From the NCBI GenBank assembly GCA_017535665.1, contig JAFXTS010000025.1, positions 186,001-250,000 on the forward strand: 64,000 nucleotides of DNA, in the 5' to 3' direction. Numbering within the stretch: position 1 is the stretch's first letter; the number at the start of each line of letters is the position of its first letter. A program made the position numbers and the translations under genes. Below are positions 1-64,000 of the stretch, one piece after another. This DNA is from Bacteroidales bacterium (lineage in GTDB: Bacteria; Bacteroidota; Bacteroidia; Bacteroidales; WCHB1-69). The notes under the pieces were generated by a model, which saw only the letters and a program-made list of their open reading frames with translations, was not told the origin of the DNA and did not search any database.

Positions 1-2
1 TC

Positions 3-1298
3 GTGGACATCGACAACGACGGTGTGGAGGAACTGCTGGCCTCCCCCTCCGACCCGGTACTAAACAAGTCGCAGGACTTGAACAGCGTATGGGGATATCG
101 CATCAATGAACAATCTCAGTATGAAAAATTTACAGAGAACTTTCTACAAGATGAAATGATCGATGTGGGCAGCGGTGCCGCGCCAGTTTTCTACGACTGG
201 GATGGCGACGGGCTTGCCGATCTGTTTATCGGCAACTATGGCCGGTACGAAGGTTCGGTGCTGATCAATGGGTTTCTCACCTCCTCCTTCATCTCGTCCA
301 TCACCTATTACCACAACAGCGGCAGCGAGACAGAGCCCGCCTTCGAGTGGGTGACCGACGACTTCGGCGGCTTGTGGCAGTATGGTCTCATCGGACTGCA
401 TTCTGCCTTCTGCGACCTTGACGGCAACGGCACCACAGACCTGCTGTGCGGCACCAGCGACGGGAATATCCTCCTGTTCAGCAACCGCAATCTGCCGCCT
501 GCCCTCCCCGACTTCGAAGCACCCAACAGCGACTTCATCAGCCACGACTTCGGCGACTTTGCCAAGCCGCAGCTTTTCGACCTCGACCGTGACGGCCATA
601 CCGACCTGCTGGTAGGCAACCGCCGCGGACGCATCGCGTATTTTCGTAACACCTCCAACACGGATATTTGTAATTTTCAATTCGTTACCGACACTTTAGG
701 CGGGGTGGATGTGCGCGATGCAGAGTCCTCCTACTTCGGTTTCTGCGCGCCATGGTTCTTCCGCAATCAGGCTGATGAAACCGTACTGTTCTGCGGCAGC
801 GAGCAGGGCGAAATCTTCTATTACCAAAACATCGACAACAACCTTACGGGGACCTTCGTGCAGGATGAAGTGGCCTGGAGTGAAATGGGAACCGACTGGC
901 ACACCTACAACCGTGAGGGGCTGCGCACCGTGCCGGCCGTAACAGACCTCAACGGCGACGGCTATCTTGAAGTGGCTATCGGCAACTATGCGGGCGGCGT
1001 GACTTTGTTTTCTGGCACCACACCTCCGCCTGTCAGCATTACACAATATCCTACTGTACAATTCATTACATCAATAAAAGCATTCCCCAACCCAACCCAC
1101 GATCACTTTACCCTGGTAAGTGAAGGCGGCGGACAACTCCTCGTGACCGATGCCATGGGGCGGCTCATTCTGCGCCGTGAGGTGACGGAGAATGAATCCG
1201 TAATGGTGGGCTGCAGCGGGTGGCCGACAGGCATCTATTTCTGCGAAGTACGTTCTGACAGAGGCCGTCAAACCTGCAAAATAGTAGTGGTACGATAG
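3..1298 (+). CDS. Secreted FG-GAP/VCBS repeat protein with T9SS sorting domain (5' partial)
   Basis: The reading frame is open at the left edge of the window, so the N-terminus and any signal peptide are missing. About 431 residues are visible. Repeated Asp-rich loops of the FG-GAP/VCBS type (DIDNDG, DWDGDG, DLDGNG, DLDRDG, DLNGDG), each followed by a hydrophobic strand, suggest a calcium-binding beta-propeller. The last ~85 residues (from FPNP to the terminal basic KIVVVR) match a type A type IX secretion sorting domain, so the protein is probably exported and attached to or released from the cell surface. Substrate or binding partner cannot be told. There is no obvious terminator before asnS, which has its own promoter. 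Confidence 0.85.
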   Translation: MDIDNDGVEELLASPSDPVLNKSQDLNSVWGYRINEQSQYEKFTENFLQDEMIDVGSGAAPVFYDWDGDGLADLFIGNYGRYEGSVLINGFLTSSFISSITYYHNSGSETEPAFEWVTDDFGGLWQYGLIGLHSAFCDLDGNGTTDLLCGTSDGNILLFSNRNLPPALPDFEAPNSDFISHDFGDFAKPQLFDLDRDGHTDLLVGNRRGRIAYFRNTSNTDICNFQFVTDTLGGVDVRDAESSYFGFCAPWFFRNQADETVLFCGSEQGEIFYYQNIDNNLTGTFVQDEVAWSEMGTDWHTYNREGLRTVPAVTDLNGDGYLEVAIGNYAGGVTLFSGTTPPPVSITQYPTVQFITSIKAFPNPTHDHFTLVSEGGGQLLVTDAMGRLILRREVTENESVMVGCSGWPTGIYFCEVRSDRGRQTCKIVVVR

Positions 1299-1344
1299 GT
1301 GAAAATAATTGCCGAAAGCGAATTCCCGATTCCGAATTAAATCG

Positions 1345-1352
1345 TATTTTTG
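1345..1352 (+). promoter_or_regulatory. -7 promoter box for asnS
   Basis: TATTTTTG followed by C matches the Bacteroidota TAnnTTTG -7 element, 42 bp before the asnS start codon. Confidence 0.7.
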
Positions 1353-1393
1353 CACTCTCAAAATTTAAACAACAAAATTCATAATAAAAGATA

Positions 1394-2791
1394 ATGAAAC
1401 GCACAAAAATCATTGACGCCATCAAGCGTTACGAAGAGATTGGATTAGGTAGCACTGTCAGCGTAAAAGGCTGGGTAAGAACGAAAAGAGGCAACAACGC
1501 CGTAGCTTTCATCGCACTGAACGACGGCTCCATCGTGCATAATCTCCAGATTGTGGCCGACCTTTCCCGTTTTGACGAGGAGTTGATGAAAAAAATCACC
1601 ACAGGTTCCTGTCTGCACGTCACCGGCACGCTGGTGGAGTCGCAGGGCAAAGGACAGGTGGTAGAAGTACAGGCCCAAGAGATTGAGGTGTACGGCACCG
1701 CCGACCCCGAGACCTATCCGTTGCAGAAGAAAGGCCACAGCTTGGAGTTCCTCCGCGAGATCGGCCATCTGCGTCCCCGCACCAACTACTTTGGCTGCGT
1801 GCTTCGTCTGCGTCATGCCATGGCATTTGCCATCCATAAATATTTCAACGACAGAGGGTTCTACTATTTCCACACACCGCTCATCACCGCCTCCGATGCA
1901 GAAGGCGCCGGCGAGATGTTCAACGTTTCCACCCTCGATCCCAACAACCTGCCCATGACTCCCGACGGCAAGGTGGACTACACCAAGGACTTCTTCGGGA
2001 AGCATGTCAGTCTGACCGTTTCCGGACAGCTGGAAGGCGAGCTGGGTGCGCTCTCGTTGGGCAGCATCTACACCTTCGGTCCCACCTTCCGCGCCGAAAA
2101 CAGCAACACCCCGCGCCACCTCGCCGAGTTCTGGATGATTGAACCCGAAGTGGCCTTCAACGACATCACCGACAACATGGACCTCGCAGAGGATTTCATC
2201 AAATACCTCGTACAATACGCTTTGGACAACAACATGGATGACCTCCAGTTCCTCAACGACATGTTTGACAAGGAGTTGATTGAACGAATGAAATTTGTGG
2301 TCGCCCACGATTTTGTACGTCTCGGCTACACAGAGGCCATCGACATTTTGGAGAAATCGGGCAAGAAGTTCGACTTCCCCGTGAAGTGGGGCATCGACTT
2401 GCAGTCGGAGCATGAGCGTTATCTGGTGGAGAATCATTTCAAGAAGCCCGTTATCCTGACCGACTATCCGAAGGAGATCAAGGCATTCTATATGAAGTTG
2501 AATGATGACGGCAAGACCGTTCGTGCCATGGACGTTTTGTTCCCGAAGATTGGAGAGATCATCGGCGGTTCGGAACGCGAGGAGAGCTACGAAAAGCTGA
2601 TGCAGCGCGTGCAGGAGCTGCACATCCCCGAGAAAGATGTGTGGTGGTATTTGGAGACCCGCAAATATGGTACCGCCCCGCACTCAGGCTTCGGTCTCGG
2701 TTTCGAGCGACTGCTGTTGTTTGTCACCGGCATGACCAACATCCGCGACGTCATCCCCTTCCCGCGCACGCCGCAAAACGCAGAGTTCTAA
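1394..2791 (+). CDS. asnS: Asparagine--tRNA ligase
   Basis: This class II aminoacyl-tRNA synthetase charges tRNA-Asn with asparagine in the cytoplasm. The 465-residue length is normal for bacterial AsnRS. The N-terminal ~110 residues are an OB-fold anticodon-binding domain ([17 protein letters not shown]). The catalytic domain shows motif 2 ([21 protein letters not shown]) and motif 3 near the C-terminus ([10 protein letters not shown]). The [11 protein letters not shown] signature separates it from AspRS, which is encoded separately at about 50 kb. The ATG at 1394 follows a -7 box with a short leader. The lipid-kinase gene starts 3 bp after the stop, so the two are probably co-transcribed. 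Confidence 0.97.
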
Positions 2792-2794
2792 TTT

Positions 2795-3700
2795 ATGGCA
2801 GAGCGGCTACGCATCTGGCTTATCATCAACCCGATATCAGGCACCCGTCATGGTGAAGATATCGGGTTATTGGCACGTAACACCCTCGACAACAGCCGTT
2901 TCGACCTCACCTTGCGCTACACGGAGCGCAAAGGTCACGGAGCGGAAATCGCCCGCGAGGCGGTGGCGGCGGGGGTGGACATCGTGGCGGCGGTGGGTGG
3001 AGACGGCACCATCAACGAGGTAGCCTCGCAGTTGGTGGGCAGCCGGACGGCGCTCGCCATCATCCCGCACGGTAGCGGCAACGGTCTCGCCTACCACCTT
3101 CAGATTCCCATCAACGTGAGGAAAGCCCTCGCCGTGATCAACGACCTGCGCATCGAGAAGATGGACGTGGGGTATGTCAACGGGAAGCCCTTCTTCAGCA
3201 TTGCCGGCATCGGCTTCGACGCCAAGGTTGCCTACGACTTTGAGGCTGACCCGCGCCGAGGATTTTTCACCTACTTCAAGCACATCCTCCACAACTACTT
3301 CCAATACCAGTCGTGCGATTACCACATCATCTACGACGGACAAAACATTGACACACAGGCATTTTTCATCACTTTCGCCAACTCCTCGCAGTGGGGGTAT
3401 AATGTGAGAATTGCGCCGATGGCCTCGATGCACGACGGGCTGTTGGATGTGTGCATGGTGAAACGTCCCAAGATGTTGCTGAAGATGCTGAATGTAGATT
3501 TGCCCAAGCTACTCAACAGCCGTTTCGACAAATCGTCCATCGTGCAATATCTGGCGTGCCAGCGCATTAGCATCGAGCCGGCGGTTCCCCACCCCATCTA
3601 CCTGCACATCGACGGCGACACGGCCGGACTGGTGGAGAAGGTGGAGATTGAGATGAAGCGCGAGGTGCTGAACGCCGTCGTGCCGCTGGGACTGATTTAA
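2795..3700 (+). CDS. Diacylglycerol/sphingosine kinase family lipid kinase
   Basis: The protein (301 residues) belongs to the DagK/YegS lipid kinase family, which phosphorylates membrane diacylglycerol or related lipids with ATP and feeds phospholipid turnover. The family signature GGDGTINEV is at residues 68-76, followed by the IIPHGSGNGLA nucleotide-binding loop and a C-terminal beta-sandwich domain ending in HIDGDTAG. There is no membrane segment; these enzymes act peripherally at the inner membrane. It sits 3 bp behind asnS in the same transcription unit. The true substrate cannot be deduced from sequence; in Bacteroidales, relatives may act on sphingoid or diacyl lipids. Confidence 0.9.
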   Translation: MAERLRIWLIINPISGTRHGEDIGLLARNTLDNSRFDLTLRYTERKGHGAEIAREAVAAGVDIVAAVGGDGTINEVASQLVGSRTALAIIPHGSGNGLAYHLQIPINVRKALAVINDLRIEKMDVGYVNGKPFFSIAGIGFDAKVAYDFEADPRRGFFTYFKHILHNYFQYQSCDYHIIYDGQNIDTQAFFITFANSSQWGYNVRIAPMASMHDGLLDVCMVKRPKMLLKMLNVDLPKLLNSRFDKSSIVQYLACQRISIEPAVPHPIYLHIDGDTAGLVEKVEIEMKREVLNAVVPLGLI

Positions 3701-3745
3701 GTTGAGAATTGAGAATTGAGAATTGAGAATGGAAAATTGAAAATT
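3699..3745. repeat. Short AATTGAG tandem repeat
   Basis: Just after the lipid-kinase stop, a 9-base unit (attgagaat-like) is repeated about four times, followed by decayed AATTGAAAATT copies. It does not form a strong hairpin and has no coding potential. Similar AATTG-type runs lie upstream of several start codons in this window (8019-8047, 9172-9202, 61193-61210). Confidence 0.75.
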
Positions 3746-3889
3746 TTTATCAACAATTTACCAACAGGTTTTCAACAGCAGGAAACGTCGCTTTTTTGCA
3801 TTTTTTAAGACAAATTCTGCCATTTTTCGTACAAAAATTCCAAAATTCACAACCCCCTCTATGCCCAAAAGTTACAGAGTGGTTGGGGG

Positions 3890-4095
3890 ATGAAACTTAC
3901 TCAGCAGCAAATTGCGGTTTTTTTTGCGTAAAGCGACCTGCTATCTCAAAGCACATTGCAAATATTTACAAATTAGGCGAATTGGATGAAAATAGCGCTT
4001 ATTCCATTTTGGAATATATGGGGAATGACGAGAAACAACTGTACACTGCCAAGGCCTATAATTTGCATATGGTTCGTTCCGTCGGATCGATGTGA
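3890..4095 (+). pseudogene. RhuM-family remnant, frameshifted and truncated
   Basis: A fragment resembles the N-terminal DNA-binding part of the RhuM virulence-protein family. One frame starts at 3890 (MKLTQQQIAVFF) and hits a stop at 3929. The next frame continues the homology (VKRPAISKHIANIYKLGEL, then LYTAKAYNLHMVRSVG) to a stop at 4093. The two frames join across a run of eight T at 3918-3925, where one extra T would restore a single reading frame. The family normally extends for another ~200 residues, which are missing here. The remnant fills most of the 490-bp gap between the lipid kinase and the toxin-antitoxin pair. A sequencing error in the T-run could explain the shift but not the missing C-terminus. 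Confidence 0.7.
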
Positions 4096-4157
4096 AATCT
4101 CAGCGAAAAATTTCTTAAAAAAAACTTCACTTTTGAGTTAAGTATTATTATTTTTTT

Positions 4158-4165
4158 TATTTTTG
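4158..4165 (+). promoter_or_regulatory. -7 promoter box for toxin-antitoxin pair
   Basis: TATTTTTG followed by C lies 28 bp before the toxin start codon, in a very T-rich stretch. Confidence 0.65.
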
Positions 4166-4193
4166 CAACGTCAAAATTTAAACTAAAACAACT

Positions 4194-4670
4194 ATGAAAA
4201 ATGCTACATTAAAAACTATTGAGAGTAACGATTCTGTCAGTTTGTATTCCATCTGCTTCAATGGATCTGACGAGAGTGAATTTGAGAAATTTCTTATCAA
4301 GTTCAAAGATGAGTCAAAATTAAATAAGGATTTTCAACTGATTTTAGTGGCACTTTCAAGAATCGTAGAACGTGGAGCTTTAGAACGATTCTTTAGAGTG
4401 GAAGGGAAAATGAATGATGATGTATGTGCCTTATCTCTGGATTCTCACAAATTGCGTCTATATTGCCTCCGCATCTCCAATCAGATTCTAATTTTAGGAA
4501 ATGGAGGCATAAAAGACACAAGGACATATCAGGAAGATACAGAATTGTGTGGCTATGTCATGGAACTTCAAAAATTTGATAAACTTCTGAAAGCAGCACA
4601 GAAAAATGGAACTGTAAGTATTGACAAAAATTATATAATCGGATTGGAAGGAGTAACTTTTGAATTATGA
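4194..4670 (+). CDS. Putative HigB/Gp49-like RelE-superfamily toxin
   Basis: A 158-residue cytoplasmic protein with no membrane segment. The central core (FEKFLIKF, ALSRIVERGAL, then KLRLYCLRISNQILILGNGGIKD near residues 88-110) resembles the phage-derived Gp49/HigB toxins, which cleave ribosome-bound mRNA. It is longer than typical HigB (90-120 residues) because of extra residues at both ends. Gene order (toxin first) and the 4-bp ATGA overlap with a downstream XRE-type helix-turn-helix gene are characteristic of HigBA modules. Family assignment rests on the core pattern plus context; toxicity is inferred. Confidence 0.65.
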   Translation: MKNATLKTIESNDSVSLYSICFNGSDESEFEKFLIKFKDESKLNKDFQLILVALSRIVERGALERFFRVEGKMNDDVCALSLDSHKLRLYCLRISNQILILGNGGIKDTRTYQEDTELCGYVMELQKFDKLLKAAQKNGTVSIDKNYIIGLEGVTFEL

Positions 4671-4930
4671 TAACAAATCCTTTATTCAGAGAATGTCTGG
4701 CTCAAGTAACGCCAGAAACAAAAGCTGAGTTTGAGTTGTCTTTTGCCATTGCTGAAAAAATCGACAGCCTGCTGAAAAAAAATGGCATGACACAACGAGC
4801 ATTGGCAGAAAAGCTCGGCAAAAAAGAATCGGAGGTATCAAAATGGCTCACAGGACGCCATAATTTTACAACTAAAACACTGGCTCACATTTCCTTAGCA
4901 TTAGGAGAAGATATCATCACTGTACTGTAG
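4667..4930 (+). CDS. XRE-family antitoxin (HigA-like)
   Basis: An 87-residue helix-turn-helix protein. The XRE/lambda-repressor fold spans roughly residues 28-85 (KNGMTQRALAEKLGKKESEVSKWLTGRHNF), with the recognition helix around SEVSKWLTG. It overlaps the upstream toxin-like gene by 4 bp (ATGA), so the two are translationally coupled. By analogy with HigA it would neutralise the toxin and repress the shared promoter. No DNA-modification or transposase gene is adjacent. Confidence 0.8.
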   Translation: MITNPLFRECLAQVTPETKAEFELSFAIAEKIDSLLKKNGMTQRALAEKLGKKESEVSKWLTGRHNFTTKTLAHISLALGEDIITVL

Positions 4931-4969
4931 CACCATACTAACACATTGAAAATTAATTACAATGCCCCC

Positions 4970-5701
4970 CTACTTCGGCAGGAAATTGATAGAGATCTCG
5001 TAGTAGCGGGCCACTTTTTTGCCTTTCACCTTGGTGGGCTCCCACGCCGGCATACTAGCGACCAACCGCTTGGCTTCCTTGTCCAACAGCGGGTGAAGCC
5101 TCTTCACTACTCTCACTCTTGAGATATGGCCGTCGGCATTGACCAAGAACCTCACCACTACCACACCATAAGCACACCCTTTCGGACCCCAGTCTTCGGG
5201 ATAGGTCATGTTCTTATCGATATATTCATCACACTTCCATCCCCATCCCCATTCCCCAGGGAAGTGAGCTGCCTCGCATTTTGCCTCCACACGGCCGTCT
5301 CGGGTATACCAAGTCTTATTTCTATTTTTGCGCTTCATGACCACCGGATGTCGAGGGGCATACGTCACCGTACCATCCGGCTCAATCAACGGCCTTGTAT
5401 AGATGACTTCAATGCCGTCTAAGGTTGTTACAGAATCGGCAGGGGTGATACTCTGCGCGGCGGCCGTCCCACCTATGATGGACAAGCCAGCAGCGACGCC
5501 AGCAATGGCCACTTTCTGAGCCATCATCCGGCGGGCCTTCAAAGATCGCTCCAACAGGCGCACCTCCTCCTCACAGCGCGGACAAGTACCGCTGCACTCT
5601 CCCTCAAACGTGCATTCGGGGATCTCCAAATCGATGTTATTGGCCTCGGCCACCGTGCGGCGCACCGACTTCAGGTATTGGCAGATCGATTTCCCTTTCA
5701 T
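4970..5701 (-). CDS. TonB C-terminal domain protein with Cys-rich N-terminus
   Basis: A 243-residue protein transcribed against its neighbours. Residues 1-60 are cytoplasmic and contain four cysteines (30, 36, 40, 43) in a GECSGTCPRCEEE context that could bind a metal. A single membrane span covers about 62-82. The periplasmic part ends in a TonB C-terminal fold (YGVVVVRFLVNADGHISRVRVVKRLHPLLDKEA, then PAWEP), which in TonB contacts the TonB box of outer-membrane receptors. The usual proline-rich spacer is short, so it may be a TonB-like protein with another partner rather than the main energy transducer. It has its own promoter at 5728-5735. Confidence 0.8.
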   Translation of the reverse strand: MKGKSICQYLKSVRRTVAEANNIDLEIPECTFEGECSGTCPRCEEEVRLLERSLKARRMMAQKVAIAGVAAGLSIIGGTAAAQSITPADSVTTLDGIEVIYTRPLIEPDGTVTYAPRHPVVMKRKNRNKTWYTRDGRVEAKCEAAHFPGEWGWGWKCDEYIDKNMTYPEDWGPKGCAYGVVVVRFLVNADGHISRVRVVKRLHPLLDKEAKRLVASMPAWEPTKVKGKKVARYYEISINFLPK

Positions 5702-5727
5702 GGATGATGAAACTAAAAATTCGCTTG

Positions 5728-5735
5728 CAAAAATA
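5728..5735 (-). promoter_or_regulatory. -7 promoter box for TonB-like gene
   Basis: The complement reads TATTTTTG followed by C, 27 bp upstream of the start codon at 5701. Confidence 0.65.
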
Positions 5736-5817
5736 GTTTTTTTTTTGAGAAATTCACCATAAAAAATGAATTTAATAAAAAAACTTGGAATTATTTAATT
5801 AATTAACAAAATATTTG

Positions 5818-5825
5818 TAATTTTG
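5818..5825 (+). promoter_or_regulatory. -7 promoter box for ORF6N gene
   Basis: TAATTTTG followed by C, 31 bp before the start codon at 5857, fits the TAnnTTTG consensus. Confidence 0.6.
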
Positions 5826-5856
5826 CCACCAGTAATTATTACCCAACTTTTACACC

Positions 5857-6471
5857 ATGACTAACGCAAAACTAACTTTGATTACCAACAATTTACAGCA
5901 AATCCAACAGAAAATTCACACGATACGAGGCCAGCGCGTAATGCTTGACAGAGACTTAGCGGCGCTCTACGGGGTGGAGACTAAAACCCTGAATCAAGCG
6001 GTCAAACGCAACATCAAACGTTTTGAGGGTGAAGACTTCATGTTCCAACTTACAAAAGAAGAGGTACAAGAAGCATGTTTAAGGTCACAAATTGTGACCT
6101 TAAACAATGGCCGCGGGCAACACTCCAAATACCTTCCCAACGCATTTACCGAACTGGGAGTGGCGATGCTCAGCAGTGTACTGAAATCAGAAACAGCGAT
6201 TAGCATTAACCGTGAAATCATGCGGGCTTTCGTGATTTTCCGTCACATAATCAAGCAACCCATGCCCGACAACAATGCAGAACTACGGGTGGAGATTCAG
6301 ACGTTGCGCGAGGAGATGGAGGAAATTCTAGCCGATCAGAACGACATCAACGAGGAGACTCGTGCCCAGCTGGATGCCATCAGCATGGCGTTGTCCGAAT
6401 TACAGTGCGAACGGCAGCGGTCAACGAAAAGCAATCCAATAGGATTTGTGAAGCCGAAAGAAACAGATTAG
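5857..6471 (+). CDS. ORF6N-domain (KilA-N-associated) DNA-binding protein
   Basis: A 204-residue protein. Residues ~15-105 carry the ORF6N domain (IRGQRVMLDRDLAALYGVETKTLNQAVKRNIKRFEGEDFMFQLT), found in phage antirepressors and mobile-element proteins and thought to bind DNA. A coiled-coil-like stretch rich in Glu and Arg follows (about 140-190). No phage genes surround it, but a RhuM remnant and a Bro-N/Fic fusion, also from phage-associated families, lie within 3 kb. Its own -7 box precedes it. Its role is unknown; these genes are common single cargo in Bacteroidota genomes. Confidence 0.85.
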   Translation: MTNAKLTLITNNLQQIQQKIHTIRGQRVMLDRDLAALYGVETKTLNQAVKRNIKRFEGEDFMFQLTKEEVQEACLRSQIVTLNNGRGQHSKYLPNAFTELGVAMLSSVLKSETAISINREIMRAFVIFRHIIKQPMPDNNAELRVEIQTLREEMEEILADQNDINEETRAQLDAISMALSELQCERQRSTKSNPIGFVKPKETD

Positions 6472-6497
6472 CCATTGGTAATTCCCAAAATATCATG

Positions 6498-6505
6498 TAT
6501 CTTTG
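6498..6505 (+). promoter_or_regulatory. -7 promoter box for radA
   Basis: TATCTTTG followed by C, 20 bp before the radA start codon. Confidence 0.65.
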
Positions 6506-6525
6506 CAACCTAAAACCACAAGCTC

Positions 6526-7899
6526 ATGGCAAAATCGAAAAGTCTCTTTTTCTGCAAACACTGCGGCTATCAATCCTCGCAATGGATGGGAAGATGTCCC
6601 TCCTGCGGCGAGTGGAACACCTTTGAAGAGGAGGTGGTGGACCGAGGCGACGCCGGCAAGGGCAAGTCGTCGATTGTGAAGAGCGCGCAGAACTTCCCGA
6701 AACTGCTGTCGGAGATCTCGCTGGTGCAGGTGCCACGCATCCCGACCCGTTTCCGCGAGTTCGACAACGTGCTGGGCGGCGGCATCGTGGCCGGCTCCAT
6801 CATCCTGCTGGGCGGCGAACCCGGCATCGGCAAGTCCACCCTGCTGCTCCAGATGGCCCTGCAAATCACCGACAAGAAAATCCTGTACATCTCCGGCGAG
6901 GAGAGCGAGTCGCAGCTGAAGATGCGCGCCGAACGGCTGTTCCCGAAGCACCAGCCCGACAACTTCCTCATCCTCACCGAGACCGACACCAACCAAATCT
7001 TTGAGCACGTCAAGTCGGTAAAACCCGACCTGCTGATCATCGACTCCATACAAACCCTTCAGAGCCAACTAATTGACTCGGCCGCCGGTTCTATCTCACA
7101 GATCCGTGAATGTGCCGCTGAGTTCCAACATTTCGCCAAAAGCACCGGTACGCCGGTGTTTCTCATCGGCCACATCACCAAAGACGGTTCGCTGGCCGGT
7201 CCGAAGATTCTGGAGCATATTGTGGACACGGTGCTGCAGTTTGAGGGCGACATCCACTACGGCTACCGCATCGTGCGGTGCATCAAAAACCGCTTCGGAT
7301 CCACCTCCGAGTTGGGCATCTTCGAGATGCAGGGCAACGGCCTCCGCGAGGTGCTCAACCCGTCGGAAATTCTCGTGTCGGACCGCGACGAAGACTTCAG
7401 CGGCAGCGCCATCTCAGTGGTGATGGAAGGTACCCGCGCCATGACCATCGAGATACAGGCGCTGGTGAGCAGCGCGGTGTATGGGACACCGCAGCGTGCC
7501 GCTACCGGCTACGACATCCGCCGGCTCAACATGCTGCTGGCCGTCTTAGAGAAACGGTGCCACTTCAAACTCGGGGCGAAGGATGTGTTCATCAACATCG
7601 CCGGCGGCATCCATGTTGACGATCCCGCCATCAACCTCGCCATTGTGGCCGCCATCCTCTCCTCCGCCGCCGACCTTCCCATCGACACCAAGACCTGCTT
7701 CGCCGGCGAGATGGGACTGAACGGCGAAATCCGTCCCGTGCCTCGCATCGAGCAACGCATCGCCGAGGCCGACAAACTGGGCTTCACCCGCATGTTCCTC
7801 TCCAAATACAACCTGAAAGGCATCCAGCGAAAGAATTATAAAATCCAACTGATTCCCATCTCCAAGATCGAGGAGATTTATAAACAGCTGTTTGAGTGA
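6526..7899 (+). CDS. radA: DNA repair protein RadA (branch-migration helicase)
   Basis: RadA/Sms processes recombination intermediates together with RecA. The 457-residue length is standard. An N-terminal zinc finger uses Cys10, Cys13, Cys24 and Cys27. The RecA-like ATPase core carries Walker A (GGEPGIGKST) near residues 90-99 and Walker B (DLLIIDSI). The RadA-specific KNRFG motif is intact near residue 250. The C-terminal Lon-protease-like domain (from about 290) carries DVFINIAGGIHVDDPAINLA and FAGEMGLNGEIRPV. It is GC-richer than the accessory genes around it, so it looks like a resident gene inside a patch of insertions. Confidence 0.97.
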   Translation: MAKSKSLFFCKHCGYQSSQWMGRCPSCGEWNTFEEEVVDRGDAGKGKSSIVKSAQNFPKLLSEISLVQVPRIPTRFREFDNVLGGGIVAGSIILLGGEPGIGKSTLLLQMALQITDKKILYISGEESESQLKMRAERLFPKHQPDNFLILTETDTNQIFEHVKSVKPDLLIIDSIQTLQSQLIDSAAGSISQIRECAAEFQHFAKSTGTPVFLIGHITKDGSLAGPKILEHIVDTVLQFEGDIHYGYRIVRCIKNRFGSTSELGIFEMQGNGLREVLNPSEILVSDRDEDFSGSAISVVMEGTRAMTIEIQALVSSAVYGTPQRAATGYDIRRLNMLLAVLEKRCHFKLGAKDVFINIAGGIHVDDPAINLAIVAAILSSAADLPIDTKTCFAGEMGLNGEIRPVPRIEQRIAEADKLGFTRMFLSKYNLKGIQRKNYKIQLIPISKIEEIYKQLFE

Positions 7900-8045
7900 A
7901 CAATTTATCAAATCAGAATACATTGTGAACGGAATATCTTGCATTGCAATTGGCCGTTCAGACAACTTCGAAGCGATGTGTGAACTTGAATTATTGCAAG
8001 ATTAAAGGGGATAATCCCGTTGTTAATTGTAAATTGTCAATTGAT

Positions 8046-8915
8046 ATGAAGACTTCCATCCGCTTCTATAACGACCGCGAGGTGCGGGCTGTGTGGGACG
8101 AGAGCCAAAACAAATGGTGGTTCTCGGCTACCGATGTTGTACGGGCCATCAACAATGAACCCGACTATGTCAAGGCAGGAAACTACTGGCGCTGGCTGAA
8201 AAAGAAACTCAAGGCTGATGGTGTCCAACTCGTGAGCGTCACTCACGAGTTCAAATTTGAGGCACCGGACGGGAAAAAACGTGCTGCCGATGCACTTGAT
8301 GATAAATGTGTGCAAACCTTGGCAAAGCATTATCCCAACAATCGTGCAAACGCTTTCTTGGATTGGTTCACCTACAGCGACAACACCATTGACGGGAAAA
8401 GCCGAAAAAAAGCTTACGCTCTTTTTGAAAGCGGATTACTGAAATCGTTGGAACCGGGAAGCATTAAGTGCTTGCAACAAATTCACGCATATATTTTTGG
8501 CGGACTTTATGATTTCGCAGGTCAAATACGATCGAAAAATATAAGCAAGGGAGGATTTACCTTTGCTAATGCATTACATTTTTCAGTTATTCTGCCTAAC
8601 ATTGAAAATATGCCCGAAACCACCTTTGACGAGATAGTGGATAAATACGTGGAGATGAATGTGGCGCACCCCTTTATGGAAGGCAACGGTCGCAGCACCC
8701 GCATCTGGTTAGATTTAATGTTGAAACGTTCATTGAAGAAATGTGTGGATTGGAGCAAGATCAATAAAAACGATTATTTGGAAGCAATGCGAAAGAGCGT
8801 GGTGGATGCCGCTTGCATAAAAGAATTACTGCTGTCAACCCTCACCGACAAGATCTACGACCGCGAGCTGTTTATGAAAGGGATTGATTATTCTTACTAT
8901 TATGAGGAGCGATGA
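8046..8915 (+). CDS. Bro-N-like/Fic fusion protein
   Basis: The start is placed at ATG 8046, because the upstream in-frame stretch is AATTG-repeat spacer; this gives 289 residues. Residues ~1-85 (IRFYNDREVRAVWDESQNKWWFSATDVVRAI) resemble the Bro-N domain of phage antirepressors. The remainder is a Fic domain with the catalytic loop HPFMEGNGRSTR, matching the consensus HxFx(D/E)GNGRxxR, and an upstream flap (GLYDFAGQIRSKNIS). Fic enzymes usually transfer AMP to protein hydroxyls. No clear inhibitory (S/T)xxxE(G/N) helix or separate antitoxin was seen. The target is unknown. Confidence 0.82.
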   Translation: MKTSIRFYNDREVRAVWDESQNKWWFSATDVVRAINNEPDYVKAGNYWRWLKKKLKADGVQLVSVTHEFKFEAPDGKKRAADALDDKCVQTLAKHYPNNRANAFLDWFTYSDNTIDGKSRKKAYALFESGLLKSLEPGSIKCLQQIHAYIFGGLYDFAGQIRSKNISKGGFTFANALHFSVILPNIENMPETTFDEIVDKYVEMNVAHPFMEGNGRSTRIWLDLMLKRSLKKCVDWSKINKNDYLEAMRKSVVDAACIKELLLSTLTDKIYDRELFMKGIDYSYYYEER

Positions 8916-8941
8916 ACGATGAGCATTGTAAATTTTTAATT

Positions 8942-9139
8942 ATGAAAAAGTCGGAATATAATTTGATACTGGTGAAGAGCAAGGCGTTTGCGTTGAGGAT
9001 AATACGGCTGTATAAATATCTGTGTGAAGAGAAAAAGGAGTTTGTGTTGTCTAAACAGGTGCTCCGTAGCAGTACATGTATCGGTGCAAATGCAATGGAG
9101 GCTTCTTTTGAAAGCATTATACAGAAAACAAAGATCTAA
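8942..9139 (+). pseudogene. Four-helix-bundle (23S rRNA IVS-type) protein, truncated
   Basis: The 65-residue frame matches the first half of the small four-helix-bundle family first described from 23S rRNA intervening sequences: FALRIIRLYKYLCEEKKEFVLSKQVLRSSTCIGANAMEA is the family core. Full-length members are ~115-125 residues; this one stops at residue 65 after FESIIQKTKI, so helices 3-4 are missing. The start could be ATG 8942, or 8912 overlapping the Fic stop. No rRNA gene is nearby. It looks like a decayed copy. Confidence 0.7.
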
Positions 9140-9203
9140 TAACAAGCATCCTCAAATCTTCCCGCTCAAAATAATTGTACATTGTAAATTGTAAATTATA
9201 AAA

Positions 9204-10487
9204 ATGTCCCCTGAAGAGAGAAACCTTATCATCGAATTAGTGAAACGCGAAGTGGTGCCCGCCATAGGGTGCACCGAACCGATGGCTGTGGCATTAGCCG
9301 CCGCCCGCTGCACTGAGATTTTGGGCAGTGTGCCGAAACAGATCAGCGTGGAGCTGAGCGCCAACATGTTGAAAAATGCCATGGGGGTCGGCATACCCGG
9401 CACCGGCATGGTGGGACTGCCCATCGCCATCGCATTAGGCGCCATGGCCGGCAAGTCGGAATACCAGTTGGAGGTGCTGCGCGACATCACCCCCGAGGAT
9501 GTGGAGAAAGCCAAGGCCTACATTGCCCAGCAGCGCATCCATATCAGTCAGAAAAAAGACACCGAAGAGAAGCTGTATATTGAGGTGGTCGGACATAACG
9601 GGGAGGACAAGGCGCGGGTGGTGATCCGCGGCGAACACACCCACTTCAGCCACCTGTCGAAGAACGGCGAGGTGCTGCTTGACGAGGGAGTGACCTCCAC
9701 GACAGCGGAGGCGGGCAAGGCGCCCCGTCTCACGATGCGGCAGGTGTATGAGTTTGCCACCACCGCACCCGTCAACGAGATACGTTTCATTTTGGAGAGT
9801 GCCGAGCTGAACAAGCGGGCGGCGGAGATGTCGCTGCTGGCCAACTACGGTCACGCCTTGGGGCGCACCATCTTCACGCAGCCGAAGGAGCAGTTTTTCG
9901 GCAACGGCATCTACTCGAAGATTCTCGCCTACACCTCCGCCGCCTGCGACGCGCGTATGGCGGGCGTGAAGGTGCCCGTGATGAGCAACTCGGGCAGCGG
10001 CAACCAGGGCATCGCCGCAACGCTGCCGGTATGGGTATATGCCAAGGAGCGGCTGAAGAGCGAGGAGGAGCTCATCCGCGCACTGATGCTGAGCCACCTG
10101 ACGGTCATCTACATCAAGCAGAGTTTCGGACGCCTCTCGCCGCTGTGCGGCTGTGTGGTGGCCGCCACGGGTTCCGCCTGCGGCATCACCCACCTCATGG
10201 GCGGCGACTACCAGCAGGTGGTCTATGCCGTGAAGAATATGATCGCCAACATCACCGGCATGATCTGCGACGGGGCCAAGCCCAGCTGCGCCCTGAAGGT
10301 GGCGACGGGCGTGTCCACCGCCGTGCTCTCCGCCATGCTGGCCATGGAAGACAAAACCGTAAGCCCCGTGGAGGGCATCATTGATGAAGACATTGAGAAG
10401 TGCATCCGCAACCTCGCCAACATCGGACTTCAGGGCATGGCCGCCACCGACAGTCTGGTGCTGGACATCATGACACAGAAGGGGTAA
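9204..10487 (+). CDS. L-cysteine desulfidase / serine dehydratase alpha-family protein
   Basis: A 427-residue member of the CyuA/YhaM (UPF0597) family. These oxygen-sensitive iron-sulfur enzymes convert L-cysteine to pyruvate, ammonia and sulfide, or act on serine. Family hallmarks are an N-terminal GCTEP at residues 22-26, the Gly-rich segment SNSGSGNQGIAATLP, and clustered cysteines (PLCGCVVAATGSACG, MICDGAKPSCALK) that would hold the Fe-S cluster. It is soluble and cytoplasmic. It stands alone between the four-helix remnant and a convergent transglycosylase gene, preceded by an AATTG-type repeat rather than a clear -7 box. Cysteine versus serine specificity cannot be settled by reading. 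Confidence 0.88.
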   Translation: MSPEERNLIIELVKREVVPAIGCTEPMAVALAAARCTEILGSVPKQISVELSANMLKNAMGVGIPGTGMVGLPIAIALGAMAGKSEYQLEVLRDITPEDVEKAKAYIAQQRIHISQKKDTEEKLYIEVVGHNGEDKARVVIRGEHTHFSHLSKNGEVLLDEGVTSTTAEAGKAPRLTMRQVYEFATTAPVNEIRFILESAELNKRAAEMSLLANYGHALGRTIFTQPKEQFFGNGIYSKILAYTSAACDARMAGVKVPVMSNSGSGNQGIAATLPVWVYAKERLKSEEELIRALMLSHLTVIYIKQSFGRLSPLCGCVVAATGSACGITHLMGGDYQQVVYAVKNMIANITGMICDGAKPSCALKVATGVSTAVLSAMLAMEDKTVSPVEGIIDEDIEKCIRNLANIGLQGMAATDSLVLDIMTQKG

Positions 10488-10495
10488 GGAGAGGG

Positions 10496-11866
10496 CTACT
10501 TCCCCGCCGGAAGGCTCATCCGATAACCGTGGTAACGGTTCATCACTGCCTCCACATAGTTGACGGTATGGCGCCCCGGATAGTAACCGCATTTCACAAC
10601 CGGGTCGGAGTAGTATTTGTGTTCCTTTTTTAAGAGAAGATACTGGGAGACCTCTTTCCATAAGGTGACATCGCCGCCATATTTAATGCAGAGCTCGCAG
10701 GCATCCACAACGTGACCGCTGCCGGCGTTGTAGGCCGCCGCAACGTAATAGAGCCGCTCGTCGGCATCTTCCACATACTTGGCAAACATGTGGTCAAGGC
10801 GGGCCAACAGCCGCACCCCCGCACAGATCTGCTGCTCCACCGAAGAGGTGTCGCTGACCCCGAAATTGGCTGCCGTGGCAGGCATCATCTGCATAACACC
10901 AAAACTTCCTCCCATCCCCACCAAGTCGGTCTTGAAGCCCGACTCCTGCCGTATGATGGAAGATACAAACCGCCAGTCCACACCATATTTCGTACCGTAA
11001 CGCTTCATAACGGCATCGTAAGAGGAGATGCTGCGCTTGCGTTTTTCACGTCCACCGCCCAGAATATAACGGGAGTGAGGATGAAAATACTTGTTGCATA
11101 GTTTGGCGTATTTCTCTGTCTGTCTGAACGATACGAGCCAATTGTTAATACTGTCATTCTTGGAGATGTTGGCTGGATTGAGCACCCAGCGGCGTTCCAC
11201 CTCTGGACCGATACTCTTCACAATCTGCAAATCAGAATAGAAGGGGTTGAGCATGATGGCTGTATTGCAGTCGGTGACGAGATAGTGGATGCTGTCGTCT
11301 TGCAGTAGTTCCACCAGTTCCTCGGCCAGAAGCGTATCGGAGCAGAACTGCCATTTCCCGTTTACTACCGGAAGCGAGTCGTTGTTGATGATGCAGGGGA
11401 AATGGGAAGGGACATGGATAACATCGGCTGTATCGGGGAGAGCTTTTCGATGTTGAAGGAGCACTGGATGAAAAGTGGAATGCGGTTCTGATAAGCAGAG
11501 CTTGTCGCGGTTGGACTGGTTGGGGTCCACATCGAAGGCGATGATGTCAAAGTCGCTGGTGAAGAAATGGGAGCGCACCTCTTCAGGGTCTGTGGTAAAG
11601 GTGAATTGGATGTCTTTCTGGAGCGAGTCACCAAGGATGTTCAGCAGTTCGTACTGGAAGCCGACTGTCGTACCACGATAAAGAAAGTAATCGGAAGAGT
11701 GGCAGAACAGCAGCACGTGAAGGGTGTTGGTGCGGTTCTCCACATAAACCACGTCATCTTTTGGGATGGGGGTATAGACCGGTTGGGGACGACACAACAC
11801 CAACAGCATCACCACGGCGGTGGCGATGGCAAAGGCGGCGTACAGAAAAACGGAACGTTTGTTCAA
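10496..11866 (-). CDS. MltF-like membrane-bound lytic transglycosylase
   Basis: A 456-residue envelope enzyme. It has an N-terminal membrane anchor (~5-25), then a periplasmic solute-binding-protein-like domain (type 3, ~45-270), and a C-terminal SLT transglycosylase domain starting near KYGVDWRFVSSIIRQESGF, where the Glu of RQES is the catalytic residue; GVMQMMPATAANFG is the second SLT motif. MltF enzymes cleave peptidoglycan glycan strands non-hydrolytically. It starts 2 bp after the stop of an upstream small lipoprotein gene, so the two form an operon. MltF is the closest named relative by architecture, but orthology is not proven. Confidence 0.88.
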   Translation of the reverse strand: MNKRSVFLYAAFAIATAVVMLLVLCRPQPVYTPIPKDDVVYVENRTNTLHVLLFCHSSDYFLYRGTTVGFQYELLNILGDSLQKDIQFTFTTDPEEVRSHFFTSDFDIIAFDVDPNQSNRDKLCLSEPHSTFHPVLLQHRKALPDTADVIHVPSHFPCIINNDSLPVVNGKWQFCSDTLLAEELVELLQDDSIHYLVTDCNTAIMLNPFYSDLQIVKSIGPEVERRWVLNPANISKNDSINNWLVSFRQTEKYAKLCNKYFHPHSRYILGGGREKRKRSISSYDAVMKRYGTKYGVDWRFVSSIIRQESGFKTDLVGMGGSFGVMQMMPATAANFGVSDTSSVEQQICAGVRLLARLDHMFAKYVEDADERLYYVAAAYNAGSGHVVDACELCIKYGGDVTLWKEVSQYLLLKKEHKYYSDPVVKCGYYPGRHTVNYVEAVMNRYHGYRMSLPAGK

Positions 11867-11868
11867 AA

Positions 11869-12273
11869 CTACTGGGCTTCGGTAGCCAAAATGTACTGCT
11901 CGACGGCCTCACCAGGTTCAAGTTTCACACGACCGGTGCCCACATAATAATCACGATGCTGAATATTATTAGTATCGATCCAAGAGCTGTCGTACACGGC
12001 TTCCACATCCAGAAGAGCTTCGTATTTGAAGGTATGGGTGAAGACACCATTCTGGTCGGTATAGCCTTCGGCTTTGGCGAAGTCGGCATAATTGTCTTCC
12101 AGGCCGACACGCACCATGCAGTGGGGCAGTGCGTCGGCGGTGTCGATGCCAGTAGTGGTTTTATGGACATGAAGAACCAAATCACAGACGGGTTCCTTGC
12201 ACTGTGTGAAAAGCGTCACGAAACAGATGGCGGCCAGCGCATAAAAAGCAATTGCAATTTTCTTCATTTTCAT
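11869..12273 (-). CDS. Small predicted lipoprotein
   Basis: A 134-residue protein with a lipoprotein signal peptide (MKMKKIAIAFYALAAICF, lipobox FTQC), so it is probably attached to the envelope. The mature part looks like a beta-sandwich (transthyretin or carboxypeptidase-regulatory-like), judging from alternating hydrophobic strands and GYTDQNGVFTHTF, a pattern common in such domains. It is first in an operon with the MltF-like transglycosylase, which suggests a role in cell-wall turnover. Function is not recognised. The start may be ATG 12273 or the in-frame ATG 12267. Confidence 0.7.
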   Translation of the reverse strand: MKMKKIAIAFYALAAICFVTLFTQCKEPVCDLVLHVHKTTTGIDTADALPHCMVRVGLEDNYADFAKAEGYTDQNGVFTHTFKYEALLDVEAVYDSSWIDTNNIQHRDYYVGTGRVKLEPGEAVEQYILATEAQ

Positions 12274-12300
12274 CAGATTTTTATAAAATTATTTGAACCG

Positions 12301-12308
12301 CAAAAGTA
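12301..12308 (-). promoter_or_regulatory. -7 promoter box for lipoprotein-mltF operon
   Basis: The complement reads TACTTTTG followed by C, 28 bp upstream of the lipoprotein start. Confidence 0.6.
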
Positions 12309-12412
12309 AACAAAATTTCTCAATTTGCAAGCCTTCATACGAAAATTCACAATTTTTGTTTCACGGGGGGTGCAATCTGCGCTCATCGGTTGGAGTAATC
12401 GGAAAAAAGATG

Positions 12413-12420
12413 TATTTTTG
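12413..12420 (+). promoter_or_regulatory. -7 promoter box for pth operon
   Basis: TATTTTTG followed by C. It shows that the transcript starts downstream of the in-frame ATGs at 12293 and 12410, and so favours the GTG start at 12440 for pth. Confidence 0.7.
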
Positions 12421-12439
12421 CAAGTTCAAATTTTGTATA

Positions 12440-13057
12440 GTGGAAAATAGCAGAAAATTCATCATATTCGGGCTGGGGAACGCTGAAGACCAATATACTG
12501 GCACTCGTCATAATATTGGTTTTGAGGTAGTTAATGCTTTGGCGAAGAAATTGTCGGTCACTTTCCGCACCGACCGTCATGCCTACGTGGCGGAGGGGAA
12601 ATACAAGGGCCGCACGCTCATCTTGGTGATGCCCACCACCTATATGAACCTGAGTGGCAAGGCGGTGAAATACTGGATGGAGCATGAGAAGGTGGAGGAA
12701 GACAACATTTTGGTCATCTGCGACGACATCGACCTGCCGCCCGGACAGCTTCGCATGAGAGGAAAAGGCAGCGGCGGCACGCACAACGGGCTGAACGACA
12801 TCATCGAGCGGGTGGGCAACGGCGACTTCCCGCGGCTGCGTTTCGGCGTTGGCCACGACTTCCCGCAAGGCTACCAGATCGAGTATGTGCTGGGACGGTT
12901 CGACAAGAAAGAGATGACCGAGACCATCGAACCGGCCATCGAGACCGCCACCGAGATGGTGCTTTCGTTCGCCACAGCAGGCCTCCAGCGCACCATGAGC
13001 CAGTTCAACACCCCGAAAAAGAAACCCACACCAACCCCCGACACCGATGAGAAATAG
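12440..13057 (+). CDS. pth: Peptidyl-tRNA hydrolase
   Basis: Pth recycles peptidyl-tRNA released from stalled ribosomes. The frame is open from 12293, but the upstream part overlaps the promoter and has no family similarity. GTG 12440 gives a 205-residue protein starting just before the conserved KFIIFGLGN. Catalytic-site features are present: GTRHNIGF (His24), MPTTYMNLSG, CDDIDLPPGQLRMRGKGSGGTHNGL and the RLRFGVG segment. The Lys/Pro-rich tail is normal variation. It overlaps the next gene by 11 bp and heads an operon of envelope genes (two beta-barrels and an O-antigen ligase). Confidence 0.93.
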   Translation: MENSRKFIIFGLGNAEDQYTGTRHNIGFEVVNALAKKLSVTFRTDRHAYVAEGKYKGRTLILVMPTTYMNLSGKAVKYWMEHEKVEEDNILVICDDIDLPPGQLRMRGKGSGGTHNGLNDIIERVGNGDFPRLRFGVGHDFPQGYQIEYVLGRFDKKEMTETIEPAIETATEMVLSFATAGLQRTMSQFNTPKKKPTPTPDTDEK

Positions 13058-13730
13058 AGTCCTCACCCTCATATTTGTGCTGACGGCGGCTTTTTCCGCC
13101 CTCCACGCCACCAACGGCGACTCGCTGAAGCGCGCCCTTCCCCTTCCCTCCCCGATGGGCGGACAGGAGATACAGTTGCAGAACAAGGAGTTGGAAAACT
13201 ATCTGCACATCGGCTTCCGTCTCGGCACCGACTTCGTGATCAGCAACCGCCAGCTGTCGAACTTCGACAAGTTGGAGAGCGTTTTTTCCGGCACCTTCGG
13301 CTTCTTCGCACGAGGCGGCTACCAGTATGTGTTTGGAGAGTTGGGACTTCAGTACATGTTTTTCAAAGGGCATTATGAAGCCTACACCCTTGACTCCGTC
13401 TTCATGGGCAGAGAGACGGTGGAGAGCCGCTACCTGCAAATTCCGCTCCGCGTGCTCGGCTATTTCCCTGTAGGTCAGCGCAAAATTGTGGCCCTCATGC
13501 CCCATATCGGCATCATGTACCAGCCGCTCATCCATGTCACCAACAACGACATCAAATATAGCAAGCACAACCTCATGCAGCACCAGTTCCTCTATCAGGC
13601 GGGATTTGGTTGCCGCATCAAATTCTTCACCGTGGAGGTGGCATATAAGCGCGCCATCAGACCTTTCTTCCAAGACAGAACCTCAGTAAAACAATCGTTT
13701 ATCAACGTGATGGTCGGATTCCAATTTTAG
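13047..13730 (+). CDS. Outer-membrane beta-barrel protein (PorT-like fold)
   Basis: A 227-residue exported protein with a signal peptide (MRNRVLTLIFVLTAAFSALHA). The mature chain alternates hydrophobic and polar residues in about eight strands and ends in aromatic FQF, as expected for an outer-membrane beta-barrel of the OMP_b-brl/PorT type. It overlaps pth by 11 bp and lies 8 bp before a larger porin, so it belongs to the pth-porin operon. PorT itself is a T9SS component, and T9SS substrates occur in this window, but the resemblance is only at fold level; I do not claim it is PorT. Confidence 0.7.
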   Translation: MRNRVLTLIFVLTAAFSALHATNGDSLKRALPLPSPMGGQEIQLQNKELENYLHIGFRLGTDFVISNRQLSNFDKLESVFSGTFGFFARGGYQYVFGELGLQYMFFKGHYEAYTLDSVFMGRETVESRYLQIPLRVLGYFPVGQRKIVALMPHIGIMYQPLIHVTNNDIKYSKHNLMQHQFLYQAGFGCRIKFFTVEVAYKRAIRPFFQDRTSVKQSFINVMVGFQF

Positions 13731-13738
13731 CATTTTCT

Positions 13739-15697
13739 ATGAAACACTACCGCTATCTCATCCTTCTTCTCCTGCTTCCCCTGGCAGCTTTTCCGGCTTT
13801 TGCCCAGGAGGAGAAAGAGGAGGCGGAAGACCCGTTCCATCATGAGGTGGACTCCGCAATGGCCATCTCTCCCTCCTATCTTCCCACATCCTACACCCAA
13901 TGCGGCACCACTTTCTTCCAACCTGTTGATTACAAAGAAATTGACACCACCATCGGATTGGTCTATCAGTTCGACCCCCTCTTACGAAATGAGAACCTGT
14001 TCCAATCTTTGGGCATTCACGGACAGGCACACAAGCCGATGAATTTCTCTTTCACCAAAGAGCCCGGTTTTTCGCTGTTCACCAATCCCTATCCCCTATA
14101 TTTCAAAAATCAAAGCGATTTAAAATACTACAAACTAAAGACTTCCTATACCCAAATTGCGTACACCTACAGTTTAGAGACCGAGAACACCCTTTATGCC
14201 ACCCACGCGCAGAACATCCGCGACCTTTTCAACATCGCGTTCAACTTGCGCGGCTATCTCAATGAAGGGTATTTCAGCAACCAGAACACACGCAATATCG
14301 TAGCCGACATACTCGGTCATTTCCAGACGCGCAACGAGGTGTATGGTTTCCGCATCAGTTACATCATCAATTTTTTCAATATGCAGGAAAACGGCGGTTT
14401 GAAGAACATACAGGACTTTTACGACCACACCTCCAAACTGCTGTCGGGCTACAATATGAAACTTTACGATGCCACCTCGCGCACCCTCACCCACGACCTG
14501 ATGTTCCAGCAGTATGTGAACATCAAATCGAAGAAGAAGACTAAGAGCGGCAACGACAAGCACTGGGGCACCTTCACCCATACGTTCCAGTTCCGGCACC
14601 AGAGTTATCTTTTCAGCGACTCCCCTACCGACTCCCTCTCTTATCCCAACAGTCCTTACTCTCTCGCCACCGACTCCATCAAGGACTCGCTGACCTTCTA
14701 CACCATTTGCAATACCTTACAGTATTCGACCTTCAGGCCATACAAAGAGCCGATCAACCCAAACAACTTTGTGCATTTCACTGGCGGTATCACGCATGAG
14801 TACACCCATTTCCAGTCGGCATTTTACTTCGGCAACTCCTTTATACCTTTTGCACAAGCCCATATCCGTCTCCTCAAAGTCATCGACCTGCACGCCAAAC
14901 TCGCCTACACCTTAGGGCGCAAGCCCAACGAAGAGAGCCGTGCCAGCGTGTCGGGTGGCTGCTACCAGAGAAACGACCTCTATTTTTCCGCCGCCATCCA
15001 GGCTCGATTAGACAAAAAAGAGAACCACCATATCGGCTGCGACTTCGACTTCTTCTACCTCACCCCCGACTACATCTTCTCCCATTTTTCTGACAATAAA
15101 TTTTATTGGAATTTGAAATGGAAAAAGGAGAACATTGTACGTCTTTCCCCCTACTGGCAGTACAAGGACTATCGCATAGAGTTCAACTACTATATGCTCC
15201 ACAACTACGTGTATTTCAATGAAGAACTCACCCCTACCCTGTTGGATGCTTACGCCAATATCATCCAGCTGCATCTCTACGCTCCCTTCCGCTATAAAGG
15301 GCTCGGCATCCTTTTCAACGGATACCTGCAATACTCCAACAAGGATGTGATACAGGTGCCTGTTTTTGCCGGCCAACTCGACCTTTTCTACCGTTTCAAC
15401 ATCTTCAAAAACAAAGCCCAACTCCAATTGGGGCTGAACGCCGCTTACAACACCAGTTACTATGCGGATGCCTACTACCCGCTACTGCACCAGTTCTACC
15501 ACCAGCACGAGGTGAAGGTGGGCAACTACTGCTACCTTGACCTTTACCTTGCCATCCGCGTTCAGCGTATCAACATATTCTTCAAAGGTACCCATCTGCT
15601 CTGTGGTTTGATGGGGTTCCGTTATTTCACCACGCCCGACTATCCGATGCAGAGCCCCGGCTTCTCCGTCGGCATCACCTGGCGTTTTCACGATTAA
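13739..15697 (+). CDS. Putative porin (Porin_10 family)
   Basis: A 652-residue outer-membrane protein with a signal peptide (cleavage probably after FPAFAQ). Tyr/Phe-rich beta strands run through the whole mature chain (for example YSLETENTLYATHAQN and YNYYMLHNYVYFNEELTPTLLDAYANI-like segments), and the chain ends with WRFHD. Length and composition fit the Bacteroidota putative porin family (PF14121-like). No plug or TonB box is visible, so passive diffusion rather than active uptake is likely. It lies between a small beta-barrel and an O-antigen ligase gene, 6 bp from the latter. Confidence 0.82.
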   Translation: MKHYRYLILLLLLPLAAFPAFAQEEKEEAEDPFHHEVDSAMAISPSYLPTSYTQCGTTFFQPVDYKEIDTTIGLVYQFDPLLRNENLFQSLGIHGQAHKPMNFSFTKEPGFSLFTNPYPLYFKNQSDLKYYKLKTSYTQIAYTYSLETENTLYATHAQNIRDLFNIAFNLRGYLNEGYFSNQNTRNIVADILGHFQTRNEVYGFRISYIINFFNMQENGGLKNIQDFYDHTSKLLSGYNMKLYDATSRTLTHDLMFQQYVNIKSKKKTKSGNDKHWGTFTHTFQFRHQSYLFSDSPTDSLSYPNSPYSLATDSIKDSLTFYTICNTLQYSTFRPYKEPINPNNFVHFTGGITHEYTHFQSAFYFGNSFIPFAQAHIRLLKVIDLHAKLAYTLGRKPNEESRASVSGGCYQRNDLYFSAAIQARLDKKENHHIGCDFDFFYLTPDYIFSHFSDNKFYWNLKWKKENIVRLSPYWQYKDYRIEFNYYMLHNYVYFNEELTPTLLDAYANIIQLHLYAPFRYKGLGILFNGYLQYSNKDVIQVPVFAGQLDLFYRFNIFKNKAQLQLGLNAAYNTSYYADAYYPLLHQFYHQHEVKVGNYCYLDLYLAIRVQRINIFFKGTHLLCGLMGFRYFTTPDYPMQSPGFSVGITWRFHD

Positions 15698-15703
15698 CCC
15701 ACC

Positions 15704-17056
15704 ATGTCCAACACCCGCCGACAAGAAATCTTCCACCACATCAACGTTGCCCTGCTGTTTCTCACAGCGGGGGCGTTCATCGCGAGTCAGTTTCTCTTTC
15801 TGACTCTTGCGTGCCTGTGGCTGCTGATGGCGATGATAGAGTGGAACTGGAAGGAGCGCTACAACACCCTGAAAGAGAGTCGTTTGTTGCCGCTTGCCGC
15901 CTGTTTCCTCGGGCTGTACCTCTGCTACGTGTTCAGTCCGCTGCTGTCGGCCAATGTGGGGAAGGCCATTTCCGACTGGGAATACAAGATCTGGTTTTTG
16001 GTGGCGCCGATCTGTGTCATGCCACTCATCCCGAGGCTAAAACGCTGGCAGTTTGTGCTGAGCCTCATCCTTTTCGTGGTGCCCATCCTGCTGTGGGCCA
16101 TCATCAGCATGGCGCACTCCGCCTACATGTACCACCAGACCGGTTTCACCTTCCACCTGTTTTACCAACATGCCTGCCTGCAAACCTCCATTCCGCTCAC
16201 CTTCTGTCACCCCTCCTATTTTGCTATGTATGAGATTATTGCATGGATCATCGCAGCGGAGTTATTACTGCGGAAAAACGATTGGGCAGAGCATCGCCGA
16301 GTGGGCATCGGGGTGGCGGTGTTGATGGGAATCACCCTGCTATTTCTGCCCATACACATCTTCTTTTTACAGTCGAAGATGGGTTTTGTGCTGTTCGGGG
16401 TCACTCTGCTCATCTATGTTGTGATTGCCCTGAACCGCGGAAAGCGGCGTTGGGTGCTCACCGCGTTGGTGCTGGCCGCCATCATCGGAAGTGTGGCCGG
16501 ATACATTTACAAGGAACACGGACGGGTGACCAAGAACTGCGACAACCGCATCGCCAACAGTTTCATCAACCTGAAGACCGCCGACCGCGACGACCCGCGT
16601 GAGAGCAGTGCCATCCGTATAGCGTTGTGGAAGAACGCGATGGAAATCGGCAAAGAGCATTGGTTCTGTGGCATCGGTACGGGCGATGTGATTGATGAAT
16701 TGCACGAGAAATCTGTTGAGCATCAGTACAAACACATTTCATCCGGCAAGTTCAACTGTCACAACCAGTACTTGCAGGTGTGGTTGGGCATCGGAGTTCC
16801 CGGGCTGCTCCTGTTTGTCGCCATTTTTGGCATTGCCTTTTTCATCTGCGTGCGCAAACGAAATCTGGCCGGTGCCATTATCATCGCGACATTTGCCCTT
16901 AACTTATTTGTAGAATGTATGTTGGAAAGATATGCGGGGGCAACCCTCATCCCCATTCTTACTGCCTTTATCTGCAGTATGCCACCAACTAAGCCGTACG
17001 TGGAAAAGTCGGCGTCACATAATCGCGAAGCTCTTCCATCAACTTCTTGCGAATGA
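15704..17056 (+). CDS. O-antigen ligase family membrane protein
   Basis: A 450-residue polytopic inner-membrane protein with about ten hydrophobic segments and a large periplasmic loop of the Wzy_C/WaaL type around residues 285-345 (RESSAIRIALWKNAMEIGKEHWFCGIGTGDV, then FNCHNQYLQVWLGIGVPG). Such proteins join or polymerise surface polysaccharide. No other glycan genes are adjacent. The last 68 bp overlap, tail to tail, the end of the ECF sigma gene on the other strand. Whether it ligates O-antigen to lipid A or polymerises repeat units cannot be decided. Confidence 0.85.
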   Translation: MSNTRRQEIFHHINVALLFLTAGAFIASQFLFLTLACLWLLMAMIEWNWKERYNTLKESRLLPLAACFLGLYLCYVFSPLLSANVGKAISDWEYKIWFLVAPICVMPLIPRLKRWQFVLSLILFVVPILLWAIISMAHSAYMYHQTGFTFHLFYQHACLQTSIPLTFCHPSYFAMYEIIAWIIAAELLLRKNDWAEHRRVGIGVAVLMGITLLFLPIHIFFLQSKMGFVLFGVTLLIYVVIALNRGKRRWVLTALVLAAIIGSVAGYIYKEHGRVTKNCDNRIANSFINLKTADRDDPRESSAIRIALWKNAMEIGKEHWFCGIGTGDVIDELHEKSVEHQYKHISSGKFNCHNQYLQVWLGIGVPGLLLFVAIFGIAFFICVRKRNLAGAIIIATFALNLFVECMLERYAGATLIPILTAFICSMPPTKPYVEKSASHNREALPSTSCE

Positions 17057-17525
17057 AGAAGATACGACTCTTTACCGTACCAATTGACAGTCCCAACTCA
17101 TCGGCAATTTCCTGATATTTATAACCATCCACAAACATCTCGAACGGTTTGCGCTGGTCGGGGTCTTTCGCGGTAATGCGTCCATTTATATCCTTTACAA
17201 AATACTGAATATCAGCACTGTCAGCAGGATTATAGCGATAATTCTCATACCCTTGCGGCACATGCGTTTCCGACACCACCAAGTTGCGCTGGTTCCTGCG
17301 ATATTCGTTCAAAAAAGTATTGCGCATGATGGTGAACACCCATGCCTTCAGGTTGGTTTCCTCGCGGTATTGGTTGCTATAAAGCATCACCTTCAGATAG
17401 GTATTCTGAATCAAATCCTCCTGATCTTCCCGAACGGGAGTGAGCGAAGCGGCATACCGGCGCAAGTCGGCATCCATCAACATCACCTCCTGTATGATAT
17501 TCCCTCTTTCGTTTTCCATTGGCAT
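16989..17525 (-). CDS. ECF-type RNA polymerase sigma factor
   Basis: The start is placed at ATG 17525 (or 17519), after removing an N-terminal stretch that overlaps the presumed promoter; length is about 178 residues. Region 2 spans roughly residues 15-85 (DLIQNTYLKVMLYSNQYREETNLKAWVFTIMRNTFLNEYRR) and region 4 is C-terminal (GYKYQEIADELGLSIGTVKSRIFFIRKKLMEEL). It would direct transcription of a stimulus-responsive set. No anti-sigma gene is adjacent, as in Bacteroidetes ECFs regulated by other means. Its 3' end overlaps the O-antigen ligase gene by 68 bp. Confidence 0.9.
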   Translation of the reverse strand: MPMENERGNIIQEVMLMDADLRRYAASLTPVREDQEDLIQNTYLKVMLYSNQYREETNLKAWVFTIMRNTFLNEYRRNQRNLVVSETHVPQGYENYRYNPADSADIQYFVKDINGRITAKDPDQRKPFEMFVDGYKYQEIADELGLSIGTVKSRIFFIRKKLMEELRDYVTPTFPRTA

Positions 17526-17572
17526 AAAATTACAATGGAAAGGGTATGCAAAGACCATACCAAAATGCCAAA

Positions 17573-18076
17573 CTATCGCTTCCGCACCACCAATGGCGTG
17601 GTTTCTATCTCGTTGCTCTCGTGAAGGGACCTGTCAACTATATGACAGCGAAACAAAATGGTGTCGGTGGGATGAGTCAGGTCGTAGTCGTTGATATTCA
17701 AATTGATACTGATATCGCCTTCTATTGACTCTGGCACGCTGTTGCTCAGTCTTGGAATTCTTTGATTAAATGTAATCCCTTGAAATTCAATTTTTTGAAA
17801 AACACCATTAATCTTTTTATAATAATCGATAAAACAATTATAATAATAGTATGACGAACTGTCAAATGGTGCTGACAGGTCGTTGCTGCCGAGTCCGATA
17901 TCGCCGTCACCGTCCTGAAAGTGGAAAGTAAGCGTTGCCTTGTCATCAACGTTCGTGCCGTTGTCAATCTTTTCGAGGCTGACAAAAGTGATCTCCGGTT
18001 CCACGGGGAACTTCTCTCGTTCGCCGCAGCTGGTCAGCGCCAGCAGCAATATCAGGAAAGGGACAAGGTGTTTCAT
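17573..18076 (-). CDS. Predicted lipoprotein of unknown function
   Basis: A 167-residue protein beginning at ATG 18076 with a lipoprotein signal (MKHLVPFLILLLALTSC; lipobox ALTSC). The mature region has Asp/Gly-rich loops (FHFQDGDGDIGLGSNDL) and a beta-rich pattern typical of Bacteroidota envelope lipoproteins that carry a DGDGDIG motif, in which the Asp residues may bind calcium. It is transcribed towards the ECF sigma gene 47 bp away but has its own promoter (18120-18127). Function is not recognised. Confidence 0.8.
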   Translation of the reverse strand: MKHLVPFLILLLALTSCGEREKFPVEPEITFVSLEKIDNGTNVDDKATLTFHFQDGDGDIGLGSNDLSAPFDSSSYYYYNCFIDYYKKINGVFQKIEFQGITFNQRIPRLSNSVPESIEGDISINLNINDYDLTHPTDTILFRCHIVDRSLHESNEIETTPLVVRKR

Positions 18077-18119
18077 TCGTCTCAGGTTCAGTGGGCAGAA
18101 GCCCTTTGTTTTTGCGCCG

Positions 18120-18127
18120 CAAAGATA
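18120..18127 (-). promoter_or_regulatory. -7 promoter box for lipoprotein gene
   Basis: The complement reads TATCTTTG followed by C, about 43 bp upstream of the start at 18076. It is divergent from the island promoter at 18152. Confidence 0.65.
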
Positions 18128-18151
18128 AGAAAAAATTTCAGAAAATTTCTG

Positions 18152-18196
18152 CTGGCCCGTTTTTTGGCGCACTTCTTTCGTATTTTTGCAGCGTTG
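18152..18196 (+). promoter_or_regulatory. Shared 45-bp promoter module, copy 1
   Basis: The module reads CTGGCCCG, then TTTTTTGG, a 13-bp spacer, TATTTTTG, and CAGCGTTG. Three near-identical copies precede genes at 22090, 27251 and 32126. The TATTTTTG is the standard -7 box and the TTTTTTGG sits where a -33 element is expected. The GGCCCG part and the fixed spacing are additional conservation. It ends 19 bp before the start codon at 18215. Confidence 0.85.
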
Positions 18197-18214
18197 AAAT
18201 AAAAAAAGTAGGTT

Positions 18215-20299
18215 ATGAACACCATCATTCTTTTCTGGAATCCAGGAATTTCGAGTTACACCATTGAGCGTCTGCGCGAGGATTTAGACATGGAGCAACA
18301 TGTCGGCAACTGGAGCGTGTGGGAGCACGAGAAAGCGCACCAAGGCGACCGTTTCTTTATGGTGCGTTGCGGGGAGGGCAAAACCGGCATCTGTATGAGC
18401 GGCCGCTTCCGTTCCGAACCCTATATAGACGAGGACTGGTCGGGAAAAGGACGGGAAGTGTATTACATGGATTTAATGGCCGACACGGTCATTGACCCCG
18501 ACATCTTGCCCATCCTTTCCACCGAAATACTGTCGCGGGAGATTCCCTCTTTCGACTGGAGTGGCGGACATTCGGGACGCTTACTCCCCACCGAAGATGC
18601 CGAAAAACTGGAGAAATTGTGGGAGGATTTCTTGGAGGAAAACAAGCCCATGTTTGGTACGCTGACGCTCAAATCGCATGTCACTGATAAGGACGTTATG
18701 CCTGATAAAGATGATTTCGGACCCTATCGTGCCAGCATTGGAATTACGGATGATGGCGAATTTTTAATTTATTCTGTGAAGGATGATGTGGAAGTAGTTG
18801 GTGACGACTTGGAAACCGTAAAAAAAGAGTTCGCTAAAAAAATGAAAGAGGCAGGGAAAATCATTCCCATTGAGTTCAAAGTCTGGAAAGTTGACAATCA
18901 GGAATTGTTTCAAAAAGCATTGGATATTGCAAAAGAAGCATACTATGGAATGACCGATGAGTATGGCGAGCCCTATATCAAACGTGCACTCAGGGAAACC
19001 AATAATTTATACTCGGATGCCAAGATTCTGGTGGGCTTGTTGCACTACGTTTTGATGAATCCTAATTTCACCACAGATAAACTGATACAGAAGGGAATTC
19101 CCAAGGCAGTAGTGGATGCCGTTGAAGTTCTGCATCAGAAAGAGGGCGAAAGTTTCGAACAGTACGTTCAACGTATCGGTGAGAATCCTACCGTGGCAAG
19201 CATTCTCTATGATATTGTCGAGAACAGACTGGACATCAAAGATGGTCCCGAACTCACTTTGGAGCAATGTACAGGTCTTTTACAAGATTTGAAAGCATAT
19301 CATTATCTGGATGAAAAGAAGCATCAATGGGAGCGGGCGGTTTTCCACGGACCTGCCAAAGATTTTGACATGTGGTGCAGTCTGTATGGTTGCGCCGACA
19401 CCATTGCCATTTGCGGAGAATACGACGATGACGAACTGGCTGAAATGGCCAATGTACTCCAATATGATTATAGTTGGAAACTGGATATCAGCGGATTGAA
19501 TGTGGGCCGATGGGCAAAAGACAATCCCCATGAAACAACATACGAAGAGCAAATCCTCATGAAATTGGGAGAGGATGAGGTTGTCAATCTCCTTGAAAAG
19601 ATGATTCTCAACAGAAAATACGGCACGATTTTCAGGAAATGGGGTAGCGTAGTCACCTGTGACAATGGGCGTGTACTTGTGCATATTCCTGAAGACTTTG
19701 ACTTTGTGGATGATTCTGATGTGGAAATTATCGGAAGGTGCGCAGTGGCGGGCAATGAGACGATTGAGTCTCTTGAATTACCAGCCAATGTCCGCATCAT
19801 CGATGACTACGCCTTTGCCTACTGCAAAAAACTACGGAATGTGTTTATGCCCGACAGCATAGAATCCATTGGCGAATTCAGCTTTGAGAATTGCGAGATT
19901 GAAAATCTTCATCTATCCAATTCCCTAATGGCTATACCAGATTGCGCTTTTCTCTTTAATGAAATAAAACGCATTGATATCCCGCTAGATGTACGAAGAA
20001 TAGGTTCTTGTGCCTTTGAGGGCAATATACTTGACGAGGAACTTATCATTCCAGAAGGCGTTGAAATCATTGAATCAGCATCATTCTGCTGCACAGCTAT
20101 AAAAAAAGTCTCCCTCCCCTCCACCTTGACTGAGATCGCCTACGACTTTTATTTCGAGGAGATGATTGACGACCCCGAAGAAGACAAACCTTATGTAGAA
20201 ATCCACCCCGACAACCCGGTCTATTTTTCCAAAGGCGGCATCCTGTATAGCCGTGCGACTGGGAAGGAGGTGCTGGGCAAGGCAGGAAGGCCGAACTGA
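18215..20299 (+). CDS. EVE-like / degenerate HD / LRR fusion protein
   Basis: A 694-residue cytoplasmic protein without signal or membrane segments, read as three parts. Residues 1-142 (ILFWNP, NWSVWEHEK, GDRFFMVRCGEGKTGICMSG, SEPY, YYMDL) match the EVE/PUA-like fold, whose members bind modified bases in DNA or RNA. Residues ~230-342 resemble the HD fold of ppGpp hydrolases (ALDIAKEAYYGMTDEYGEPYI, ILVGLLHYVL, GESFEQYVQRIGENP), but the HD pair reads HY, the HP pair RA and the ED pair MN, so it is probably inactive. Residues ~500-645 are BspA-type leucine-rich repeats (IESLELPANVRIIDDYAFAYC). It is first in the accessory island and carries copy 1 of the shared promoter. Function is unknown; a ligand sensor is plausible. 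Confidence 0.7.
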   Translation: MNTIILFWNPGISSYTIERLREDLDMEQHVGNWSVWEHEKAHQGDRFFMVRCGEGKTGICMSGRFRSEPYIDEDWSGKGREVYYMDLMADTVIDPDILPILSTEILSREIPSFDWSGGHSGRLLPTEDAEKLEKLWEDFLEENKPMFGTLTLKSHVTDKDVMPDKDDFGPYRASIGITDDGEFLIYSVKDDVEVVGDDLETVKKEFAKKMKEAGKIIPIEFKVWKVDNQELFQKALDIAKEAYYGMTDEYGEPYIKRALRETNNLYSDAKILVGLLHYVLMNPNFTTDKLIQKGIPKAVVDAVEVLHQKEGESFEQYVQRIGENPTVASILYDIVENRLDIKDGPELTLEQCTGLLQDLKAYHYLDEKKHQWERAVFHGPAKDFDMWCSLYGCADTIAICGEYDDDELAEMANVLQYDYSWKLDISGLNVGRWAKDNPHETTYEEQILMKLGEDEVVNLLEKMILNRKYGTIFRKWGSVVTCDNGRVLVHIPEDFDFVDDSDVEIIGRCAVAGNETIESLELPANVRIIDDYAFAYCKKLRNVFMPDSIESIGEFSFENCEIENLHLSNSLMAIPDCAFLFNEIKRIDIPLDVRRIGSCAFEGNILDEELIIPEGVEIIESASFCCTAIKKVSLPSTLTEIAYDFYFEEMIDDPEEDKPYVEIHPDNPVYFSKGGILYSRATGKEVLGKAGRPN

Positions 20300-20331
20300 A
20301 ATTAAAAATGAAGCAGGTGCGATATTATTTG

Positions 20332-20339
20332 TATTTTTG
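20332..20339 (+). promoter_or_regulatory. -7 promoter box for AAA+ ATPase gene
   Basis: TATTTTTG followed by C, 28 bp before the start codon at 20368. It lacks the GGCCCG upstream part of the shared module. Confidence 0.65.
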
Positions 20340-20367
20340 CAATTTCAAAATCAATTGGTCTTCTTAA

Positions 20368-22008
20368 ATGGAAAAAGTAGGATGCTTCATCGTTTTTATC
20401 ATCTTGGCAGTTCTCTTGTTAAGCACGGATCACCCTGTGCTCTATGGCATCCTTTTTGTTGCGGTTGTATCGTTTTTAGTCTGGATAGAAAGTAAATTTA
20501 AGGAACCTAAAACTTCCTCCACAAAATCAAAAAGTCAGTCTGGAAAGGCCACTTATTCTGAGACTGGACAGGACAAGGAAATCGACCGCGACTACTTCGA
20601 AAAAATCAGCAAAGTGGTGGATGACATGATGACTGTGTATGATTCCGCCATCTCCTCGCAGGAGTTCAGGGATGCTGCGTCTGAAGGAATTGTGTTGCAC
20701 GATGGCGATGAAACGATTAAAGACCCTACCAACAAAATTCAGTATCTTTTTTGGGTAGACATGGCACATTGCGGCAGAGGGCTTCACCTCCCGTATGACC
20801 GTCTCGACAAGACCAGTTATGCGCTCTTTTATTTCATGGAGCGGACAATGGGAGGGAAGAGACTCTCCTACGACAACTATCGGGATTTGTATCGTTCCTC
20901 CAACCATATTATGGCGGAAACTGCCCTCAAAGAGTGCTATTTTTCATATCATGACGCCGAAGACTCGATTTTTTTCATGGTGGCGCATATCTTGGACAAA
21001 ATCGACGAGCTTCAAAAGCAGAAATATCTGGTGCTGCTGTACCGTTTCGCCTCCATCATGGCAAAAGCTGACAATACAGTTACAGAAGAAGAGGCGAAGT
21101 TTCTGAATTCCATCATGCAACTGCAAAGCGATGGGAACAACATTGCGGTAGCAGGAGACGTGGACATGCCAGAGACAGAATACTATAAAGCGCCTTTGAG
21201 TGGAGATTTCAAGTCGCGGAAAGCCTTGGACGACTTAATCGGTCTGGAAAGTGTGAAGCAGGATGTGACGGCACTCACCAACTATATTCGCATTCAGAAT
21301 GCCCGCAGCCAAAAGGGCTTAAAGGCCTCCCCCATCACCTACCACTGCGTCTTCACCGGCAACCCCGGAACCGGGAAAACCACCGTGGCCCGGATTCTTG
21401 CCAACATATACAAGGAACTTGGCGTGGTGTCAAAAGGTCATTTGGTGGAAACCGATCGCTCTGGACTTGTCGGAGAATATGTCGGTCAGACGGCCGTCAA
21501 AACAAACAAGGTCATCGACCACGCTTTAGGTGGTGTCCTCTTCATCGATGAGGCCTATTCTCTGCTTGGCGACGGGAAAGATTACGGCAGGGAGGCCATC
21601 GCAACCTTGCTGAAGCGCATGGAGGATGACCGCAAACGATTGGTGGTAATCTTAGCCGGCTACACGAATGAGATGAAGGCGTTCATCAACTCCAACCCCG
21701 GATTGCAGTCTCGGTTCAGCCGCTACATCGAGTTTCCGGACTACAATGCCGATGAACTTTACCAGATATTTCTTAAGCGACTCAAGGAGTTCGAATACAC
21801 CATCACGCCAGAGGCAGCGGTGGCGTTGAAAGCATATTTCAGTGAGGCGGTGGCGCATAAGGATGCGAACTTCGGCAACGCCCGTTTCGTACGCAACGTC
21901 TTCGAGCGCACCCTGCAGCATCAGGCCAACCGCCTCTCATCGGAGGTGAACCTCACATCGGAAAAGCTGGCGGAAATCACCAAAGAGGATTTGCCAATCG
22001 AGGGGTAA
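20368..22008 (+). CDS. Membrane-anchored TerB-like / CbbX-type AAA+ ATPase
   Basis: A 546-residue protein. Residues 1-42 form one or two hydrophobic segments that should anchor it in the inner membrane. About residues 130-255 end in a TerB-like helical segment (YLVLLYRFASIMAKADNTVTEEEAKFL). Residues ~285-546 are an AAA+ module of the CbxX/CfqX/SpoVK type: Walker A GNPGTGKT at 331-338, Walker B GVLFIDEA at 389-396, and an SRFSR arginine-finger region near 448-452. Relatives remodel protein complexes (CbbX reactivates Rubisco). It is flanked by the two EVE-like proteins and is the only ATP-driven motor in the island. The client is unknown. Confidence 0.85.
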   Translation: MEKVGCFIVFIILAVLLLSTDHPVLYGILFVAVVSFLVWIESKFKEPKTSSTKSKSQSGKATYSETGQDKEIDRDYFEKISKVVDDMMTVYDSAISSQEFRDAASEGIVLHDGDETIKDPTNKIQYLFWVDMAHCGRGLHLPYDRLDKTSYALFYFMERTMGGKRLSYDNYRDLYRSSNHIMAETALKECYFSYHDAEDSIFFMVAHILDKIDELQKQKYLVLLYRFASIMAKADNTVTEEEAKFLNSIMQLQSDGNNIAVAGDVDMPETEYYKAPLSGDFKSRKALDDLIGLESVKQDVTALTNYIRIQNARSQKGLKASPITYHCVFTGNPGTGKTTVARILANIYKELGVVSKGHLVETDRSGLVGEYVGQTAVKTNKVIDHALGGVLFIDEAYSLLGDGKDYGREAIATLLKRMEDDRKRLVVILAGYTNEMKAFINSNPGLQSRFSRYIEFPDYNADELYQIFLKRLKEFEYTITPEAAVALKAYFSEAVAHKDANFGNARFVRNVFERTLQHQANRLSSEVNLTSEKLAEITKEDLPIEG

Positions 22009-22028
22009 TCTCGGAATAATCCTTCACT

Positions 22029-22073
22029 ATGGCCCGGTTTTTGGCGCAGTCGGGTTGTAATTTTGCTGCGTGA
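22029..22073 (+). promoter_or_regulatory. Shared 45-bp promoter module, copy 2
   Basis: Reads ATGGCCCG, GTTTTTGG, a 13-bp spacer, TAATTTTG, then CTGCGTGA. It is the most divergent of the four copies but keeps the identical spacing, and ends 17 bp before the start codon at 22090. Confidence 0.82.
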
Positions 22074-22089
22074 TTTAAAATAGTATGTT

Positions 22090-24039
22090 ATGAAAGAGAA
22101 GAACACCATTGCAATGAATAATCAAAATGAAGTGCCCGATGAAGGCAACAGCATGATCCTTGAAGTTCCTCAAATGTTATTCGATGATTTGCGAAACGGC
22201 ATCTTGAAACACATTGACATTCCTATTCATCTGAACTCATATTCCACTATATTGGAGAATATTGACGGAAATCTCATCCTGAACTGCGATGAAATGCCAG
22301 AAAGTTTTTTCGCTTGCTATTTTTGGAACAATGGTGTTTTCCCGTATTGGGTGAAAGATAGTTTGAAATACATCATATTCAAAAATGAAGACAGGTCGCT
22401 AACTATGAAAATAACAGGTCATTCAGAAAGCGCGGTTGAGCGTTGTGATTTTCTTGAAGACGACACCCTGAAAACGAACCCCAAAGGCAATGCCTGTGTT
22501 TGGAACATTAGATTTGACGTGGAACTTTTAGACTCGCAAGTAATCGGAAATACAGACGAAAACATTCCATCAGTAAGCGTGACACCCCAAAACGAAAAAG
22601 CGGATAAAAGAACAAAAAAGTCAAGGAAAGAAGATAGAAGATTTGACCCTGACCAAGGACACGGCTCCCATTGGGACTGTGTGGTCGAAGACATTGAAAA
22701 TGTAACAGATGACCTTTTTAAAGTGATTACTTCTTCCAATAACTACATTGGGGACGCGAGCATTAAAGCTAATGATGATAATGGAGAGTATGATGCCAAA
22801 ATATTGGCCATATCTCTGGACGAATCCAAAGACTTTACAATCAGAACATTATTGGAGGCAGAAGAAAACGGGAACATTTTTAGGAGTGCCTTCCCCTATG
22901 TTATGAATGAGACAGGTGTACCCATGACACTGACGAAAATCTATGAGTTCTCCAACGGAATTGAGGCTGTGCTTTGCTGCGATTATAAGGATGAAATGGA
23001 ATTCAGGTTCTTTGATGCGGACTACCCTTTGCACAAGGCCGAATACAAAATCGGAGAAACATACAACTTCGCCTTGTCTGCCATCGCATACAATGCAGAG
23101 AAGGTGCCTGACAGTGAAATGTCATTTGAAATTGACCCTGAAACCGTTGAAAAGATGCATAGGTCAGATCCTTCTGTTGTTCGGCGTGACAGCAATGGCA
23201 AGGCTTTGCCCATGAAGATGAGCATGGAAATGTTTGTGACATGTCTCCAACACGATGACCGCTACCCCGATGATGCGGAATTTTGGTCGCCGGTCAAATC
23301 CAAAGTGAGGAAGACGAAGCTACTCGGACGTGATTTTTACCGCATGGAGATATCTGTTCATTACAACGAAGAAGACGAGAATCTGATAATTCCGCTTGTT
23401 GCAAAAACCTCATTCTTTGATGAGAAACCATCCAAAGAGGATTCTGTTCGTGGCTACCTTTGGTTACAGGGTAGAAGGATTGTGAAAACGAGCAGCCAGT
23501 TTGAAAAAGACCCTCACAATTATCCTGGCAACGGGTATAATGATAAGCAGCAGACCTTTATCCTGATGTGGAATCCAGCCTTTTCAAATTCCATGGAAAA
23601 CCATATAGAAAGCATCGGCCATATTAATGACTATAGTTTCAATTGGAGCGTTTACGAGTGGGAAAAGGCCAAAATGGGAGACCGCTTTTATATGATACGT
23701 GTGGGTGAAGGGAACACGGGAGTCGTGATGAGCGGCATATTCACTTCGCAGCCATACGCCGATGAAGACTGGGATCCAAACAGAAACAGACGGAAAATCC
23801 ACTATATGGATATGAAGCCCAACTTCATCGTAAATCCTGAAGAGCAAACTATCATTACCACAGAACAACTACAAGAAGTTATTCCTGACTTTGAGTGGCG
23901 CAGGGGACATTCTGGCCAACCATTGAATACAGAACAGGCAAAGAAATTGGAAAACTTGTTCTCCAAGTATGTTCAGAAGATGTTGAATGTTGATGACAAA
24001 ACGAATGTTGCAATAAGCAATATTGTAAAGCATAGCTGA
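22090..24039 (+). CDS. Large unknown protein with C-terminal EVE-like domain
   Basis: A 649-residue cytoplasmic protein. Residues ~489-640 are a second copy of the EVE-like domain found at the N-terminus of the 18215 gene (FILMWNPAFS, FNWSVYEWEKAKMGDRFYMIRVGEGNTGVVMSG, YADEDW, FEWRRGHSGQPL). The first ~150 residues are a small beta-rich domain that could be ASCH/PUA-like, but this is weak. A charged linker (KADKRTKKSRKEDRR) separates it from a middle domain (~200-480) I do not recognise. It carries copy 2 of the shared promoter, and the next gene begins 2 bp after its stop. A role in recognising modified nucleic acid is inferred from the EVE-like domain only. Confidence 0.65.
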   Translation: MKEKNTIAMNNQNEVPDEGNSMILEVPQMLFDDLRNGILKHIDIPIHLNSYSTILENIDGNLILNCDEMPESFFACYFWNNGVFPYWVKDSLKYIIFKNEDRSLTMKITGHSESAVERCDFLEDDTLKTNPKGNACVWNIRFDVELLDSQVIGNTDENIPSVSVTPQNEKADKRTKKSRKEDRRFDPDQGHGSHWDCVVEDIENVTDDLFKVITSSNNYIGDASIKANDDNGEYDAKILAISLDESKDFTIRTLLEAEENGNIFRSAFPYVMNETGVPMTLTKIYEFSNGIEAVLCCDYKDEMEFRFFDADYPLHKAEYKIGETYNFALSAIAYNAEKVPDSEMSFEIDPETVEKMHRSDPSVVRRDSNGKALPMKMSMEMFVTCLQHDDRYPDDAEFWSPVKSKVRKTKLLGRDFYRMEISVHYNEEDENLIIPLVAKTSFFDEKPSKEDSVRGYLWLQGRRIVKTSSQFEKDPHNYPGNGYNDKQQTFILMWNPAFSNSMENHIESIGHINDYSFNWSVYEWEKAKMGDRFYMIRVGEGNTGVVMSGIFTSQPYADEDWDPNRNRRKIHYMDMKPNFIVNPEEQTIITTEQLQEVIPDFEWRRGHSGQPLNTEQAKKLENLFSKYVQKMLNVDDKTNVAISNIVKHS

Positions 24040-24041
24040 CC

Positions 24042-25502
24042 ATGAAACTACACAAAGAATATCCCGCCACCCACTCGATGTCCACCGCATGGTATGTCGC
24101 CGACGAGGACGGCAATGTGGGCATTATGGACTTCAACGAGAACGGCCCAGTGCCGTGGAAAACGGAAGAAGCCAGTGTGGAGGAACTCGTATTTGGTTAC
24201 GAGGAGGACTACAAGACAAAGGAATACAATCTGGTAAGCTTGACAGATGCGCAAATAGACGAGTTGATACATACCCCTCATTCTCCCGAGGAGGAAGATC
24301 TTTGGATGGATTGTATCATCCAAATTGATGTAGAAAAAGAAAACGCATTTCTGGAACTTGCAAAAGACTCCGATTTTGACCTTGAATTTTGCGTGTCAAA
24401 AAAGCGTGGTTTATATAGTATAGATGCCTATCATTGTACATCAGCCCCCCACAAGGATGGAAAGTACCAGATTCTTGAAACATCTTCTCTCAGAAAAATG
24501 CTTGACAAAAACATCATTTTGCAAGTATTCAAGAAACAATCTTTTTGGATGGATGACGAGTGGAAAGATGAAAAATTTGTTCATACAAAAGTGTTTGACA
24601 AAGCCCCATACTATATTTTCCACCAACCCTATTGGTATGATCTTCTTCCCGAATGCATGAATGTACCAGAACATCCCGTGAAACTGGAACAATTCCCGGA
24701 ATCGCTCCGACAAAGAGTTCTTAAATTGCCAATTCGATTTGAGGAAACGAAACAGTTCCAAATTGCCGAATGGCATCCCTGCAATCTTTCACATTGTTAT
24801 GACTCCCCAATCAATGTGGTTGATGGCTGTGAATATATGTTGCTTCCTATGACTGGAGGAGAGAAGGCGTATCTCAATACGGAGATTATCCTTGCTTCTG
24901 AGTTTTTCAAATACTGTTCTGAAAAAGAGAAATATGGTTGCAGCGAGTGCAGGAACTACTGCTATACCAGATATGCCGACAATGACACAAATCATCCCAC
25001 CGTGCTTGCCATCTTGGAGCCGCTTTACGATTGGACTCCTGCCTTGAAAGAGGGGATCGGTGCAATCGCATCGAGGTGTTTATGGCTGCCTTTTCTTCCC
25101 AAAATTCCCTATAAAATAAAAAAACGCCTCAAACCAAGCGAATTGTCTTCCGAAAAATACGAATTTGACCCTTCCGAAAGGGATATACTAAAACACGTCA
25201 GCGGTCGCAGGCTTTTGGGACTGTTCAGGAAGAACAAGCAGTGGTTAGAAGACCAAGTGGCACGGTTTAACCCGCGAGTAATCCTGATCAGCGGCGCGGC
25301 GGAGGCTATTATGGAAGCAGTCTATCCCATAAGAGATAACCGCATAGAAATCAATGGCGTCTCTTATCCGACGTACCTACTGCCGGAGGTGGAAACACAC
25401 CGCGAGGAGATTGAACGGCTGGCGGCAATGCCCTACCAAGGGAAGAAAATTCCTCATATCATCTCTGTGGAGGAAATGGAGAAACTTAAGCGGCAACAAT
25501 GA
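24042..25502 (+). CDS. Unknown cysteine-rich protein coupled to radical SAM gene
   Basis: A 486-residue soluble protein of unrecognised family. The N-terminal ~60 residues (STAWYVADEDGNVGIMDFNENGPVP) look like a small beta domain seen in various bacterial hypothetical proteins. Around residues 280-315 four cysteines cluster (CSEKEKYGCSECRNYC) and could bind zinc or an Fe-S centre. The C-terminal ~100 residues are alpha/beta (NPRVILISGAAEAIMEAVYP). It begins 2 bp after the EVE-like gene and overlaps the radical SAM gene by 4 bp (ATGA), which suggests that it works with that enzyme as substrate, partner or recognition subunit. Confidence 0.6.
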   Translation: MKLHKEYPATHSMSTAWYVADEDGNVGIMDFNENGPVPWKTEEASVEELVFGYEEDYKTKEYNLVSLTDAQIDELIHTPHSPEEEDLWMDCIIQIDVEKENAFLELAKDSDFDLEFCVSKKRGLYSIDAYHCTSAPHKDGKYQILETSSLRKMLDKNIILQVFKKQSFWMDDEWKDEKFVHTKVFDKAPYYIFHQPYWYDLLPECMNVPEHPVKLEQFPESLRQRVLKLPIRFEETKQFQIAEWHPCNLSHCYDSPINVVDGCEYMLLPMTGGEKAYLNTEIILASEFFKYCSEKEKYGCSECRNYCYTRYADNDTNHPTVLAILEPLYDWTPALKEGIGAIASRCLWLPFLPKIPYKIKKRLKPSELSSEKYEFDPSERDILKHVSGRRLLGLFRKNKQWLEDQVARFNPRVILISGAAEAIMEAVYPIRDNRIEINGVSYPTYLLPEVETHREEIERLAAMPYQGKKIPHIISVEEMEKLKRQQ

Positions 25503-26236
25503 TAGAGCTTTTGTCCATCGACCTGTCGAACTACTGCAGCAAGCAGTGCCCGTTCTGCTACAACCACAGCACGCGGGAAGGGAACACCCTATGGCAACCT
25601 CAGGAAGTGATCGCTTTTGCCTCCGACTGCATCCGCAACGGCGTAAAGGCCGTTTCGCTCGGTGGCGGCGAACCCTTTGAGTATGAAGGTGTTTTTGATG
25701 TTATCGATGCCTTGTATCCACAATGCTATCTCTCTGTCACTACCAACGGACTGCCATTGGAGAAAGAGAATGCTTGGAACAATCTGCTTGCCCATAAGCC
25801 CGACAAAATCCACGTCACCATCCACCAGCCCGAGAATCCGCAGGAAGTGGAAAGAGTACTGAACCTCGTGCAACGCATTGCCGGCATCGGAATCAAGCCG
25901 GGGGTGAACTTGCTGGTGGGCACCGACAAAATCGATAAAGCCGCAACCGTCTATCAGCAGTTGTCGCAAATACTGACTCCCGATCAGATTATCCTTGTGC
26001 CGCAACGGTTTTCCAACACGCCTACATCTAAACAGTTAGCCGCCGTTGCCGACGGAAAGCCCTTTCAGAGTCCTTCCTGCCTTTTGGAGTGCCGCCCGCC
26101 GCAGAACTTCTGCTCCGTATCGTGGGACAAAAAGGCGGCCCCGTGCAGTTTTGCCCCATGTAAGGAGCCGCTGCCCTCGCTTGACTTCGCAGGTTTGGAA
26201 GCATCCCTCAAAAACGTGCGATGGAGTCGTTGCTGA
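25499..26236 (+). CDS. Radical SAM protein
   Basis: A 245-residue enzyme that should cleave S-adenosylmethionine to start radical chemistry. The 4Fe-4S site is CSKQCPFC (Cys13, Cys17, Cys20), followed by the SAM-binding GGGEPF. A second cysteine group near the C-terminus (SCLLECRPPQNFC, PCSFAPC) resembles a shortened SPASM-type auxiliary cluster region, hinting at a peptide or protein substrate. It overlaps the upstream cysteine-rich gene by 4 bp. No short precursor-peptide gene was found next to it. It differs from viperin-type pVips in lacking their conserved motifs as far as I can see. Confidence 0.88.
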   Translation: MIELLSIDLSNYCSKQCPFCYNHSTREGNTLWQPQEVIAFASDCIRNGVKAVSLGGGEPFEYEGVFDVIDALYPQCYLSVTTNGLPLEKENAWNNLLAHKPDKIHVTIHQPENPQEVERVLNLVQRIAGIGIKPGVNLLVGTDKIDKAATVYQQLSQILTPDQIILVPQRFSNTPTSKQLAAVADGKPFQSPSCLLECRPPQNFCSVSWDKKAAPCSFAPCKEPLPSLDFAGLEASLKNVRWSRC

Positions 26237-26248
26237 CGGATTTTTTCT

Positions 26249-26256
26249 TATTTTTG
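26249..26256 (+). promoter_or_regulatory. -7 promoter box for WYL regulator gene
   Basis: TATTTTTG followed by C, 16 bp before the start codon. The leader is very short, and the GGCCCG part of the shared module is absent. Confidence 0.6.
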
Positions 26257-26272
26257 CCAAAATTATCGAGAC

Positions 26273-27163
26273 ATGAAAGCTTCTGCACTTTTTAAAGAAT
26301 ATGTATGGCTGGTGGGCACCATCAGGCGGGCGGGGCGCATCACCCTGCGCGAAATCAACGAACGGTGGCTGCGCACAGAAATGAGCGACGGCGTAGAGTT
26401 CAGCCGCACCACCTTCCGCCGGCACCGCACCGAAGTGGAAGAGATGTTCGGCATCAACATCGACTGCGACAACGAAAACCGCTACTACATCGACGATGCG
26501 GAGCTGTTTCGCGAGGAGAGTGTGCAGCAATGGATGCTGAACACGCTCACGGTCAGCAACATCGTGAGCGAGGCGCGTGGTCTGCACGACCGCATCCTGC
26601 TCGAAAGCATCCCCAGCGAGAGCGAGCACCTGCCGATGGTGGTGGAGGCGATGCGCGAGAACCGATGCCTTTCCATCAGTTACCAGCGTTATGGGAAGGA
26701 TAATGTAAGCCACTGGGTGATAGAACCCTACTGCATCAAACTTTTCCGGCGCCGCTGGTATCTGCTGGGGCGTATGGCCGATGGAGGCTTCCTCACCCTC
26801 TCGTTCGACCGCATTACCGAAATGGCCATGCTGGACAAGACGTTTGAACTGGCCCCGGATTTTGATGCACAGACCTATTTTTCCAACTATTACGGCGTTA
26901 TGCAGGGCGGCAGCGAGCCGAAACAGCGGATGGTGCTGCGGGCGTTCGGCAACGAGCGGTTTGCCATGCGCGACCTGCCGTTGCACCACTCGCAAAAGGA
27001 GCTGGCCGTAGGCGATGACTACGTGGACTTTGAGGTCCGTCTGCACCCCACGAGCGACTTCTTGGCGCAGATCCTCTCCCGCGGCCGCTGGCTGAAGGTG
27101 TTGGAACCGAAAGAAATAGCGCTGAAAATCAAACAGATGCACCTGGAAGCAGCGGAAGAGTAG
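26273..27163 (+). CDS. WYL-domain transcriptional regulator
   Basis: A 296-residue protein. The N-terminal ~75 residues form a winged-helix-like region (ITLREINERWLRTEMSDGVEFSRTTFRRHRTEVEEMFG). The WYL domain follows (~135-205: CLSISYQRYGKDNVSHWVIEPYCIKLFRRRWYLLGR), then a WCX-type C-terminal part ending in LKVLEPKEIALKIKQM. WYL proteins sense nucleic acid or nucleotide ligands, and many control phage-defence loci (for example BrxR and CapW). It is in the middle of the island and has its own promoter, so it is the natural candidate to control the shared 45-bp promoter module. That link is inference. Confidence 0.9.
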   Translation: MKASALFKEYVWLVGTIRRAGRITLREINERWLRTEMSDGVEFSRTTFRRHRTEVEEMFGINIDCDNENRYYIDDAELFREESVQQWMLNTLTVSNIVSEARGLHDRILLESIPSESEHLPMVVEAMRENRCLSISYQRYGKDNVSHWVIEPYCIKLFRRRWYLLGRMADGGFLTLSFDRITEMAMLDKTFELAPDFDAQTYFSNYYGVMQGGSEPKQRMVLRAFGNERFAMRDLPLHHSQKELAVGDDYVDFEVRLHPTSDFLAQILSRGRWLKVLEPKEIALKIKQMHLEAAEE

Positions 27164-27188
27164 TTTTTTTTCTGAAAAAAAACCACCA

Positions 27189-27233
27189 CTGGCCCGTTTT
27201 TTGGTGCAGTGCCTGTATATTTTTGCAGCGTGA
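27189..27233 (+). promoter_or_regulatory. Shared 45-bp promoter module, copy 3
   Basis: Reads CTGGCCCG, TTTTTTGG, a 13-bp spacer, TATTTTTG, then CAGCGTGA. It ends 18 bp before ATG 27251. Its position rules out the earlier in-frame ATG at 27209. Confidence 0.85.
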
Positions 27234-27250
27234 ATTTAAAACAACAGATT

Positions 27251-27652
27251 ATGAAAGCACAAAGCAAATTTTACATGGACTGCCACTTGGCTGGTCGCAA
27301 GTTTCACGATGCAGATCTTGTTTGGGACCGTTTGAAAATAGGAATGCCGCTGCGCTTGGAGCGTGAAGCCGACAACCGCTACGACCCCGAAGCTGTGCAG
27401 GTCATCCTCAACAGCGACGGTGAAGATTTCCTCCTTGGCTACATTCCCCGCGGCGACAACCAGCAACTCTCACCCTTCTTCGACATGGGTCACAACGACC
27501 TTTTCGAGTGCCGCATCAACCGCATCAACCCGGACGCCCATCCCGAAGCGCAGGTACAGCTGACGATACGGATACGGAGGAAGGAAGAAGAGGATGCCAC
27601 TATTGAAATTGAAAACACTAACAATCGTTCAACCCGTAAAAGTCGCAGATAA
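27251..27652 (+). CDS. HIRAN-domain protein
   Basis: A 133-residue protein starting at ATG 27251. Almost the whole chain is a HIRAN domain (HLAGRKFHDADLVWDRLKIGMPLRLEREADNRYDPEAVQVIL, then FLLGYIPRGDNQQL). In the eukaryotic helicase HLTF this OB-like fold binds 3' DNA ends; bacterial stand-alone versions are probably nucleic-acid binders too. It has copy 3 of the shared promoter and overlaps the next gene by one base (TAATG), which implies coupled translation with the SIMPL protein. Confidence 0.85.
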   Translation: MKAQSKFYMDCHLAGRKFHDADLVWDRLKIGMPLRLEREADNRYDPEAVQVILNSDGEDFLLGYIPRGDNQQLSPFFDMGHNDLFECRINRINPDAHPEAQVQLTIRIRRKEEEDATIEIENTNNRSTRKSRR

Positions 27653-28305
27653 TGAGTGAATCAACCATAAAAGTAGTGGGCACCGGCAGTATTCATGTGG
27701 TGCCAGATGTAACGCGGTTAGAAATCAGCATTGACCGTGTTCTGAAAAGTTATGATGAAGCATACGAATGTGCCAAGGAGAATAGTGCTTGGATGGTCAA
27801 AATATTGGAATACAACAAGATGTCGGGCAAATTGGCTAAAACCATCCGCATGGATATTTCAGAACATCAGATGAACATTTATCAGGGTGGGAAGTATGCA
27901 GGCACAAAAAAAGATGGTTATGAGTTGGATCAAAAAATCAAGATAGATCTTGGGATGGACAATAATTTGATAAATAATATTGTGCGTGGTGTCGGCAAAT
28001 TCATCAAAGAGGCACAGATCAATATTGGCTATACACAGCAAGACCCGCGTCCAACACAGCTGAAAATGCTGGAACGAGCTGTTAAAGACGCTCACGACAA
28101 AGCCCAGATTATGGCAAAAGCAGCGGGTCGTGAATTAGGAGAGGTAAAGAGTATTGAATACGGGAAAATGGAGATCTCCATATACTCTCAAGCTCGTAAC
28201 ATCTGCTGCGAAGAGGCCAGCCACTGCACCCCCGAAAGCCTCGACATCACCCCCGACGACCTCGTAGTCAGCGATAATGTTCATGTAGAGTGGGAGTTGA
28301 AATAA
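27652..28305 (+). CDS. SIMPL (DUF541) domain protein, cytoplasmic form
   Basis: A 217-residue protein of the SIMPL/DUF541 family (IKVVGTGSIHVVPDVTRLEISI at the N-terminus, AVKDAHDKAQIMAKAAGRELGEVKSIEYG towards the C-terminus). Most bacterial SIMPL proteins are periplasmic and carry a signal peptide; this one starts directly with the domain and has none, so it should be cytoplasmic. Its start codon overlaps the stop of the HIRAN gene. Three cysteines near the C-terminus (ICCEEASHC) are unusual. The biochemical role of SIMPL is not established; in animals the founder links to IL-1/TNF signalling, which does not inform function here. Confidence 0.85.
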   Translation: MSESTIKVVGTGSIHVVPDVTRLEISIDRVLKSYDEAYECAKENSAWMVKILEYNKMSGKLAKTIRMDISEHQMNIYQGGKYAGTKKDGYELDQKIKIDLGMDNNLINNIVRGVGKFIKEAQINIGYTQQDPRPTQLKMLERAVKDAHDKAQIMAKAAGRELGEVKSIEYGKMEISIYSQARNICCEEASHCTPESLDITPDDLVVSDNVHVEWELK

Positions 28306-28371
28306 TGGAGCCTCGATTGTTTCTCTCACAAAATTTCCGTCAAAATCTTTCGGTAACAGCGAAAATAATTG

Positions 28372-28379
28372 TATTTTTG
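28372..28379 (+). promoter_or_regulatory. -7 promoter box for DUF262/DUF1524 gene
   Basis: TATTTTTG followed by C, 31 bp before the start codon at 28411. Confidence 0.65.
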
Positions 28380-28410
28380 CAATTGATAATTATATAAATC
28401 ACACTTTCAT

Positions 28411-30162
28411 ATGAGCAAATTAAATGTTGATCAGAGGACAATTTTTGATCTTTTTTCAGATAGAAAATCGGATTTTTTAATCCCTGATTATCAGAGGCCG
28501 TACGCATGGCGTAGTGAAAAGGAGTGCCAAACATTGTGGGATGATGTTTTTGCGTTTTCTTTCCCAGAAAACGACTATTCAAAATTTGATAGTGACAATG
28601 ATGAATATTATCTTGGCCCTATTGTGACTTTCAAGAATGAATCCGGAAAAATGGAGATAATCGATGGACAACAGAGACTTACGACACTAATGCTTCTGTT
28701 GAGAGCATTTTATGAGAAATTTGGGAGAATGCAAGATGAAAACTCTAAAAACACCCGAGATAACCTTGCTCTCTGTATTTGGAAAACAAATGAATTTAGG
28801 AAGCCTGTAATGGATAAACTAAAAATTGATTCCGAAGTAGCCACTGACAACGATAAAGACGAATTTCTGGAGATTTTAAGGACAGGGGTAGCTAAACCTG
28901 AAATGAAAAGTAATTATGCCCAAAACTATCGATTTTTTCAAGAAAAAATAAATATCTTTTTGAATGAGTTTCCCAGTTTTTTCGCATATTTTCCGAATAG
29001 ACTCCTTAACAATTGCATCCTACTTCCTATCGAAGCGGACAACCAAAATACAGCACTTCGTATTTTTTCAACCCTTAATGATCGTGGAATGCCCCTGTCC
29101 GATGCTGATATTTTCAAGGCTCAATTTTATAAATACTATTCTCACATAGGCAAAAAAGATGAATTCATTAAACGCTGGCGTGCTTTAGAGGAATTGTGTT
29201 GTGAAAATTTTCACCCATCAACGGGAACACCGATGGACGAACTTTTCACCCGATATATGTACTACTTGCGTGCAAAACAGGGAAACAAATCTTCTACTAC
29301 AGAAGCTTTACGTCGTTTCTATGAACGTGACAAATATGCATTGCTAAACAATTCACAAGCATTGAATAATTTAGAAATACTTGCTAACTTTTGGGATGAT
29401 GTGTTAAGTCAAAATACTGCTCGCTTTTCGGACGAGGTATTGAGACGCCTCTACGTTCTCAATTATGCTCCTAATGGAATGTGGGCATATATAGTATCTG
29501 TATATTTCTTGGCAAACAAAGACAATAATAACAACATAGATAATGACAAATTCTATACCTTTCTCAATAAAATCACAGCTTTCATTTGGGCGTATGCGAT
29601 TACTAATCCTGGCGTAAATGCCCTTCGCACGCCTATATATGCAGAGATGGTAAACATTATTGAAGGCCGCGATATTAGTTTCTCCGAATGGATTTTTGAT
29701 TCGGTTACTCTAAAATCCATGCTCAATAATTATTCGTTTGCCAATAATCGTGCTATTACCAAATCAATGCTAACATGGTGGGCTTTCAACGATGCAGAAC
29801 AACCGTACCTCGATTTAGATACTATAATTGAAATTGAACACATTTATGCCCGCAAGAGGCAAGATAGTCTTAAAGAGCTTCGCAACCCAAAAAATCTCGA
29901 AGTATTAGGAAATAAATCAATTCTTGAGAAAAAAATTAATATTCGTGCATCTGACTATAGATTCGAAGATAAGACCAAATATTACAAAGGCGAATTACTT
30001 GATAGAAGGCAAAATAGAAAAGCAGGTACCAAAATCGTTGAATTAATCAAGCTATCTGAAACTCATAAAGATTTTGTTGAATCTGATATTGAATCCCGAA
30101 ACAATGACATTTTTAATGGTTTTATTAAGTATTTGCAACAAAACAATCTTATCAAAAACTAA
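28411..30162 (+). CDS. DUF262-DUF1524 protein (GmrSD-type nuclease family)
   Basis: A 583-residue single-chain member of the GmrSD-like family. The N-terminal DUF262 (ParB-like NTPase fold) has IPDYQRPYAW at 24-33 and the signature DGQQRLTTL at 85-93. The C-terminal DUF1524 part has an HNH-type core: EHIY at 476-479, then NLEVLGNKSILEKKINIRASDYRF. The catalytic-type His477 is present, but the usual Pro after the histidine motif is absent. Family members restrict modified phage DNA (GmrSD, BrxU, SspE-related). The gene is visibly more AT-rich than the island's HIRAN and WYL genes, which suggests separate acquisition. Confidence 0.87.
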   Translation: MSKLNVDQRTIFDLFSDRKSDFLIPDYQRPYAWRSEKECQTLWDDVFAFSFPENDYSKFDSDNDEYYLGPIVTFKNESGKMEIIDGQQRLTTLMLLLRAFYEKFGRMQDENSKNTRDNLALCIWKTNEFRKPVMDKLKIDSEVATDNDKDEFLEILRTGVAKPEMKSNYAQNYRFFQEKINIFLNEFPSFFAYFPNRLLNNCILLPIEADNQNTALRIFSTLNDRGMPLSDADIFKAQFYKYYSHIGKKDEFIKRWRALEELCCENFHPSTGTPMDELFTRYMYYLRAKQGNKSSTTEALRRFYERDKYALLNNSQALNNLEILANFWDDVLSQNTARFSDEVLRRLYVLNYAPNGMWAYIVSVYFLANKDNNNNIDNDKFYTFLNKITAFIWAYAITNPGVNALRTPIYAEMVNIIEGRDISFSEWIFDSVTLKSMLNNYSFANNRAITKSMLTWWAFNDAEQPYLDLDTIIEIEHIYARKRQDSLKELRNPKNLEVLGNKSILEKKINIRASDYRFEDKTKYYKGELLDRRQNRKAGTKIVELIKLSETHKDFVESDIESRNNDIFNGFIKYLQQNNLIKN

Positions 30163-30228
30163 TCCAAGATGAGTATGTCGTTTATTGTATAGCAAGTGTA
30201 CATAATACGATTCTATCTATGAAAGAAA

Positions 30229-31644
30229 ATGCAAATTGACGGTTTACTTCAAAATGGTTGGCAGCGTCTTCAAAGTCTGCCAAAAGACCCTCGTGAATCT
30301 GTTTCAATAGGAAAAATAACGCCAAATGCACAATGCTTTGCTCTTCTCTTTCCTATTGACATACATCGTGCAATGCCTTTTGATAACATTCAAGTGATAA
30401 TTGATGGTATACATGATGCCTTGCATGACAATCAAGCGCTAATAGAGGTGAACAGAGGGTGCACAGAAGACGGAAGAAAGTACATTTATAGCATTGTAAA
30501 AACACTTCAGATCAACTTGGATAGTGTACAGTATTTCTTAAGAGCATCCCTTGAAACAAACAATGGTATGATTGAAGTGAATGCATTTTTTGATGAAATT
30601 GGAACAACTGGAATTCGAGATAACACCATTTACGAGGCAGTGAGACGCAAATATCCTGAAAAAGAGATTCCATGGACTTTTGATCCCTACGATAAACTTT
30701 CTCAACGCCATTATCTGATGAATCTATCTGAATTAGAACAATATGACCATCTATTTCCTGAACATCCGCTGTCGCAAGCTCGTCATCTGATACACATTTT
30801 ATGTTCTCCCCAAACGCAAATTTCTACAAAAAAAATAAAAACAACTATTATCACAGACCCCTTCCGCGAACCGCGACAGCTAGTCAACGACTTCATCAAC
30901 GAACATCTCAACGGGAACATCAACAAACTGATTGATTACGATTTCCGCCAGTTGAAAGGAATTGAACGTTACGGGGATACAGAAGGCTACTCCTTTGACA
31001 TCTATCGCACCCAGCTGGTACGCGCCATCGCTACCCTTGTTTTCAAAGACATCGCCCCAAAGGAAGTGATGTTCCACCCGAAACGTGGAACCTTGATACT
31101 TGCCCCGTCACCACTAATCGCAGAGAATTTATGGGGAGAACAAATAGAGGACAAATTTGTAATGTTTTCTGTTTTAAGATTTTGCCACAATCAAAAAGAA
31201 TGGGCACCCCGCATCATTCCTTGTGCAGCCTTATGCAACTCAATTGGCAACCTCTATTTGCAACCCTACCCTTTGGCCGATTACCGGCACAGCCACACTT
31301 TGGGACGATTCCTTTCCGACCACGCACTCAATGACCTTTACAACACGCTGATGGATGAAAAGTCGGGAAGCCCATTGATGAAAAAAGTGGTGGCAGAGGC
31401 AAAAAAATTCTTCGAACCTTATCGGGGGGCGGACGGATGGCAACTGCTCGTGGAGCGGTGGCTCATTGAAGGACTTGTTGACTATTATTGGAATCCGGAA
31501 CCTTTCTTTAACGATTTCACACTCAATGCCGACATTCCTACCGATGTTTATTTCAAAGCCTTGAACCAATGCATTGAGATGTGCCACGAAATCATTCCTA
31601 AACGGGCCAAACGTATGGTGCAAAAATTGAAGGATGACTTGTAG
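30229..31644 (+). CDS. Protein of unknown function downstream of GmrSD-type gene
   Basis: A 471-residue soluble protein. The first ~150 residues form an alpha/beta domain (CFALLFPIDIHRAMPFDNIQVIIDGIHDAL, then GMIEVNAFFDEIGTTGIRDNTIYE) that vaguely resembles DcrB/DUF1795-type folds. A short conserved-looking linker follows (SELEQYDHLFPEHPLSQARHL). The C-terminal half (~210-471) is mostly helical, with many His and Trp residues. I do not recognise the family. There is no clear -7 box in the 66-bp gap after the DUF262/DUF1524 gene, so the two may be co-transcribed and functionally paired. Confidence 0.6.
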   Translation: MQIDGLLQNGWQRLQSLPKDPRESVSIGKITPNAQCFALLFPIDIHRAMPFDNIQVIIDGIHDALHDNQALIEVNRGCTEDGRKYIYSIVKTLQINLDSVQYFLRASLETNNGMIEVNAFFDEIGTTGIRDNTIYEAVRRKYPEKEIPWTFDPYDKLSQRHYLMNLSELEQYDHLFPEHPLSQARHLIHILCSPQTQISTKKIKTTIITDPFREPRQLVNDFINEHLNGNINKLIDYDFRQLKGIERYGDTEGYSFDIYRTQLVRAIATLVFKDIAPKEVMFHPKRGTLILAPSPLIAENLWGEQIEDKFVMFSVLRFCHNQKEWAPRIIPCAALCNSIGNLYLQPYPLADYRHSHTLGRFLSDHALNDLYNTLMDEKSGSPLMKKVVAEAKKFFEPYRGADGWQLLVERWLIEGLVDYYWNPEPFFNDFTLNADIPTDVYFKALNQCIEMCHEIIPKRAKRMVQKLKDDL

Positions 31645-31659
31645 AATTATTTTCTTCAG

Positions 31660-31667
31660 TATCTTTG
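31660..31667 (+). promoter_or_regulatory. -7 promoter box for antitoxin-like gene
   Basis: TATCTTTG followed by C, 27 bp before ATG 31695. It supports 31695 rather than 31665 as the start. Confidence 0.6.
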
Positions 31668-31694
31668 CAGTCGCAAGTTTTAAACAAAAGAATT

Positions 31695-31925
31695 ATGGCA
31701 ACTGTAGTAAACCAGCCATTTAATAGAGCTCAGATTGAGATTCTGAATGCTATGGCCAGTTTGAAATCAGAAGAAGGTTTGCGAGAATTGCAACAAGCTA
31801 TTTCAAATTTCTTCGCAGAACGTGCAGACAGTGAAATGGAGCGCCTTTGGGAAGAAGGTGTCATCAACGAAGAGGTGATTGAAGGATGGAAGAACGAACA
31901 CATGAGGACTCCGTATCACCAATAA
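31695..31925 (+). CDS. Small antitoxin-like protein, no partner seen
   Basis: A 76-residue protein starting at ATG 31695. It is mainly helical (AQIEILNAMASLKSEEGLRELQQAISNFFAERADSEMERLWEEGVINEEVIEGW) and ends in NEHMRTPYHQ. Small Bacteroidota proteins with this layout and a C-terminal H-x-RTPY motif commonly sit upstream of PIN or other toxin genes and act as antitoxins. Here the following 200 bp hold no toxin gene. The call rests on recalled pattern similarity and is tentative. Confidence 0.55.
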   Translation: MATVVNQPFNRAQIEILNAMASLKSEEGLRELQQAISNFFAERADSEMERLWEEGVINEEVIEGWKNEHMRTPYHQ

Positions 31926-31952
31926 ATCAGAGATTTTTCTCATTTTAAAATA

Positions 31953-31974
31953 TTGGAAACCATATCATTTCCAA
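31953..31974. other. Inverted repeat after antitoxin-like gene
   Basis: TTGGAAA and TTTCCAA are separated by 8 bp, 27 bp past the stop. No T-run follows, so it is a weak terminator at best, or a protein-binding site. Confidence 0.3.
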
Positions 31975-32062
31975 AAGTCAATGTAATAACACTTGAACAA
32001 TTTGCGGAAAGCTTCTAAAGTTCAATTCACAGTATTTCAACATTTTTTGAAAAACGGATTTA

Positions 32063-32107
32063 CTGGCCCGTTTTTTGGCGCAGTGCCCGTATATTTTTGC
32101 AGCGTGA
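32063..32107 (+). promoter_or_regulatory. Shared 45-bp promoter module, copy 4
   Basis: Reads CTGGCCCG, TTTTTTGG, a 13-bp spacer, TATTTTTG, then CAGCGTGA; nearly identical to copy 3, including most of the spacer. It ends 19 bp before the start codon at 32126. Confidence 0.85.
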
Positions 32108-32125
32108 TTCTTAAATAACAGTTTT

Positions 32126-33790
32126 ATGGAAGATACAATGGTCATCCATTTAGAGGAGCCCAACACCCTTTCGGAATTATTGCCGGAAAAAGACCGTAAT
32201 AATGTTGTCTCATTGAAAATTACAGGACAATTGGGGCGGCATGACTTTTATGATGTGCTGGATGAAATGTGTACGGTTTGGAGTGACTTTGAAGATGAGA
32301 ATGACGAAGAGGGCACTCCAGACTATGAAAACGCAGCACCTCTCCAACATCTTGATATGGGTGAAGCCACATACGTTGATGGCAGTGACCTGCCTCATTT
32401 TGGATATCAAGCCCAATTAGAAACTTTAATTCTTCCAAAAGGCATCCAAAACACGGCAGGCAAGCACGAAGACGCAGGCTTTTCAAACTCGGAAAAGCTA
32501 AAGACATTGGTTCTTCCTTCAGGTCTGAAGACAGTAAAAGGAATTTCAAATTGTCCGAATCTGACAGGACTGATACTACCCGACAGTTTGCAAAAAATCT
32601 CCAGTTTCGCTTTTTCCGGATGCACATCTCTCACCTCTATCCGCATACCTGCAAAAGTGAAGCAGATGGACGGCAGCAGTTTTGCAGACTGCAAGATAAA
32701 AGCTTTTGAGGTGGCGGAGAAAAACCCTTATTTTACAGTCGTTGACGGTGTAATATACAGCAAAGATCTCTCCACACTGGTGGCTTTTCCATCAGCTTAC
32801 CCACACAAGCATTTCACCGTGCCTGCCAGTACAAAAGTCATCGGATTTGGGGCTTTTATGGATAGCCGCATTAAAAGCATTCAATTGCCGGACGGAATTG
32901 TCCGAATTGAAGGATGGGCATTCCAAAGCAGTAAAATCCGTAGCTTAGAAATCCCTGATAGTGTGACCTCCATCGGCGACCTCGCATTCCGCTATTGCGC
33001 AGAATTGGAACACCTCAAACTTTCCTCCCAACTAGAGGAAATCCCGATGCAAATGATATCCGCATGCAAAAAACTGAAAACTTTGGATGTCCCTTCTTCT
33101 GTTAAAAGAATTCATGAGACTTCATTGGAATGGTGCGAATCGCTAGAACACATTACCTTTCATGAAGGGTTGGAGGAAATTGTAAACGAATATTGGCTTG
33201 AAGTGAGAAAAGGCAATTTGAAAGAAGCTATTTTTCCAAGCACCCTGCGGTATATGTCTGGGGGATTATTTCGCAAATGCCCTGATGTAAAAGAGTTCAT
33301 TGTGGCAAAAGAGAACCCTTATTTGTGCACGATGGACGGCGCTATTTATTCCAAGGATGGAAAGAAATTGATTGCGGTGCCCAACGCTTGGCGTGAAGAG
33401 TTTGTGGTGAGAGAGGGTACCGAAGAAATAGGTGATTTCGCTTTGGCAGAGTTTTCAAAAATGAAAAAAGTGGTGTTCCCACAATCGTTGAAGAAAATTG
33501 GCCACCGCGCATTGGACGGATGCTCTGCCTTGAAAGAAATTCATCTGCCCCGCTACTTGAGAACCATTGATTACAGGGCTTTTGACGAATGTACCTCATT
33601 GCGCAAAATAATTGTGGACGCAAGTACACCTCCTAAAATATCACATGTGGACAGGATGTGGCGTTTGGATTACGGCTGTTGCAGCCATTTTACCGTATAT
33701 GTGCCACAAGGCAGTCTGAAACGCTATAAAGAAGCAGACGGATGGTCTGATTTGAATATTAAAGAAATGAAAAATGATGGAAAATACTAA
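32126..33790 (+). CDS. Intracellular BspA-like leucine-rich repeat protein
   Basis: A 554-residue protein made largely of LRR_5/BspA-type repeats (LTGLILPDSLQKISSFAFSGCTSL, IKSIQLPDGIVRIEGWAF, and so on) from about residue 90 to 540, interrupted twice by NPYFTVVDGVIYSKD-type segments typical of this family. The N-terminal ~50 residues (NTLSELLPEKDRNNVVSLKITGQL) match the cap of Bacteroidales BspA proteins. Unlike most of them it has no signal peptide and no sorting domain, so it should stay in the cytoplasm. It carries copy 4 of the shared promoter and overlaps the next gene by 17 bp. Confidence 0.85.
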   Translation: MEDTMVIHLEEPNTLSELLPEKDRNNVVSLKITGQLGRHDFYDVLDEMCTVWSDFEDENDEEGTPDYENAAPLQHLDMGEATYVDGSDLPHFGYQAQLETLILPKGIQNTAGKHEDAGFSNSEKLKTLVLPSGLKTVKGISNCPNLTGLILPDSLQKISSFAFSGCTSLTSIRIPAKVKQMDGSSFADCKIKAFEVAEKNPYFTVVDGVIYSKDLSTLVAFPSAYPHKHFTVPASTKVIGFGAFMDSRIKSIQLPDGIVRIEGWAFQSSKIRSLEIPDSVTSIGDLAFRYCAELEHLKLSSQLEEIPMQMISACKKLKTLDVPSSVKRIHETSLEWCESLEHITFHEGLEEIVNEYWLEVRKGNLKEAIFPSTLRYMSGGLFRKCPDVKEFIVAKENPYLCTMDGAIYSKDGKKLIAVPNAWREEFVVREGTEEIGDFALAEFSKMKKVVFPQSLKKIGHRALDGCSALKEIHLPRYLRTIDYRAFDECTSLRKIIVDASTPPKISHVDRMWRLDYGCCSHFTVYVPQGSLKRYKEADGWSDLNIKEMKNDGKY

Positions 33791-34469
33791 CCTTAGCCTT
33801 TGGCTCCAGAAACGAGCCGAAATGTACGCCGCGATTGCGGAAAGCGACTTCAAACAAGTGAAAAAAGTGGAATTCCATTTCGATGACCCCGAAGCAGGCT
33901 GGGTGGATACGACCATCCGCATTGACGGTGAAGTGGTTGCAGAACTGCATTTGTCGGGCGTGTGGAGCGATCCCGTAGCCGACCTGCTGAGATGGACAGA
34001 ACGATGCATCACTGAGCCTAACGTGCCGCATTACCTCTATCACGATGCGGAAAATCCAGAATTAGTCTTTCATTTTGAAGAATTGATGTTTCCGCCTGAC
34101 GATATTGATTTCGAGCACTACTATGCTACAGGGATTTTCTCATTGTTTCAATCGGGAGTGTTTGATGAGAATCACACAGAAGGTTTGCATTACATAGACG
34201 AATTTTTGTACACATTATGTGACATACGGGATTTCAGGACCAACCTTTACAACGCAGTTTGTGATTTTGCGGAAAGACAGAAAACCAATGAGCGTGCAGT
34301 AGAGGATTGGGCGTGGTTCATGTATGACCAAAAGGTTTTAAGTCGTTATAAAGAGGGTGAAAAGTGTGATGATGCTGAGGATGAACGGTTAGCACGAAAA
34401 ATGATGCTCCACCATCTGCGTTCGCCCAAAATCAAAAAATATCTCGAGGAAAGCAGAACAAACAATTGA
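33774..34469 (+). CDS. Unknown protein coupled to LRR gene
   Basis: A 231-residue acidic soluble protein of no recognised family. The N-terminal half has a beta-rich pattern (KKVEFHFDDPEAGWVDTTIRIDGEVVAELHLSG) and the C-terminal half is helical, with many Trp, Tyr and charged residues. It overlaps the LRR gene by 17 bp, so the two are co-translated and probably act together. No membrane segment or signal is visible. Confidence 0.6.
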   Translation: MMENTNLSLWLQKRAEMYAAIAESDFKQVKKVEFHFDDPEAGWVDTTIRIDGEVVAELHLSGVWSDPVADLLRWTERCITEPNVPHYLYHDAENPELVFHFEELMFPPDDIDFEHYYATGIFSLFQSGVFDENHTEGLHYIDEFLYTLCDIRDFRTNLYNAVCDFAERQKTNERAVEDWAWFMYDQKVLSRYKEGEKCDDAEDERLARKMMLHHLRSPKIKKYLEESRTNN

Positions 34470-34478
34470 TTTTTTCTC

Positions 34479-34486
34479 TATTTTTG
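34479..34486 (+). promoter_or_regulatory. -7 promoter box for exported protein gene
   Basis: TATTTTTG followed by C, 24 bp before ATG 34511. It shows that the last island gene has its own promoter and that the earlier in-frame ATG at 34466 is not the start. Confidence 0.6.
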
Positions 34487-34510
34487 CCCTCAAAATCCTT
34501 CTCCACAAAG

Positions 34511-35746
34511 ATGAAAAAAATCCCACTGCTGTTGTGTCTTCTGGTCTGCACCATTCTGAGTGTATCAGCGCAAAGTTCCAGCACGGAGCGAGACCATTAT
34601 GCTTCGCTCCAAATTCGATGCTACTACCACGACGTTAACCCTATCATCGTCGAGAATAGTTGGGACAAGCCGATGCTCTTTGTAGAAGGTCTTGAAAATG
34701 CGATTCCTCTAACCTCAAATCCTGACGGATGGAGTTTCATTGATAGCGTGCCGGTGGGAAGCCACTGCTACGTAGCCACTTGCTCTGAAATTCTAGACCC
34801 TCCCTACTTCAGCCGACCTTTTCTTGTTTCGGGCGACACCACTATTTTTGCATTGCAATTAGAACCCGATTTCAGCCATACAGAACCCATTGGAGATAAA
34901 AAGCACAAAGACAGCACTTTCAAAGCGGCGGCTACCTTTTTCATGGACTCACTTCATGCCCCTTGGAGCGACGGATGGTTTCACTGGAACGAGCATCCAC
35001 GATGTTACTGGCTGGCCCGTCTTTACTACCACGACTGGGCATTGTATTACCCCTCCATGCGCACCTTCGAGCATGCCGCCGATAGTGCCTACCATTATTT
35101 TCTCTACTGTTATCGCAAATTGGGCAATTCCTACCACTTCCTATACTACCCCATTCGAGAATTGGAGTTCCACTTGGGATTGACCCCGGCACCTCATATC
35201 CAACCGCCCGTATTTGGCCTGGATACGGTTTACTACCCTCTGCCAGATGAGAATAGTGAACATCTGCCCTGCCTGTTGTCGGAATGGGAAATAGCCATGG
35301 ACGATATGGATAATTGCTGGGGTCTGAAAAGCATGCGGGAGAAATCACTATGCTACCCGTTAGCACCTGATGGCACCATCCGTTTCACACAATCTCACCC
35401 ATTCTCTGGACGGACATTATATAGGATACAAGATAACACGTTGTATTTCAGGAACCAATCATATTACTCAACAAAAAGAGGAGTTCAAACATATTCTCGT
35501 CCGCTGAATGCCGATGAGATGAAAAAATTGAACTCACTGCTGATGAATGTTCATCACCAAAATTATCCACCCAAGTACATCCAATACGTCATCGATGGCC
35601 CAAGTTTCCGCCTCGAATACGTACTTAATGGACAATTCTATTCCGTGGAGTATTATCTTTGCACTTTTCCGCCGGAAGTTGGAGCGTTGAGCCGTTTTCT
35701 GGATGAACTTTATTCACCCTATAACAAAAAAGGAAAACGGCATTAA
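34511..35746 (+). CDS. Exported protein of unknown function
   Basis: A 411-residue protein starting at ATG 34511 with a clear signal peptide (MKKIPLLLCLLVCTILSVSAQ). The mature chain is rich in Tyr, His and Trp and has no recognised domain, sorting signal or lipobox. It may lie in the periplasm. It is the last plus-strand gene before the convergent rubredoxin gene. Because it has its own promoter and is exported, it may not belong functionally to the intracellular island genes upstream. Confidence 0.65.
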   Translation: MKKIPLLLCLLVCTILSVSAQSSSTERDHYASLQIRCYYHDVNPIIVENSWDKPMLFVEGLENAIPLTSNPDGWSFIDSVPVGSHCYVATCSEILDPPYFSRPFLVSGDTTIFALQLEPDFSHTEPIGDKKHKDSTFKAAATFFMDSLHAPWSDGWFHWNEHPRCYWLARLYYHDWALYYPSMRTFEHAADSAYHYFLYCYRKLGNSYHFLYYPIRELEFHLGLTPAPHIQPPVFGLDTVYYPLPDENSEHLPCLLSEWEIAMDDMDNCWGLKSMREKSLCYPLAPDGTIRFTQSHPFSGRTLYRIQDNTLYFRNQSYYSTKRGVQTYSRPLNADEMKKLNSLLMNVHHQNYPPKYIQYVIDGPSFRLEYVLNGQFYSVEYYLCTFPPEVGALSRFLDELYSPYNKKGKRH

Positions 35747-35762
35747 CCTGCCCCCTCCCCAA

Positions 35763-35794
35763 ATAAAAAATCAGGGGACTTGTAATCCCCTGAC
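35763..35794 (-). terminator. Intrinsic terminator for rubredoxin operon
   Basis: An 8-bp stem (TCAGGGGA/TCCCCTGA, 35771-35793) with a 7-base loop is followed on the minus strand by TTTTTTATTT. It lies 20 bp past the rubredoxin stop. It could also stop plus-strand transcripts weakly. Confidence 0.8.
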
Positions 35795-35813
35795 TCATCA
35801 TTGTTTCAATCAA

Positions 35814-35972
35814 CTACTCTTTCGAGAACTGGTCCTTGCCGGCGCCGCACAAGGGGCATTCGAAATCGGCGGGAACCTCCTCCCACGGAGTGCCCGGGGC
35901 AATGCCCGCTTCTGGCACACCAACGGCCGGGTCATAAACCCAACCGCAAAGATCACAAACGTGTTTTTCCAT
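35814..35972 (-). CDS. Rubredoxin
   Basis: A 52-residue protein, easily missed because of its size. Translation of the minus strand gives MEKHVCDLCGWVYDPAVG at the N-terminus and FECPLCGAGKDQF at the C-terminus: the two CxxCG knuckles that hold the single Fe(SCys)4 centre of rubredoxin. It is a small cytoplasmic electron carrier, often serving peroxide or superoxide reduction in anaerobes. It begins 36 bp after the hutH stop, with no promoter between, so it is probably transcribed with hutH, and a strong terminator follows. Confidence 0.93.
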   Translation of the reverse strand: MEKHVCDLCGWVYDPAVGVPEAGIAPGTPWEEVPADFECPLCGAGKDQFSKE

Positions 35973-36008
35973 AATATTTGGTTTTAAGGGTGAATATTTC
36001 TTGCTGAA

Positions 36009-37511
36009 TTACATCTCCTCCATCACCACATCCACATTCTGGATGAACTCGCGGGAGGCGGCCATCAGCTTGTACATGATGGTGTCGTTCTCAACAAACG
36101 GTACAAAACGGCGGTACTGCTCGATGAAGTCTTCGATGAACTCCGACGACTTGAGCGGACGGCGGAACTCGAGGGCCTGCGCGGCGTTCAACAACTCGAT
36201 GGCGAGAATCTTCTCCACATTCTCCACCACTTTGTAGGCCTTGGTGGCGGCATTGGCACCCATACTCACATGGTCCTCCTGTCCCTGCGACGACTCGATG
36301 GAGTCGGAGGAAGATGGCATGGTGAAGGTCTTGTTCTGGTTGACGATGGAGGCCGCCGTGTATTGCGGGATCATGAAGCCAGAGTTGAGGCCCGGATTCT
36401 TCACCAAGAAAGAAGGAAGCTCGCGCTTTCCGCTAATCAACTGGTAAATTCTTCTTTCAGAGATATTTCCAAGCTCCGACATGGCCAATGAGAGGAAGTC
36501 GAGCACGAGGGCGAGCGGCTGTCCGTGGAAGTTGCCGGCCGAGATGATGAGGTCTTCATCGGGGAACACCGTCGGGTTGTCGGTCACCGAGTTGATTTCG
36601 GTTTCCACCACATTGGTAATATGCGTCAGCGAGTCCTTTGTGGCGCCGTGCACCTGCGGCATGCAGCGGAAGGAGTAAGGATCCTGCACGTGTTTTTTCG
36701 GACGGGAGATGATTTCGGAACCCATCAGCAGGTTGTTGATGTGGGTGGCCGTCAGGATCTGTCCTACGTGAGGACGCACGAAATGCACCGACAGGTTGAA
36801 CGGCTCGATACGGCCGTCGAAAGCCTCCAGTGAAACGGCACCGATGATGTCGGCGAGCCATGAGAGTTTGCGCGACTTCATGAGCAGATACACTGCGTAG
36901 GAGCTCATGAACTGCGTGCCGTTGAGCAGGGCGAGACCCTCTTTCGACTGCAGTTTGATGGGCTTCCAGCCAAACTTCTCATTGATTTCAGACGCAGGAT
37001 ATTTTTTGTTGCGATAATAGACTTCGCCTTCATTCAACAACGGCAGGCACATGTGCGCCAGCGGGGCGAGGTCGCCAGAAGCGCCGAGAGAACCCTGCTG
37101 ATACACAACGGGATACACACCCTTGTTGTAGAAGTCGATCAGACGTTCGATGGTCTGCACCTGCACACCGGAGTTGCCATACGACAGCGACTGCACCTTC
37201 ATCAGCAGCATGAGGCGCACAATCTCTTGCGGAACCTCATCGCCGATGCCGCAAGCATGCGACTTCACGAGGTTGCTCTGGAGGGTGGAAAGGTCTTCCT
37301 TGGAGACGGAAGTGTTGCACAGTGAGCCGAAGCCGGTGGTGACACCGTAAACCGGCACCGTGCTGTTCTCCATCTTCTGATCCAGAAAATCGCGGCATTT
37401 CTGCACCGCCTGGCGCGACTCCTCCGAAAGGGCGAGTTTGGCCTTCGAGTTAATGATTTTTTCTACTTTGTCGATGCTCAAAAACTGAGCGGAAATCGTA
37501 TGGGTTTTCAT
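36009..37511 (-). CDS. hutH: Histidine ammonia-lyase
   Basis: A 500-residue MIO enzyme that converts L-histidine to urocanate and ammonia, the first step of histidine degradation. The MIO-forming triad Ala144-Ser145-Gly146 lies in GSLGASGDLAPLAHM. Other family signatures are VYGVTTGFGSL near residues 54-64 and QDYSLR-type loops in altered form (VQDPYSFRCMPQVHGA). Tyrosine or phenylalanine lyases share the fold, but the overall pattern fits HutH. hutU and hutI are not in the window. It lies 57 bp after gpsA, with a GTTGATTT repeat instead of a -7 box between them. Confidence 0.92.
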   Translation of the reverse strand: MKTHTISAQFLSIDKVEKIINSKAKLALSEESRQAVQKCRDFLDQKMENSTVPVYGVTTGFGSLCNTSVSKEDLSTLQSNLVKSHACGIGDEVPQEIVRLMLLMKVQSLSYGNSGVQVQTIERLIDFYNKGVYPVVYQQGSLGASGDLAPLAHMCLPLLNEGEVYYRNKKYPASEINEKFGWKPIKLQSKEGLALLNGTQFMSSYAVYLLMKSRKLSWLADIIGAVSLEAFDGRIEPFNLSVHFVRPHVGQILTATHINNLLMGSEIISRPKKHVQDPYSFRCMPQVHGATKDSLTHITNVVETEINSVTDNPTVFPDEDLIISAGNFHGQPLALVLDFLSLAMSELGNISERRIYQLISGKRELPSFLVKNPGLNSGFMIPQYTAASIVNQNKTFTMPSSSDSIESSQGQEDHVSMGANAATKAYKVVENVEKILAIELLNAAQALEFRRPLKSSEFIEDFIEQYRRFVPFVENDTIMYKLMAASREFIQNVDVVMEEM

Positions 37512-37556
37512 ATTGTTGATTTGTTGATTTGTTTATTCGTTGATTTGTTGATGCGC
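37512..37556. repeat. TTGATTTGT tandem repeat between gpsA and hutH
   Basis: A 9-base TTGATTTGT-type unit is repeated about four times, with one imperfect copy. It has no coding potential and resembles the other simple AT-rich spacers in this chromosome. Confidence 0.65.
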
Positions 37557-37568
37557 GTTCAATAATCC

Positions 37569-38600
37569 TTATACATAATATTCGGCAATGCGCTTCATCT
37601 CGGAGCTCACATTATTGCCTTCATAAAGAATGCCATAGATGGTTTCGGCGATGGGGATGTCGGCGCCAAACTTCTTGTTCATCTCGTGGATACAGCGGGC
37701 CGCATAGTAACCTTCCGCAATCATGCTCATCTCGAGCTGGGCTACACGCACGGAGAGTCCGTGACCAATCATGTTTCCGAACATCCGGTTGCGGCTGTAG
37801 CGCGAGTAGGCGGTGACGAGGAGGTCGCCGAGATAGACGGAGTCGTCGAGGCAGCGCTCGCCCGGGAACACCTTGCGCACGAAGTTCTTCATCTCGCGCA
37901 CTCCGTTGGCGATGTAGGCCGCGATGAAGTTGTCGCCATAGCCGAGGCCGCTATACACGCCGGCGCCGAGTGCGTAGATGTTCTTCATCACCACGGCCAG
38001 CTCTGCGCCCTTAATGTCGGACGAAACAGAGGCGCGCACGTAGCGGTTGGTGAACATCTTGGCCACATTCTGCGCCAGCTCCTGATTGACGGAAGCCGCC
38101 GTGAGGAAGGTGAACTTCTCCTGCGCAATCTCCTCTGCATGTGAAGGGCCGCTAATCATGGCCATATTCGACATGGGAATCTTGAACTCATCGTGTAGAT
38201 AGTCAGTGATAAACTGCAGTTTTTCAGGGATGATACCCTTGACAGCTGTGATGATTTTCTTGTTGTTGAGGCGGCTTTTTTTGAGTGGTTCAAGGGTTTT
38301 CTGCAAAAATGCCGACGGCGTGACGATAATCACATAGTCGGCTTTAGCCACTACATGGCGCAAATCATTGCTCACTTTAACATCTTTTGGGTTAATAAAA
38401 GTAGAGCTCAAATACTTGGGATTGTGACCGTATTTATTCACGCCTTCCACTATTTCCTCCTCACGTACCCACCAGTGAATATGTTCCAAATTGGCTGATA
38501 ATATCTTGATTATAGCCGTTGCCCAACTACCGCCACCAATCACAGCGACACGGTAACGCAAACGGGTTTTCTTTCTGAAAGGGGTAATGGGTTCCTCCAT
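37569..38600 (-). CDS. gpsA: NAD(P)+-dependent glycerol-3-phosphate dehydrogenase
   Basis: A 343-residue cytoplasmic enzyme that reduces dihydroxyacetone phosphate to sn-glycerol-3-phosphate for phospholipid synthesis. The N-terminal Rossmann fold has VAVIGGGSWATAI (GxGxxA-type) at about residues 18-30. The catalytic lysines lie in TAVKGI and LAVVMKNIYALGAG. Length is standard, with a short ~15-residue N-terminal extension. It is first in a probable operon with hutH and rubredoxin. Confidence 0.95.
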   Translation of the reverse strand: MEEPITPFRKKTRLRYRVAVIGGGSWATAIIKILSANLEHIHWWVREEEIVEGVNKYGHNPKYLSSTFINPKDVKVSNDLRHVVAKADYVIIVTPSAFLQKTLEPLKKSRLNNKKIITAVKGIIPEKLQFITDYLHDEFKIPMSNMAMISGPSHAEEIAQEKFTFLTAASVNQELAQNVAKMFTNRYVRASVSSDIKGAELAVVMKNIYALGAGVYSGLGYGDNFIAAYIANGVREMKNFVRKVFPGERCLDDSVYLGDLLVTAYSRYSRNRMFGNMIGHGLSVRVAQLEMSMIAEGYYAARCIHEMNKKFGADIPIAETIYGILYEGNNVSSEMKRIAEYYV

Positions 38601-38634
38601 AAAATCAGATTCGTTTTAACTTTTTTTAAGTTTG

Positions 38635-38642
38635 CAAAGATA
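38635..38642 (-). promoter_or_regulatory. -7 promoter box for gpsA-hutH-rubredoxin
   Basis: The complement reads TATCTTTG followed by C, 35 bp upstream of the gpsA start. I saw no other -7 box before hutH or rubredoxin. Confidence 0.6.
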
Positions 38643-38693
38643 CTGATTTTTTTTGAATACCCTACCCTATCGAAAAATTTTTTATTCGCTCCT

Positions 38694-41084
38694 TTAGTAG
38701 AACTTGAAGTTCCACGTTATGGAAGGCAAGATGGGGAACAGACTCATCTGATACGCCTTGGTCTGCATGTCGAAACTCTGTCCCTCCTGATAATTAGTTT
38801 GGGTTTCAAAGAAAATGAAGAAGGGATTTTTACGGTTATAGACGTTATACACCGAGAAATTGAGACTGGTCTCAAAATGTTTGCGTTTGCAAATGTTCCA
38901 ATTGAGGGAAAGATCGAGTCGGTGGTAAGGGGGCAGACGATAAGCGTTGCGGTCGCTGTACTCGGTGACGATGGTGCCGGCCAGGAAATAGTAACCTACC
39001 GGGATGGTCATCGTATTGCCGGATGCGAACACCCACACCGCAGAGACATTCAACTTGTTGGGCAAAATGTCGTAACTGAGGTTGATGGAGACATCGTGCC
39101 GCCGGTCATACTTGGCATAGAAGGGTTTCCCACCATTGAGGTCGTCAAACTGCCGTTGCGTAAACGAAAGGGTGTAGCCGATGAAGCCGGTGAAACGCCC
39201 CACCGCCTTCTTCACAAAAAACTCAGCTCCATACGACCAGCCTTTGCCAAACACATACATCTGGTCGGCATTCTGCGTAATATCCTGTATATTAATACCA
39301 TCGCGATACTCCACCATGTTGTTCATGTGCTTGTAGTAAAGGTCGATATAACTTTCGAACATATTGTTGCGGAAGTTCTGGTAAACCCCTAACGACACCT
39401 GATGTCCCACCTGCGGCTTGACAATCTCGGTGGAGGGCATCCACACGTCGGTGGGCAACGAGATGGTAGCCAACGCCACCTGATGCAAGTACTGATAATT
39501 GAGGGTATAAGAAGCCTTGATGGAAGTAGCCTTCGCCACTTGGAAACGCATCGACAAACGCGGCTCCACATAGTTATACTGCTTGATGATATGTCCCGGC
39601 TTATAAACAATCGAGTCGCTTAAAACTCCTTGTCCATCAAATACATAACGAGTAAATGGACCTATGAATTCAAAATGGGTGTAGCGCAGACCGGCATTCA
39701 CCTTCCACCATTTGAAAATGTCGAACTCATCGTTGGCATAGATGGCTAATTCGTGAGCGTAATAGGGATCCACGTTGGGCAGGGTCAGGTCGTCGATACC
39801 CGCATCCACCGACATGCGGTTGGGGAAGAAGGTATGGAAGATGTACTGCATGCCGAATTTGAACTGGTGCGGGAAGGCCGGAACGTAGGTCAACTCCGTC
39901 TTGAACGAGTAGTCGCGCACGCCAGAGCTCATCTCCATCGTATAGACGCTGATGCCCATAAGGGTGGAGAAATCATAGTTGGTAAAGTTGAAGGAGGTGT
40001 TGAGGAAGAGCTGTGGGTTGATGATGTAATTCCAACGGAGGGAGGCCGCACCGTTGCCCCAGCGGAACTGCGCCCGCGTGTCGCCCGACGACGATTTGAA
40101 ACCATAAACATCATTCCCATAATATCCACCCAAAAAGAGCCTATGTTTCTCATTGATAATGACATTGACCTTCGCATTCAGGTCGAAAAAGTAAAACTTG
40201 GTACCCTTGAGTGGGGAGGTCTTTTTCAGGAACGGCTGCACCAATGCGTCAATATAGGTGCGGCGAGCCGACACGATAAAGGAGGCGCGATCTTTCTTGA
40301 AAGGACCTTGCACGGTGAGGCGAGAGAAGATCAATCCGAGGCCACCATCCACCTGGAACTGTTTGAGATTTCCTTCTTTCTGGGCCACATCCAACACCGA
40401 GGCGAGTCGGCCGCCATAGTAGGCCGGCATTCCCGACTTGGTGATTTCCACGTTCTTCACGGCATCGGCGTTGAATACGGAGAAGAAGCCGAACAGGTGG
40501 CCGGCATTGTAGATGGTGGTCTCATCCAGCAGGATAAGGTTCTGGTCGGAGCCACCGCCACGCACGTAAAAACCGGTATTGCCTTCTCCACCCGACTGAA
40601 TGCCCGGCAGCAACTGCACCGACTTCAGCACATCCACCTCCCCGAACAATGCCGGCAAAGCCTTGATGGTCTCAATCTTCATCTCCATCTTTCCCACATC
40701 AGCACTCGTAACATTATGATCCACAGCCTTGTCGCTCACAGTCACATTTTCCAACACCTCCGCATCAGGCAGCAATGCCACATTTTTGGTCACATTCTGA
40801 TCCACAGCCAGCGTGTCCAACACATCCTGATAACCCATATATTGGATATAGAAAATGTAACGACCCCTTGGCAGAGTAATGGAATAGAACCCAGCCTGGT
40901 TAGAGAAAGAGGTGAAAACCTGCGTTTTGTCCTCCTCCGCCATCAGCGTTACCAAAATGCTCTTCACCGACTCGCCATTGGAGGCGTCTGTCACCAGTCC
41001 GGACACCGTATAGCGCTGTCCATGAAGCACTAAAGCAGTACCACACAGAAAGATAACAAGAAACAGGCGGCGAAGACGCTTCAT
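38694..41084 (-). CDS. TonB-dependent receptor with carboxypeptidase-regulatory N-terminus
   Basis: Starting at ATG 41084 the protein has 796 residues. It has a signal peptide (ending LVLHGQ), a CarboxypepD_reg-like domain (~25-110: YTVSGLVTDASNGESVKSILVTLM), a plug domain (DVLKSVQLLPGIQSGGEGNTGFYVRGGGSDQNLILLDE) and a 22-strand-type barrel ending in WNFKFY. It imports an unknown ligand across the outer membrane with TonB energy. No SusD partner is adjacent, so it is not a classical polysaccharide-utilisation pair. It begins 10 bp after the LEA-like lipoprotein gene, in one operon. Confidence 0.92.
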   Translation of the reverse strand: MKRLRRLFLVIFLCGTALVLHGQRYTVSGLVTDASNGESVKSILVTLMAEEDKTQVFTSFSNQAGFYSITLPRGRYIFYIQYMGYQDVLDTLAVDQNVTKNVALLPDAEVLENVTVSDKAVDHNVTSADVGKMEMKIETIKALPALFGEVDVLKSVQLLPGIQSGGEGNTGFYVRGGGSDQNLILLDETTIYNAGHLFGFFSVFNADAVKNVEITKSGMPAYYGGRLASVLDVAQKEGNLKQFQVDGGLGLIFSRLTVQGPFKKDRASFIVSARRTYIDALVQPFLKKTSPLKGTKFYFFDLNAKVNVIINEKHRLFLGGYYGNDVYGFKSSSGDTRAQFRWGNGAASLRWNYIINPQLFLNTSFNFTNYDFSTLMGISVYTMEMSSGVRDYSFKTELTYVPAFPHQFKFGMQYIFHTFFPNRMSVDAGIDDLTLPNVDPYYAHELAIYANDEFDIFKWWKVNAGLRYTHFEFIGPFTRYVFDGQGVLSDSIVYKPGHIIKQYNYVEPRLSMRFQVAKATSIKASYTLNYQYLHQVALATISLPTDVWMPSTEIVKPQVGHQVSLGVYQNFRNNMFESYIDLYYKHMNNMVEYRDGINIQDITQNADQMYVFGKGWSYGAEFFVKKAVGRFTGFIGYTLSFTQRQFDDLNGGKPFYAKYDRRHDVSINLSYDILPNKLNVSAVWVFASGNTMTIPVGYYFLAGTIVTEYSDRNAYRLPPYHRLDLSLNWNICKRKHFETSLNFSVYNVYNRKNPFFIFFETQTNYQEGQSFDMQTKAYQMSLFPILPSITWNFKFY

Positions 41085-41094
41085 AACGGGACTG

Positions 41095-41688
41095 CTAATT
41101 GTCGCGGATGGTGAAGTAGGGACCATTCACGATGTTGTTGCCTATACGGAAATGCGGGCGCAACTTGACGACGAACGGCGTGTTGCCATCGCCCATCTTG
41201 GAAATGTCGCTGATGATGTTCACCATCTTCTCACCCGACTGCACCGGATGCTTAATGTCCACCAAATCAGCCAAATCCACACGAAACGACATCGGAATAG
41301 TCGTAGTGCCCCCCTTGGCGGGCACCACAATTTTATTCTTATTCGTACTCACCCCATCCCCGACCTTATCGTTACCATAATATAATATGTAGTCAAAACC
41401 TTCCAATTCGGCATCCTTTTTGCCAGGATTGGTAGCCTTCAGTTCCAATGCGCAATTTATCGTAAAATCCTTATTGACAATGGCTTTTGTACATTTTGCA
41501 ATGGTGGAAACATCCAACAATTTGTAGTCAAAACCATTTTTCATAAAGTCAATGCCAGCCCATGAGATGCCCGTTATACGCTGAAACGAAAAGTCACAGT
41601 TGGTCATATTATACATCTTCATCAGTCCACAGCTCTGGCTGAAGAACATCAGAATAACAGTCAGGAAGATAGGGAGGATTTTTTTCAT
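41095..41688 (-). CDS. LEA-type-2-like lipoprotein
   Basis: A 197-residue protein with a lipoprotein signal (lipobox SQSC near residue 20). The mature part has the pattern of the LEA14/WHy fold (CALELKATNPGKKDAELEGFDYILYYGNDKVGDG, VVPAKGGTTTIPMSFRVDL), a small beta-sandwich. It lies 10 bp before the TonB-dependent receptor gene and so may assist it at the outer membrane. A terminator hairpin but no obvious promoter lies upstream. Confidence 0.78.
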   Translation of the reverse strand: MKKILPIFLTVILMFFSQSCGLMKMYNMTNCDFSFQRITGISWAGIDFMKNGFDYKLLDVSTIAKCTKAIVNKDFTINCALELKATNPGKKDAELEGFDYILYYGNDKVGDGVSTNKNKIVVPAKGGTTTIPMSFRVDLADLVDIKHPVQSGEKMVNIISDISKMGDGNTPFVVKLRPHFRIGNNIVNGPYFTIRDN

Positions 41689-41697
41689 TTTTAATAA

Positions 41698-41737
41698 TAA
41701 AAAAATGGAGGAGATGTCATTACGACAACCTCCTCCT
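41698..41737 (-). terminator. Intrinsic terminator/attenuator after DUF3078 gene
   Basis: On the minus strand GGAGGAG pairs with CTCCTCC, with a further inner TGTC/GACA stem, and a run of seven T follows. The next gene in the same direction starts only about 10 bp later. Confidence 0.8.
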
Positions 41738-41755
41738 ATTCAAACATTTATACAA

Positions 41756-42763
41756 CTAAAAACTATACCCAATACCCAATCCGATAATCTCTCGGAACTG
41801 CACACGGGGACTGTTATGCACATTCCCCTGCTTGTCGGTCCACTCGATATTGACGGCATCGTAGTATTTCAATGATGTGCTCAACGTCACGTTCAACACT
41901 TTCCAGAACTGATAAGAGATGGCGAAATCCCAGTCCACATCGATATTGCCGAAAACGCCCTTCTTATAAGGAGTAAAGAGGGTGAGCGTGGAGAGGATTT
42001 TGAGACCTTTAACCGGTGAGTAGTTGACACCTGCCTTGAAGGTGGCACCCAGCTCAGCCTTGAAATTCACCGTGTCGGGAACGCCATACTTGGCATGAAG
42101 AGTACGGAGGGAGTCATCATTTCTTTGCAAGACCGTGGTAATACGGCCAGCCACCGGGGAGAGATATACGGTGAAGATGTCGTTCGGCTTCCAGTCGATA
42201 CCCACAGAGAGGTCGCTGTACGAAGGCGAGAGCCAGTTGTAGGCGTAGGTCTTGGTTTCAATTTTGTCATCACCAATCTTATAGTCATAACCATCATGAT
42301 AGTGAGATTTGAAGCCGGCCATCACGGTGAGGTACCAAGTCTTGTGGAACTCCCAACCGAACTTGGTGCTGAAGACAATCTTGTCGTTGGATTTTCTCCA
42401 TTTGAAGGCCGTACTCGGGGTCCACATCCAGCCGTAGTCGCTGTCGAAAGTGGTTTCCCAAGAGATATTGTCTTTCTTGTAAGCCAATTTAAGGTTGCAG
42501 GCGAGGATGCCGTTACCGTTATTGTTGCCACCGGCAGCCCAGTTCCACTGCATCGTCTCGGTGAGGTTGAAAGTCACCAGTCCAGTAAACTTCCAATATT
42601 TCTGCCAGTTGGTCAGTTCTGGCTCGGGGGCCACCGTATCCGCAGCAGCTTCTACGGCTTCAACAGCCTCAGCGGGCGTGGCGGGCGGTTCAGGATTGTC
42701 CTGTGCCTTCACTGCCTGGAAGCAGAAAATGCTCATCACAACAAAGAATAAAAGTTTTTTCAT
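41756..42763 (-). CDS. DUF3078 outer-membrane protein
   Basis: A 335-residue protein with a signal peptide (MKKLLFFVVMSIFCFQAVKA) and a short Pro/Ala/Glu-rich linker, then a DUF3078 beta-barrel (WQKYWKFTGLVTFNLTETMQWNWAAGGNNN, ISWETTFDSDYGWMW) ending in GIGYSF. Family members are Bacteroidota outer-membrane proteins of unknown function. It is the third gene of the ppdK / arginase-fold / DUF3078 unit, 13 bp after the arginase-fold gene. Confidence 0.87.
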   Translation of the reverse strand: MKKLLFFVVMSIFCFQAVKAQDNPEPPATPAEAVEAVEAAADTVAPEPELTNWQKYWKFTGLVTFNLTETMQWNWAAGGNNNGNGILACNLKLAYKKDNISWETTFDSDYGWMWTPSTAFKWRKSNDKIVFSTKFGWEFHKTWYLTVMAGFKSHYHDGYDYKIGDDKIETKTYAYNWLSPSYSDLSVGIDWKPNDIFTVYLSPVAGRITTVLQRNDDSLRTLHAKYGVPDTVNFKAELGATFKAGVNYSPVKGLKILSTLTLFTPYKKGVFGNIDVDWDFAISYQFWKVLNVTLSTSLKYYDAVNIEWTDKQGNVHNSPRVQFREIIGLGIGYSF

Positions 42764-42776
42764 AATGAAATAATTT

Positions 42777-43949
42777 TTAATGATTGAATTTGTTATAAGC
42801 CTTCCACCAGCGGTCCGGAATACGGTCGTTGCAGGCGGTATGGTAATCGTTGAGAGAGCAAGGCAGGTAGTAGGTCTGCTGCGTCATCTTCTCTACGTTG
42901 ATGACGGGCACGGTAACCCACCAGCGTCCGCTCTTCTTGCTGCAGTAGAAAACCATCTCTTCGGCAGTGTCAGAAACTGTTACGCTATACTTCAGATAAC
43001 TGTTATTATCCTTGAAATCCAAATCGTTACAGCGGTTCAGATATCCTTCCACAAGGTACCAGATCACGTGCGACAGCAGCTGGGCGGTCTGCCCGTTGTA
43101 GTCGAGCAGCGGGTCGTACTCGTATATACCGAAAGAGGAGAGTTTGTCGCTCAAGCCAGCGTACATCGCCACCTGACAGATTTCCTCACCATAGAAGCCG
43201 TTGGCCGAACTGTTGGGGTTGCCCGGGGCGTCGGGATGACGGATGGCCGACACATCCAACGAAATCATCTCAGCATTGCGCACTATCGGCTCCACCTCCG
43301 ACACATCCTGACGGAGCATTCCTACACGGTAGGTCTCGAAATAGAGTTTCTCCATCAAAGAGATCACTTCGGGACTGTTCATGTAGGTCTGATAACCGAT
43401 GTTGGAATAGTTGAGGAGGAAGTTGGGCTGCTGAAGGATAATCTTGTTGAGATAGGCATTGGACTTCAGGGGCTGATCCTCTCCACCGAGGTCGAAGCAA
43501 GCGTCCACCGATACGATGCTGATGACACGCTGCAACATCTCGTAGGCCTTGTAGTTGGCGAAGGCGAGGTCGTTGCTGCCACCCAGCACTATCGGGATGA
43601 CATTCTCGTTGATGAGGGTAGCGAGCATCTCCGTCAGCACATCATACGTATCTTCCACCGTCTCCCCTACCTTCAGGTTGCCGAGGTCGATGATAGAGAC
43701 CGGCTTGTTCCAGCGGTAAAGGGCGTAGAGCGAACGGCGGATCTCGTTCGGAGCGAGATGGCAGCCGTCGTTGTTGAATGCGTTGCGTGCTTCCGGCACC
43801 CCAATAAGGGCGAACTGGTGGCCGTCCAAAGCCGGTTCACCACTTTGCCAGATGTCAATATAGTGATAAAGAAGATGCTGGTCGCCGGCATCCCCAACGG
43901 GCGCCAGCGACGCGGCATCAACAGGTGTGAGGTACGACTGTAGTTCCAT
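42777..43949 (-). CDS. Arginase-family (formimidoylglutamase-like) protein with degenerate metal site
   Basis: A 390-residue protein of the ureohydrolase fold (GCHLAPNEIRRSLYAL, IPIVLGGSNDLAF, ISIVSVDACFD, MISLDVSAIRHPDAPG). In active arginases the metal ligands come from GGxHS, DAHxD and SxDxDxxDP. Here the corresponding sites read GGSND (123-127), DACFD (149-153) and SLDVSAIRHP (230-239), so two histidines and one aspartate are replaced. Formimidoylglutamase would fit with hutH 5 kb away, but the lost ligands make catalysis doubtful. It begins 8 bp after ppdK. A binding or structural role is possible. Confidence 0.75.
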   Translation of the reverse strand: MELQSYLTPVDAASLAPVGDAGDQHLLYHYIDIWQSGEPALDGHQFALIGVPEARNAFNNDGCHLAPNEIRRSLYALYRWNKPVSIIDLGNLKVGETVEDTYDVLTEMLATLINENVIPIVLGGSNDLAFANYKAYEMLQRVISIVSVDACFDLGGEDQPLKSNAYLNKIILQQPNFLLNYSNIGYQTYMNSPEVISLMEKLYFETYRVGMLRQDVSEVEPIVRNAEMISLDVSAIRHPDAPGNPNSSANGFYGEEICQVAMYAGLSDKLSSFGIYEYDPLLDYNGQTAQLLSHVIWYLVEGYLNRCNDLDFKDNNSYLKYSVTVSDTAEEMVFYCSKKSGRWWVTVPVINVEKMTQQTYYLPCSLNDYHTACNDRIPDRWWKAYNKFNH

Positions 43950-43957
43950 CGCGCCTC

Positions 43958-46708
43958 TTATTTTTTGTTACAGCTGCAGCAGCAACCTTCGCTTCTGTTG
44001 GATTTGATAGCTGCCTGTGCAGCGGCCAGACGGGCTACCGGCACGCGGAACGGGGAGCAAGAAACGTAGTTCATGCCCGTCTTGTAGAAGAACTCTACGG
44101 AAGCGGGATCTCCACCGTGCTCGCCGCAAACACCAATCTTGAGGTTTTTGTTCACGAAGCGGCCACGCTGCACACCAGCCTGCACCAGCTGACCCACACC
44201 AGCCTGGTCCAAAGTCTTGAACGGGTCGGCAGGGATGATCTTCTGGTCAACATAGGTGTGGATGATCTCGTTCACGTCGTCGCGTGAGAAACCGAGCGTC
44301 ATCTGGGTAAGGTCGTTGGTACCGAAGGAGAAGAACTGGGCCACCTCGGCGATTTCGTCAGCCATGAGGGTAGCGCGCGGGACCTCAATCATCGTACCAT
44401 AGAGGTAGTTGATCTTAACACCGAACTTGGCCTCGACTTCGGCCTGTACGCGGTCGGCAATCACCTTCTGGTGACGGAGTTCCTTCACGTCAATGGTGAG
44501 GGGCACCATGATTTCGAGGTGCGGATCGTGACCTTCCTTCATCAATTCTGCGGTGGCCTCGAAGAGGGCGCGGAACTGGGTTTCGGAGATTTCGGGATAA
44601 ACGATGCCAAGGCGCACGCCACGGAGACCCATCATCGGGTTCATCTCGTGCAGAGCGTCGATTCTCTTCTTGATCTCCTCGAAGGTAAGACCATACTGAC
44701 CAGCGGCTTCACGCTGCTTGTCTTCAGTCTGCGGCACGAATTCGTGGAGCGGCGGGTCCATAAGGCGGAAGGTAAGCGGCTTGCCGTCCATCACCTTCAA
44801 GGTTCCCTTGGCGGCCTCCTTGATGTAGGGCTCCAGCTCGTTGAGAGCAGCCACGCGCTCCGCCTCGTTGTTGGCGAGGATCATCTTGCGGAGTTTCTCC
44901 AACGGTTTCTCGCTGTTCTTGCCATAAAACATGTGCTCGATACGGAACAGACCGATACCTTCAGCGCCGAAGTTGACAGCGTTCTGGGCATCTTCCGGAG
45001 TATCAGCGTTGGTGCGGACACCCATCTTGCGGTATTTGTCCACGAGGGCCATGAACTCCTGGAAGCGCGGGTTCTCGGTGGAGTCGATCATCTTGACGGC
45101 TTCGCCATAGACATAACCCTTGGCGCCGTTGAGGGCGAGGGTGTCGCCTTCTTTGTAAACTTTACCATCGATGGTGACGGTACGTTTGTCCATGTCAATC
45201 TTGAGGGCGTCGCAACCCACGATGCAGCACTTGCCCCATCCGCGGGCAACAAGAGCGGCGTGAGAGGTCATACCACCGCGGGCGGTCAGGATACCGTCGG
45301 CAGCGCGCATACCTTCCACATCTTCGGGGTTGGTCTCCTCACGAACGAGGATGTTTTTAACTTTCTTTGCGGTATAAGCCTTGGAGACTTCGCTGTCGAG
45401 GGCGATAACGCCGACGGCGCCGCCAGGACCTGCGGGAAGACCCTTGGCGATGACATCGTGTTTCTTCTCGTCAGCGGCTTCGAGGATGGGGTGCAGCAGC
45501 TCGTCCATCTGAGCGGGGCTGAGGCGCATCACCACCTCATCGTCTTTGATAAGACCTTCGTGGAGCATATCGAGTGCCATGTTGAGGGCGGCGATACCGG
45601 TACGTTTGCCGACGCGGCACTGCAGCATATACAGCTGGCCTTCCTGGATGGTGAACTCGATGTCGAGCATGTCGTGATAGTTCTTCTCCAAGATCTCGCG
45701 GATGTCGCAGAGTTCTTTGTAGGTGGCGGGCATCAGCTCCTGCATGGAGTGCATGTGCTTGTTCTGCTCGTTCTTGGTGTCGTCGTTGAGCGGGTTGGGG
45801 GTACGGATACCGGCCACCACGTCTTCGCCCTGTGCGTTGATAAGCCATTCGCCATAGAAGAGGTTGTCGCCGGTGGCGGGGTTACGGGTGAAGGCAACGC
45901 CGGTGGCAGAGTTGTCGCCCATGTTGCCGAACACCATGGCCTGCACGTTCACTGCAGTACCCCAGTCTTCCGGAATACCTTCAATCTGACGGTAGGAGAT
46001 GGCCTTCTGACCGTTCCAGCTCTTGAACACGGCCTTGATACCACCTTCGAGCTGCAGCTTAGCGTCATCCGGGAACTCGGTGCCGAGTTTCTCCTTGATG
46101 GTTTTCTTGAAAGCGGTGGCTAATTCCAGAAGTTCGCCAGCCTTGATGTCGGTGTCGCTCTTGTAGCCTTTCTTCTCCTTGTATTCATCCAGCATATCAT
46201 CGAGGATACGGCGGATACCTTTGCCTTCCACGGGAGCGATGCCCTCGGCTTTCTCCATCACCACATCGGCATACATCATGATGAGACGACGATAGGAGTC
46301 ATATACGAAACGCTCGTTGCCAGTCTTCTTGATGAGGCCGGGGAGAGTTTTGGAGGAGAGACCGATGTTGAGGACGGTGTCCATCATACCCGGCATGGAA
46401 GTACGGGCGCCGGAGCGGCAGGAAACCAGCAGCGGGTTGTCGGGATCGTCATATTTTCTGCCCATGATTTTCTCCACATTCTCCATAGCCTTCCAAACGT
46501 CGGCCATGAGGGTAGCGGGAAGCTGGCAGTTGTTCGCATAATATGCGGTGCAGCATTCGGTAGTGATAGTCAAGCCGGCAGGAACAGGAAGTCCCAACAA
46601 ACACATTTCGGCGAGGTTGGCACCCTTGCCACCCAGCAAGTTTTTCATGTCGGCCTTGCCTTCAGCAGTCTTCCCGCCAAAGGTGTAAACATACTTTACA
46701 TTACTCAT
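43958..46708 (-). CDS. ppdK: Pyruvate, phosphate dikinase
   Basis: A 916-residue enzyme that interconverts PEP and pyruvate with ATP/AMP and phosphate/pyrophosphate, giving reversible glycolysis in anaerobes. It has the full three-part architecture: an N-terminal ATP-grasp domain (GGKGANLAEM, LLVSCRSGARTSMPGMMDTVLNIG), the swivelling phosphohistidine domain (ILTARGGMTSHAALVARGWGKCC) and the C-terminal PEP/pyruvate TIM barrel (FSFGTNDLTQMTLGFSRDD, GVCGEHGGDP). A C-terminal CCCSCNKK tail is unusual and might bind metal. It is first in the operon with the arginase-fold and DUF3078 genes. Confidence 0.97.
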   Translation of the reverse strand: MSNVKYVYTFGGKTAEGKADMKNLLGGKGANLAEMCLLGLPVPAGLTITTECCTAYYANNCQLPATLMADVWKAMENVEKIMGRKYDDPDNPLLVSCRSGARTSMPGMMDTVLNIGLSSKTLPGLIKKTGNERFVYDSYRRLIMMYADVVMEKAEGIAPVEGKGIRRILDDMLDEYKEKKGYKSDTDIKAGELLELATAFKKTIKEKLGTEFPDDAKLQLEGGIKAVFKSWNGQKAISYRQIEGIPEDWGTAVNVQAMVFGNMGDNSATGVAFTRNPATGDNLFYGEWLINAQGEDVVAGIRTPNPLNDDTKNEQNKHMHSMQELMPATYKELCDIREILEKNYHDMLDIEFTIQEGQLYMLQCRVGKRTGIAALNMALDMLHEGLIKDDEVVMRLSPAQMDELLHPILEAADEKKHDVIAKGLPAGPGGAVGVIALDSEVSKAYTAKKVKNILVREETNPEDVEGMRAADGILTARGGMTSHAALVARGWGKCCIVGCDALKIDMDKRTVTIDGKVYKEGDTLALNGAKGYVYGEAVKMIDSTENPRFQEFMALVDKYRKMGVRTNADTPEDAQNAVNFGAEGIGLFRIEHMFYGKNSEKPLEKLRKMILANNEAERVAALNELEPYIKEAAKGTLKVMDGKPLTFRLMDPPLHEFVPQTEDKQREAAGQYGLTFEEIKKRIDALHEMNPMMGLRGVRLGIVYPEISETQFRALFEATAELMKEGHDPHLEIMVPLTIDVKELRHQKVIADRVQAEVEAKFGVKINYLYGTMIEVPRATLMADEIAEVAQFFSFGTNDLTQMTLGFSRDDVNEIIHTYVDQKIIPADPFKTLDQAGVGQLVQAGVQRGRFVNKNLKIGVCGEHGGDPASVEFFYKTGMNYVSCSPFRVPVARLAAAQAAIKSNRSEGCCCSCNKK

Positions 46709-46764
46709 TTTCAGTGATTTAAAGTTAATAAATAAAGGATTAATTCATTCTAATAAAACGAGTG

Positions 46765-46772
46765 CAAAAGTA
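46765..46772 (-). promoter_or_regulatory. -7 promoter box for ppdK operon
   Basis: The complement reads TACTTTTG followed by C, 57 bp upstream of the ppdK start. Confidence 0.6.
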
Positions 46773-46829
46773 CAGAAAATTTCCGTAAATATTATTTAAA
46801 TTTACAAAAAATAATAAGCAATTTTATTG

Positions 46830-46837
46830 TATTTTTG
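46830..46837 (+). promoter_or_regulatory. -7 promoter box for M64 peptidase gene
   Basis: TATTTTTG followed by C, 19 bp before ATG 46856. It rules out the in-frame ATG at 46835. Confidence 0.65.
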
Positions 46838-46855
46838 CAGCTAAATTTTTGTGTG

Positions 46856-48139
46856 ATGAAAAAGACATTCTTATTGGTAATGATGACCTTCGCCCTCGCC
46901 ACCCTTTGGGCGCAAAATTTTGACCAGTATTTTGAAAACAAAACTCTGAGAATCAACTACCTGCATATCGGCGATGCCCACAACGAAAGTTTCGCCCTCA
47001 AGGAGTACCATGCCGGCGGCATTTGGAGCGGCACCCGCGCCTACCTGATTGAGCCCCACCGCTACGGCTCCGTACTTTTCGAGGCCTTCGACTCCACCAC
47101 CAACACCCCGATTTTCTCCCGCAGCTACGACTGTCTCTTCAACGAGTACCGCACCACCGATGAGGCCAACACACAATCGCGCGATTTTGAAGAGTGCATC
47201 AACATGCCCTTCCCCAAAAATACCATCTTCTACACCTTCACTTGCTTTAATCGAAAAGGAGAAGGAAAGGTCTTATACAAAGCCTATTACAATCCCAAAA
47301 CCACCTTCACCATCCCCTTCAGCACAGAGTTCAAGCTGATCACCCTGCACAAAGGCGGCGCCCCCGAACAGTGCTTGGACATCCTCTTCATTCCCGATGG
47401 ATATTCAAGAGATGACAGAGGAAAACTGGATGTCGATGTGAAGGACTTCGCCTCCTACATCCTCAACTGCTCGCCCTACAAAGAGAACAGAGAACGCATT
47501 AACATCTATGCTATTAAAGGGTTTTCTGAAGAGTCAGGTGTGACCGACCCCAACAACAAAATTGAACGCAAAACCCTGCTCAACAGTTCGTACAACACCC
47601 TCGGCACCGACCGTTATCTGATGTGCGAGAATGTGTGGCGGATGTACGATGTAGCCGATGACGCTCCCTTTGATGCTATCGTACTTCTTTGTAATTCAGA
47701 AAAATACGGAGGCGGTGGCATCTACAACTTCTACGCCACCGTGTGCAACGGCGCACCCGATGCCGACTTCGTGATTGTGCATGAGATGGGCCACAGCATC
47801 GGCGGTCTGGCCGACGAGTACTACACCTCCGAGACCAGCGTCAACGACTTCTACCCCGCCGGCATTGAACCGATGGAGCCCAACGTGACCACCCTCGTCG
47901 ATTTCGAGAAGAAATGGAAAGACCTGATTGACCCCAGCATCCCGATTCCCACCCCGGCCACCAAGGAGTACAACGACATGCTGGGCGTGTACGAAGGTGC
48001 CGGCTACGTGGCCAAAGGCGTTTACCGCCCGTGGCAGAACTGCACCATGAAGGAAATTATCTATAACAACTTCTGCCCCGTCTGCACCCGCGTGCTGATC
48101 GACATGTTCAACTACTACTCAAACCGGGAAGGCGAATAA
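46856..48139 (+). CDS. Secreted M64-family (IgA-peptidase-type) metallopeptidase
   Basis: A 427-residue exported protein (signal peptide ending TLWAQ, start at ATG 46856). The zinc site is HEMGHSIGGLADEY, with His309, Glu310 and His313 in the HExxH core. An N-terminal beta domain (~20-160) precedes the catalytic domain, as in other Bacteroidota M64 peptidases. No T9SS sorting domain is visible at the C-terminus. M64 was named for an IgA1-cleaving enzyme, but most bacterial members have no known substrate. It has its own promoter and is divergent from ppdK. Confidence 0.88.
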   Translation: MKKTFLLVMMTFALATLWAQNFDQYFENKTLRINYLHIGDAHNESFALKEYHAGGIWSGTRAYLIEPHRYGSVLFEAFDSTTNTPIFSRSYDCLFNEYRTTDEANTQSRDFEECINMPFPKNTIFYTFTCFNRKGEGKVLYKAYYNPKTTFTIPFSTEFKLITLHKGGAPEQCLDILFIPDGYSRDDRGKLDVDVKDFASYILNCSPYKENRERINIYAIKGFSEESGVTDPNNKIERKTLLNSSYNTLGTDRYLMCENVWRMYDVADDAPFDAIVLLCNSEKYGGGGIYNFYATVCNGAPDADFVIVHEMGHSIGGLADEYYTSETSVNDFYPAGIEPMEPNVTTLVDFEKKWKDLIDPSIPIPTPATKEYNDMLGVYEGAGYVAKGVYRPWQNCTMKEIIYNNFCPVCTRVLIDMFNYYSNREGE

Positions 48140-48168
48140 GGAGGATGCAAAGATTTCAGAATAATATG

Positions 48169-48176
48169 TAAATTTG
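48169..48176 (+). promoter_or_regulatory. -7 promoter box for phosphate butyryltransferase operon
   Basis: TAAATTTG followed by C, about 71 bp before the start codon at 48248. Confidence 0.6.
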
Positions 48177-48247
48177 CACCGCCAAAATTATTACGATAGA
48201 AAATTATTCAATTATTAATATCAATCCTAAAATCAATTAACAAAGCT

Positions 48248-49156
48248 ATGAGTATCACAAAATTAGACCAGATTATCGAATTAGTAAAAACCAAACCCCA
48301 GAAACGTTTGATTGCGGCTTACGCCAACGACGCACACACCATCGAGGCTGTGCACAATGCTGTAAAGATGGGCGTGGTGAAAGCCACCCTCGTCGGCGAC
48401 GAGGCCACTATCAAGCAGGTCTGCAAAGAAAACAATATCGACGTTAACGACTTCACCATCATCCAGGAGGCCGACGAGAACAAGGCTGCCGCCAAGGCTT
48501 GCGAAATCATCAACAACGGCGAGGGCGACATCCTGATGAAGGGCTTGCTCTCCACCGACAAATACATGCGCGCCATCCTCAACAAGGAGCGCGGACTGAT
48601 GCCCGGACCGAAAGCGGTTCTGTCGCACGTCACCGTGATTGAGACGCCCCGTTACCACAAGCTCATCATCTGCGGCGACGTGGCCATCATCCCCGCCCCC
48701 GACCTCAACCAGAAGATCGCCATCACCAACTACCTGGTGAACACCGCCCGCGCCCTTCAGATTGAGAAACCGAAGGTAGCTGTGCTGGCCGCCACCGAGC
48801 AGGTGCTGCCCGCCATGCCCGCCTGCGTGGATGCCTGCATCATCAGCAAGATGGCCGAACGCGGTCAGATCAAGAACGCCGTCATCGATGGACCTCTGGG
48901 CGTTGACCTCGCCATCGACATGGAGTGCGTGCAGATCAAGAAAGTGAAGAGCGAAGTGGCCGGCGACGCCGACTGCATCGTGTTCCCGAACATCGAGACC
49001 GGCAACGTGTTCTACAAGTGCAACACCAAGCTGGCAGGCGCTGAACTCGGTGCCATGGTGGTGGGTGCCAAAGTGCCCTGCGTGCTCTCCTCACGCGGCG
49101 ACTCCACCAAGACCAAACTTTACTCCATCGCCCTCGCAGCAGCCGTAGCCAAATAA
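48248..49156 (+). CDS. ptb: Phosphate butyryltransferase-like acyltransferase
   Basis: A 302-residue enzyme of the phosphate acetyl/butyryltransferase family, which exchanges CoA for phosphate on short acyl groups. Family segments are GDILMKGLLSTDKYMRAILNKERG, SHVTVIETPRYHKLIICGDVAIIPAPDLNQK and DCIVFPNIETGNVFYKCNTKLAGAE. The size and LMKGLLST segment favour the butyryl- over the acetyltransferase branch. A butyrate kinase gene, its usual partner, is not next to it; a lipoprotein gene and aspS follow instead. Confidence 0.88.
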   Translation: MSITKLDQIIELVKTKPQKRLIAAYANDAHTIEAVHNAVKMGVVKATLVGDEATIKQVCKENNIDVNDFTIIQEADENKAAAKACEIINNGEGDILMKGLLSTDKYMRAILNKERGLMPGPKAVLSHVTVIETPRYHKLIICGDVAIIPAPDLNQKIAITNYLVNTARALQIEKPKVAVLAATEQVLPAMPACVDACIISKMAERGQIKNAVIDGPLGVDLAIDMECVQIKKVKSEVAGDADCIVFPNIETGNVFYKCNTKLAGAELGAMVVGAKVPCVLSSRGDSTKTKLYSIALAAAVAK

Positions 49157-49160
49157 TAAA

Positions 49161-49838
49161 ATGAAAACACGTCTATTTGCCATCGTACTATTGGCTGCCT
49201 CGTTGCTGTCAGGCTGCCACAAAAGCATCGACCTCACCAACTCCGACAAGGTGAATCAGAATCATATTTTTCAACTCTACCAAGTAAAATATGATGCCAA
49301 TGATGGGAACCTAACGACGAAGGCCGTCTTCCACATCGACCACCGCAGCGGCAACCAACTCCGCCTCACCGAACCCTCCAAGGTGACGGTGAACGGACAA
49401 GAGATGGAGCTCAACGAACAGGGCGAATATGTGTGGAACAACCCAAAACATTTGCAAATCACACCATTCGAGTACGTCAACAACAACAAACAATTGTTCA
49501 AGAACTCTGTCATTACCAATACGATAGCATTTAACCAGGAGAATATCACGCTCAACAAAAACAAGACCACCCAAGTCACTGTCAAGGCTGAACCGTTTGA
49601 AGAGAGCGAGAGTGTGAGCTGCACCCTCACCAAAGATGGCGAGACCGTGGAGATCGACCTCGACTTCGAAAACGGCCGGCTGATTGTCAGTCCCGAAGTG
49701 CTAGAGCCGGTGCAACCCGGCAGTTATACCGCCCGTCTCGTGCGGAAGAACTACAGCCAGCAGCTAAAGTCCCTTGACCGCGGCGGCGAGTGGGAGAGCC
49801 AGTATGTCTCAACATCTAAAACCATCACTGTACAATGA
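49161..49838 (+). CDS. Predicted lipoprotein of unknown function
   Basis: A 225-residue protein with a lipoprotein signal peptide ([19 protein letters not shown]). The mature part is beta-rich with two repeated Ig-like strands patterns ([56 protein letters not shown]). No known family. It starts 4 bp after the acyltransferase stop and overlaps aspS by 4 bp (ATGA), so it is embedded in that operon by position only. Confidence 0.75.
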
Positions 49839-51580
49839 AAACATCTTTAAGAACACACACCTGCGGCGAACTCACCGCGAACAACATCGGCGAAAAAGTC
49901 ACCCTTTGCGGCTGGATACAGAAAATCCGCAAGTTAGGCGGCATGACCTTCATCGACCTGCGCGACCGCTACGGCATCACGCAGCTCGCCTTCAACGCTG
50001 AAACTAACCCCGACCTGTGCAAGCAGATCGAGCCGTTCGGCCGCGAATGGGTCATCCAGGTCACCGGCACCGTCGCCGAACGATACAGCAAGAACAAAAA
50101 CATCCCGACCGGCGACATCGAAATCCTCGCGGAGAAAATCACCGTGCTGAACGAGTCGCTCACCCCTCCCTTCACCATCGAGGACGAGTCGGACGGTGGC
50201 GACGAGCTGCGCATGAAATTCCGCTACCTCGACCTGCGCCGCAACCCCGTGAAGAACAACCTGCTTTTCCGCCACAAGTTGGGCATCGCCATCCGTAACT
50301 ACATGAACAACATCGGCTTCGTGGAAATCGAGACCCCCATGCTGGTCAATTCCACCCCTGAAGGCGCCCGCGACTTTGTGGTGCCCTCCCGCCTCAGCCA
50401 CGGCGAGTTCTACGCCCTCCCGCAGTCGCCCCAGACCTTCAAGCAGCTACTTATGGTCTCCGGCTTCGACCGCTACTTCCAAATTGTGAAGTGCTTCCGC
50501 GACGAGGACCTGCGCGCCGACCGCCAGCCCGAGTTCACCCAGATCGACTGCGAGATGTCGTTCATCACCCAAGAAGACATCCTCCAGACTTTCGAAGGAC
50601 TCATCAAATACATCTTCAAAGAGATCAAAGGCATTGACATCGAACCCATCGAGCGCATCACCTGGCACGATGCCATGAAATATTATGGTAGCGACAAGCC
50701 GGATGCCCGTTTCGGCATGCGTTTCGTGGAACTAAACAACGTGCTGCAGCACAAAGACTTCAAGGTGTTCAACGAAGCTGAATTGGTGGTAGGTATTGTG
50801 GCCAAGGGCTGCGCCCACTACTCCCGCAAACAGCTCGATGAGCTCACCAACTTTGTGAAACGCCCGCAGGTGGGCGCCACCGGCCTCGTGTACATCCAAT
50901 GCCAGGAGGACGGCCACTTCAAATCCTCCGTTGACAAGTTCTACGACCAAAACGACCTGCAAGCGGTGGCCAAGGAGTGCGGCGCCGAAGCCGGCGACCT
51001 CATCCTCATCATGGCCGGTCCGCGCATGAAGACTCAGACCCAGCTGTGCCAGCTCCGCTTGGAGATGGGCAGCCGCCTCGGCTTGCGCAAGGCCGGTGAG
51101 TACAAACTCCTGTGGGTGGTGGACTTCCCGCTGCTCGAATGGGACGAGGAGACGCAGCGCTACTACGCTATGCATCACCCGTTTACCGCACCGAAACCGG
51201 AGCACGAGGCGATGTTGGAGAGCGACCCGGGACACGTGAACGCCAACGCCTACGACCTCGTCATCAACGGCACCGAGGTGGGCGGCGGCTCCATCCGTAT
51301 TCACGACAAAGAGCTGCAGAAGAGAATGTTCAAAGCACTCGGCTTCACCGAAGAAGAGGCACAGAAGCAGTTCGGCTTCCTGATGAACGCCTTCCAGTAC
51401 GGCGCACCTCCGCACGGCGGACTCGCCTTCGGCTTCGACCGCATGTGCTCGGTATTGTGCGACGCTGACACCATCCGCGACTTCATCGCCTTCCCGAAAA
51501 ACAATGCGGCTCGTGATATGATGCTCGGCGCACCCACCCCCATTTCAGACGCACAACTCAAAGAATTGGGACTGAAATAG
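49835..51580 (+). CDS. aspS: Aspartate--tRNA ligase
   Basis: A 581-residue class II synthetase that charges tRNA-Asp. It has an N-terminal OB anticodon-binding domain ([26 protein letters not shown]), catalytic motif 2 ([23 protein letters not shown]), the bacterial GAD insert (~290-400) and motif 3 (GLAFGFDRM). The bacterial-type insert distinguishes it from archaeal/eukaryotic AspRS. Because asnS is also present, direct Asn-tRNA charging is available in this organism. It overlaps the upstream lipoprotein gene by 4 bp. Confidence 0.97.
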
Positions 51581-51611
51581 CGGTCTTCTATTTTAATATA
51601 AAATATTAAAA

Positions 51612-53558
51612 ATGAACTATATAGAGTTTGACAAAGAGAAGCTTGTAAACATCACTTTCGCCAAGGAACGCGAACTGCTGCGCTGCAGCCGCACGGGAGC
51701 ATTCGCCAACACCTCGCTGCTGCGACTCAACACCCGCAAATACCACGGACTGTTCATCGTGCCGCAGGACAAAATCGACCATGAGCGGCACGTGCTGGTC
51801 TCCAACCTGAACGAGAGTGTCATCATGAACGACATGGAGTTCCGGCTGGGCATCCACCAGTACAAGGGCGGTGTCATCGACCCCAAAGGGAACAAGTACA
51901 TGCAGCGTTTTGTGGCCGACCCCGTTCCCACCTACTATTTCAGAGTGGGCAAGTTCAACTTCAAAAGCGAGATTCTCCTTCTCAACAACGACGAGCGGCT
52001 CATCATTAAATATACTATATTAGATGATGTGGAATCGGTAGCCTTCCAGTTCCAGCCGCTGCTCGCCTTCCGTCAGATTCATCACCTCACCCACAAAAAC
52101 GATGCCGCTAACACGAGTTACGAGTGTTGCAAAAATGGTGTAAAGTATTGTTTATACGACAATTACACACCCGTTTATATTCAATGTTCTGAAGAGATTT
52201 TCTACGAACACGCTCCTGTTTGGTATGAGAATTTTGAATATGAAAAAGAGATTGAACGCGGCTACGAAGGGGTGGAAGATTTGTTGAATCCTGGCAAAAT
52301 CAATGTCAAACTCAAAAACCAGGTGCTCTACATCACCATCGGTACCGAAGCCATCGACCCCGCTACGCTCGACCAGCTCTATCAAGATGAAATTCAGCAT
52401 CATACCAACCGCAGTTCCTATTTCAACTGCTTGAAAAATGCCGCTGAACAGTTCATTGTGAAACGGAACGGCAAGACGCAGATCATTGCCGGTTATCCAT
52501 GGTTCGGCCGCTGGGGACGCGACACCTTCATCTCGCTGCCGGGTCTCACGCTGGCCCTCGACAAACCGGAACTCTGCAAAGAGATCATGGACTCCATGTT
52601 GGAGGAATTGCACGACGGTCTTTTTCCCAACATCGGCGACGGCGAGCAGACCGCCTACAACTCGGTGGACGCTCCGCTCTGGTTCATCCGTGCCCTACAG
52701 CAATATACCGCCTACACGCACAGCGAGAAGAAGATATGGAACGAATACGGCAAGCACATCCGCGCCATCCTCGACGCCTACCGTCATGGTTCGCTCTTCA
52801 ATATCAAGATGTTGGACAACGGCTTGATTTATGCCGGCTGCGAGGGCAAGGCGCTCACGTGGATGGATGCCATTGTGGAGGGCAAGCCCGTAACGCCCCG
52901 CACTGGCTGTCAGGTGGAGATTAACGCATTATGGTATAATGCATTATGCTTTGCCAGCGAGATGGCTCGTCTGGGAAAAGACACCGACTTTGTTCAGGAA
53001 TGGAAAGAGATCATCAAAGAATTCCCCGACCATTTCAAGACCACTTTCTGGTCGAAAGAGAAAGGCTGGTTAGCCGATTATGTGGATGGCGACTACAAAA
53101 ACTTCCAGGTGCGCCCCAACATGCTGATTGCCACTTCCCTACCCTATACCGCCATCAGCGAAAAAATTCGTCAGCTCATTCTGAAGAAATGCACCGAGGA
53201 GCTGCTCACCAACAAGGGCATCCGCACCTTGTCGCCCAACGACCCCGACTACAAGGGGTACTACGGCGGTGACCAGGCCACCCGCGATGCCGCTTACCAT
53301 CAGGGCACTTGCTGGCCGTGGCTGCTCATGCCCTTCACCAACGGCATGATTGCCGTACACCAGAAGAAAGCCTTCCCCACGCTGGAGAAAATCCTGTACG
53401 ATTTCGAAAGCGACATCAAGGACTACGGCATCTCCACCATCGGAGAGGTATTCGACGGTGCACCGCCCCACCATCCCAACGGCTGCATCTCGCAGGCGTG
53501 GAGCGTGGCCGCCCTGCTCTACATCAAATGGGTGCTGGAAAACGGCAAAACCATGTAG
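51612..53558 (+). CDS. Glycogen debranching enzyme (amylo-alpha-1,6-glucosidase family)
   Basis: A 648-residue enzyme. The N-terminal ~260 residues form the GDE_N beta domain (REYHGL-type stretch LNTRKYHGLFIVP). The C-terminal (alpha/alpha)6 GH133-type domain carries WFGRWGRDTFISLPGLTL, IGDGEQTAYNSVDAPLWF and RTLSPNDPDYKGYYGGDQATRDAAYHQGTCWPWL. It hydrolyses alpha-1,6 branch points left during glycogen breakdown. No signal peptide, so it acts in the cytoplasm. It lies 31 bp after aspS; ribD follows 8 bp after its stop. Confidence 0.93.
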   Translation: MNYIEFDKEKLVNITFAKERELLRCSRTGAFANTSLLRLNTRKYHGLFIVPQDKIDHERHVLVSNLNESVIMNDMEFRLGIHQYKGGVIDPKGNKYMQRFVADPVPTYYFRVGKFNFKSEILLLNNDERLIIKYTILDDVESVAFQFQPLLAFRQIHHLTHKNDAANTSYECCKNGVKYCLYDNYTPVYIQCSEEIFYEHAPVWYENFEYEKEIERGYEGVEDLLNPGKINVKLKNQVLYITIGTEAIDPATLDQLYQDEIQHHTNRSSYFNCLKNAAEQFIVKRNGKTQIIAGYPWFGRWGRDTFISLPGLTLALDKPELCKEIMDSMLEELHDGLFPNIGDGEQTAYNSVDAPLWFIRALQQYTAYTHSEKKIWNEYGKHIRAILDAYRHGSLFNIKMLDNGLIYAGCEGKALTWMDAIVEGKPVTPRTGCQVEINALWYNALCFASEMARLGKDTDFVQEWKEIIKEFPDHFKTTFWSKEKGWLADYVDGDYKNFQVRPNMLIATSLPYTAISEKIRQLILKKCTEELLTNKGIRTLSPNDPDYKGYYGGDQATRDAAYHQGTCWPWLLMPFTNGMIAVHQKKAFPTLEKILYDFESDIKDYGISTIGEVFDGAPPHHPNGCISQAWSVAALLYIKWVLENGKTM

Positions 53559-53566
53559 TCATTGCT

Positions 53567-54553
53567 ATGCCTCTCACGGTCAACGATTTCGACATTTCTA
53601 TGATGCGCCGTTGCATCGAGCTGGCAAAGCTCGGCATGGGTCATACCGCCCCCAACCCTATGGTGGGCGCAGTGATTGTTCATGAAGGAAAAATCATCGG
53701 CGAAGGCTATCATCATCGGTATGGCGAAGCTCATGCGGAGGTGAACGCCATCCGCTCGGTAAAGGATGTTGAGCTGCTGAAATCCTCCACCATTTACGTG
53801 AGTTTGGAGCCTTGTTCGCACTACGGCAAAACGCCGCCCTGTGCCGACAAGATCATCGAGATGGGAATCCCTCGCGTGGTGGTAGGCTCCACCGACCCGC
53901 ACGACAAAGTAAACGGGAAAGGCATTGAGAAACTGCGCAACGCTGGTATTGAGGTAGTTACTGGTGTTCTAGAGGAAGAATGCGACTTCCTGAACCGCCG
54001 TTTTTTCACTTTCCACCGGCAGCATCGCCCCTACATCATTCTGAAATGGGCGCAAACCGAAGACGGCTATATGGACATCGACCGTAGCCAAAATCCAGAT
54101 GGGAAATACTGGCTTACGCGTCCGGAGACGGGCGTGCTGGTACACAAATGGCGCAGCGAGGAGCAGGCCATCCTCATCGGGTATAACACCTACGAGAATG
54201 ACCGTCCGCAGCTCACCACGCGGCACTATCCGGGCAACAGTCCGAAACGGTACATCATGGCGCGGCAGCCCGAGCGGCTCACGCCCATCGAAGGGTTCAC
54301 GCTACTGCCCGATGACCTGCCCACCGCCATAGAGCGGCTGTACAACGAGCGCATCCTGTCGGTGATCGTGGAAGGCGGCCGCAAGACCCTCGACCAGTTC
54401 ATCGGCGCGGGGTTATGGGACGAGGCACGCATCCTGACCGCCCCCGTGCGTTGGGGAGCTGGCACACCTGCACCCATCATCAAAGGTAATACCCTCTCCG
54501 AAATGATGTTAGCGGGTGACCAAGTGAAAATCCTTCAACACGCTGATTGTTAA
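53567..54553 (+). CDS. ribD: Bifunctional riboflavin biosynthesis deaminase/reductase
   Basis: Starting at ATG 53567 the protein has 328 residues. The frame is open further upstream but overlaps the debranching-enzyme gene without family similarity. The N-terminal deaminase has the zinc motif HAEVNAI and PCSHYGKTPPC. The C-terminal reductase (from ~150) has FFTFHRQHRPYIILKWAQTEDGYM and VEGGRKTLDQFI. RibD performs the second and third steps of riboflavin synthesis. No other rib genes are adjacent. Confidence 0.94.
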   Translation: MPLTVNDFDISMMRRCIELAKLGMGHTAPNPMVGAVIVHEGKIIGEGYHHRYGEAHAEVNAIRSVKDVELLKSSTIYVSLEPCSHYGKTPPCADKIIEMGIPRVVVGSTDPHDKVNGKGIEKLRNAGIEVVTGVLEEECDFLNRRFFTFHRQHRPYIILKWAQTEDGYMDIDRSQNPDGKYWLTRPETGVLVHKWRSEEQAILIGYNTYENDRPQLTTRHYPGNSPKRYIMARQPERLTPIEGFTLLPDDLPTAIERLYNERILSVIVEGGRKTLDQFIGAGLWDEARILTAPVRWGAGTPAPIIKGNTLSEMMLAGDQVKILQHADC

Positions 54554-54594
54554 AAAGTTTTTTCTTTAGAATAAAAATAAATTAAAAAAAATAT

Positions 54595-54602
54595 TAATTT
54601 TG
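54595..54602 (+). promoter_or_regulatory. -7 promoter box for membrane protein gene
   Basis: TAATTTTG followed by C, 25 bp before the start codon at 54628. Confidence 0.6.
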
Positions 54603-54627
54603 CAGCCGCAAAAAAACAACAGCGTCC

Positions 54628-55296
54628 ATGCTCCTATTGCCTATTATTAGCATCATATTGTGGGTGAGTTACATCATCTTCGTGTTGTGCAAATTTGGCA
54701 TTCCCACCACCATTTCTGAGACCTACTATCTGCTCAGCAAAAAGTGGGACTGGATATTTGCGGTATGGTTTTTTGTCACCTCCACCCCACTTTGCATCTA
54801 CTGGTTCATCATTGCCCCGCACGGCCTCAAGTGGTTTCCGATCGCCAACTGGGTGGCCATGGTAACCATCGGTCTTTGTGGATGTTACAAGTCGGGACCG
54901 AAAGATCCTGAAAGCGTGAAATGTATCAGCAAGGGTGATGAAACGCCGGCGGAAACGGAACGCCAACCTTTCAGACCGGTACGCTCGCTGATCGGCTATT
55001 CCAAACGGCTCGTCGCCAAATTCAAACCCCAAAACCTATTCAAGTACGGATGGAAGCGCCTCGTGCATTATATCAACGCCTTAGGCGCCATCGTGCTTAG
55101 CACTGTATATCTGTGGATTACGGCAAAAATTACGGTGATTGCCAGTCTGTTAATCTACTTCTGTTCCATCCTCATCGGCACACGGGTGAAGGCGGTTTAC
55201 AACTGGAAATACTCCACCAACCGCAGCCATAACGCATGGGTATTTTTCGCCGAAATCATCTGTTTCGTGCAGCTGTTTATCTTCATTATTCTTTAA
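54628..55296 (+). CDS. Polytopic membrane protein of unknown function
   Basis: A 222-residue inner-membrane protein with about six hydrophobic segments (ISIILWVSYIIFVL, IFAVWFFVTSTPLCIYW, VAMVTIGLCGC, IVLSTVYLWITA, VIASLLIYFCSIL, AEIICFVQLFIFII) and a basic central loop (~100-145). No family is recognised. It is monocistronic: it has its own promoter and converges on gmhA. Confidence 0.65.
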   Translation: MLLLPIISIILWVSYIIFVLCKFGIPTTISETYYLLSKKWDWIFAVWFFVTSTPLCIYWFIIAPHGLKWFPIANWVAMVTIGLCGCYKSGPKDPESVKCISKGDETPAETERQPFRPVRSLIGYSKRLVAKFKPQNLFKYGWKRLVHYINALGAIVLSTVYLWITAKITVIASLLIYFCSILIGTRVKAVYNWKYSTNRSHNAWVFFAEIICFVQLFIFIIL

Positions 55297-55319
55297 AGAA
55301 AAAGGGAATCCCTTCTTTC

Positions 55320-55901
55320 CTATGGTTGAGGGAACAATTCCATCTCCACCATTTCGCAAAGGATATGTCCCAGCATGATATGACACTCTTGAATGCGTGG
55401 GGTATCCGTGGAGGGAACATTCAGCAGCACATCGCAATACTCAGCCATTTTTCCACCTGTGGCGCCGGTGAGCCCCATGATATGCACATCCATCTCGCGG
55501 GCGGCACGGCAGGCGTTAAGAATATTGGTCGAATTGCCTGAAGTGGAGAGGGCAACCAACACATCGCCCGAATGGGCAGTGCCCCGCAACAAACGGGCAT
55601 AGACCTCATCGTAACCGTAGTCGTTGGCGACCGCGGTAAGATAAGAGCTATTGCAATGCAGCGCCTCCGCATTGAGCGGCGGGCGGTCATAATAGAAACG
55701 ACCTGAAAGTTCGGCGGCGAGGTGCTGCGCATCGGCGGCACTGCCTCCATTGCCACAAAAATGCACTTTGCCACCTGCACGAAGCGCCGTACACATGAGA
55801 GTGGCGGCGTTCTCAATACGCTGCAACAATGCAGGTTCAGCAAGGAGAGCCTGCTTCACCTCAATACTGGTGGCGATGGCCTGTGAAATGCGAGTGTTCA
55901 T
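55320..55901 (-). CDS. gmhA: SIS-domain phosphoheptose isomerase (GmhA-like)
   Basis: Starting at ATG 55901 the protein has 193 residues. The sugar-isomerase fold shows VHFCGNGGSAADAQHLAAELSGRF, DVLVALSTSGNSTNILNA and a C-terminal IQECHIMLGHILCEMVE, all typical of sedoheptulose-7-phosphate isomerase, which starts ADP-heptose synthesis for lipopolysaccharide core. The downstream heptose genes are not in the window. It has its own promoter at 55943-55950. Confidence 0.9.
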   Translation of the reverse strand: MNTRISQAIATSIEVKQALLAEPALLQRIENAATLMCTALRAGGKVHFCGNGGSAADAQHLAAELSGRFYYDRPPLNAEALHCNSSYLTAVANDYGYDEVYARLLRGTAHSGDVLVALSTSGNSTNILNACRAAREMDVHIMGLTGATGGKMAEYCDVLLNVPSTDTPRIQECHIMLGHILCEMVEMELFPQP

Positions 55902-55942
55902 GTATATTTCGATTGATGAGCGGAACTCAAAATTTAGCGCTG

Positions 55943-55950
55943 CAAAGATA
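55943..55950 (-). promoter_or_regulatory. -7 promoter box for gmhA
   Basis: The complement reads TATCTTTG followed by C, about 42 bp upstream of the gmhA start at 55901, which rules out the earlier in-frame ATG at 56021. Confidence 0.65.
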
Positions 55951-55993
55951 GACAAAAAAATGGAGTTAGGAATCATAATCCTGAATAATGTTG

Positions 55994-56001
55994 TAAATTT
56001 G
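55994..56001 (+). promoter_or_regulatory. -7 promoter box for gap operon
   Basis: TAAATTTG followed by C. The leader to the gap start at 56091 is about 85 bp, long for this window and very AT-rich. Confidence 0.55.
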
Positions 56002-56090
56002 CAGGGACTTTTATTGTCCATGATTTTATAGATAAATTATTTATTATCAATATTTTATATTAATAAATAAAATAAAAAAAGGAGCAAAAA

Positions 56091-57098
56091 ATGCCAGTAA
56101 AAATCGGAATCAATGGCTTTGGCAGAATCGGCAAGATGGTTTTTCGACTGATGGAAGGCCGGAGCGACATGGTGGTCACCCATATCAACGACAAAATGGA
56201 CACGCACCTGATGGCGCATCTGCTGCGATACGACAGCATACACGGCAGGTTTCATGCCGATATCTCCTGCGATGACTCACACCTCTTTGTGAACGGCAGA
56301 ACCATACTCGTCACCAACTACCCCTCGCCGGAAGAGATTCCGTGGAGCCAAACGGGTGTGACGCACGTGATTGACTCGTGCGGCCGCTTCAAAACCCGCC
56401 CGGCACTCCAGGGGCATCTCCGTGACGGCGTGCGGCGCGTCATCCTCAGTTGCCCTCCCGATGACGCCTCGATCGAACGCACCATCGTGATGGGCGTGAA
56501 CGACCATACCCTGACTGCCTCCGACGACATCATCTCCAACGCCTCCTGCACCACCAACTGTATCGCTGTGATGCTCAAGGTGATGAACGACGAATTCGGC
56601 ATTACCCGAGGCTTTATGAACACGGTGCATCCCACCACCAACAACCAGAACTTGCAGGACGGCTACCATGCCGACTACCGGCGTGCCCGCTCCGCCATCG
56701 CCAATATCATCCCCACCACCTCGTCGGCCGTACGCGCCGTGCACCTCGTATTGCCCGAGATGAAAAACATCTTCGATGGCTTCGCTACCCGCGTGCCCGT
56801 CGCCGACTGCTCGTTTGTGGAACTGACCGCCGAGCTGCGGCAGCCCACCACAGCCCACGACATCCGTGAGGCCTTCCGCCGCCACGCCGCAGGCCCCCTC
56901 AACGGCATCCTCGAATTCTCCAACGACCCGCTCGTCAGCAGCGACATCACCGACAACACTCATTCCGCTATCTTCGACGCCCTCGCCACCAAAGTCATCG
57001 GCGGCAACTTCGTGCAAATCCTCGGATGGTACGACAACGAATGCGGCTATTCATCCCGAATCATCGACTTGATCAAATATCTTCAAAACTATGATTAA
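56091..57098 (+). CDS. gap: Glyceraldehyde-3-phosphate dehydrogenase
   Basis: A 335-residue glycolytic enzyme. The N-terminal Rossmann motif is GINGFGRIG, the catalytic cysteine is Cys153 in NASCTTNCIAV, and WYDNECGYSSRIIDL closes the C-terminus. The segment after the active site reads MNTVHPTTNNQ where typical GAPDH has VHSYTNDQ, so it is a somewhat divergent paralogue. Its last 8 bp overlap the start of the giant PPDK-like gene, which implies translational coupling. Confidence 0.9.
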   Translation: MPVKIGINGFGRIGKMVFRLMEGRSDMVVTHINDKMDTHLMAHLLRYDSIHGRFHADISCDDSHLFVNGRTILVTNYPSPEEIPWSQTGVTHVIDSCGRFKTRPALQGHLRDGVRRVILSCPPDDASIERTIVMGVNDHTLTASDDIISNASCTTNCIAVMLKVMNDEFGITRGFMNTVHPTTNNQNLQDGYHADYRRARSAIANIIPTTSSAVRAVHLVLPEMKNIFDGFATRVPVADCSFVELTAELRQPTTAHDIREAFRRHAAGPLNGILEFSNDPLVSSDITDNTHSAIFDALATKVIGGNFVQILGWYDNECGYSSRIIDLIKYLQNYD

Positions 57099-60000
57099 CG
57101 AAATCAAATCCAAGGCGTTAGAGGTCAATCTGCGCAACACCAATGTCGAATACGAAATCCCGGCAGAACACCAGTGGTTCATGTCGCTCTCTGAAAAACA
57201 GTGGGGGCTCCACAAGCGCGTGATGGAGTTCTTCGCCGAATACGACCATCCCATGTCGAACCGCGCCGAGGTGGTCAAGGCGCTCCCCAACGTCACCATC
57301 AACGACTTCTGGCTCTATAAAGAACTTCCTCTCGAAGACCAGAAACGGGTGGTCAACGTGGCACTCGCCATCTACGAAAAACTGCTGTCGGAGAAACTGA
57401 AACACGCCTGGGCTAAGGATCTCGTCACCTATTTCCTCCGCTTCATCGAAAGCAACGATGCCGTACTCAACCAGTGCGACAACGGTGTGGGACGCTGCAT
57501 CGCCCTGCTGGACAAGTATATGGACGACAACGCCTTCGACTATTTCTGTCATATCGGCCAGTTCAAACTGAAACTCACCCTCGCGGCCAACAACCCCACT
57601 ACCGCAGAGGCTACTTTCAAAATGATGAAACGACTGGTGCTCAAACATATACAATACTGGAGAGAGACCACTCGGATTGTCAAATGGTACGATGAGCACA
57701 AACAAAAGATGTCGCAAGACTACTCGCAGAGCCTTGCCGAACTGGGCGACGCTCTGTTTGACGAATACACCCAGCTCGCCGAGAATGCCAAAAGCTGGCA
57801 GGAACTGTGCGACAATGCCTTTACCTTCAACGACATCATCAAGGCATTTGAGAGCAAAATCTCCATTTTCCAGCACACCTCCGAACAGTTCTGCTACATC
57901 TTCTACCTCCTCCACCTTCCCGGCACCATTGACAACCATCCGCAGTTGCTGGTGGAGCTGAACAAAGTCATCAAGATGGTGAGCCACGAGCTGGACGAGG
58001 CACAGTGCATCGCCTCCATGGACGACCTCTTCGAGCAGTTTGTGGATTTCCGCGACAGTCACCTCAACCTCATCCTCGACTCCATCCTCGAATTGGGCAA
58101 AGAGATTATCCACACCGACAACCGCGTGCTCATCAAGCATTTAGAAAAGAAAATCATTGACTTCGGCTTCGTGACGCCGGGGGTGAAATATGTCACCAAC
58201 GACTGGGAACTGAAGGTCAACCCCTGCCACATCAAGAATGTGAGAGTATGGCTGGAACTGATTGAATATGCGCCCGAAACGATGCACAAACTGCTCTCCG
58301 CGCTCATCATCAACTTGCGCGTGGGCGGCATCTTCGTTTTCGACACCGACTTCTTCCAGAAAGATATCACCAAACTGCTCAACTCGCAGATTTCGCCTGT
58401 TTACAAACAGACCAAGCAGTTGGCGCGTATCTTCCCCGTCTATTTCAACGAAATTGGAGCGGAAGGCGAACTGCGCGATGTCTCCACCAAGATTGACGAG
58501 CTTTCGCACCGCAACGACAAACTCATCCATTTCCTCCGCAAACAAATCCATACCGAAGGCAACAACTCCCATATCCAGATCACCCTCGATGTGATTGATT
58601 TTTGGTTTGATAAGAAAAAAGAACGACTCAAAGAGATCCTTCCGCCCAATGTTTACGACTTAGTAGAAGAAGAGGGACAGTGGGTGAATGGCGTTCACGA
58701 CTGTCTCCATAAATTCTGCGACTTCGCAAGTCTTTCACTTGCCGAACTCATTGAAATGAAGAAAGATGATGTGGAGCAGATTGCCCGCAAGGTGGACCAC
58801 TCCGACCCCATCGACATCCAGCGCGTATGCCTCATCATCGAACTCTACCAGCTACTGAAAGAGAAGTACATTTTCGACTCCACCGACATCATCAACATCA
58901 TGCGGCGCGACAGTTTCCTCGAGACCGAAGACACCAACCGCCTGGAAGAACTGCTGAACGGCAACGACCCCGTCGCCACCGTCAAGCACATCTTCTACCT
59001 GATGAAGAAACTCAACAACATCATCTTCGATCCCAAAGAGAGCAAGGGCTGGGAGAATGTGGTGTACAAACGCCACATCGCCTTCGGCATCCCCTCCATG
59101 TACGGCTACTACCGCGAGGTGAAGTTCGACGCTTTAGGACTGATTTTCAGGCTGGAACGCATCGTTACCGTACTCATCCACGACATTCTCGAGAACCTTA
59201 ACACCGACGTTCTCACCTTCAATGCTTTCAAAGAGATCTGCAGCACCATACAGCTGATGCACGAAGGCATGATGCTGGACGGCGTTTACGACCAAGGCTT
59301 CGACTCCAACCTTCAGATGTTGCAGTATAGTCTCAACTCCGGCTGTTTCACTATCGAACAGTATATCAACATTTTCCAGTTCATGGAAAACAGTCTGCAC
59401 GAAATCATCAGCAACTATTTCATCCGTCCGTACGAGCCGCTACTGAAGACCATCATCCCGCAGCTCACGGAAGACGCTCCAGATGACAAGACGCAGATGA
59501 AGAAGTTGGTGGCCCAGAAGTCGGAGATTTTCTTCCGCGAGCTGCTCTCCTCCTCGTTCCTCATCCAGCAGCTGGACAACTTCATCGGCGAGATTCTCAA
59601 CAACCTTCGCAACCAGGCCAACCTACTGACCTCCGAAGAGGCGAGCAACCTGATGACCTACGACCAGAAGCTGGCCTTCAGTCCGCTCAACAAAGAAACG
59701 CCCGCTGTGGACAACCGCGTGTTTCTCGGTGCGAAGGCCTATTACCTCAAGAAATTATTCCTCAACAACTACCCCGTACCCCCCGGATTTGTGGTCACCA
59801 CCGAGGTGTTCCGCCGCATCCATGCCATCCAGAAAGTGGCCTCCATCAATGCTGAATTTGACCGAATTCTGCACCGCCATCTTACTGGTGTTGAAAAGTT
59901 TACTGGTCTGAAATTCGGTGATCCCAAGCGTCCGCTGCTGCTGAGTGTGCGTTCCGGTTCCGCCATTTCCATGCCGGGTGCCATGAACACCTTCCTCAAT

Positions 60001-61194
60001 GTCGGCCTCAACGACACCATCACCGAGCAGTTGAGCAAACAGGACAACTATGCATGGACCTCTTGGGACTGCTACCGCCGTCTGCTCCAAACTTGGGGCA
60101 TGGCGCACGGCCTCGACCGTAACGACTTCGACCAGATCATTCTCAACTATAAAAAGAAATATGGTGTGACGCAGAAAATCGAGTTCACACCCGACAACAT
60201 GCGCGAGATCGCCTTTGCGTACAAGCAGTTCCTGATTGACAATCACGTGCATTTCGAGGAGCATCCTTTCCGTCAGCTGAAGCAGGCCATCTTGTGCGTT
60301 TTCGACTCCTGGTATTCGGAAAGAGCCAAGGTGTATCGTAACCACATGCACATCGCCGAAGAGTGGGGAACAGCCGCCATCGTGCAGAAGATGGTGCTCG
60401 GCAACATCCACCGTGAATCAGGCTCCGGAGTGGTGTTCACCCGCGACGTGAAGCGCAACCAGGGCAGCATCCACCTCACCGGCGACTTCTCCTTCCTCAG
60501 TCAGGGCGAAGACATCGTAGGCGGTCTTATTAACACACTACCTATCAGTGAGTTCCAGAGAAAATCAGAATACCAAAATGCTCCATTCTCCTTGCAAAGC
60601 CAGTATCCCGAAATCTACAATAAATTGAGAGAATTGGCTAAAAACATGTTGGAGAAGGACGGTTTCAGCCATCAGGAGATCGAGTTTACCTTCGAAACCT
60701 CCAAGGCAGAAGACTTATATGTGCTGCAAACCCGTAACCAGAACGTCACTCGCCAGGATGCTGTGGAAACCTTTGCCGCCAATCCTGAGGAGATGGAGAA
60801 AGTGGGCAACGGCATCGGCATCGGCAACGGGGTGCTCAACGGCATCATCGTGTTCGACATGGAAGACATCCAGAAGGTGCGCAACAGCGATGAGCCCGAC
60901 CGCCATATCGTGCTGGTGCGTCCCGACACGGTGCCCGACGACATCGAGCTGATCATCGAATGCGACGGTCTGCTCACCGCCCGTGGTGGTGCCACATCGC
61001 ACGCCGCCGTCACCGCTGCCACCCTTGGCAAGATCTGTGCCGTGAACTGCGATGCCCTCATCGTTCACGAAAAAGAGAAGACCCTCACCATCAACGGAAC
61101 GCCTTTTAACGTGTTCGACCCCATCGCCATCGATGGTCACAACGGCATCATCTACAAAGGCAATTATGACGTGGTAATTGACGAAATCGATTGA
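57091..61194 (+). CDS. Giant PPDK-like protein lacking the PEP/pyruvate barrel
   Basis: A 1367-residue cytoplasmic protein. The first ~880 residues are helical and match no family I recognise. Residues ~890-1230 are an ATP-grasp domain as in PPDK/PEP synthase (LGAKAYYLKKLFLNNYPVPPGFVVTTEVF, LLLSVRSGSAISMPGAMNTFLNVGLND, SGVVFTRD). Then comes the phosphohistidine swivelling domain (LLTARGGATSHAAVTAATLGKICAVNCDAL) with the catalytic-type His1304. The chain ends about 60 residues later, so the C-terminal TIM barrel that binds PEP and pyruvate is absent. It overlaps gap by 8 bp. It may phosphorylate another acceptor from its histidine, or regulate carbon flux; the reaction is not known. Confidence 0.8.
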   Translation: MINEIKSKALEVNLRNTNVEYEIPAEHQWFMSLSEKQWGLHKRVMEFFAEYDHPMSNRAEVVKALPNVTINDFWLYKELPLEDQKRVVNVALAIYEKLLSEKLKHAWAKDLVTYFLRFIESNDAVLNQCDNGVGRCIALLDKYMDDNAFDYFCHIGQFKLKLTLAANNPTTAEATFKMMKRLVLKHIQYWRETTRIVKWYDEHKQKMSQDYSQSLAELGDALFDEYTQLAENAKSWQELCDNAFTFNDIIKAFESKISIFQHTSEQFCYIFYLLHLPGTIDNHPQLLVELNKVIKMVSHELDEAQCIASMDDLFEQFVDFRDSHLNLILDSILELGKEIIHTDNRVLIKHLEKKIIDFGFVTPGVKYVTNDWELKVNPCHIKNVRVWLELIEYAPETMHKLLSALIINLRVGGIFVFDTDFFQKDITKLLNSQISPVYKQTKQLARIFPVYFNEIGAEGELRDVSTKIDELSHRNDKLIHFLRKQIHTEGNNSHIQITLDVIDFWFDKKKERLKEILPPNVYDLVEEEGQWVNGVHDCLHKFCDFASLSLAELIEMKKDDVEQIARKVDHSDPIDIQRVCLIIELYQLLKEKYIFDSTDIINIMRRDSFLETEDTNRLEELLNGNDPVATVKHIFYLMKKLNNIIFDPKESKGWENVVYKRHIAFGIPSMYGYYREVKFDALGLIFRLERIVTVLIHDILENLNTDVLTFNAFKEICSTIQLMHEGMMLDGVYDQGFDSNLQMLQYSLNSGCFTIEQYINIFQFMENSLHEIISNYFIRPYEPLLKTIIPQLTEDAPDDKTQMKKLVAQKSEIFFRELLSSSFLIQQLDNFIGEILNNLRNQANLLTSEEASNLMTYDQKLAFSPLNKETPAVDNRVFLGAKAYYLKKLFLNNYPVPPGFVVTTEVFRRIHAIQKVASINAEFDRILHRHLTGVEKFTGLKFGDPKRPLLLSVRSGSAISMPGAMNTFLNVGLNDTITEQLSKQDNYAWTSWDCYRRLLQTWGMAHGLDRNDFDQIILNYKKKYGVTQKIEFTPDNMREIAFAYKQFLIDNHVHFEEHPFRQLKQAILCVFDSWYSERAKVYRNHMHIAEEWGTAAIVQKMVLGNIHRESGSGVVFTRDVKRNQGSIHLTGDFSFLSQGEDIVGGLINTLPISEFQRKSEYQNAPFSLQSQYPEIYNKLRELAKNMLEKDGFSHQEIEFTFETSKAEDLYVLQTRNQNVTRQDAVETFAANPEEMEKVGNGIGIGNGVLNGIIVFDMEDIQKVRNSDEPDRHIVLVRPDTVPDDIELIIECDGLLTARGGATSHAAVTAATLGKICAVNCDALIVHEKEKTLTINGTPFNVFDPIAIDGHNGIIYKGNYDVVIDEID

Positions 61195-61220
61195 GAATTG
61201 AAAATTAAAATCCATAAAAA

Positions 61221-63551
61221 ATGAAAAAAGCCCTTCTTTTCACGCTTTCACTGCTGATGGCAGTCCAGTTGCACGCCGGCAATCCTGTCACAATAAAAGA
61301 TGCCAAAACTGCTGCGGCGCACTTCCTCACAGCCAGCAACAATACACGCGCCATCACCACTGCAGACCTCACCCTGCAGCAAATGGTCTCCGACGAGGAT
61401 GCCGCCCCGCTTTACTATGTTTTCAGCATCAACGGAGGTGGTTTTGTAGTAGTGTCGGCACACAATGCCATCACCCCTATTCTCGCCTATTCCATGGAAA
61501 ATGATTTCGATGCTTCTGTACCCAACTATCTGATGGACAAGTATAAAGCACAAACATCTGCTACCCTCAACTATAACAGTCCCACCGCTGAACGCGAATG
61601 GGAGCTCCTGCTCAATGCACAACCCACCCGTGAGACCTACCTTACAGGATCGGTCGCACCGCTCACCACCTCCCAATGGAATCAGTCTCCTTACTACAAC
61701 AACTACTGTCCCGTAGAGAACCCCTTCCCACACGGCAGCAACAACAATCGGTACCACACCCCCACCGGCTGTGTGGCCACTGCCATGGCTGGATTCCTGC
61801 ACTACCACCGCTACCCCGTATATGGCAACGGCCACATCCACTACCAGCCCGTTTACTACTTCAAAGACGCGGACAATAACATCACCGACTCTATCGCATA
61901 TCCCATTCAGGATCAAGATCTTAATACCGAGCACAACTACGAGATGATGCCCAACTCCATTGACAGACACACTGGCGAGGTGGCAGAGTTGATGTGGCAC
62001 GCCGGTATTTCCATTGAGATCGGCTACGGCCCTACCAGCAGCAGCGGTTACTCAGCCCAAGCAGTCAACTCACTGAAAGAACACTGGGGTTACAACCCCA
62101 ACGCCTATTTCGCATACCGCAGCAACTACAATGCAGCCGCATGGTCACAACTTCTTCACCATGAGCTTGATGAGCACCGCATCATTTTCTATTCCGCCAG
62201 AGAGACCTCCGACCCCACCGTGGGGCACGCCTTCCTTTTGGATGGTTATCAGGACTTCAACCGAGTGGTGAAGACCATCCACTACACCGACACGCTGCTC
62301 GTTTTTGACCATGTGGACACGCTTATTTCGTACGACATCGATCCTGAAACGCTTGACAGTGTGACTATCATTACATTAGATAGTATTTTCGTAGAGACCC
62401 ATTCCGACAGTACCATAACCACTGACACTCTTTTCTCACATACCATGATCCACGTAAACTGGGGATGGGGCGGTTACTTGAACGGTTATTTCACCTTCAC
62501 AGATTCCCATGTGGAAGGCTGGTCTGTGAACGAGAGCGCCGCTATTGACCTCTATCCGGCCGGCAACCCCGAGGAGCCCACCGAAGGCTGCATCCGGGTG
62601 ACGGGGACGAGAGGAACGATCAGCGACGGGTCAGGATGCCGCCGCTATAGTCCGAACACCGACCGTTCATGGATGCTGTGCGCACCTGAGGCGAACCGCT
62701 ACACCTTCACTTTCCAGCGCATGGAGACCGAAGAGAATGCCGACGAAATCATCTTCTACAAAAACGGGGACATTAACCAAGAGATAGGCCGCTATTCTGG
62801 ACATGCCCTCCCCTCATCGTTTAACATTAACGCTGACAGTGTGCTGGTACGTTTCGCGAGCGACGAGAATGATGTGGTAGACTACGGCTTTGTCATCAGC
62901 TACACCGCCAGAACTCCCGCTGCATACTGCCAAGAGAACGTTCAACTCCCCACCGGCACAGGCGTCATCACCGACAAAGGCGACCTGAATCTCACTGACA
63001 CCGTGCCTTACCGTCCCGACAGCTACTGCAACTGGAAAATTATCGGCACCGACCGCGTATATTTCTCCTATCCCCAAATCGACCTCGCAGAAGGTGACTA
63101 TATAGAAATATATGACATCACCATCCCCACCAAGTACAAACTGCTCAAACGCATCAGTCTGATTGATTGGCCCGATGACGATGTTTTTATAGCGGAAGCC
63201 CACAAGGTACAGATCTCATTTGTCTCCGACAACTATCTGGAAAACAACGGATTTACCCTCACTTATGAAACTCAAACCGACATTCACAACTATGCTGACC
63301 TACATCAGTTGAGTCTCTATCCCAATCCTGTCACCAGCACGTTGAATCTGGACTGGATGCAGGAAGAGGCAGGTCTGCTGAACTTCCGCATCACCGACCT
63401 TTCGGGGCGCACCGTTGCCGCAGAACAGGTTAAGGCAGAAAATGGAATGCAACATCACACCTTCAATGTCAGCACATTGGCAAAAGGTATTTATTTATTA
63501 AATATTGAAAGTGTTGAAGGGAAGACGGTTAAAAAATTCATTGTACAATAA
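61221..63551 (+). CDS. Secreted C10 (streptopain-type) cysteine peptidase with T9SS sorting domain
   Basis: A 776-residue exported protein. It has a signal peptide (MKKALLFTLSLLMAVQLHA), an inhibitory propeptide (~22-145), and a C10 catalytic domain with Cys184 in TPTGCVATAMAGFLHYHRYP and His336 in VGHAFLLDGYQ. A CUB-like region follows (~575-680: PTGTGVITDKGDLNLTDTVPYRPDSYCNWKI). The last ~80 residues are a type A T9SS sorting domain (LYPNPVTSTLNLDW, AKGIYLLNIESVEGKTVKKFIVQ). A long insert with VDTLISYDIDPETLD separates the His motif from the HVNWGWGG motif. Related enzymes include prtT/interpain. An AATTG-type spacer precedes it. Confidence 0.92.
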   Translation: MKKALLFTLSLLMAVQLHAGNPVTIKDAKTAAAHFLTASNNTRAITTADLTLQQMVSDEDAAPLYYVFSINGGGFVVVSAHNAITPILAYSMENDFDASVPNYLMDKYKAQTSATLNYNSPTAEREWELLLNAQPTRETYLTGSVAPLTTSQWNQSPYYNNYCPVENPFPHGSNNNRYHTPTGCVATAMAGFLHYHRYPVYGNGHIHYQPVYYFKDADNNITDSIAYPIQDQDLNTEHNYEMMPNSIDRHTGEVAELMWHAGISIEIGYGPTSSSGYSAQAVNSLKEHWGYNPNAYFAYRSNYNAAAWSQLLHHELDEHRIIFYSARETSDPTVGHAFLLDGYQDFNRVVKTIHYTDTLLVFDHVDTLISYDIDPETLDSVTIITLDSIFVETHSDSTITTDTLFSHTMIHVNWGWGGYLNGYFTFTDSHVEGWSVNESAAIDLYPAGNPEEPTEGCIRVTGTRGTISDGSGCRRYSPNTDRSWMLCAPEANRYTFTFQRMETEENADEIIFYKNGDINQEIGRYSGHALPSSFNINADSVLVRFASDENDVVDYGFVISYTARTPAAYCQENVQLPTGTGVITDKGDLNLTDTVPYRPDSYCNWKIIGTDRVYFSYPQIDLAEGDYIEIYDITIPTKYKLLKRISLIDWPDDDVFIAEAHKVQISFVSDNYLENNGFTLTYETQTDIHNYADLHQLSLYPNPVTSTLNLDWMQEEAGLLNFRITDLSGRTVAAEQVKAENGMQHHTFNVSTLAKGIYLLNIESVEGKTVKKFIVQ

Positions 63552-63564
63552 TAAATTATAAAAT

Positions 63565-64000
63565 ATGTATCAGTTTGATGCAAAAGAGACAAGAGAACGC
63601 TTAGTGGCATGGATTGTCGACTGGTTTGAAAGAAATGGCAAAGGGTGCAACGCCATCGTAGGTTTGTCTGGCGGGAAAGATTCCACCATCATGGCCGCGC
63701 TTTGCGTGGAAGCACTGGGAAAGGAGCGTGTGATCGGGGTGGGAATGCCCGACGCGGGGCAGGACCTGCACGGAGCTGACAAAGTGGCCGAGTATTTGGG
63801 CATCCGTTTTCTCGAGGCCAACATCGGCGGGATGACCACTGCATTGAGAAAGATGTTTGAAAGATTTAAAGAAGGAGATGGCCGGCCGTGGGGCTTCGAG
63901 ATGTCGGTGCAGGCTGAGCAGAACATGCCGCCTCGCCTCCGCATGGTGACCCTGTACGCCATCAGCCAGTCGAACAACGGACGGGTGATGGGCACCTGCA
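63565..64000 (+). CDS. nadE: NAD(+) synthase, 3' truncated by window edge
   Basis: The frame runs from ATG 63565 to the right edge of the window (145 codons visible). The PP-loop ATP-pyrophosphatase motif SGGKDSTIMAALCVEALG is at about residues 35-52, followed by GVGMPDAGQDLHGA and the LRMVTLYAISQ segment typical of NadE, which amidates nicotinic acid adenine dinucleotide to NAD. The start lacks a glutaminase domain, so this is the short ammonia-dependent form. It begins 13 bp after the C10 peptidase stop. Confidence 0.88.
   Translation, partial: MYQFDAKETRERLVAWIVDWFERNGKGCNAIVGLSGGKDSTIMAALCVEALGKERVIGVGMPDAGQDLHGADKVAEYLGIRFLEANIGGMTTALRKMFERFKEGDGRPWGFEMSVQAEQNMPPRLRMVTLYAISQSNNGRVMGTC

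Follow-up and report, generated by a model that had tools for sequence, protein, structure and literature searches.

A Bacteroidales EVE-LRR protein carrying an alarmone hydrolase-type HD domain with altered active-site residues

Why would a protein keep a hydrolase fold whose active-site residues are gone, placed between an EVE-like domain and leucine-rich repeats (LRRs)? This question is raised by an open reading frame (ORF) in a stretch of 64,000 nucleotides from a Bacteroidales bacterium (GenBank assembly GCA_017535665.1, contig JAFXTS010000025.1), referred to here as the window, which is part of a 2.56 Mb assembly. The focal ORF (18215-20299, plus strand; ORF listing of the window) encodes 694 amino acids. 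A preliminary description had read it as an EVE-like domain joined to an inactive SpoT/Mesh1-type HD domain and LRRs, and had suggested a sensor that may bind a nucleotide or modified base instead of cleaving it. The architecture was borne out by Pfam, phmmer and an AF2 model, and the motifs quoted for it (AKEAYYGMTDEYGEPYI, LLHYVL and GESFEQYVQRIGENP) are all found in the focal ORF. The explanation favored here, with somewhat better than even confidence, is that the protein is an EVE-LRR reader or scaffold of a conflict- or stress-type module, in which the pseudo-hydrolase has a scaffolding role.

Domain layout and the EVE-like domain

The focal protein begins with an EVE/YTH-like domain (aa 1-142, 18215..18640; AF2, Foldseek and a 41-member alignment), followed by a linker with a small alpha/beta unit (aa 143-228, 18641..18898), a catalytically dead HD domain of the SAH type (aa 229-371, 18899..19327; phmmer, profile and Foldseek), a middle alpha/beta region (aa 372-499, 19328..19711; AF2 secondary structure) and BspA-type LRRs (aa ~506-690, 19712..20296), all on the plus strand. 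The LRR part matches PF13306 (LRR_5 repeats; Pfam, 2.6e-29, 102 bits), and the linker is common to two other EVE-HD proteins, L059 and the intact L058 (alignment, AF2, blastp). In the divergent gap upstream of the ORF lies the element TATTTTTG (18181..18188, plus strand; read from the sequence), called promoter-like here on the basis of TAnnTTTG, which is presumably the Bacteroidales -7 consensus. A pseudogene or frameshift was ruled out, as intact ORFs of this kind are present in five genomes from three genera.

The N-terminal 142 residues are without a Pfam or NCBIfam match. With the 41-member alignment of the focal EVE domain type as input, AF2 gave a model with a mean pLDDT of 93.4, for which Foldseek found 46 matches in the PDB at E<=0.001. 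These are EVE, YTH and VcaM4I structures or uncharacterised proteins of the same fold, and include MJECL36 (2p5d), PH1033 (1wmm), YTH-m6A complexes (among them 4u8t), the EVE-HNH endonuclease VcaM4I (6yex) and 2eve. The Pfam EVE profile (PF01878) leaves the focal protein unmatched and recognizes one of the 41 members, L048 (3e-7, above cut-off), in which the same EVE domain type is fused to a McrB-type AAA domain. Four residues are invariant across the alignment (W33, G63, L106, P111) and five more are nearly so (W8, N32, W75, Y84, W115). By analogy with the YTH/EVE fold, it is suggestive that some of these could form a base cage, and binding of a modified base by the focal domain is plausible from its predicted fold. 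A viral origin of this EVE type was also considered, but a single scan of viral contigs turned up no example; in phage and plasmid records, only one domain was matched at a time, with no match covering 80% of the query.

Loss of the HD active site and retention of the fold

The relationship of the HD domain to alarmone hydrolases is well documented: aa 229-371 align without a gap over 143 residues with the (p)ppApp hydrolase of Bacteroides caccae (7smg) in a single-sequence phmmer search (7e-18), and a profile raises this match to 2.3e-47. An AF2 model of aa 143-510 superimposes on 7smg with a target-normalised TM score of 0.85-0.86 at about 2 A (Foldseek); its input alignment contained intact SAHs, which favors an HD fold in the model, and the single-sequence match is independent of that. 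The HD fold predicted for residues 225-345 is thereby confirmed. Its proposed extent of 230-342 captured the HD region but not its end, which lies at about residue 371.

By fold and sequence similarity the domain groups with the SAH/Mesh1 type, but the metal ligands H...HD...D and the catalytic ED pair are missing. According to a table of ligand positions, the first metal His is replaced by Y243 (18941..18943), the HD pair by H277-Y278 (19043..19048), the catalytic ED by M281-N282 (19055..19060) and the last metal Asp by I334 (19214..19216), with an Asp one residue earlier in the focal copy; all codons are on the plus strand. The loss of the HD pair and the other ligands, as first described, therefore holds overall, except that the His of the pair survives in the focal copy as H277. 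The missing ligands are not an artefact of alignment: no gap separates the focal protein from intact homologues at the first His, HD and ED positions, and the comparison confirms the loss.

Among 104 genomes of the host family, four further full-length proteins were recovered (L035, L036, L037 and L038), about 50-65% identical to the focal protein. The first His position is Y in all four; the HD pair position reads QY or SG, so that its His is kept only in the focal copy; the ED position reads RN, KN, KH or RH, and the last Asp position I or E. These homologues bear on the idea that the domain still hydrolyses something via a rearranged site, for which H277 and the Asp adjacent to the last metal Asp position could be cited as remnants in the focal copy. 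Neither is kept across the homologues, however, and all five full-length proteins lack the first His, the Asp of the HD pair and both residues of ED, which leaves residual hydrolysis very hard to credit.

Conservation is unevenly distributed along the full-length set, with mean pairwise identities of 81% for the EVE domain, 59% for the LRRs, 42% for the HD domain and 38% for the linker. If any domain recognizes a ligand, the EVE domain, as the most conserved part, is the first choice. Apart from Y243 and P283, the conserved HD columns are mostly hydrophobic scaffold residues. The HD domain has a dN of 0.27-0.38 in the three closest comparisons, with dS at about 1.5 or more; dS is near saturation, so that the dN/dS ratio is roughly known, but it is below one. 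The HD domain is thus under purifying selection. This matters for the proposal that the HD domain lost its function, has simply been decaying since and plays no part, while EVE and LRRs do the work. Such decay would fit the low conservation of the HD domain, linker and middle region, the HD-less relatives L039 and L040, in which an EVE domain 84-86% identical to the focal one is joined straight to another LRR protein, and the deletions in the HD domain of L059. Five diverged copies nevertheless keep an open frame and a full-length scaffold, dN remains clearly below dS, and the shared-derived residues Y243 and P283 are invariant in all five, so that decay is considered unlikely. Because four relatives are also dead while dN is below dS, the focal HD domain is, as far as sequence comparison can tell, a maintained pseudoenzyme.

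A separate pattern was seen in the LRR part (19712-20296), which has a dN of 0.11 to L036, compared to about 0.5 for the linker and middle parts; relative to L035, the LRRs are not closer than other parts. This suggests module recombination within the focal gene.

Intact relatives and other EVE fusions

Most of the related genomes in the public collection are Bacteroidales MAGs from rumen and gut. A scan of a genome collection with one genome per species (84,980 species) yielded 33 loci. The most informative protein is encoded by L058:6001-7155, from the uncultured Bacteroidales RUG12482, which combines an EVE domain, a linker of the focal type and an HD domain, without LRRs. Its HD ligands are all intact (KHAGQVDKEGKPY, LLHDIVEDT, KMADLEDN), and residues 1-376 of the focal protein are about 40% identical to its residues 1-365 over 376 aa (blastp). 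Since a fusion with an intact site exists elsewhere, the ligand loss in the window's branch is, judged from the sequences, a derived state. L060:6001-6900 likewise combines EVE with an intact HD domain, but lacks the linker, and its HD domain apparently belongs to a different subgroup; both L058 and L060, like the stand-alone SAHs, have the metal and catalytic residues. The HD domains of L059 and L082 (3308-4042) are degenerate. L060, with an intact HD domain, and L082, with a degenerate one, represent another kind of EVE-HD fusion that has no linker.

In the tree, the window clade is found close to L058 and to stand-alone SAHs from the same family. The tree is weakened by long branches, and a single origin for the EVE-linker-HD proteins was not rejected (AU p 0.21). 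The fusion of EVE with an SAH-type HD domain probably arose at least twice, because L060 is without the linker and holds its own place in the tree, on a long branch. Searches of the host genome found one long RSH, but no stand-alone SAH and no small alarmone synthetase.

These relatives give some substance to a receptor model, in which the pseudo-HD domain would bind (p)ppGpp, (p)ppApp or a relative uncleaved and signal to EVE and LRRs: the domain comes from an alarmone hydrolase family and has retained its fold, an intact EVE-SAH exists in L058, and the long RSH of the host can make alarmone. A pocket kept for binding would be conserved, however, and this one is variable, which speaks against the HD domain as a nucleotide sensor. 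Substitutions are found at the positions of the metals, the catalytic residues, the lysine of DK, the histidine of HP and the Asn that follows the Asp, and they differ among the dead homologues (E/R/Y at 249, R/L/H at 257, R/E at 338). With metal, catalytic and phosphate/base-side positions varying among the five, the initial suggestion of a retained nucleotide binder finds no support, and a receptor function appears distinctly unlikely. Most likely, to judge from this variation, the dead HD domain serves as a structural part or protein contact rather than as a sensor pocket. In the favored scaffold explanation, the ancestor of the HD domain would have been an active alarmone hydrolase of the EVE-SAH kind seen in L058; after catalysis was lost altogether, the folded domain would have been kept as a spacer or for protein contacts, much as with the pseudo-hydrolase of RelA.

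The same EVE domain occurs with several other partners, and some EVE proteins stand alone. It is fused to a NADAR domain in L066:4917-5894 (PF08719, 4e-53), and similar-looking proteins were seen at L069:505-1482, L070:6001-6978 and L071:2686-3723. In L042 and L045, LRR proteins carry EVE at the C-terminus, and a long N-terminal region precedes EVE in the window's own 22090-24039, L061 and L062. EVE is joined to a C-terminal Cys-rich, Zn-type region in L064, L067, L073, L079-L081 and L083. This region has the pattern CxxCG ... CxCxNC and resembles by eye an HNH/McrA treble clef without the usual HH; its hosts are Bacteroidales, Fibrobacter and MAGs labelled Proteobacteria. An HNH nuclease was suspected there by eye, but PDB, Pfam and NCBIfam profiles gave no support.

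Gene neighbourhood and comparison with known systems

From the focal gene to about 36 kb, all genes of the window are co-directional. The focal gene is followed by genes for a SpoVK-type AAA protein, a second EVE protein, a Cys-rich protein and a radical SAM protein, and then by WYL, HIRAN, SIMPL, a GmrSD-type protein and others. The AAA neighbour (20368..22008, plus strand) has an N-terminal hydrophobic segment, a helical region and a SpoVK/CbxX-type AAA ATPase domain (TIGR02881, PF00004, PF17866); its TIGR02881 match (9e-95) is below that model's cut-off, and a TerB domain suspected by eye was dropped, being without Pfam support. In all four informative loci (the window, L035, L037 and L038), the full-length protein has this gene, or the N-terminal part of it, as a neighbour; L036 begins at a contig end and was left out of the count. 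The next protein (22090..24039, plus strand) consists of an N-terminal part and a second EVE-like domain at the C-terminus (about 23551-23979; 44% identity to focal aa 3-142). At 24042-26236, the gene for the Cys-rich protein of 486 aa overlaps the radical SAM gene, and L038 has retained both (64% and 85% identity).

Further downstream lie a WYL-domain regulator (26273..27163; PF13280, 5e-13) and a HIRAN-domain protein (27251..27652; PF08797, 3e-14), both on the plus strand. In L058, a WYL homologue (52% identical) lies two genes ahead of the EVE-SAH gene, and HIRAN homologues directly precede the EVE genes in L058 and L064. Gene order differs between loci: WYL, HIRAN and EVE fusion follow each other in L058 (4587-5914) and L064 (4710-5968), and L041 has the order EVE protein, LRR, AAA, WYL, HIRAN. 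The WYL-HIRAN pair of the window (26273-27652) recurs beside EVE fusions, and close homologues of the HIRAN protein, sharing at least 76% identity, occur in 15 of 103 family genomes, the window's own included. Around the GmrSD-type gene (28411-30162), G+C drops to 0.39 (28001-32000) from about 0.51 in the flanks, and recent acquisition of this region is possible. No PADLOC family matches the focal protein, and among its neighbours only WYL, HIRAN (PDC-M03B), AAA, viperin-like and GmrSD-like models were matched. Judged by its WYL, HIRAN, AAA and LRR genes and by those that are restriction-like, the cluster may form a conflict- or stress-type module; the absence of a PADLOC model for the protein, the varying gene order and the existence of stand-alone EVE proteins count against this reading. 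As the favored reader or scaffold of this module, the focal protein would be cytosolic and non-enzymatic; its EVE/YTH-fold domain might recognize a modified base in DNA or RNA, as the fold would allow, and the LRRs together with the adjacent, membrane-linked SpoVK-type AAA protein could provide protein contacts and an ATP-driven output, as the gene context hints.

Fusion of a modified-base reader to an effector is known from the EVE-HNH protein VcaM4I (PMC7897488), and a census of EVE domains describes many fusions as well as YafY/WYL neighbours (Bell et al., 2020; PMC7641849). The focal protein shares with EVE/YTH/DCD domains the fold, the fusion to varied effectors and the WYL neighbours. 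A text search of the census found no mention of LRR, leucine, Mesh1, HD domain or NADAR, and among the papers covered by a literature search, none joins an EVE domain with alarmone or with NADAR, an absence that is no proof of novelty. Compared to the SAHs of B. caccae (7smg) and P. aeruginosa and to Mesh1, the focal HD domain is alike in fold and sequence (TM 0.86), but all its metal and catalytic positions except H277 are altered, and it is fused to EVE and LRRs. The closest precedent for such retention is RelA, in which an inactive HD pseudo-hydrolase of the RSH superfamily is kept as a non-catalytic part (Sinha and Winther, 2021; PMC8012599). Both domains are inactive and retained; however, that of RelA regulates a synthetase domain, whereas the focal protein is without a synthetase and has EVE and LRRs as partners. 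Like RelA, the dead version would thus exemplify an RSH-type HD domain that persists without catalytic function.

L058 has the same EVE-linker-HD order as the focal protein, but its active site is intact, LRRs are lacking, and it lies directly behind WYL and HIRAN genes. A speculative and rather improbable extension is that modified nucleic acid gates alarmone turnover in intact members of an EVE-SAH class such as L058, and that the window's branch has become an alarmone-responsive or partner-binding switch of an immune-like EVE-LRR-AAA module. In these proteins, a modified-base reader fold and alarmone metabolism are tied together in one polypeptide, of which intact and dead versions can be compared. 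If the intact fusions are active, they would make it possible to ask directly whether alarmone levels can be controlled by the modification of nucleic acids.
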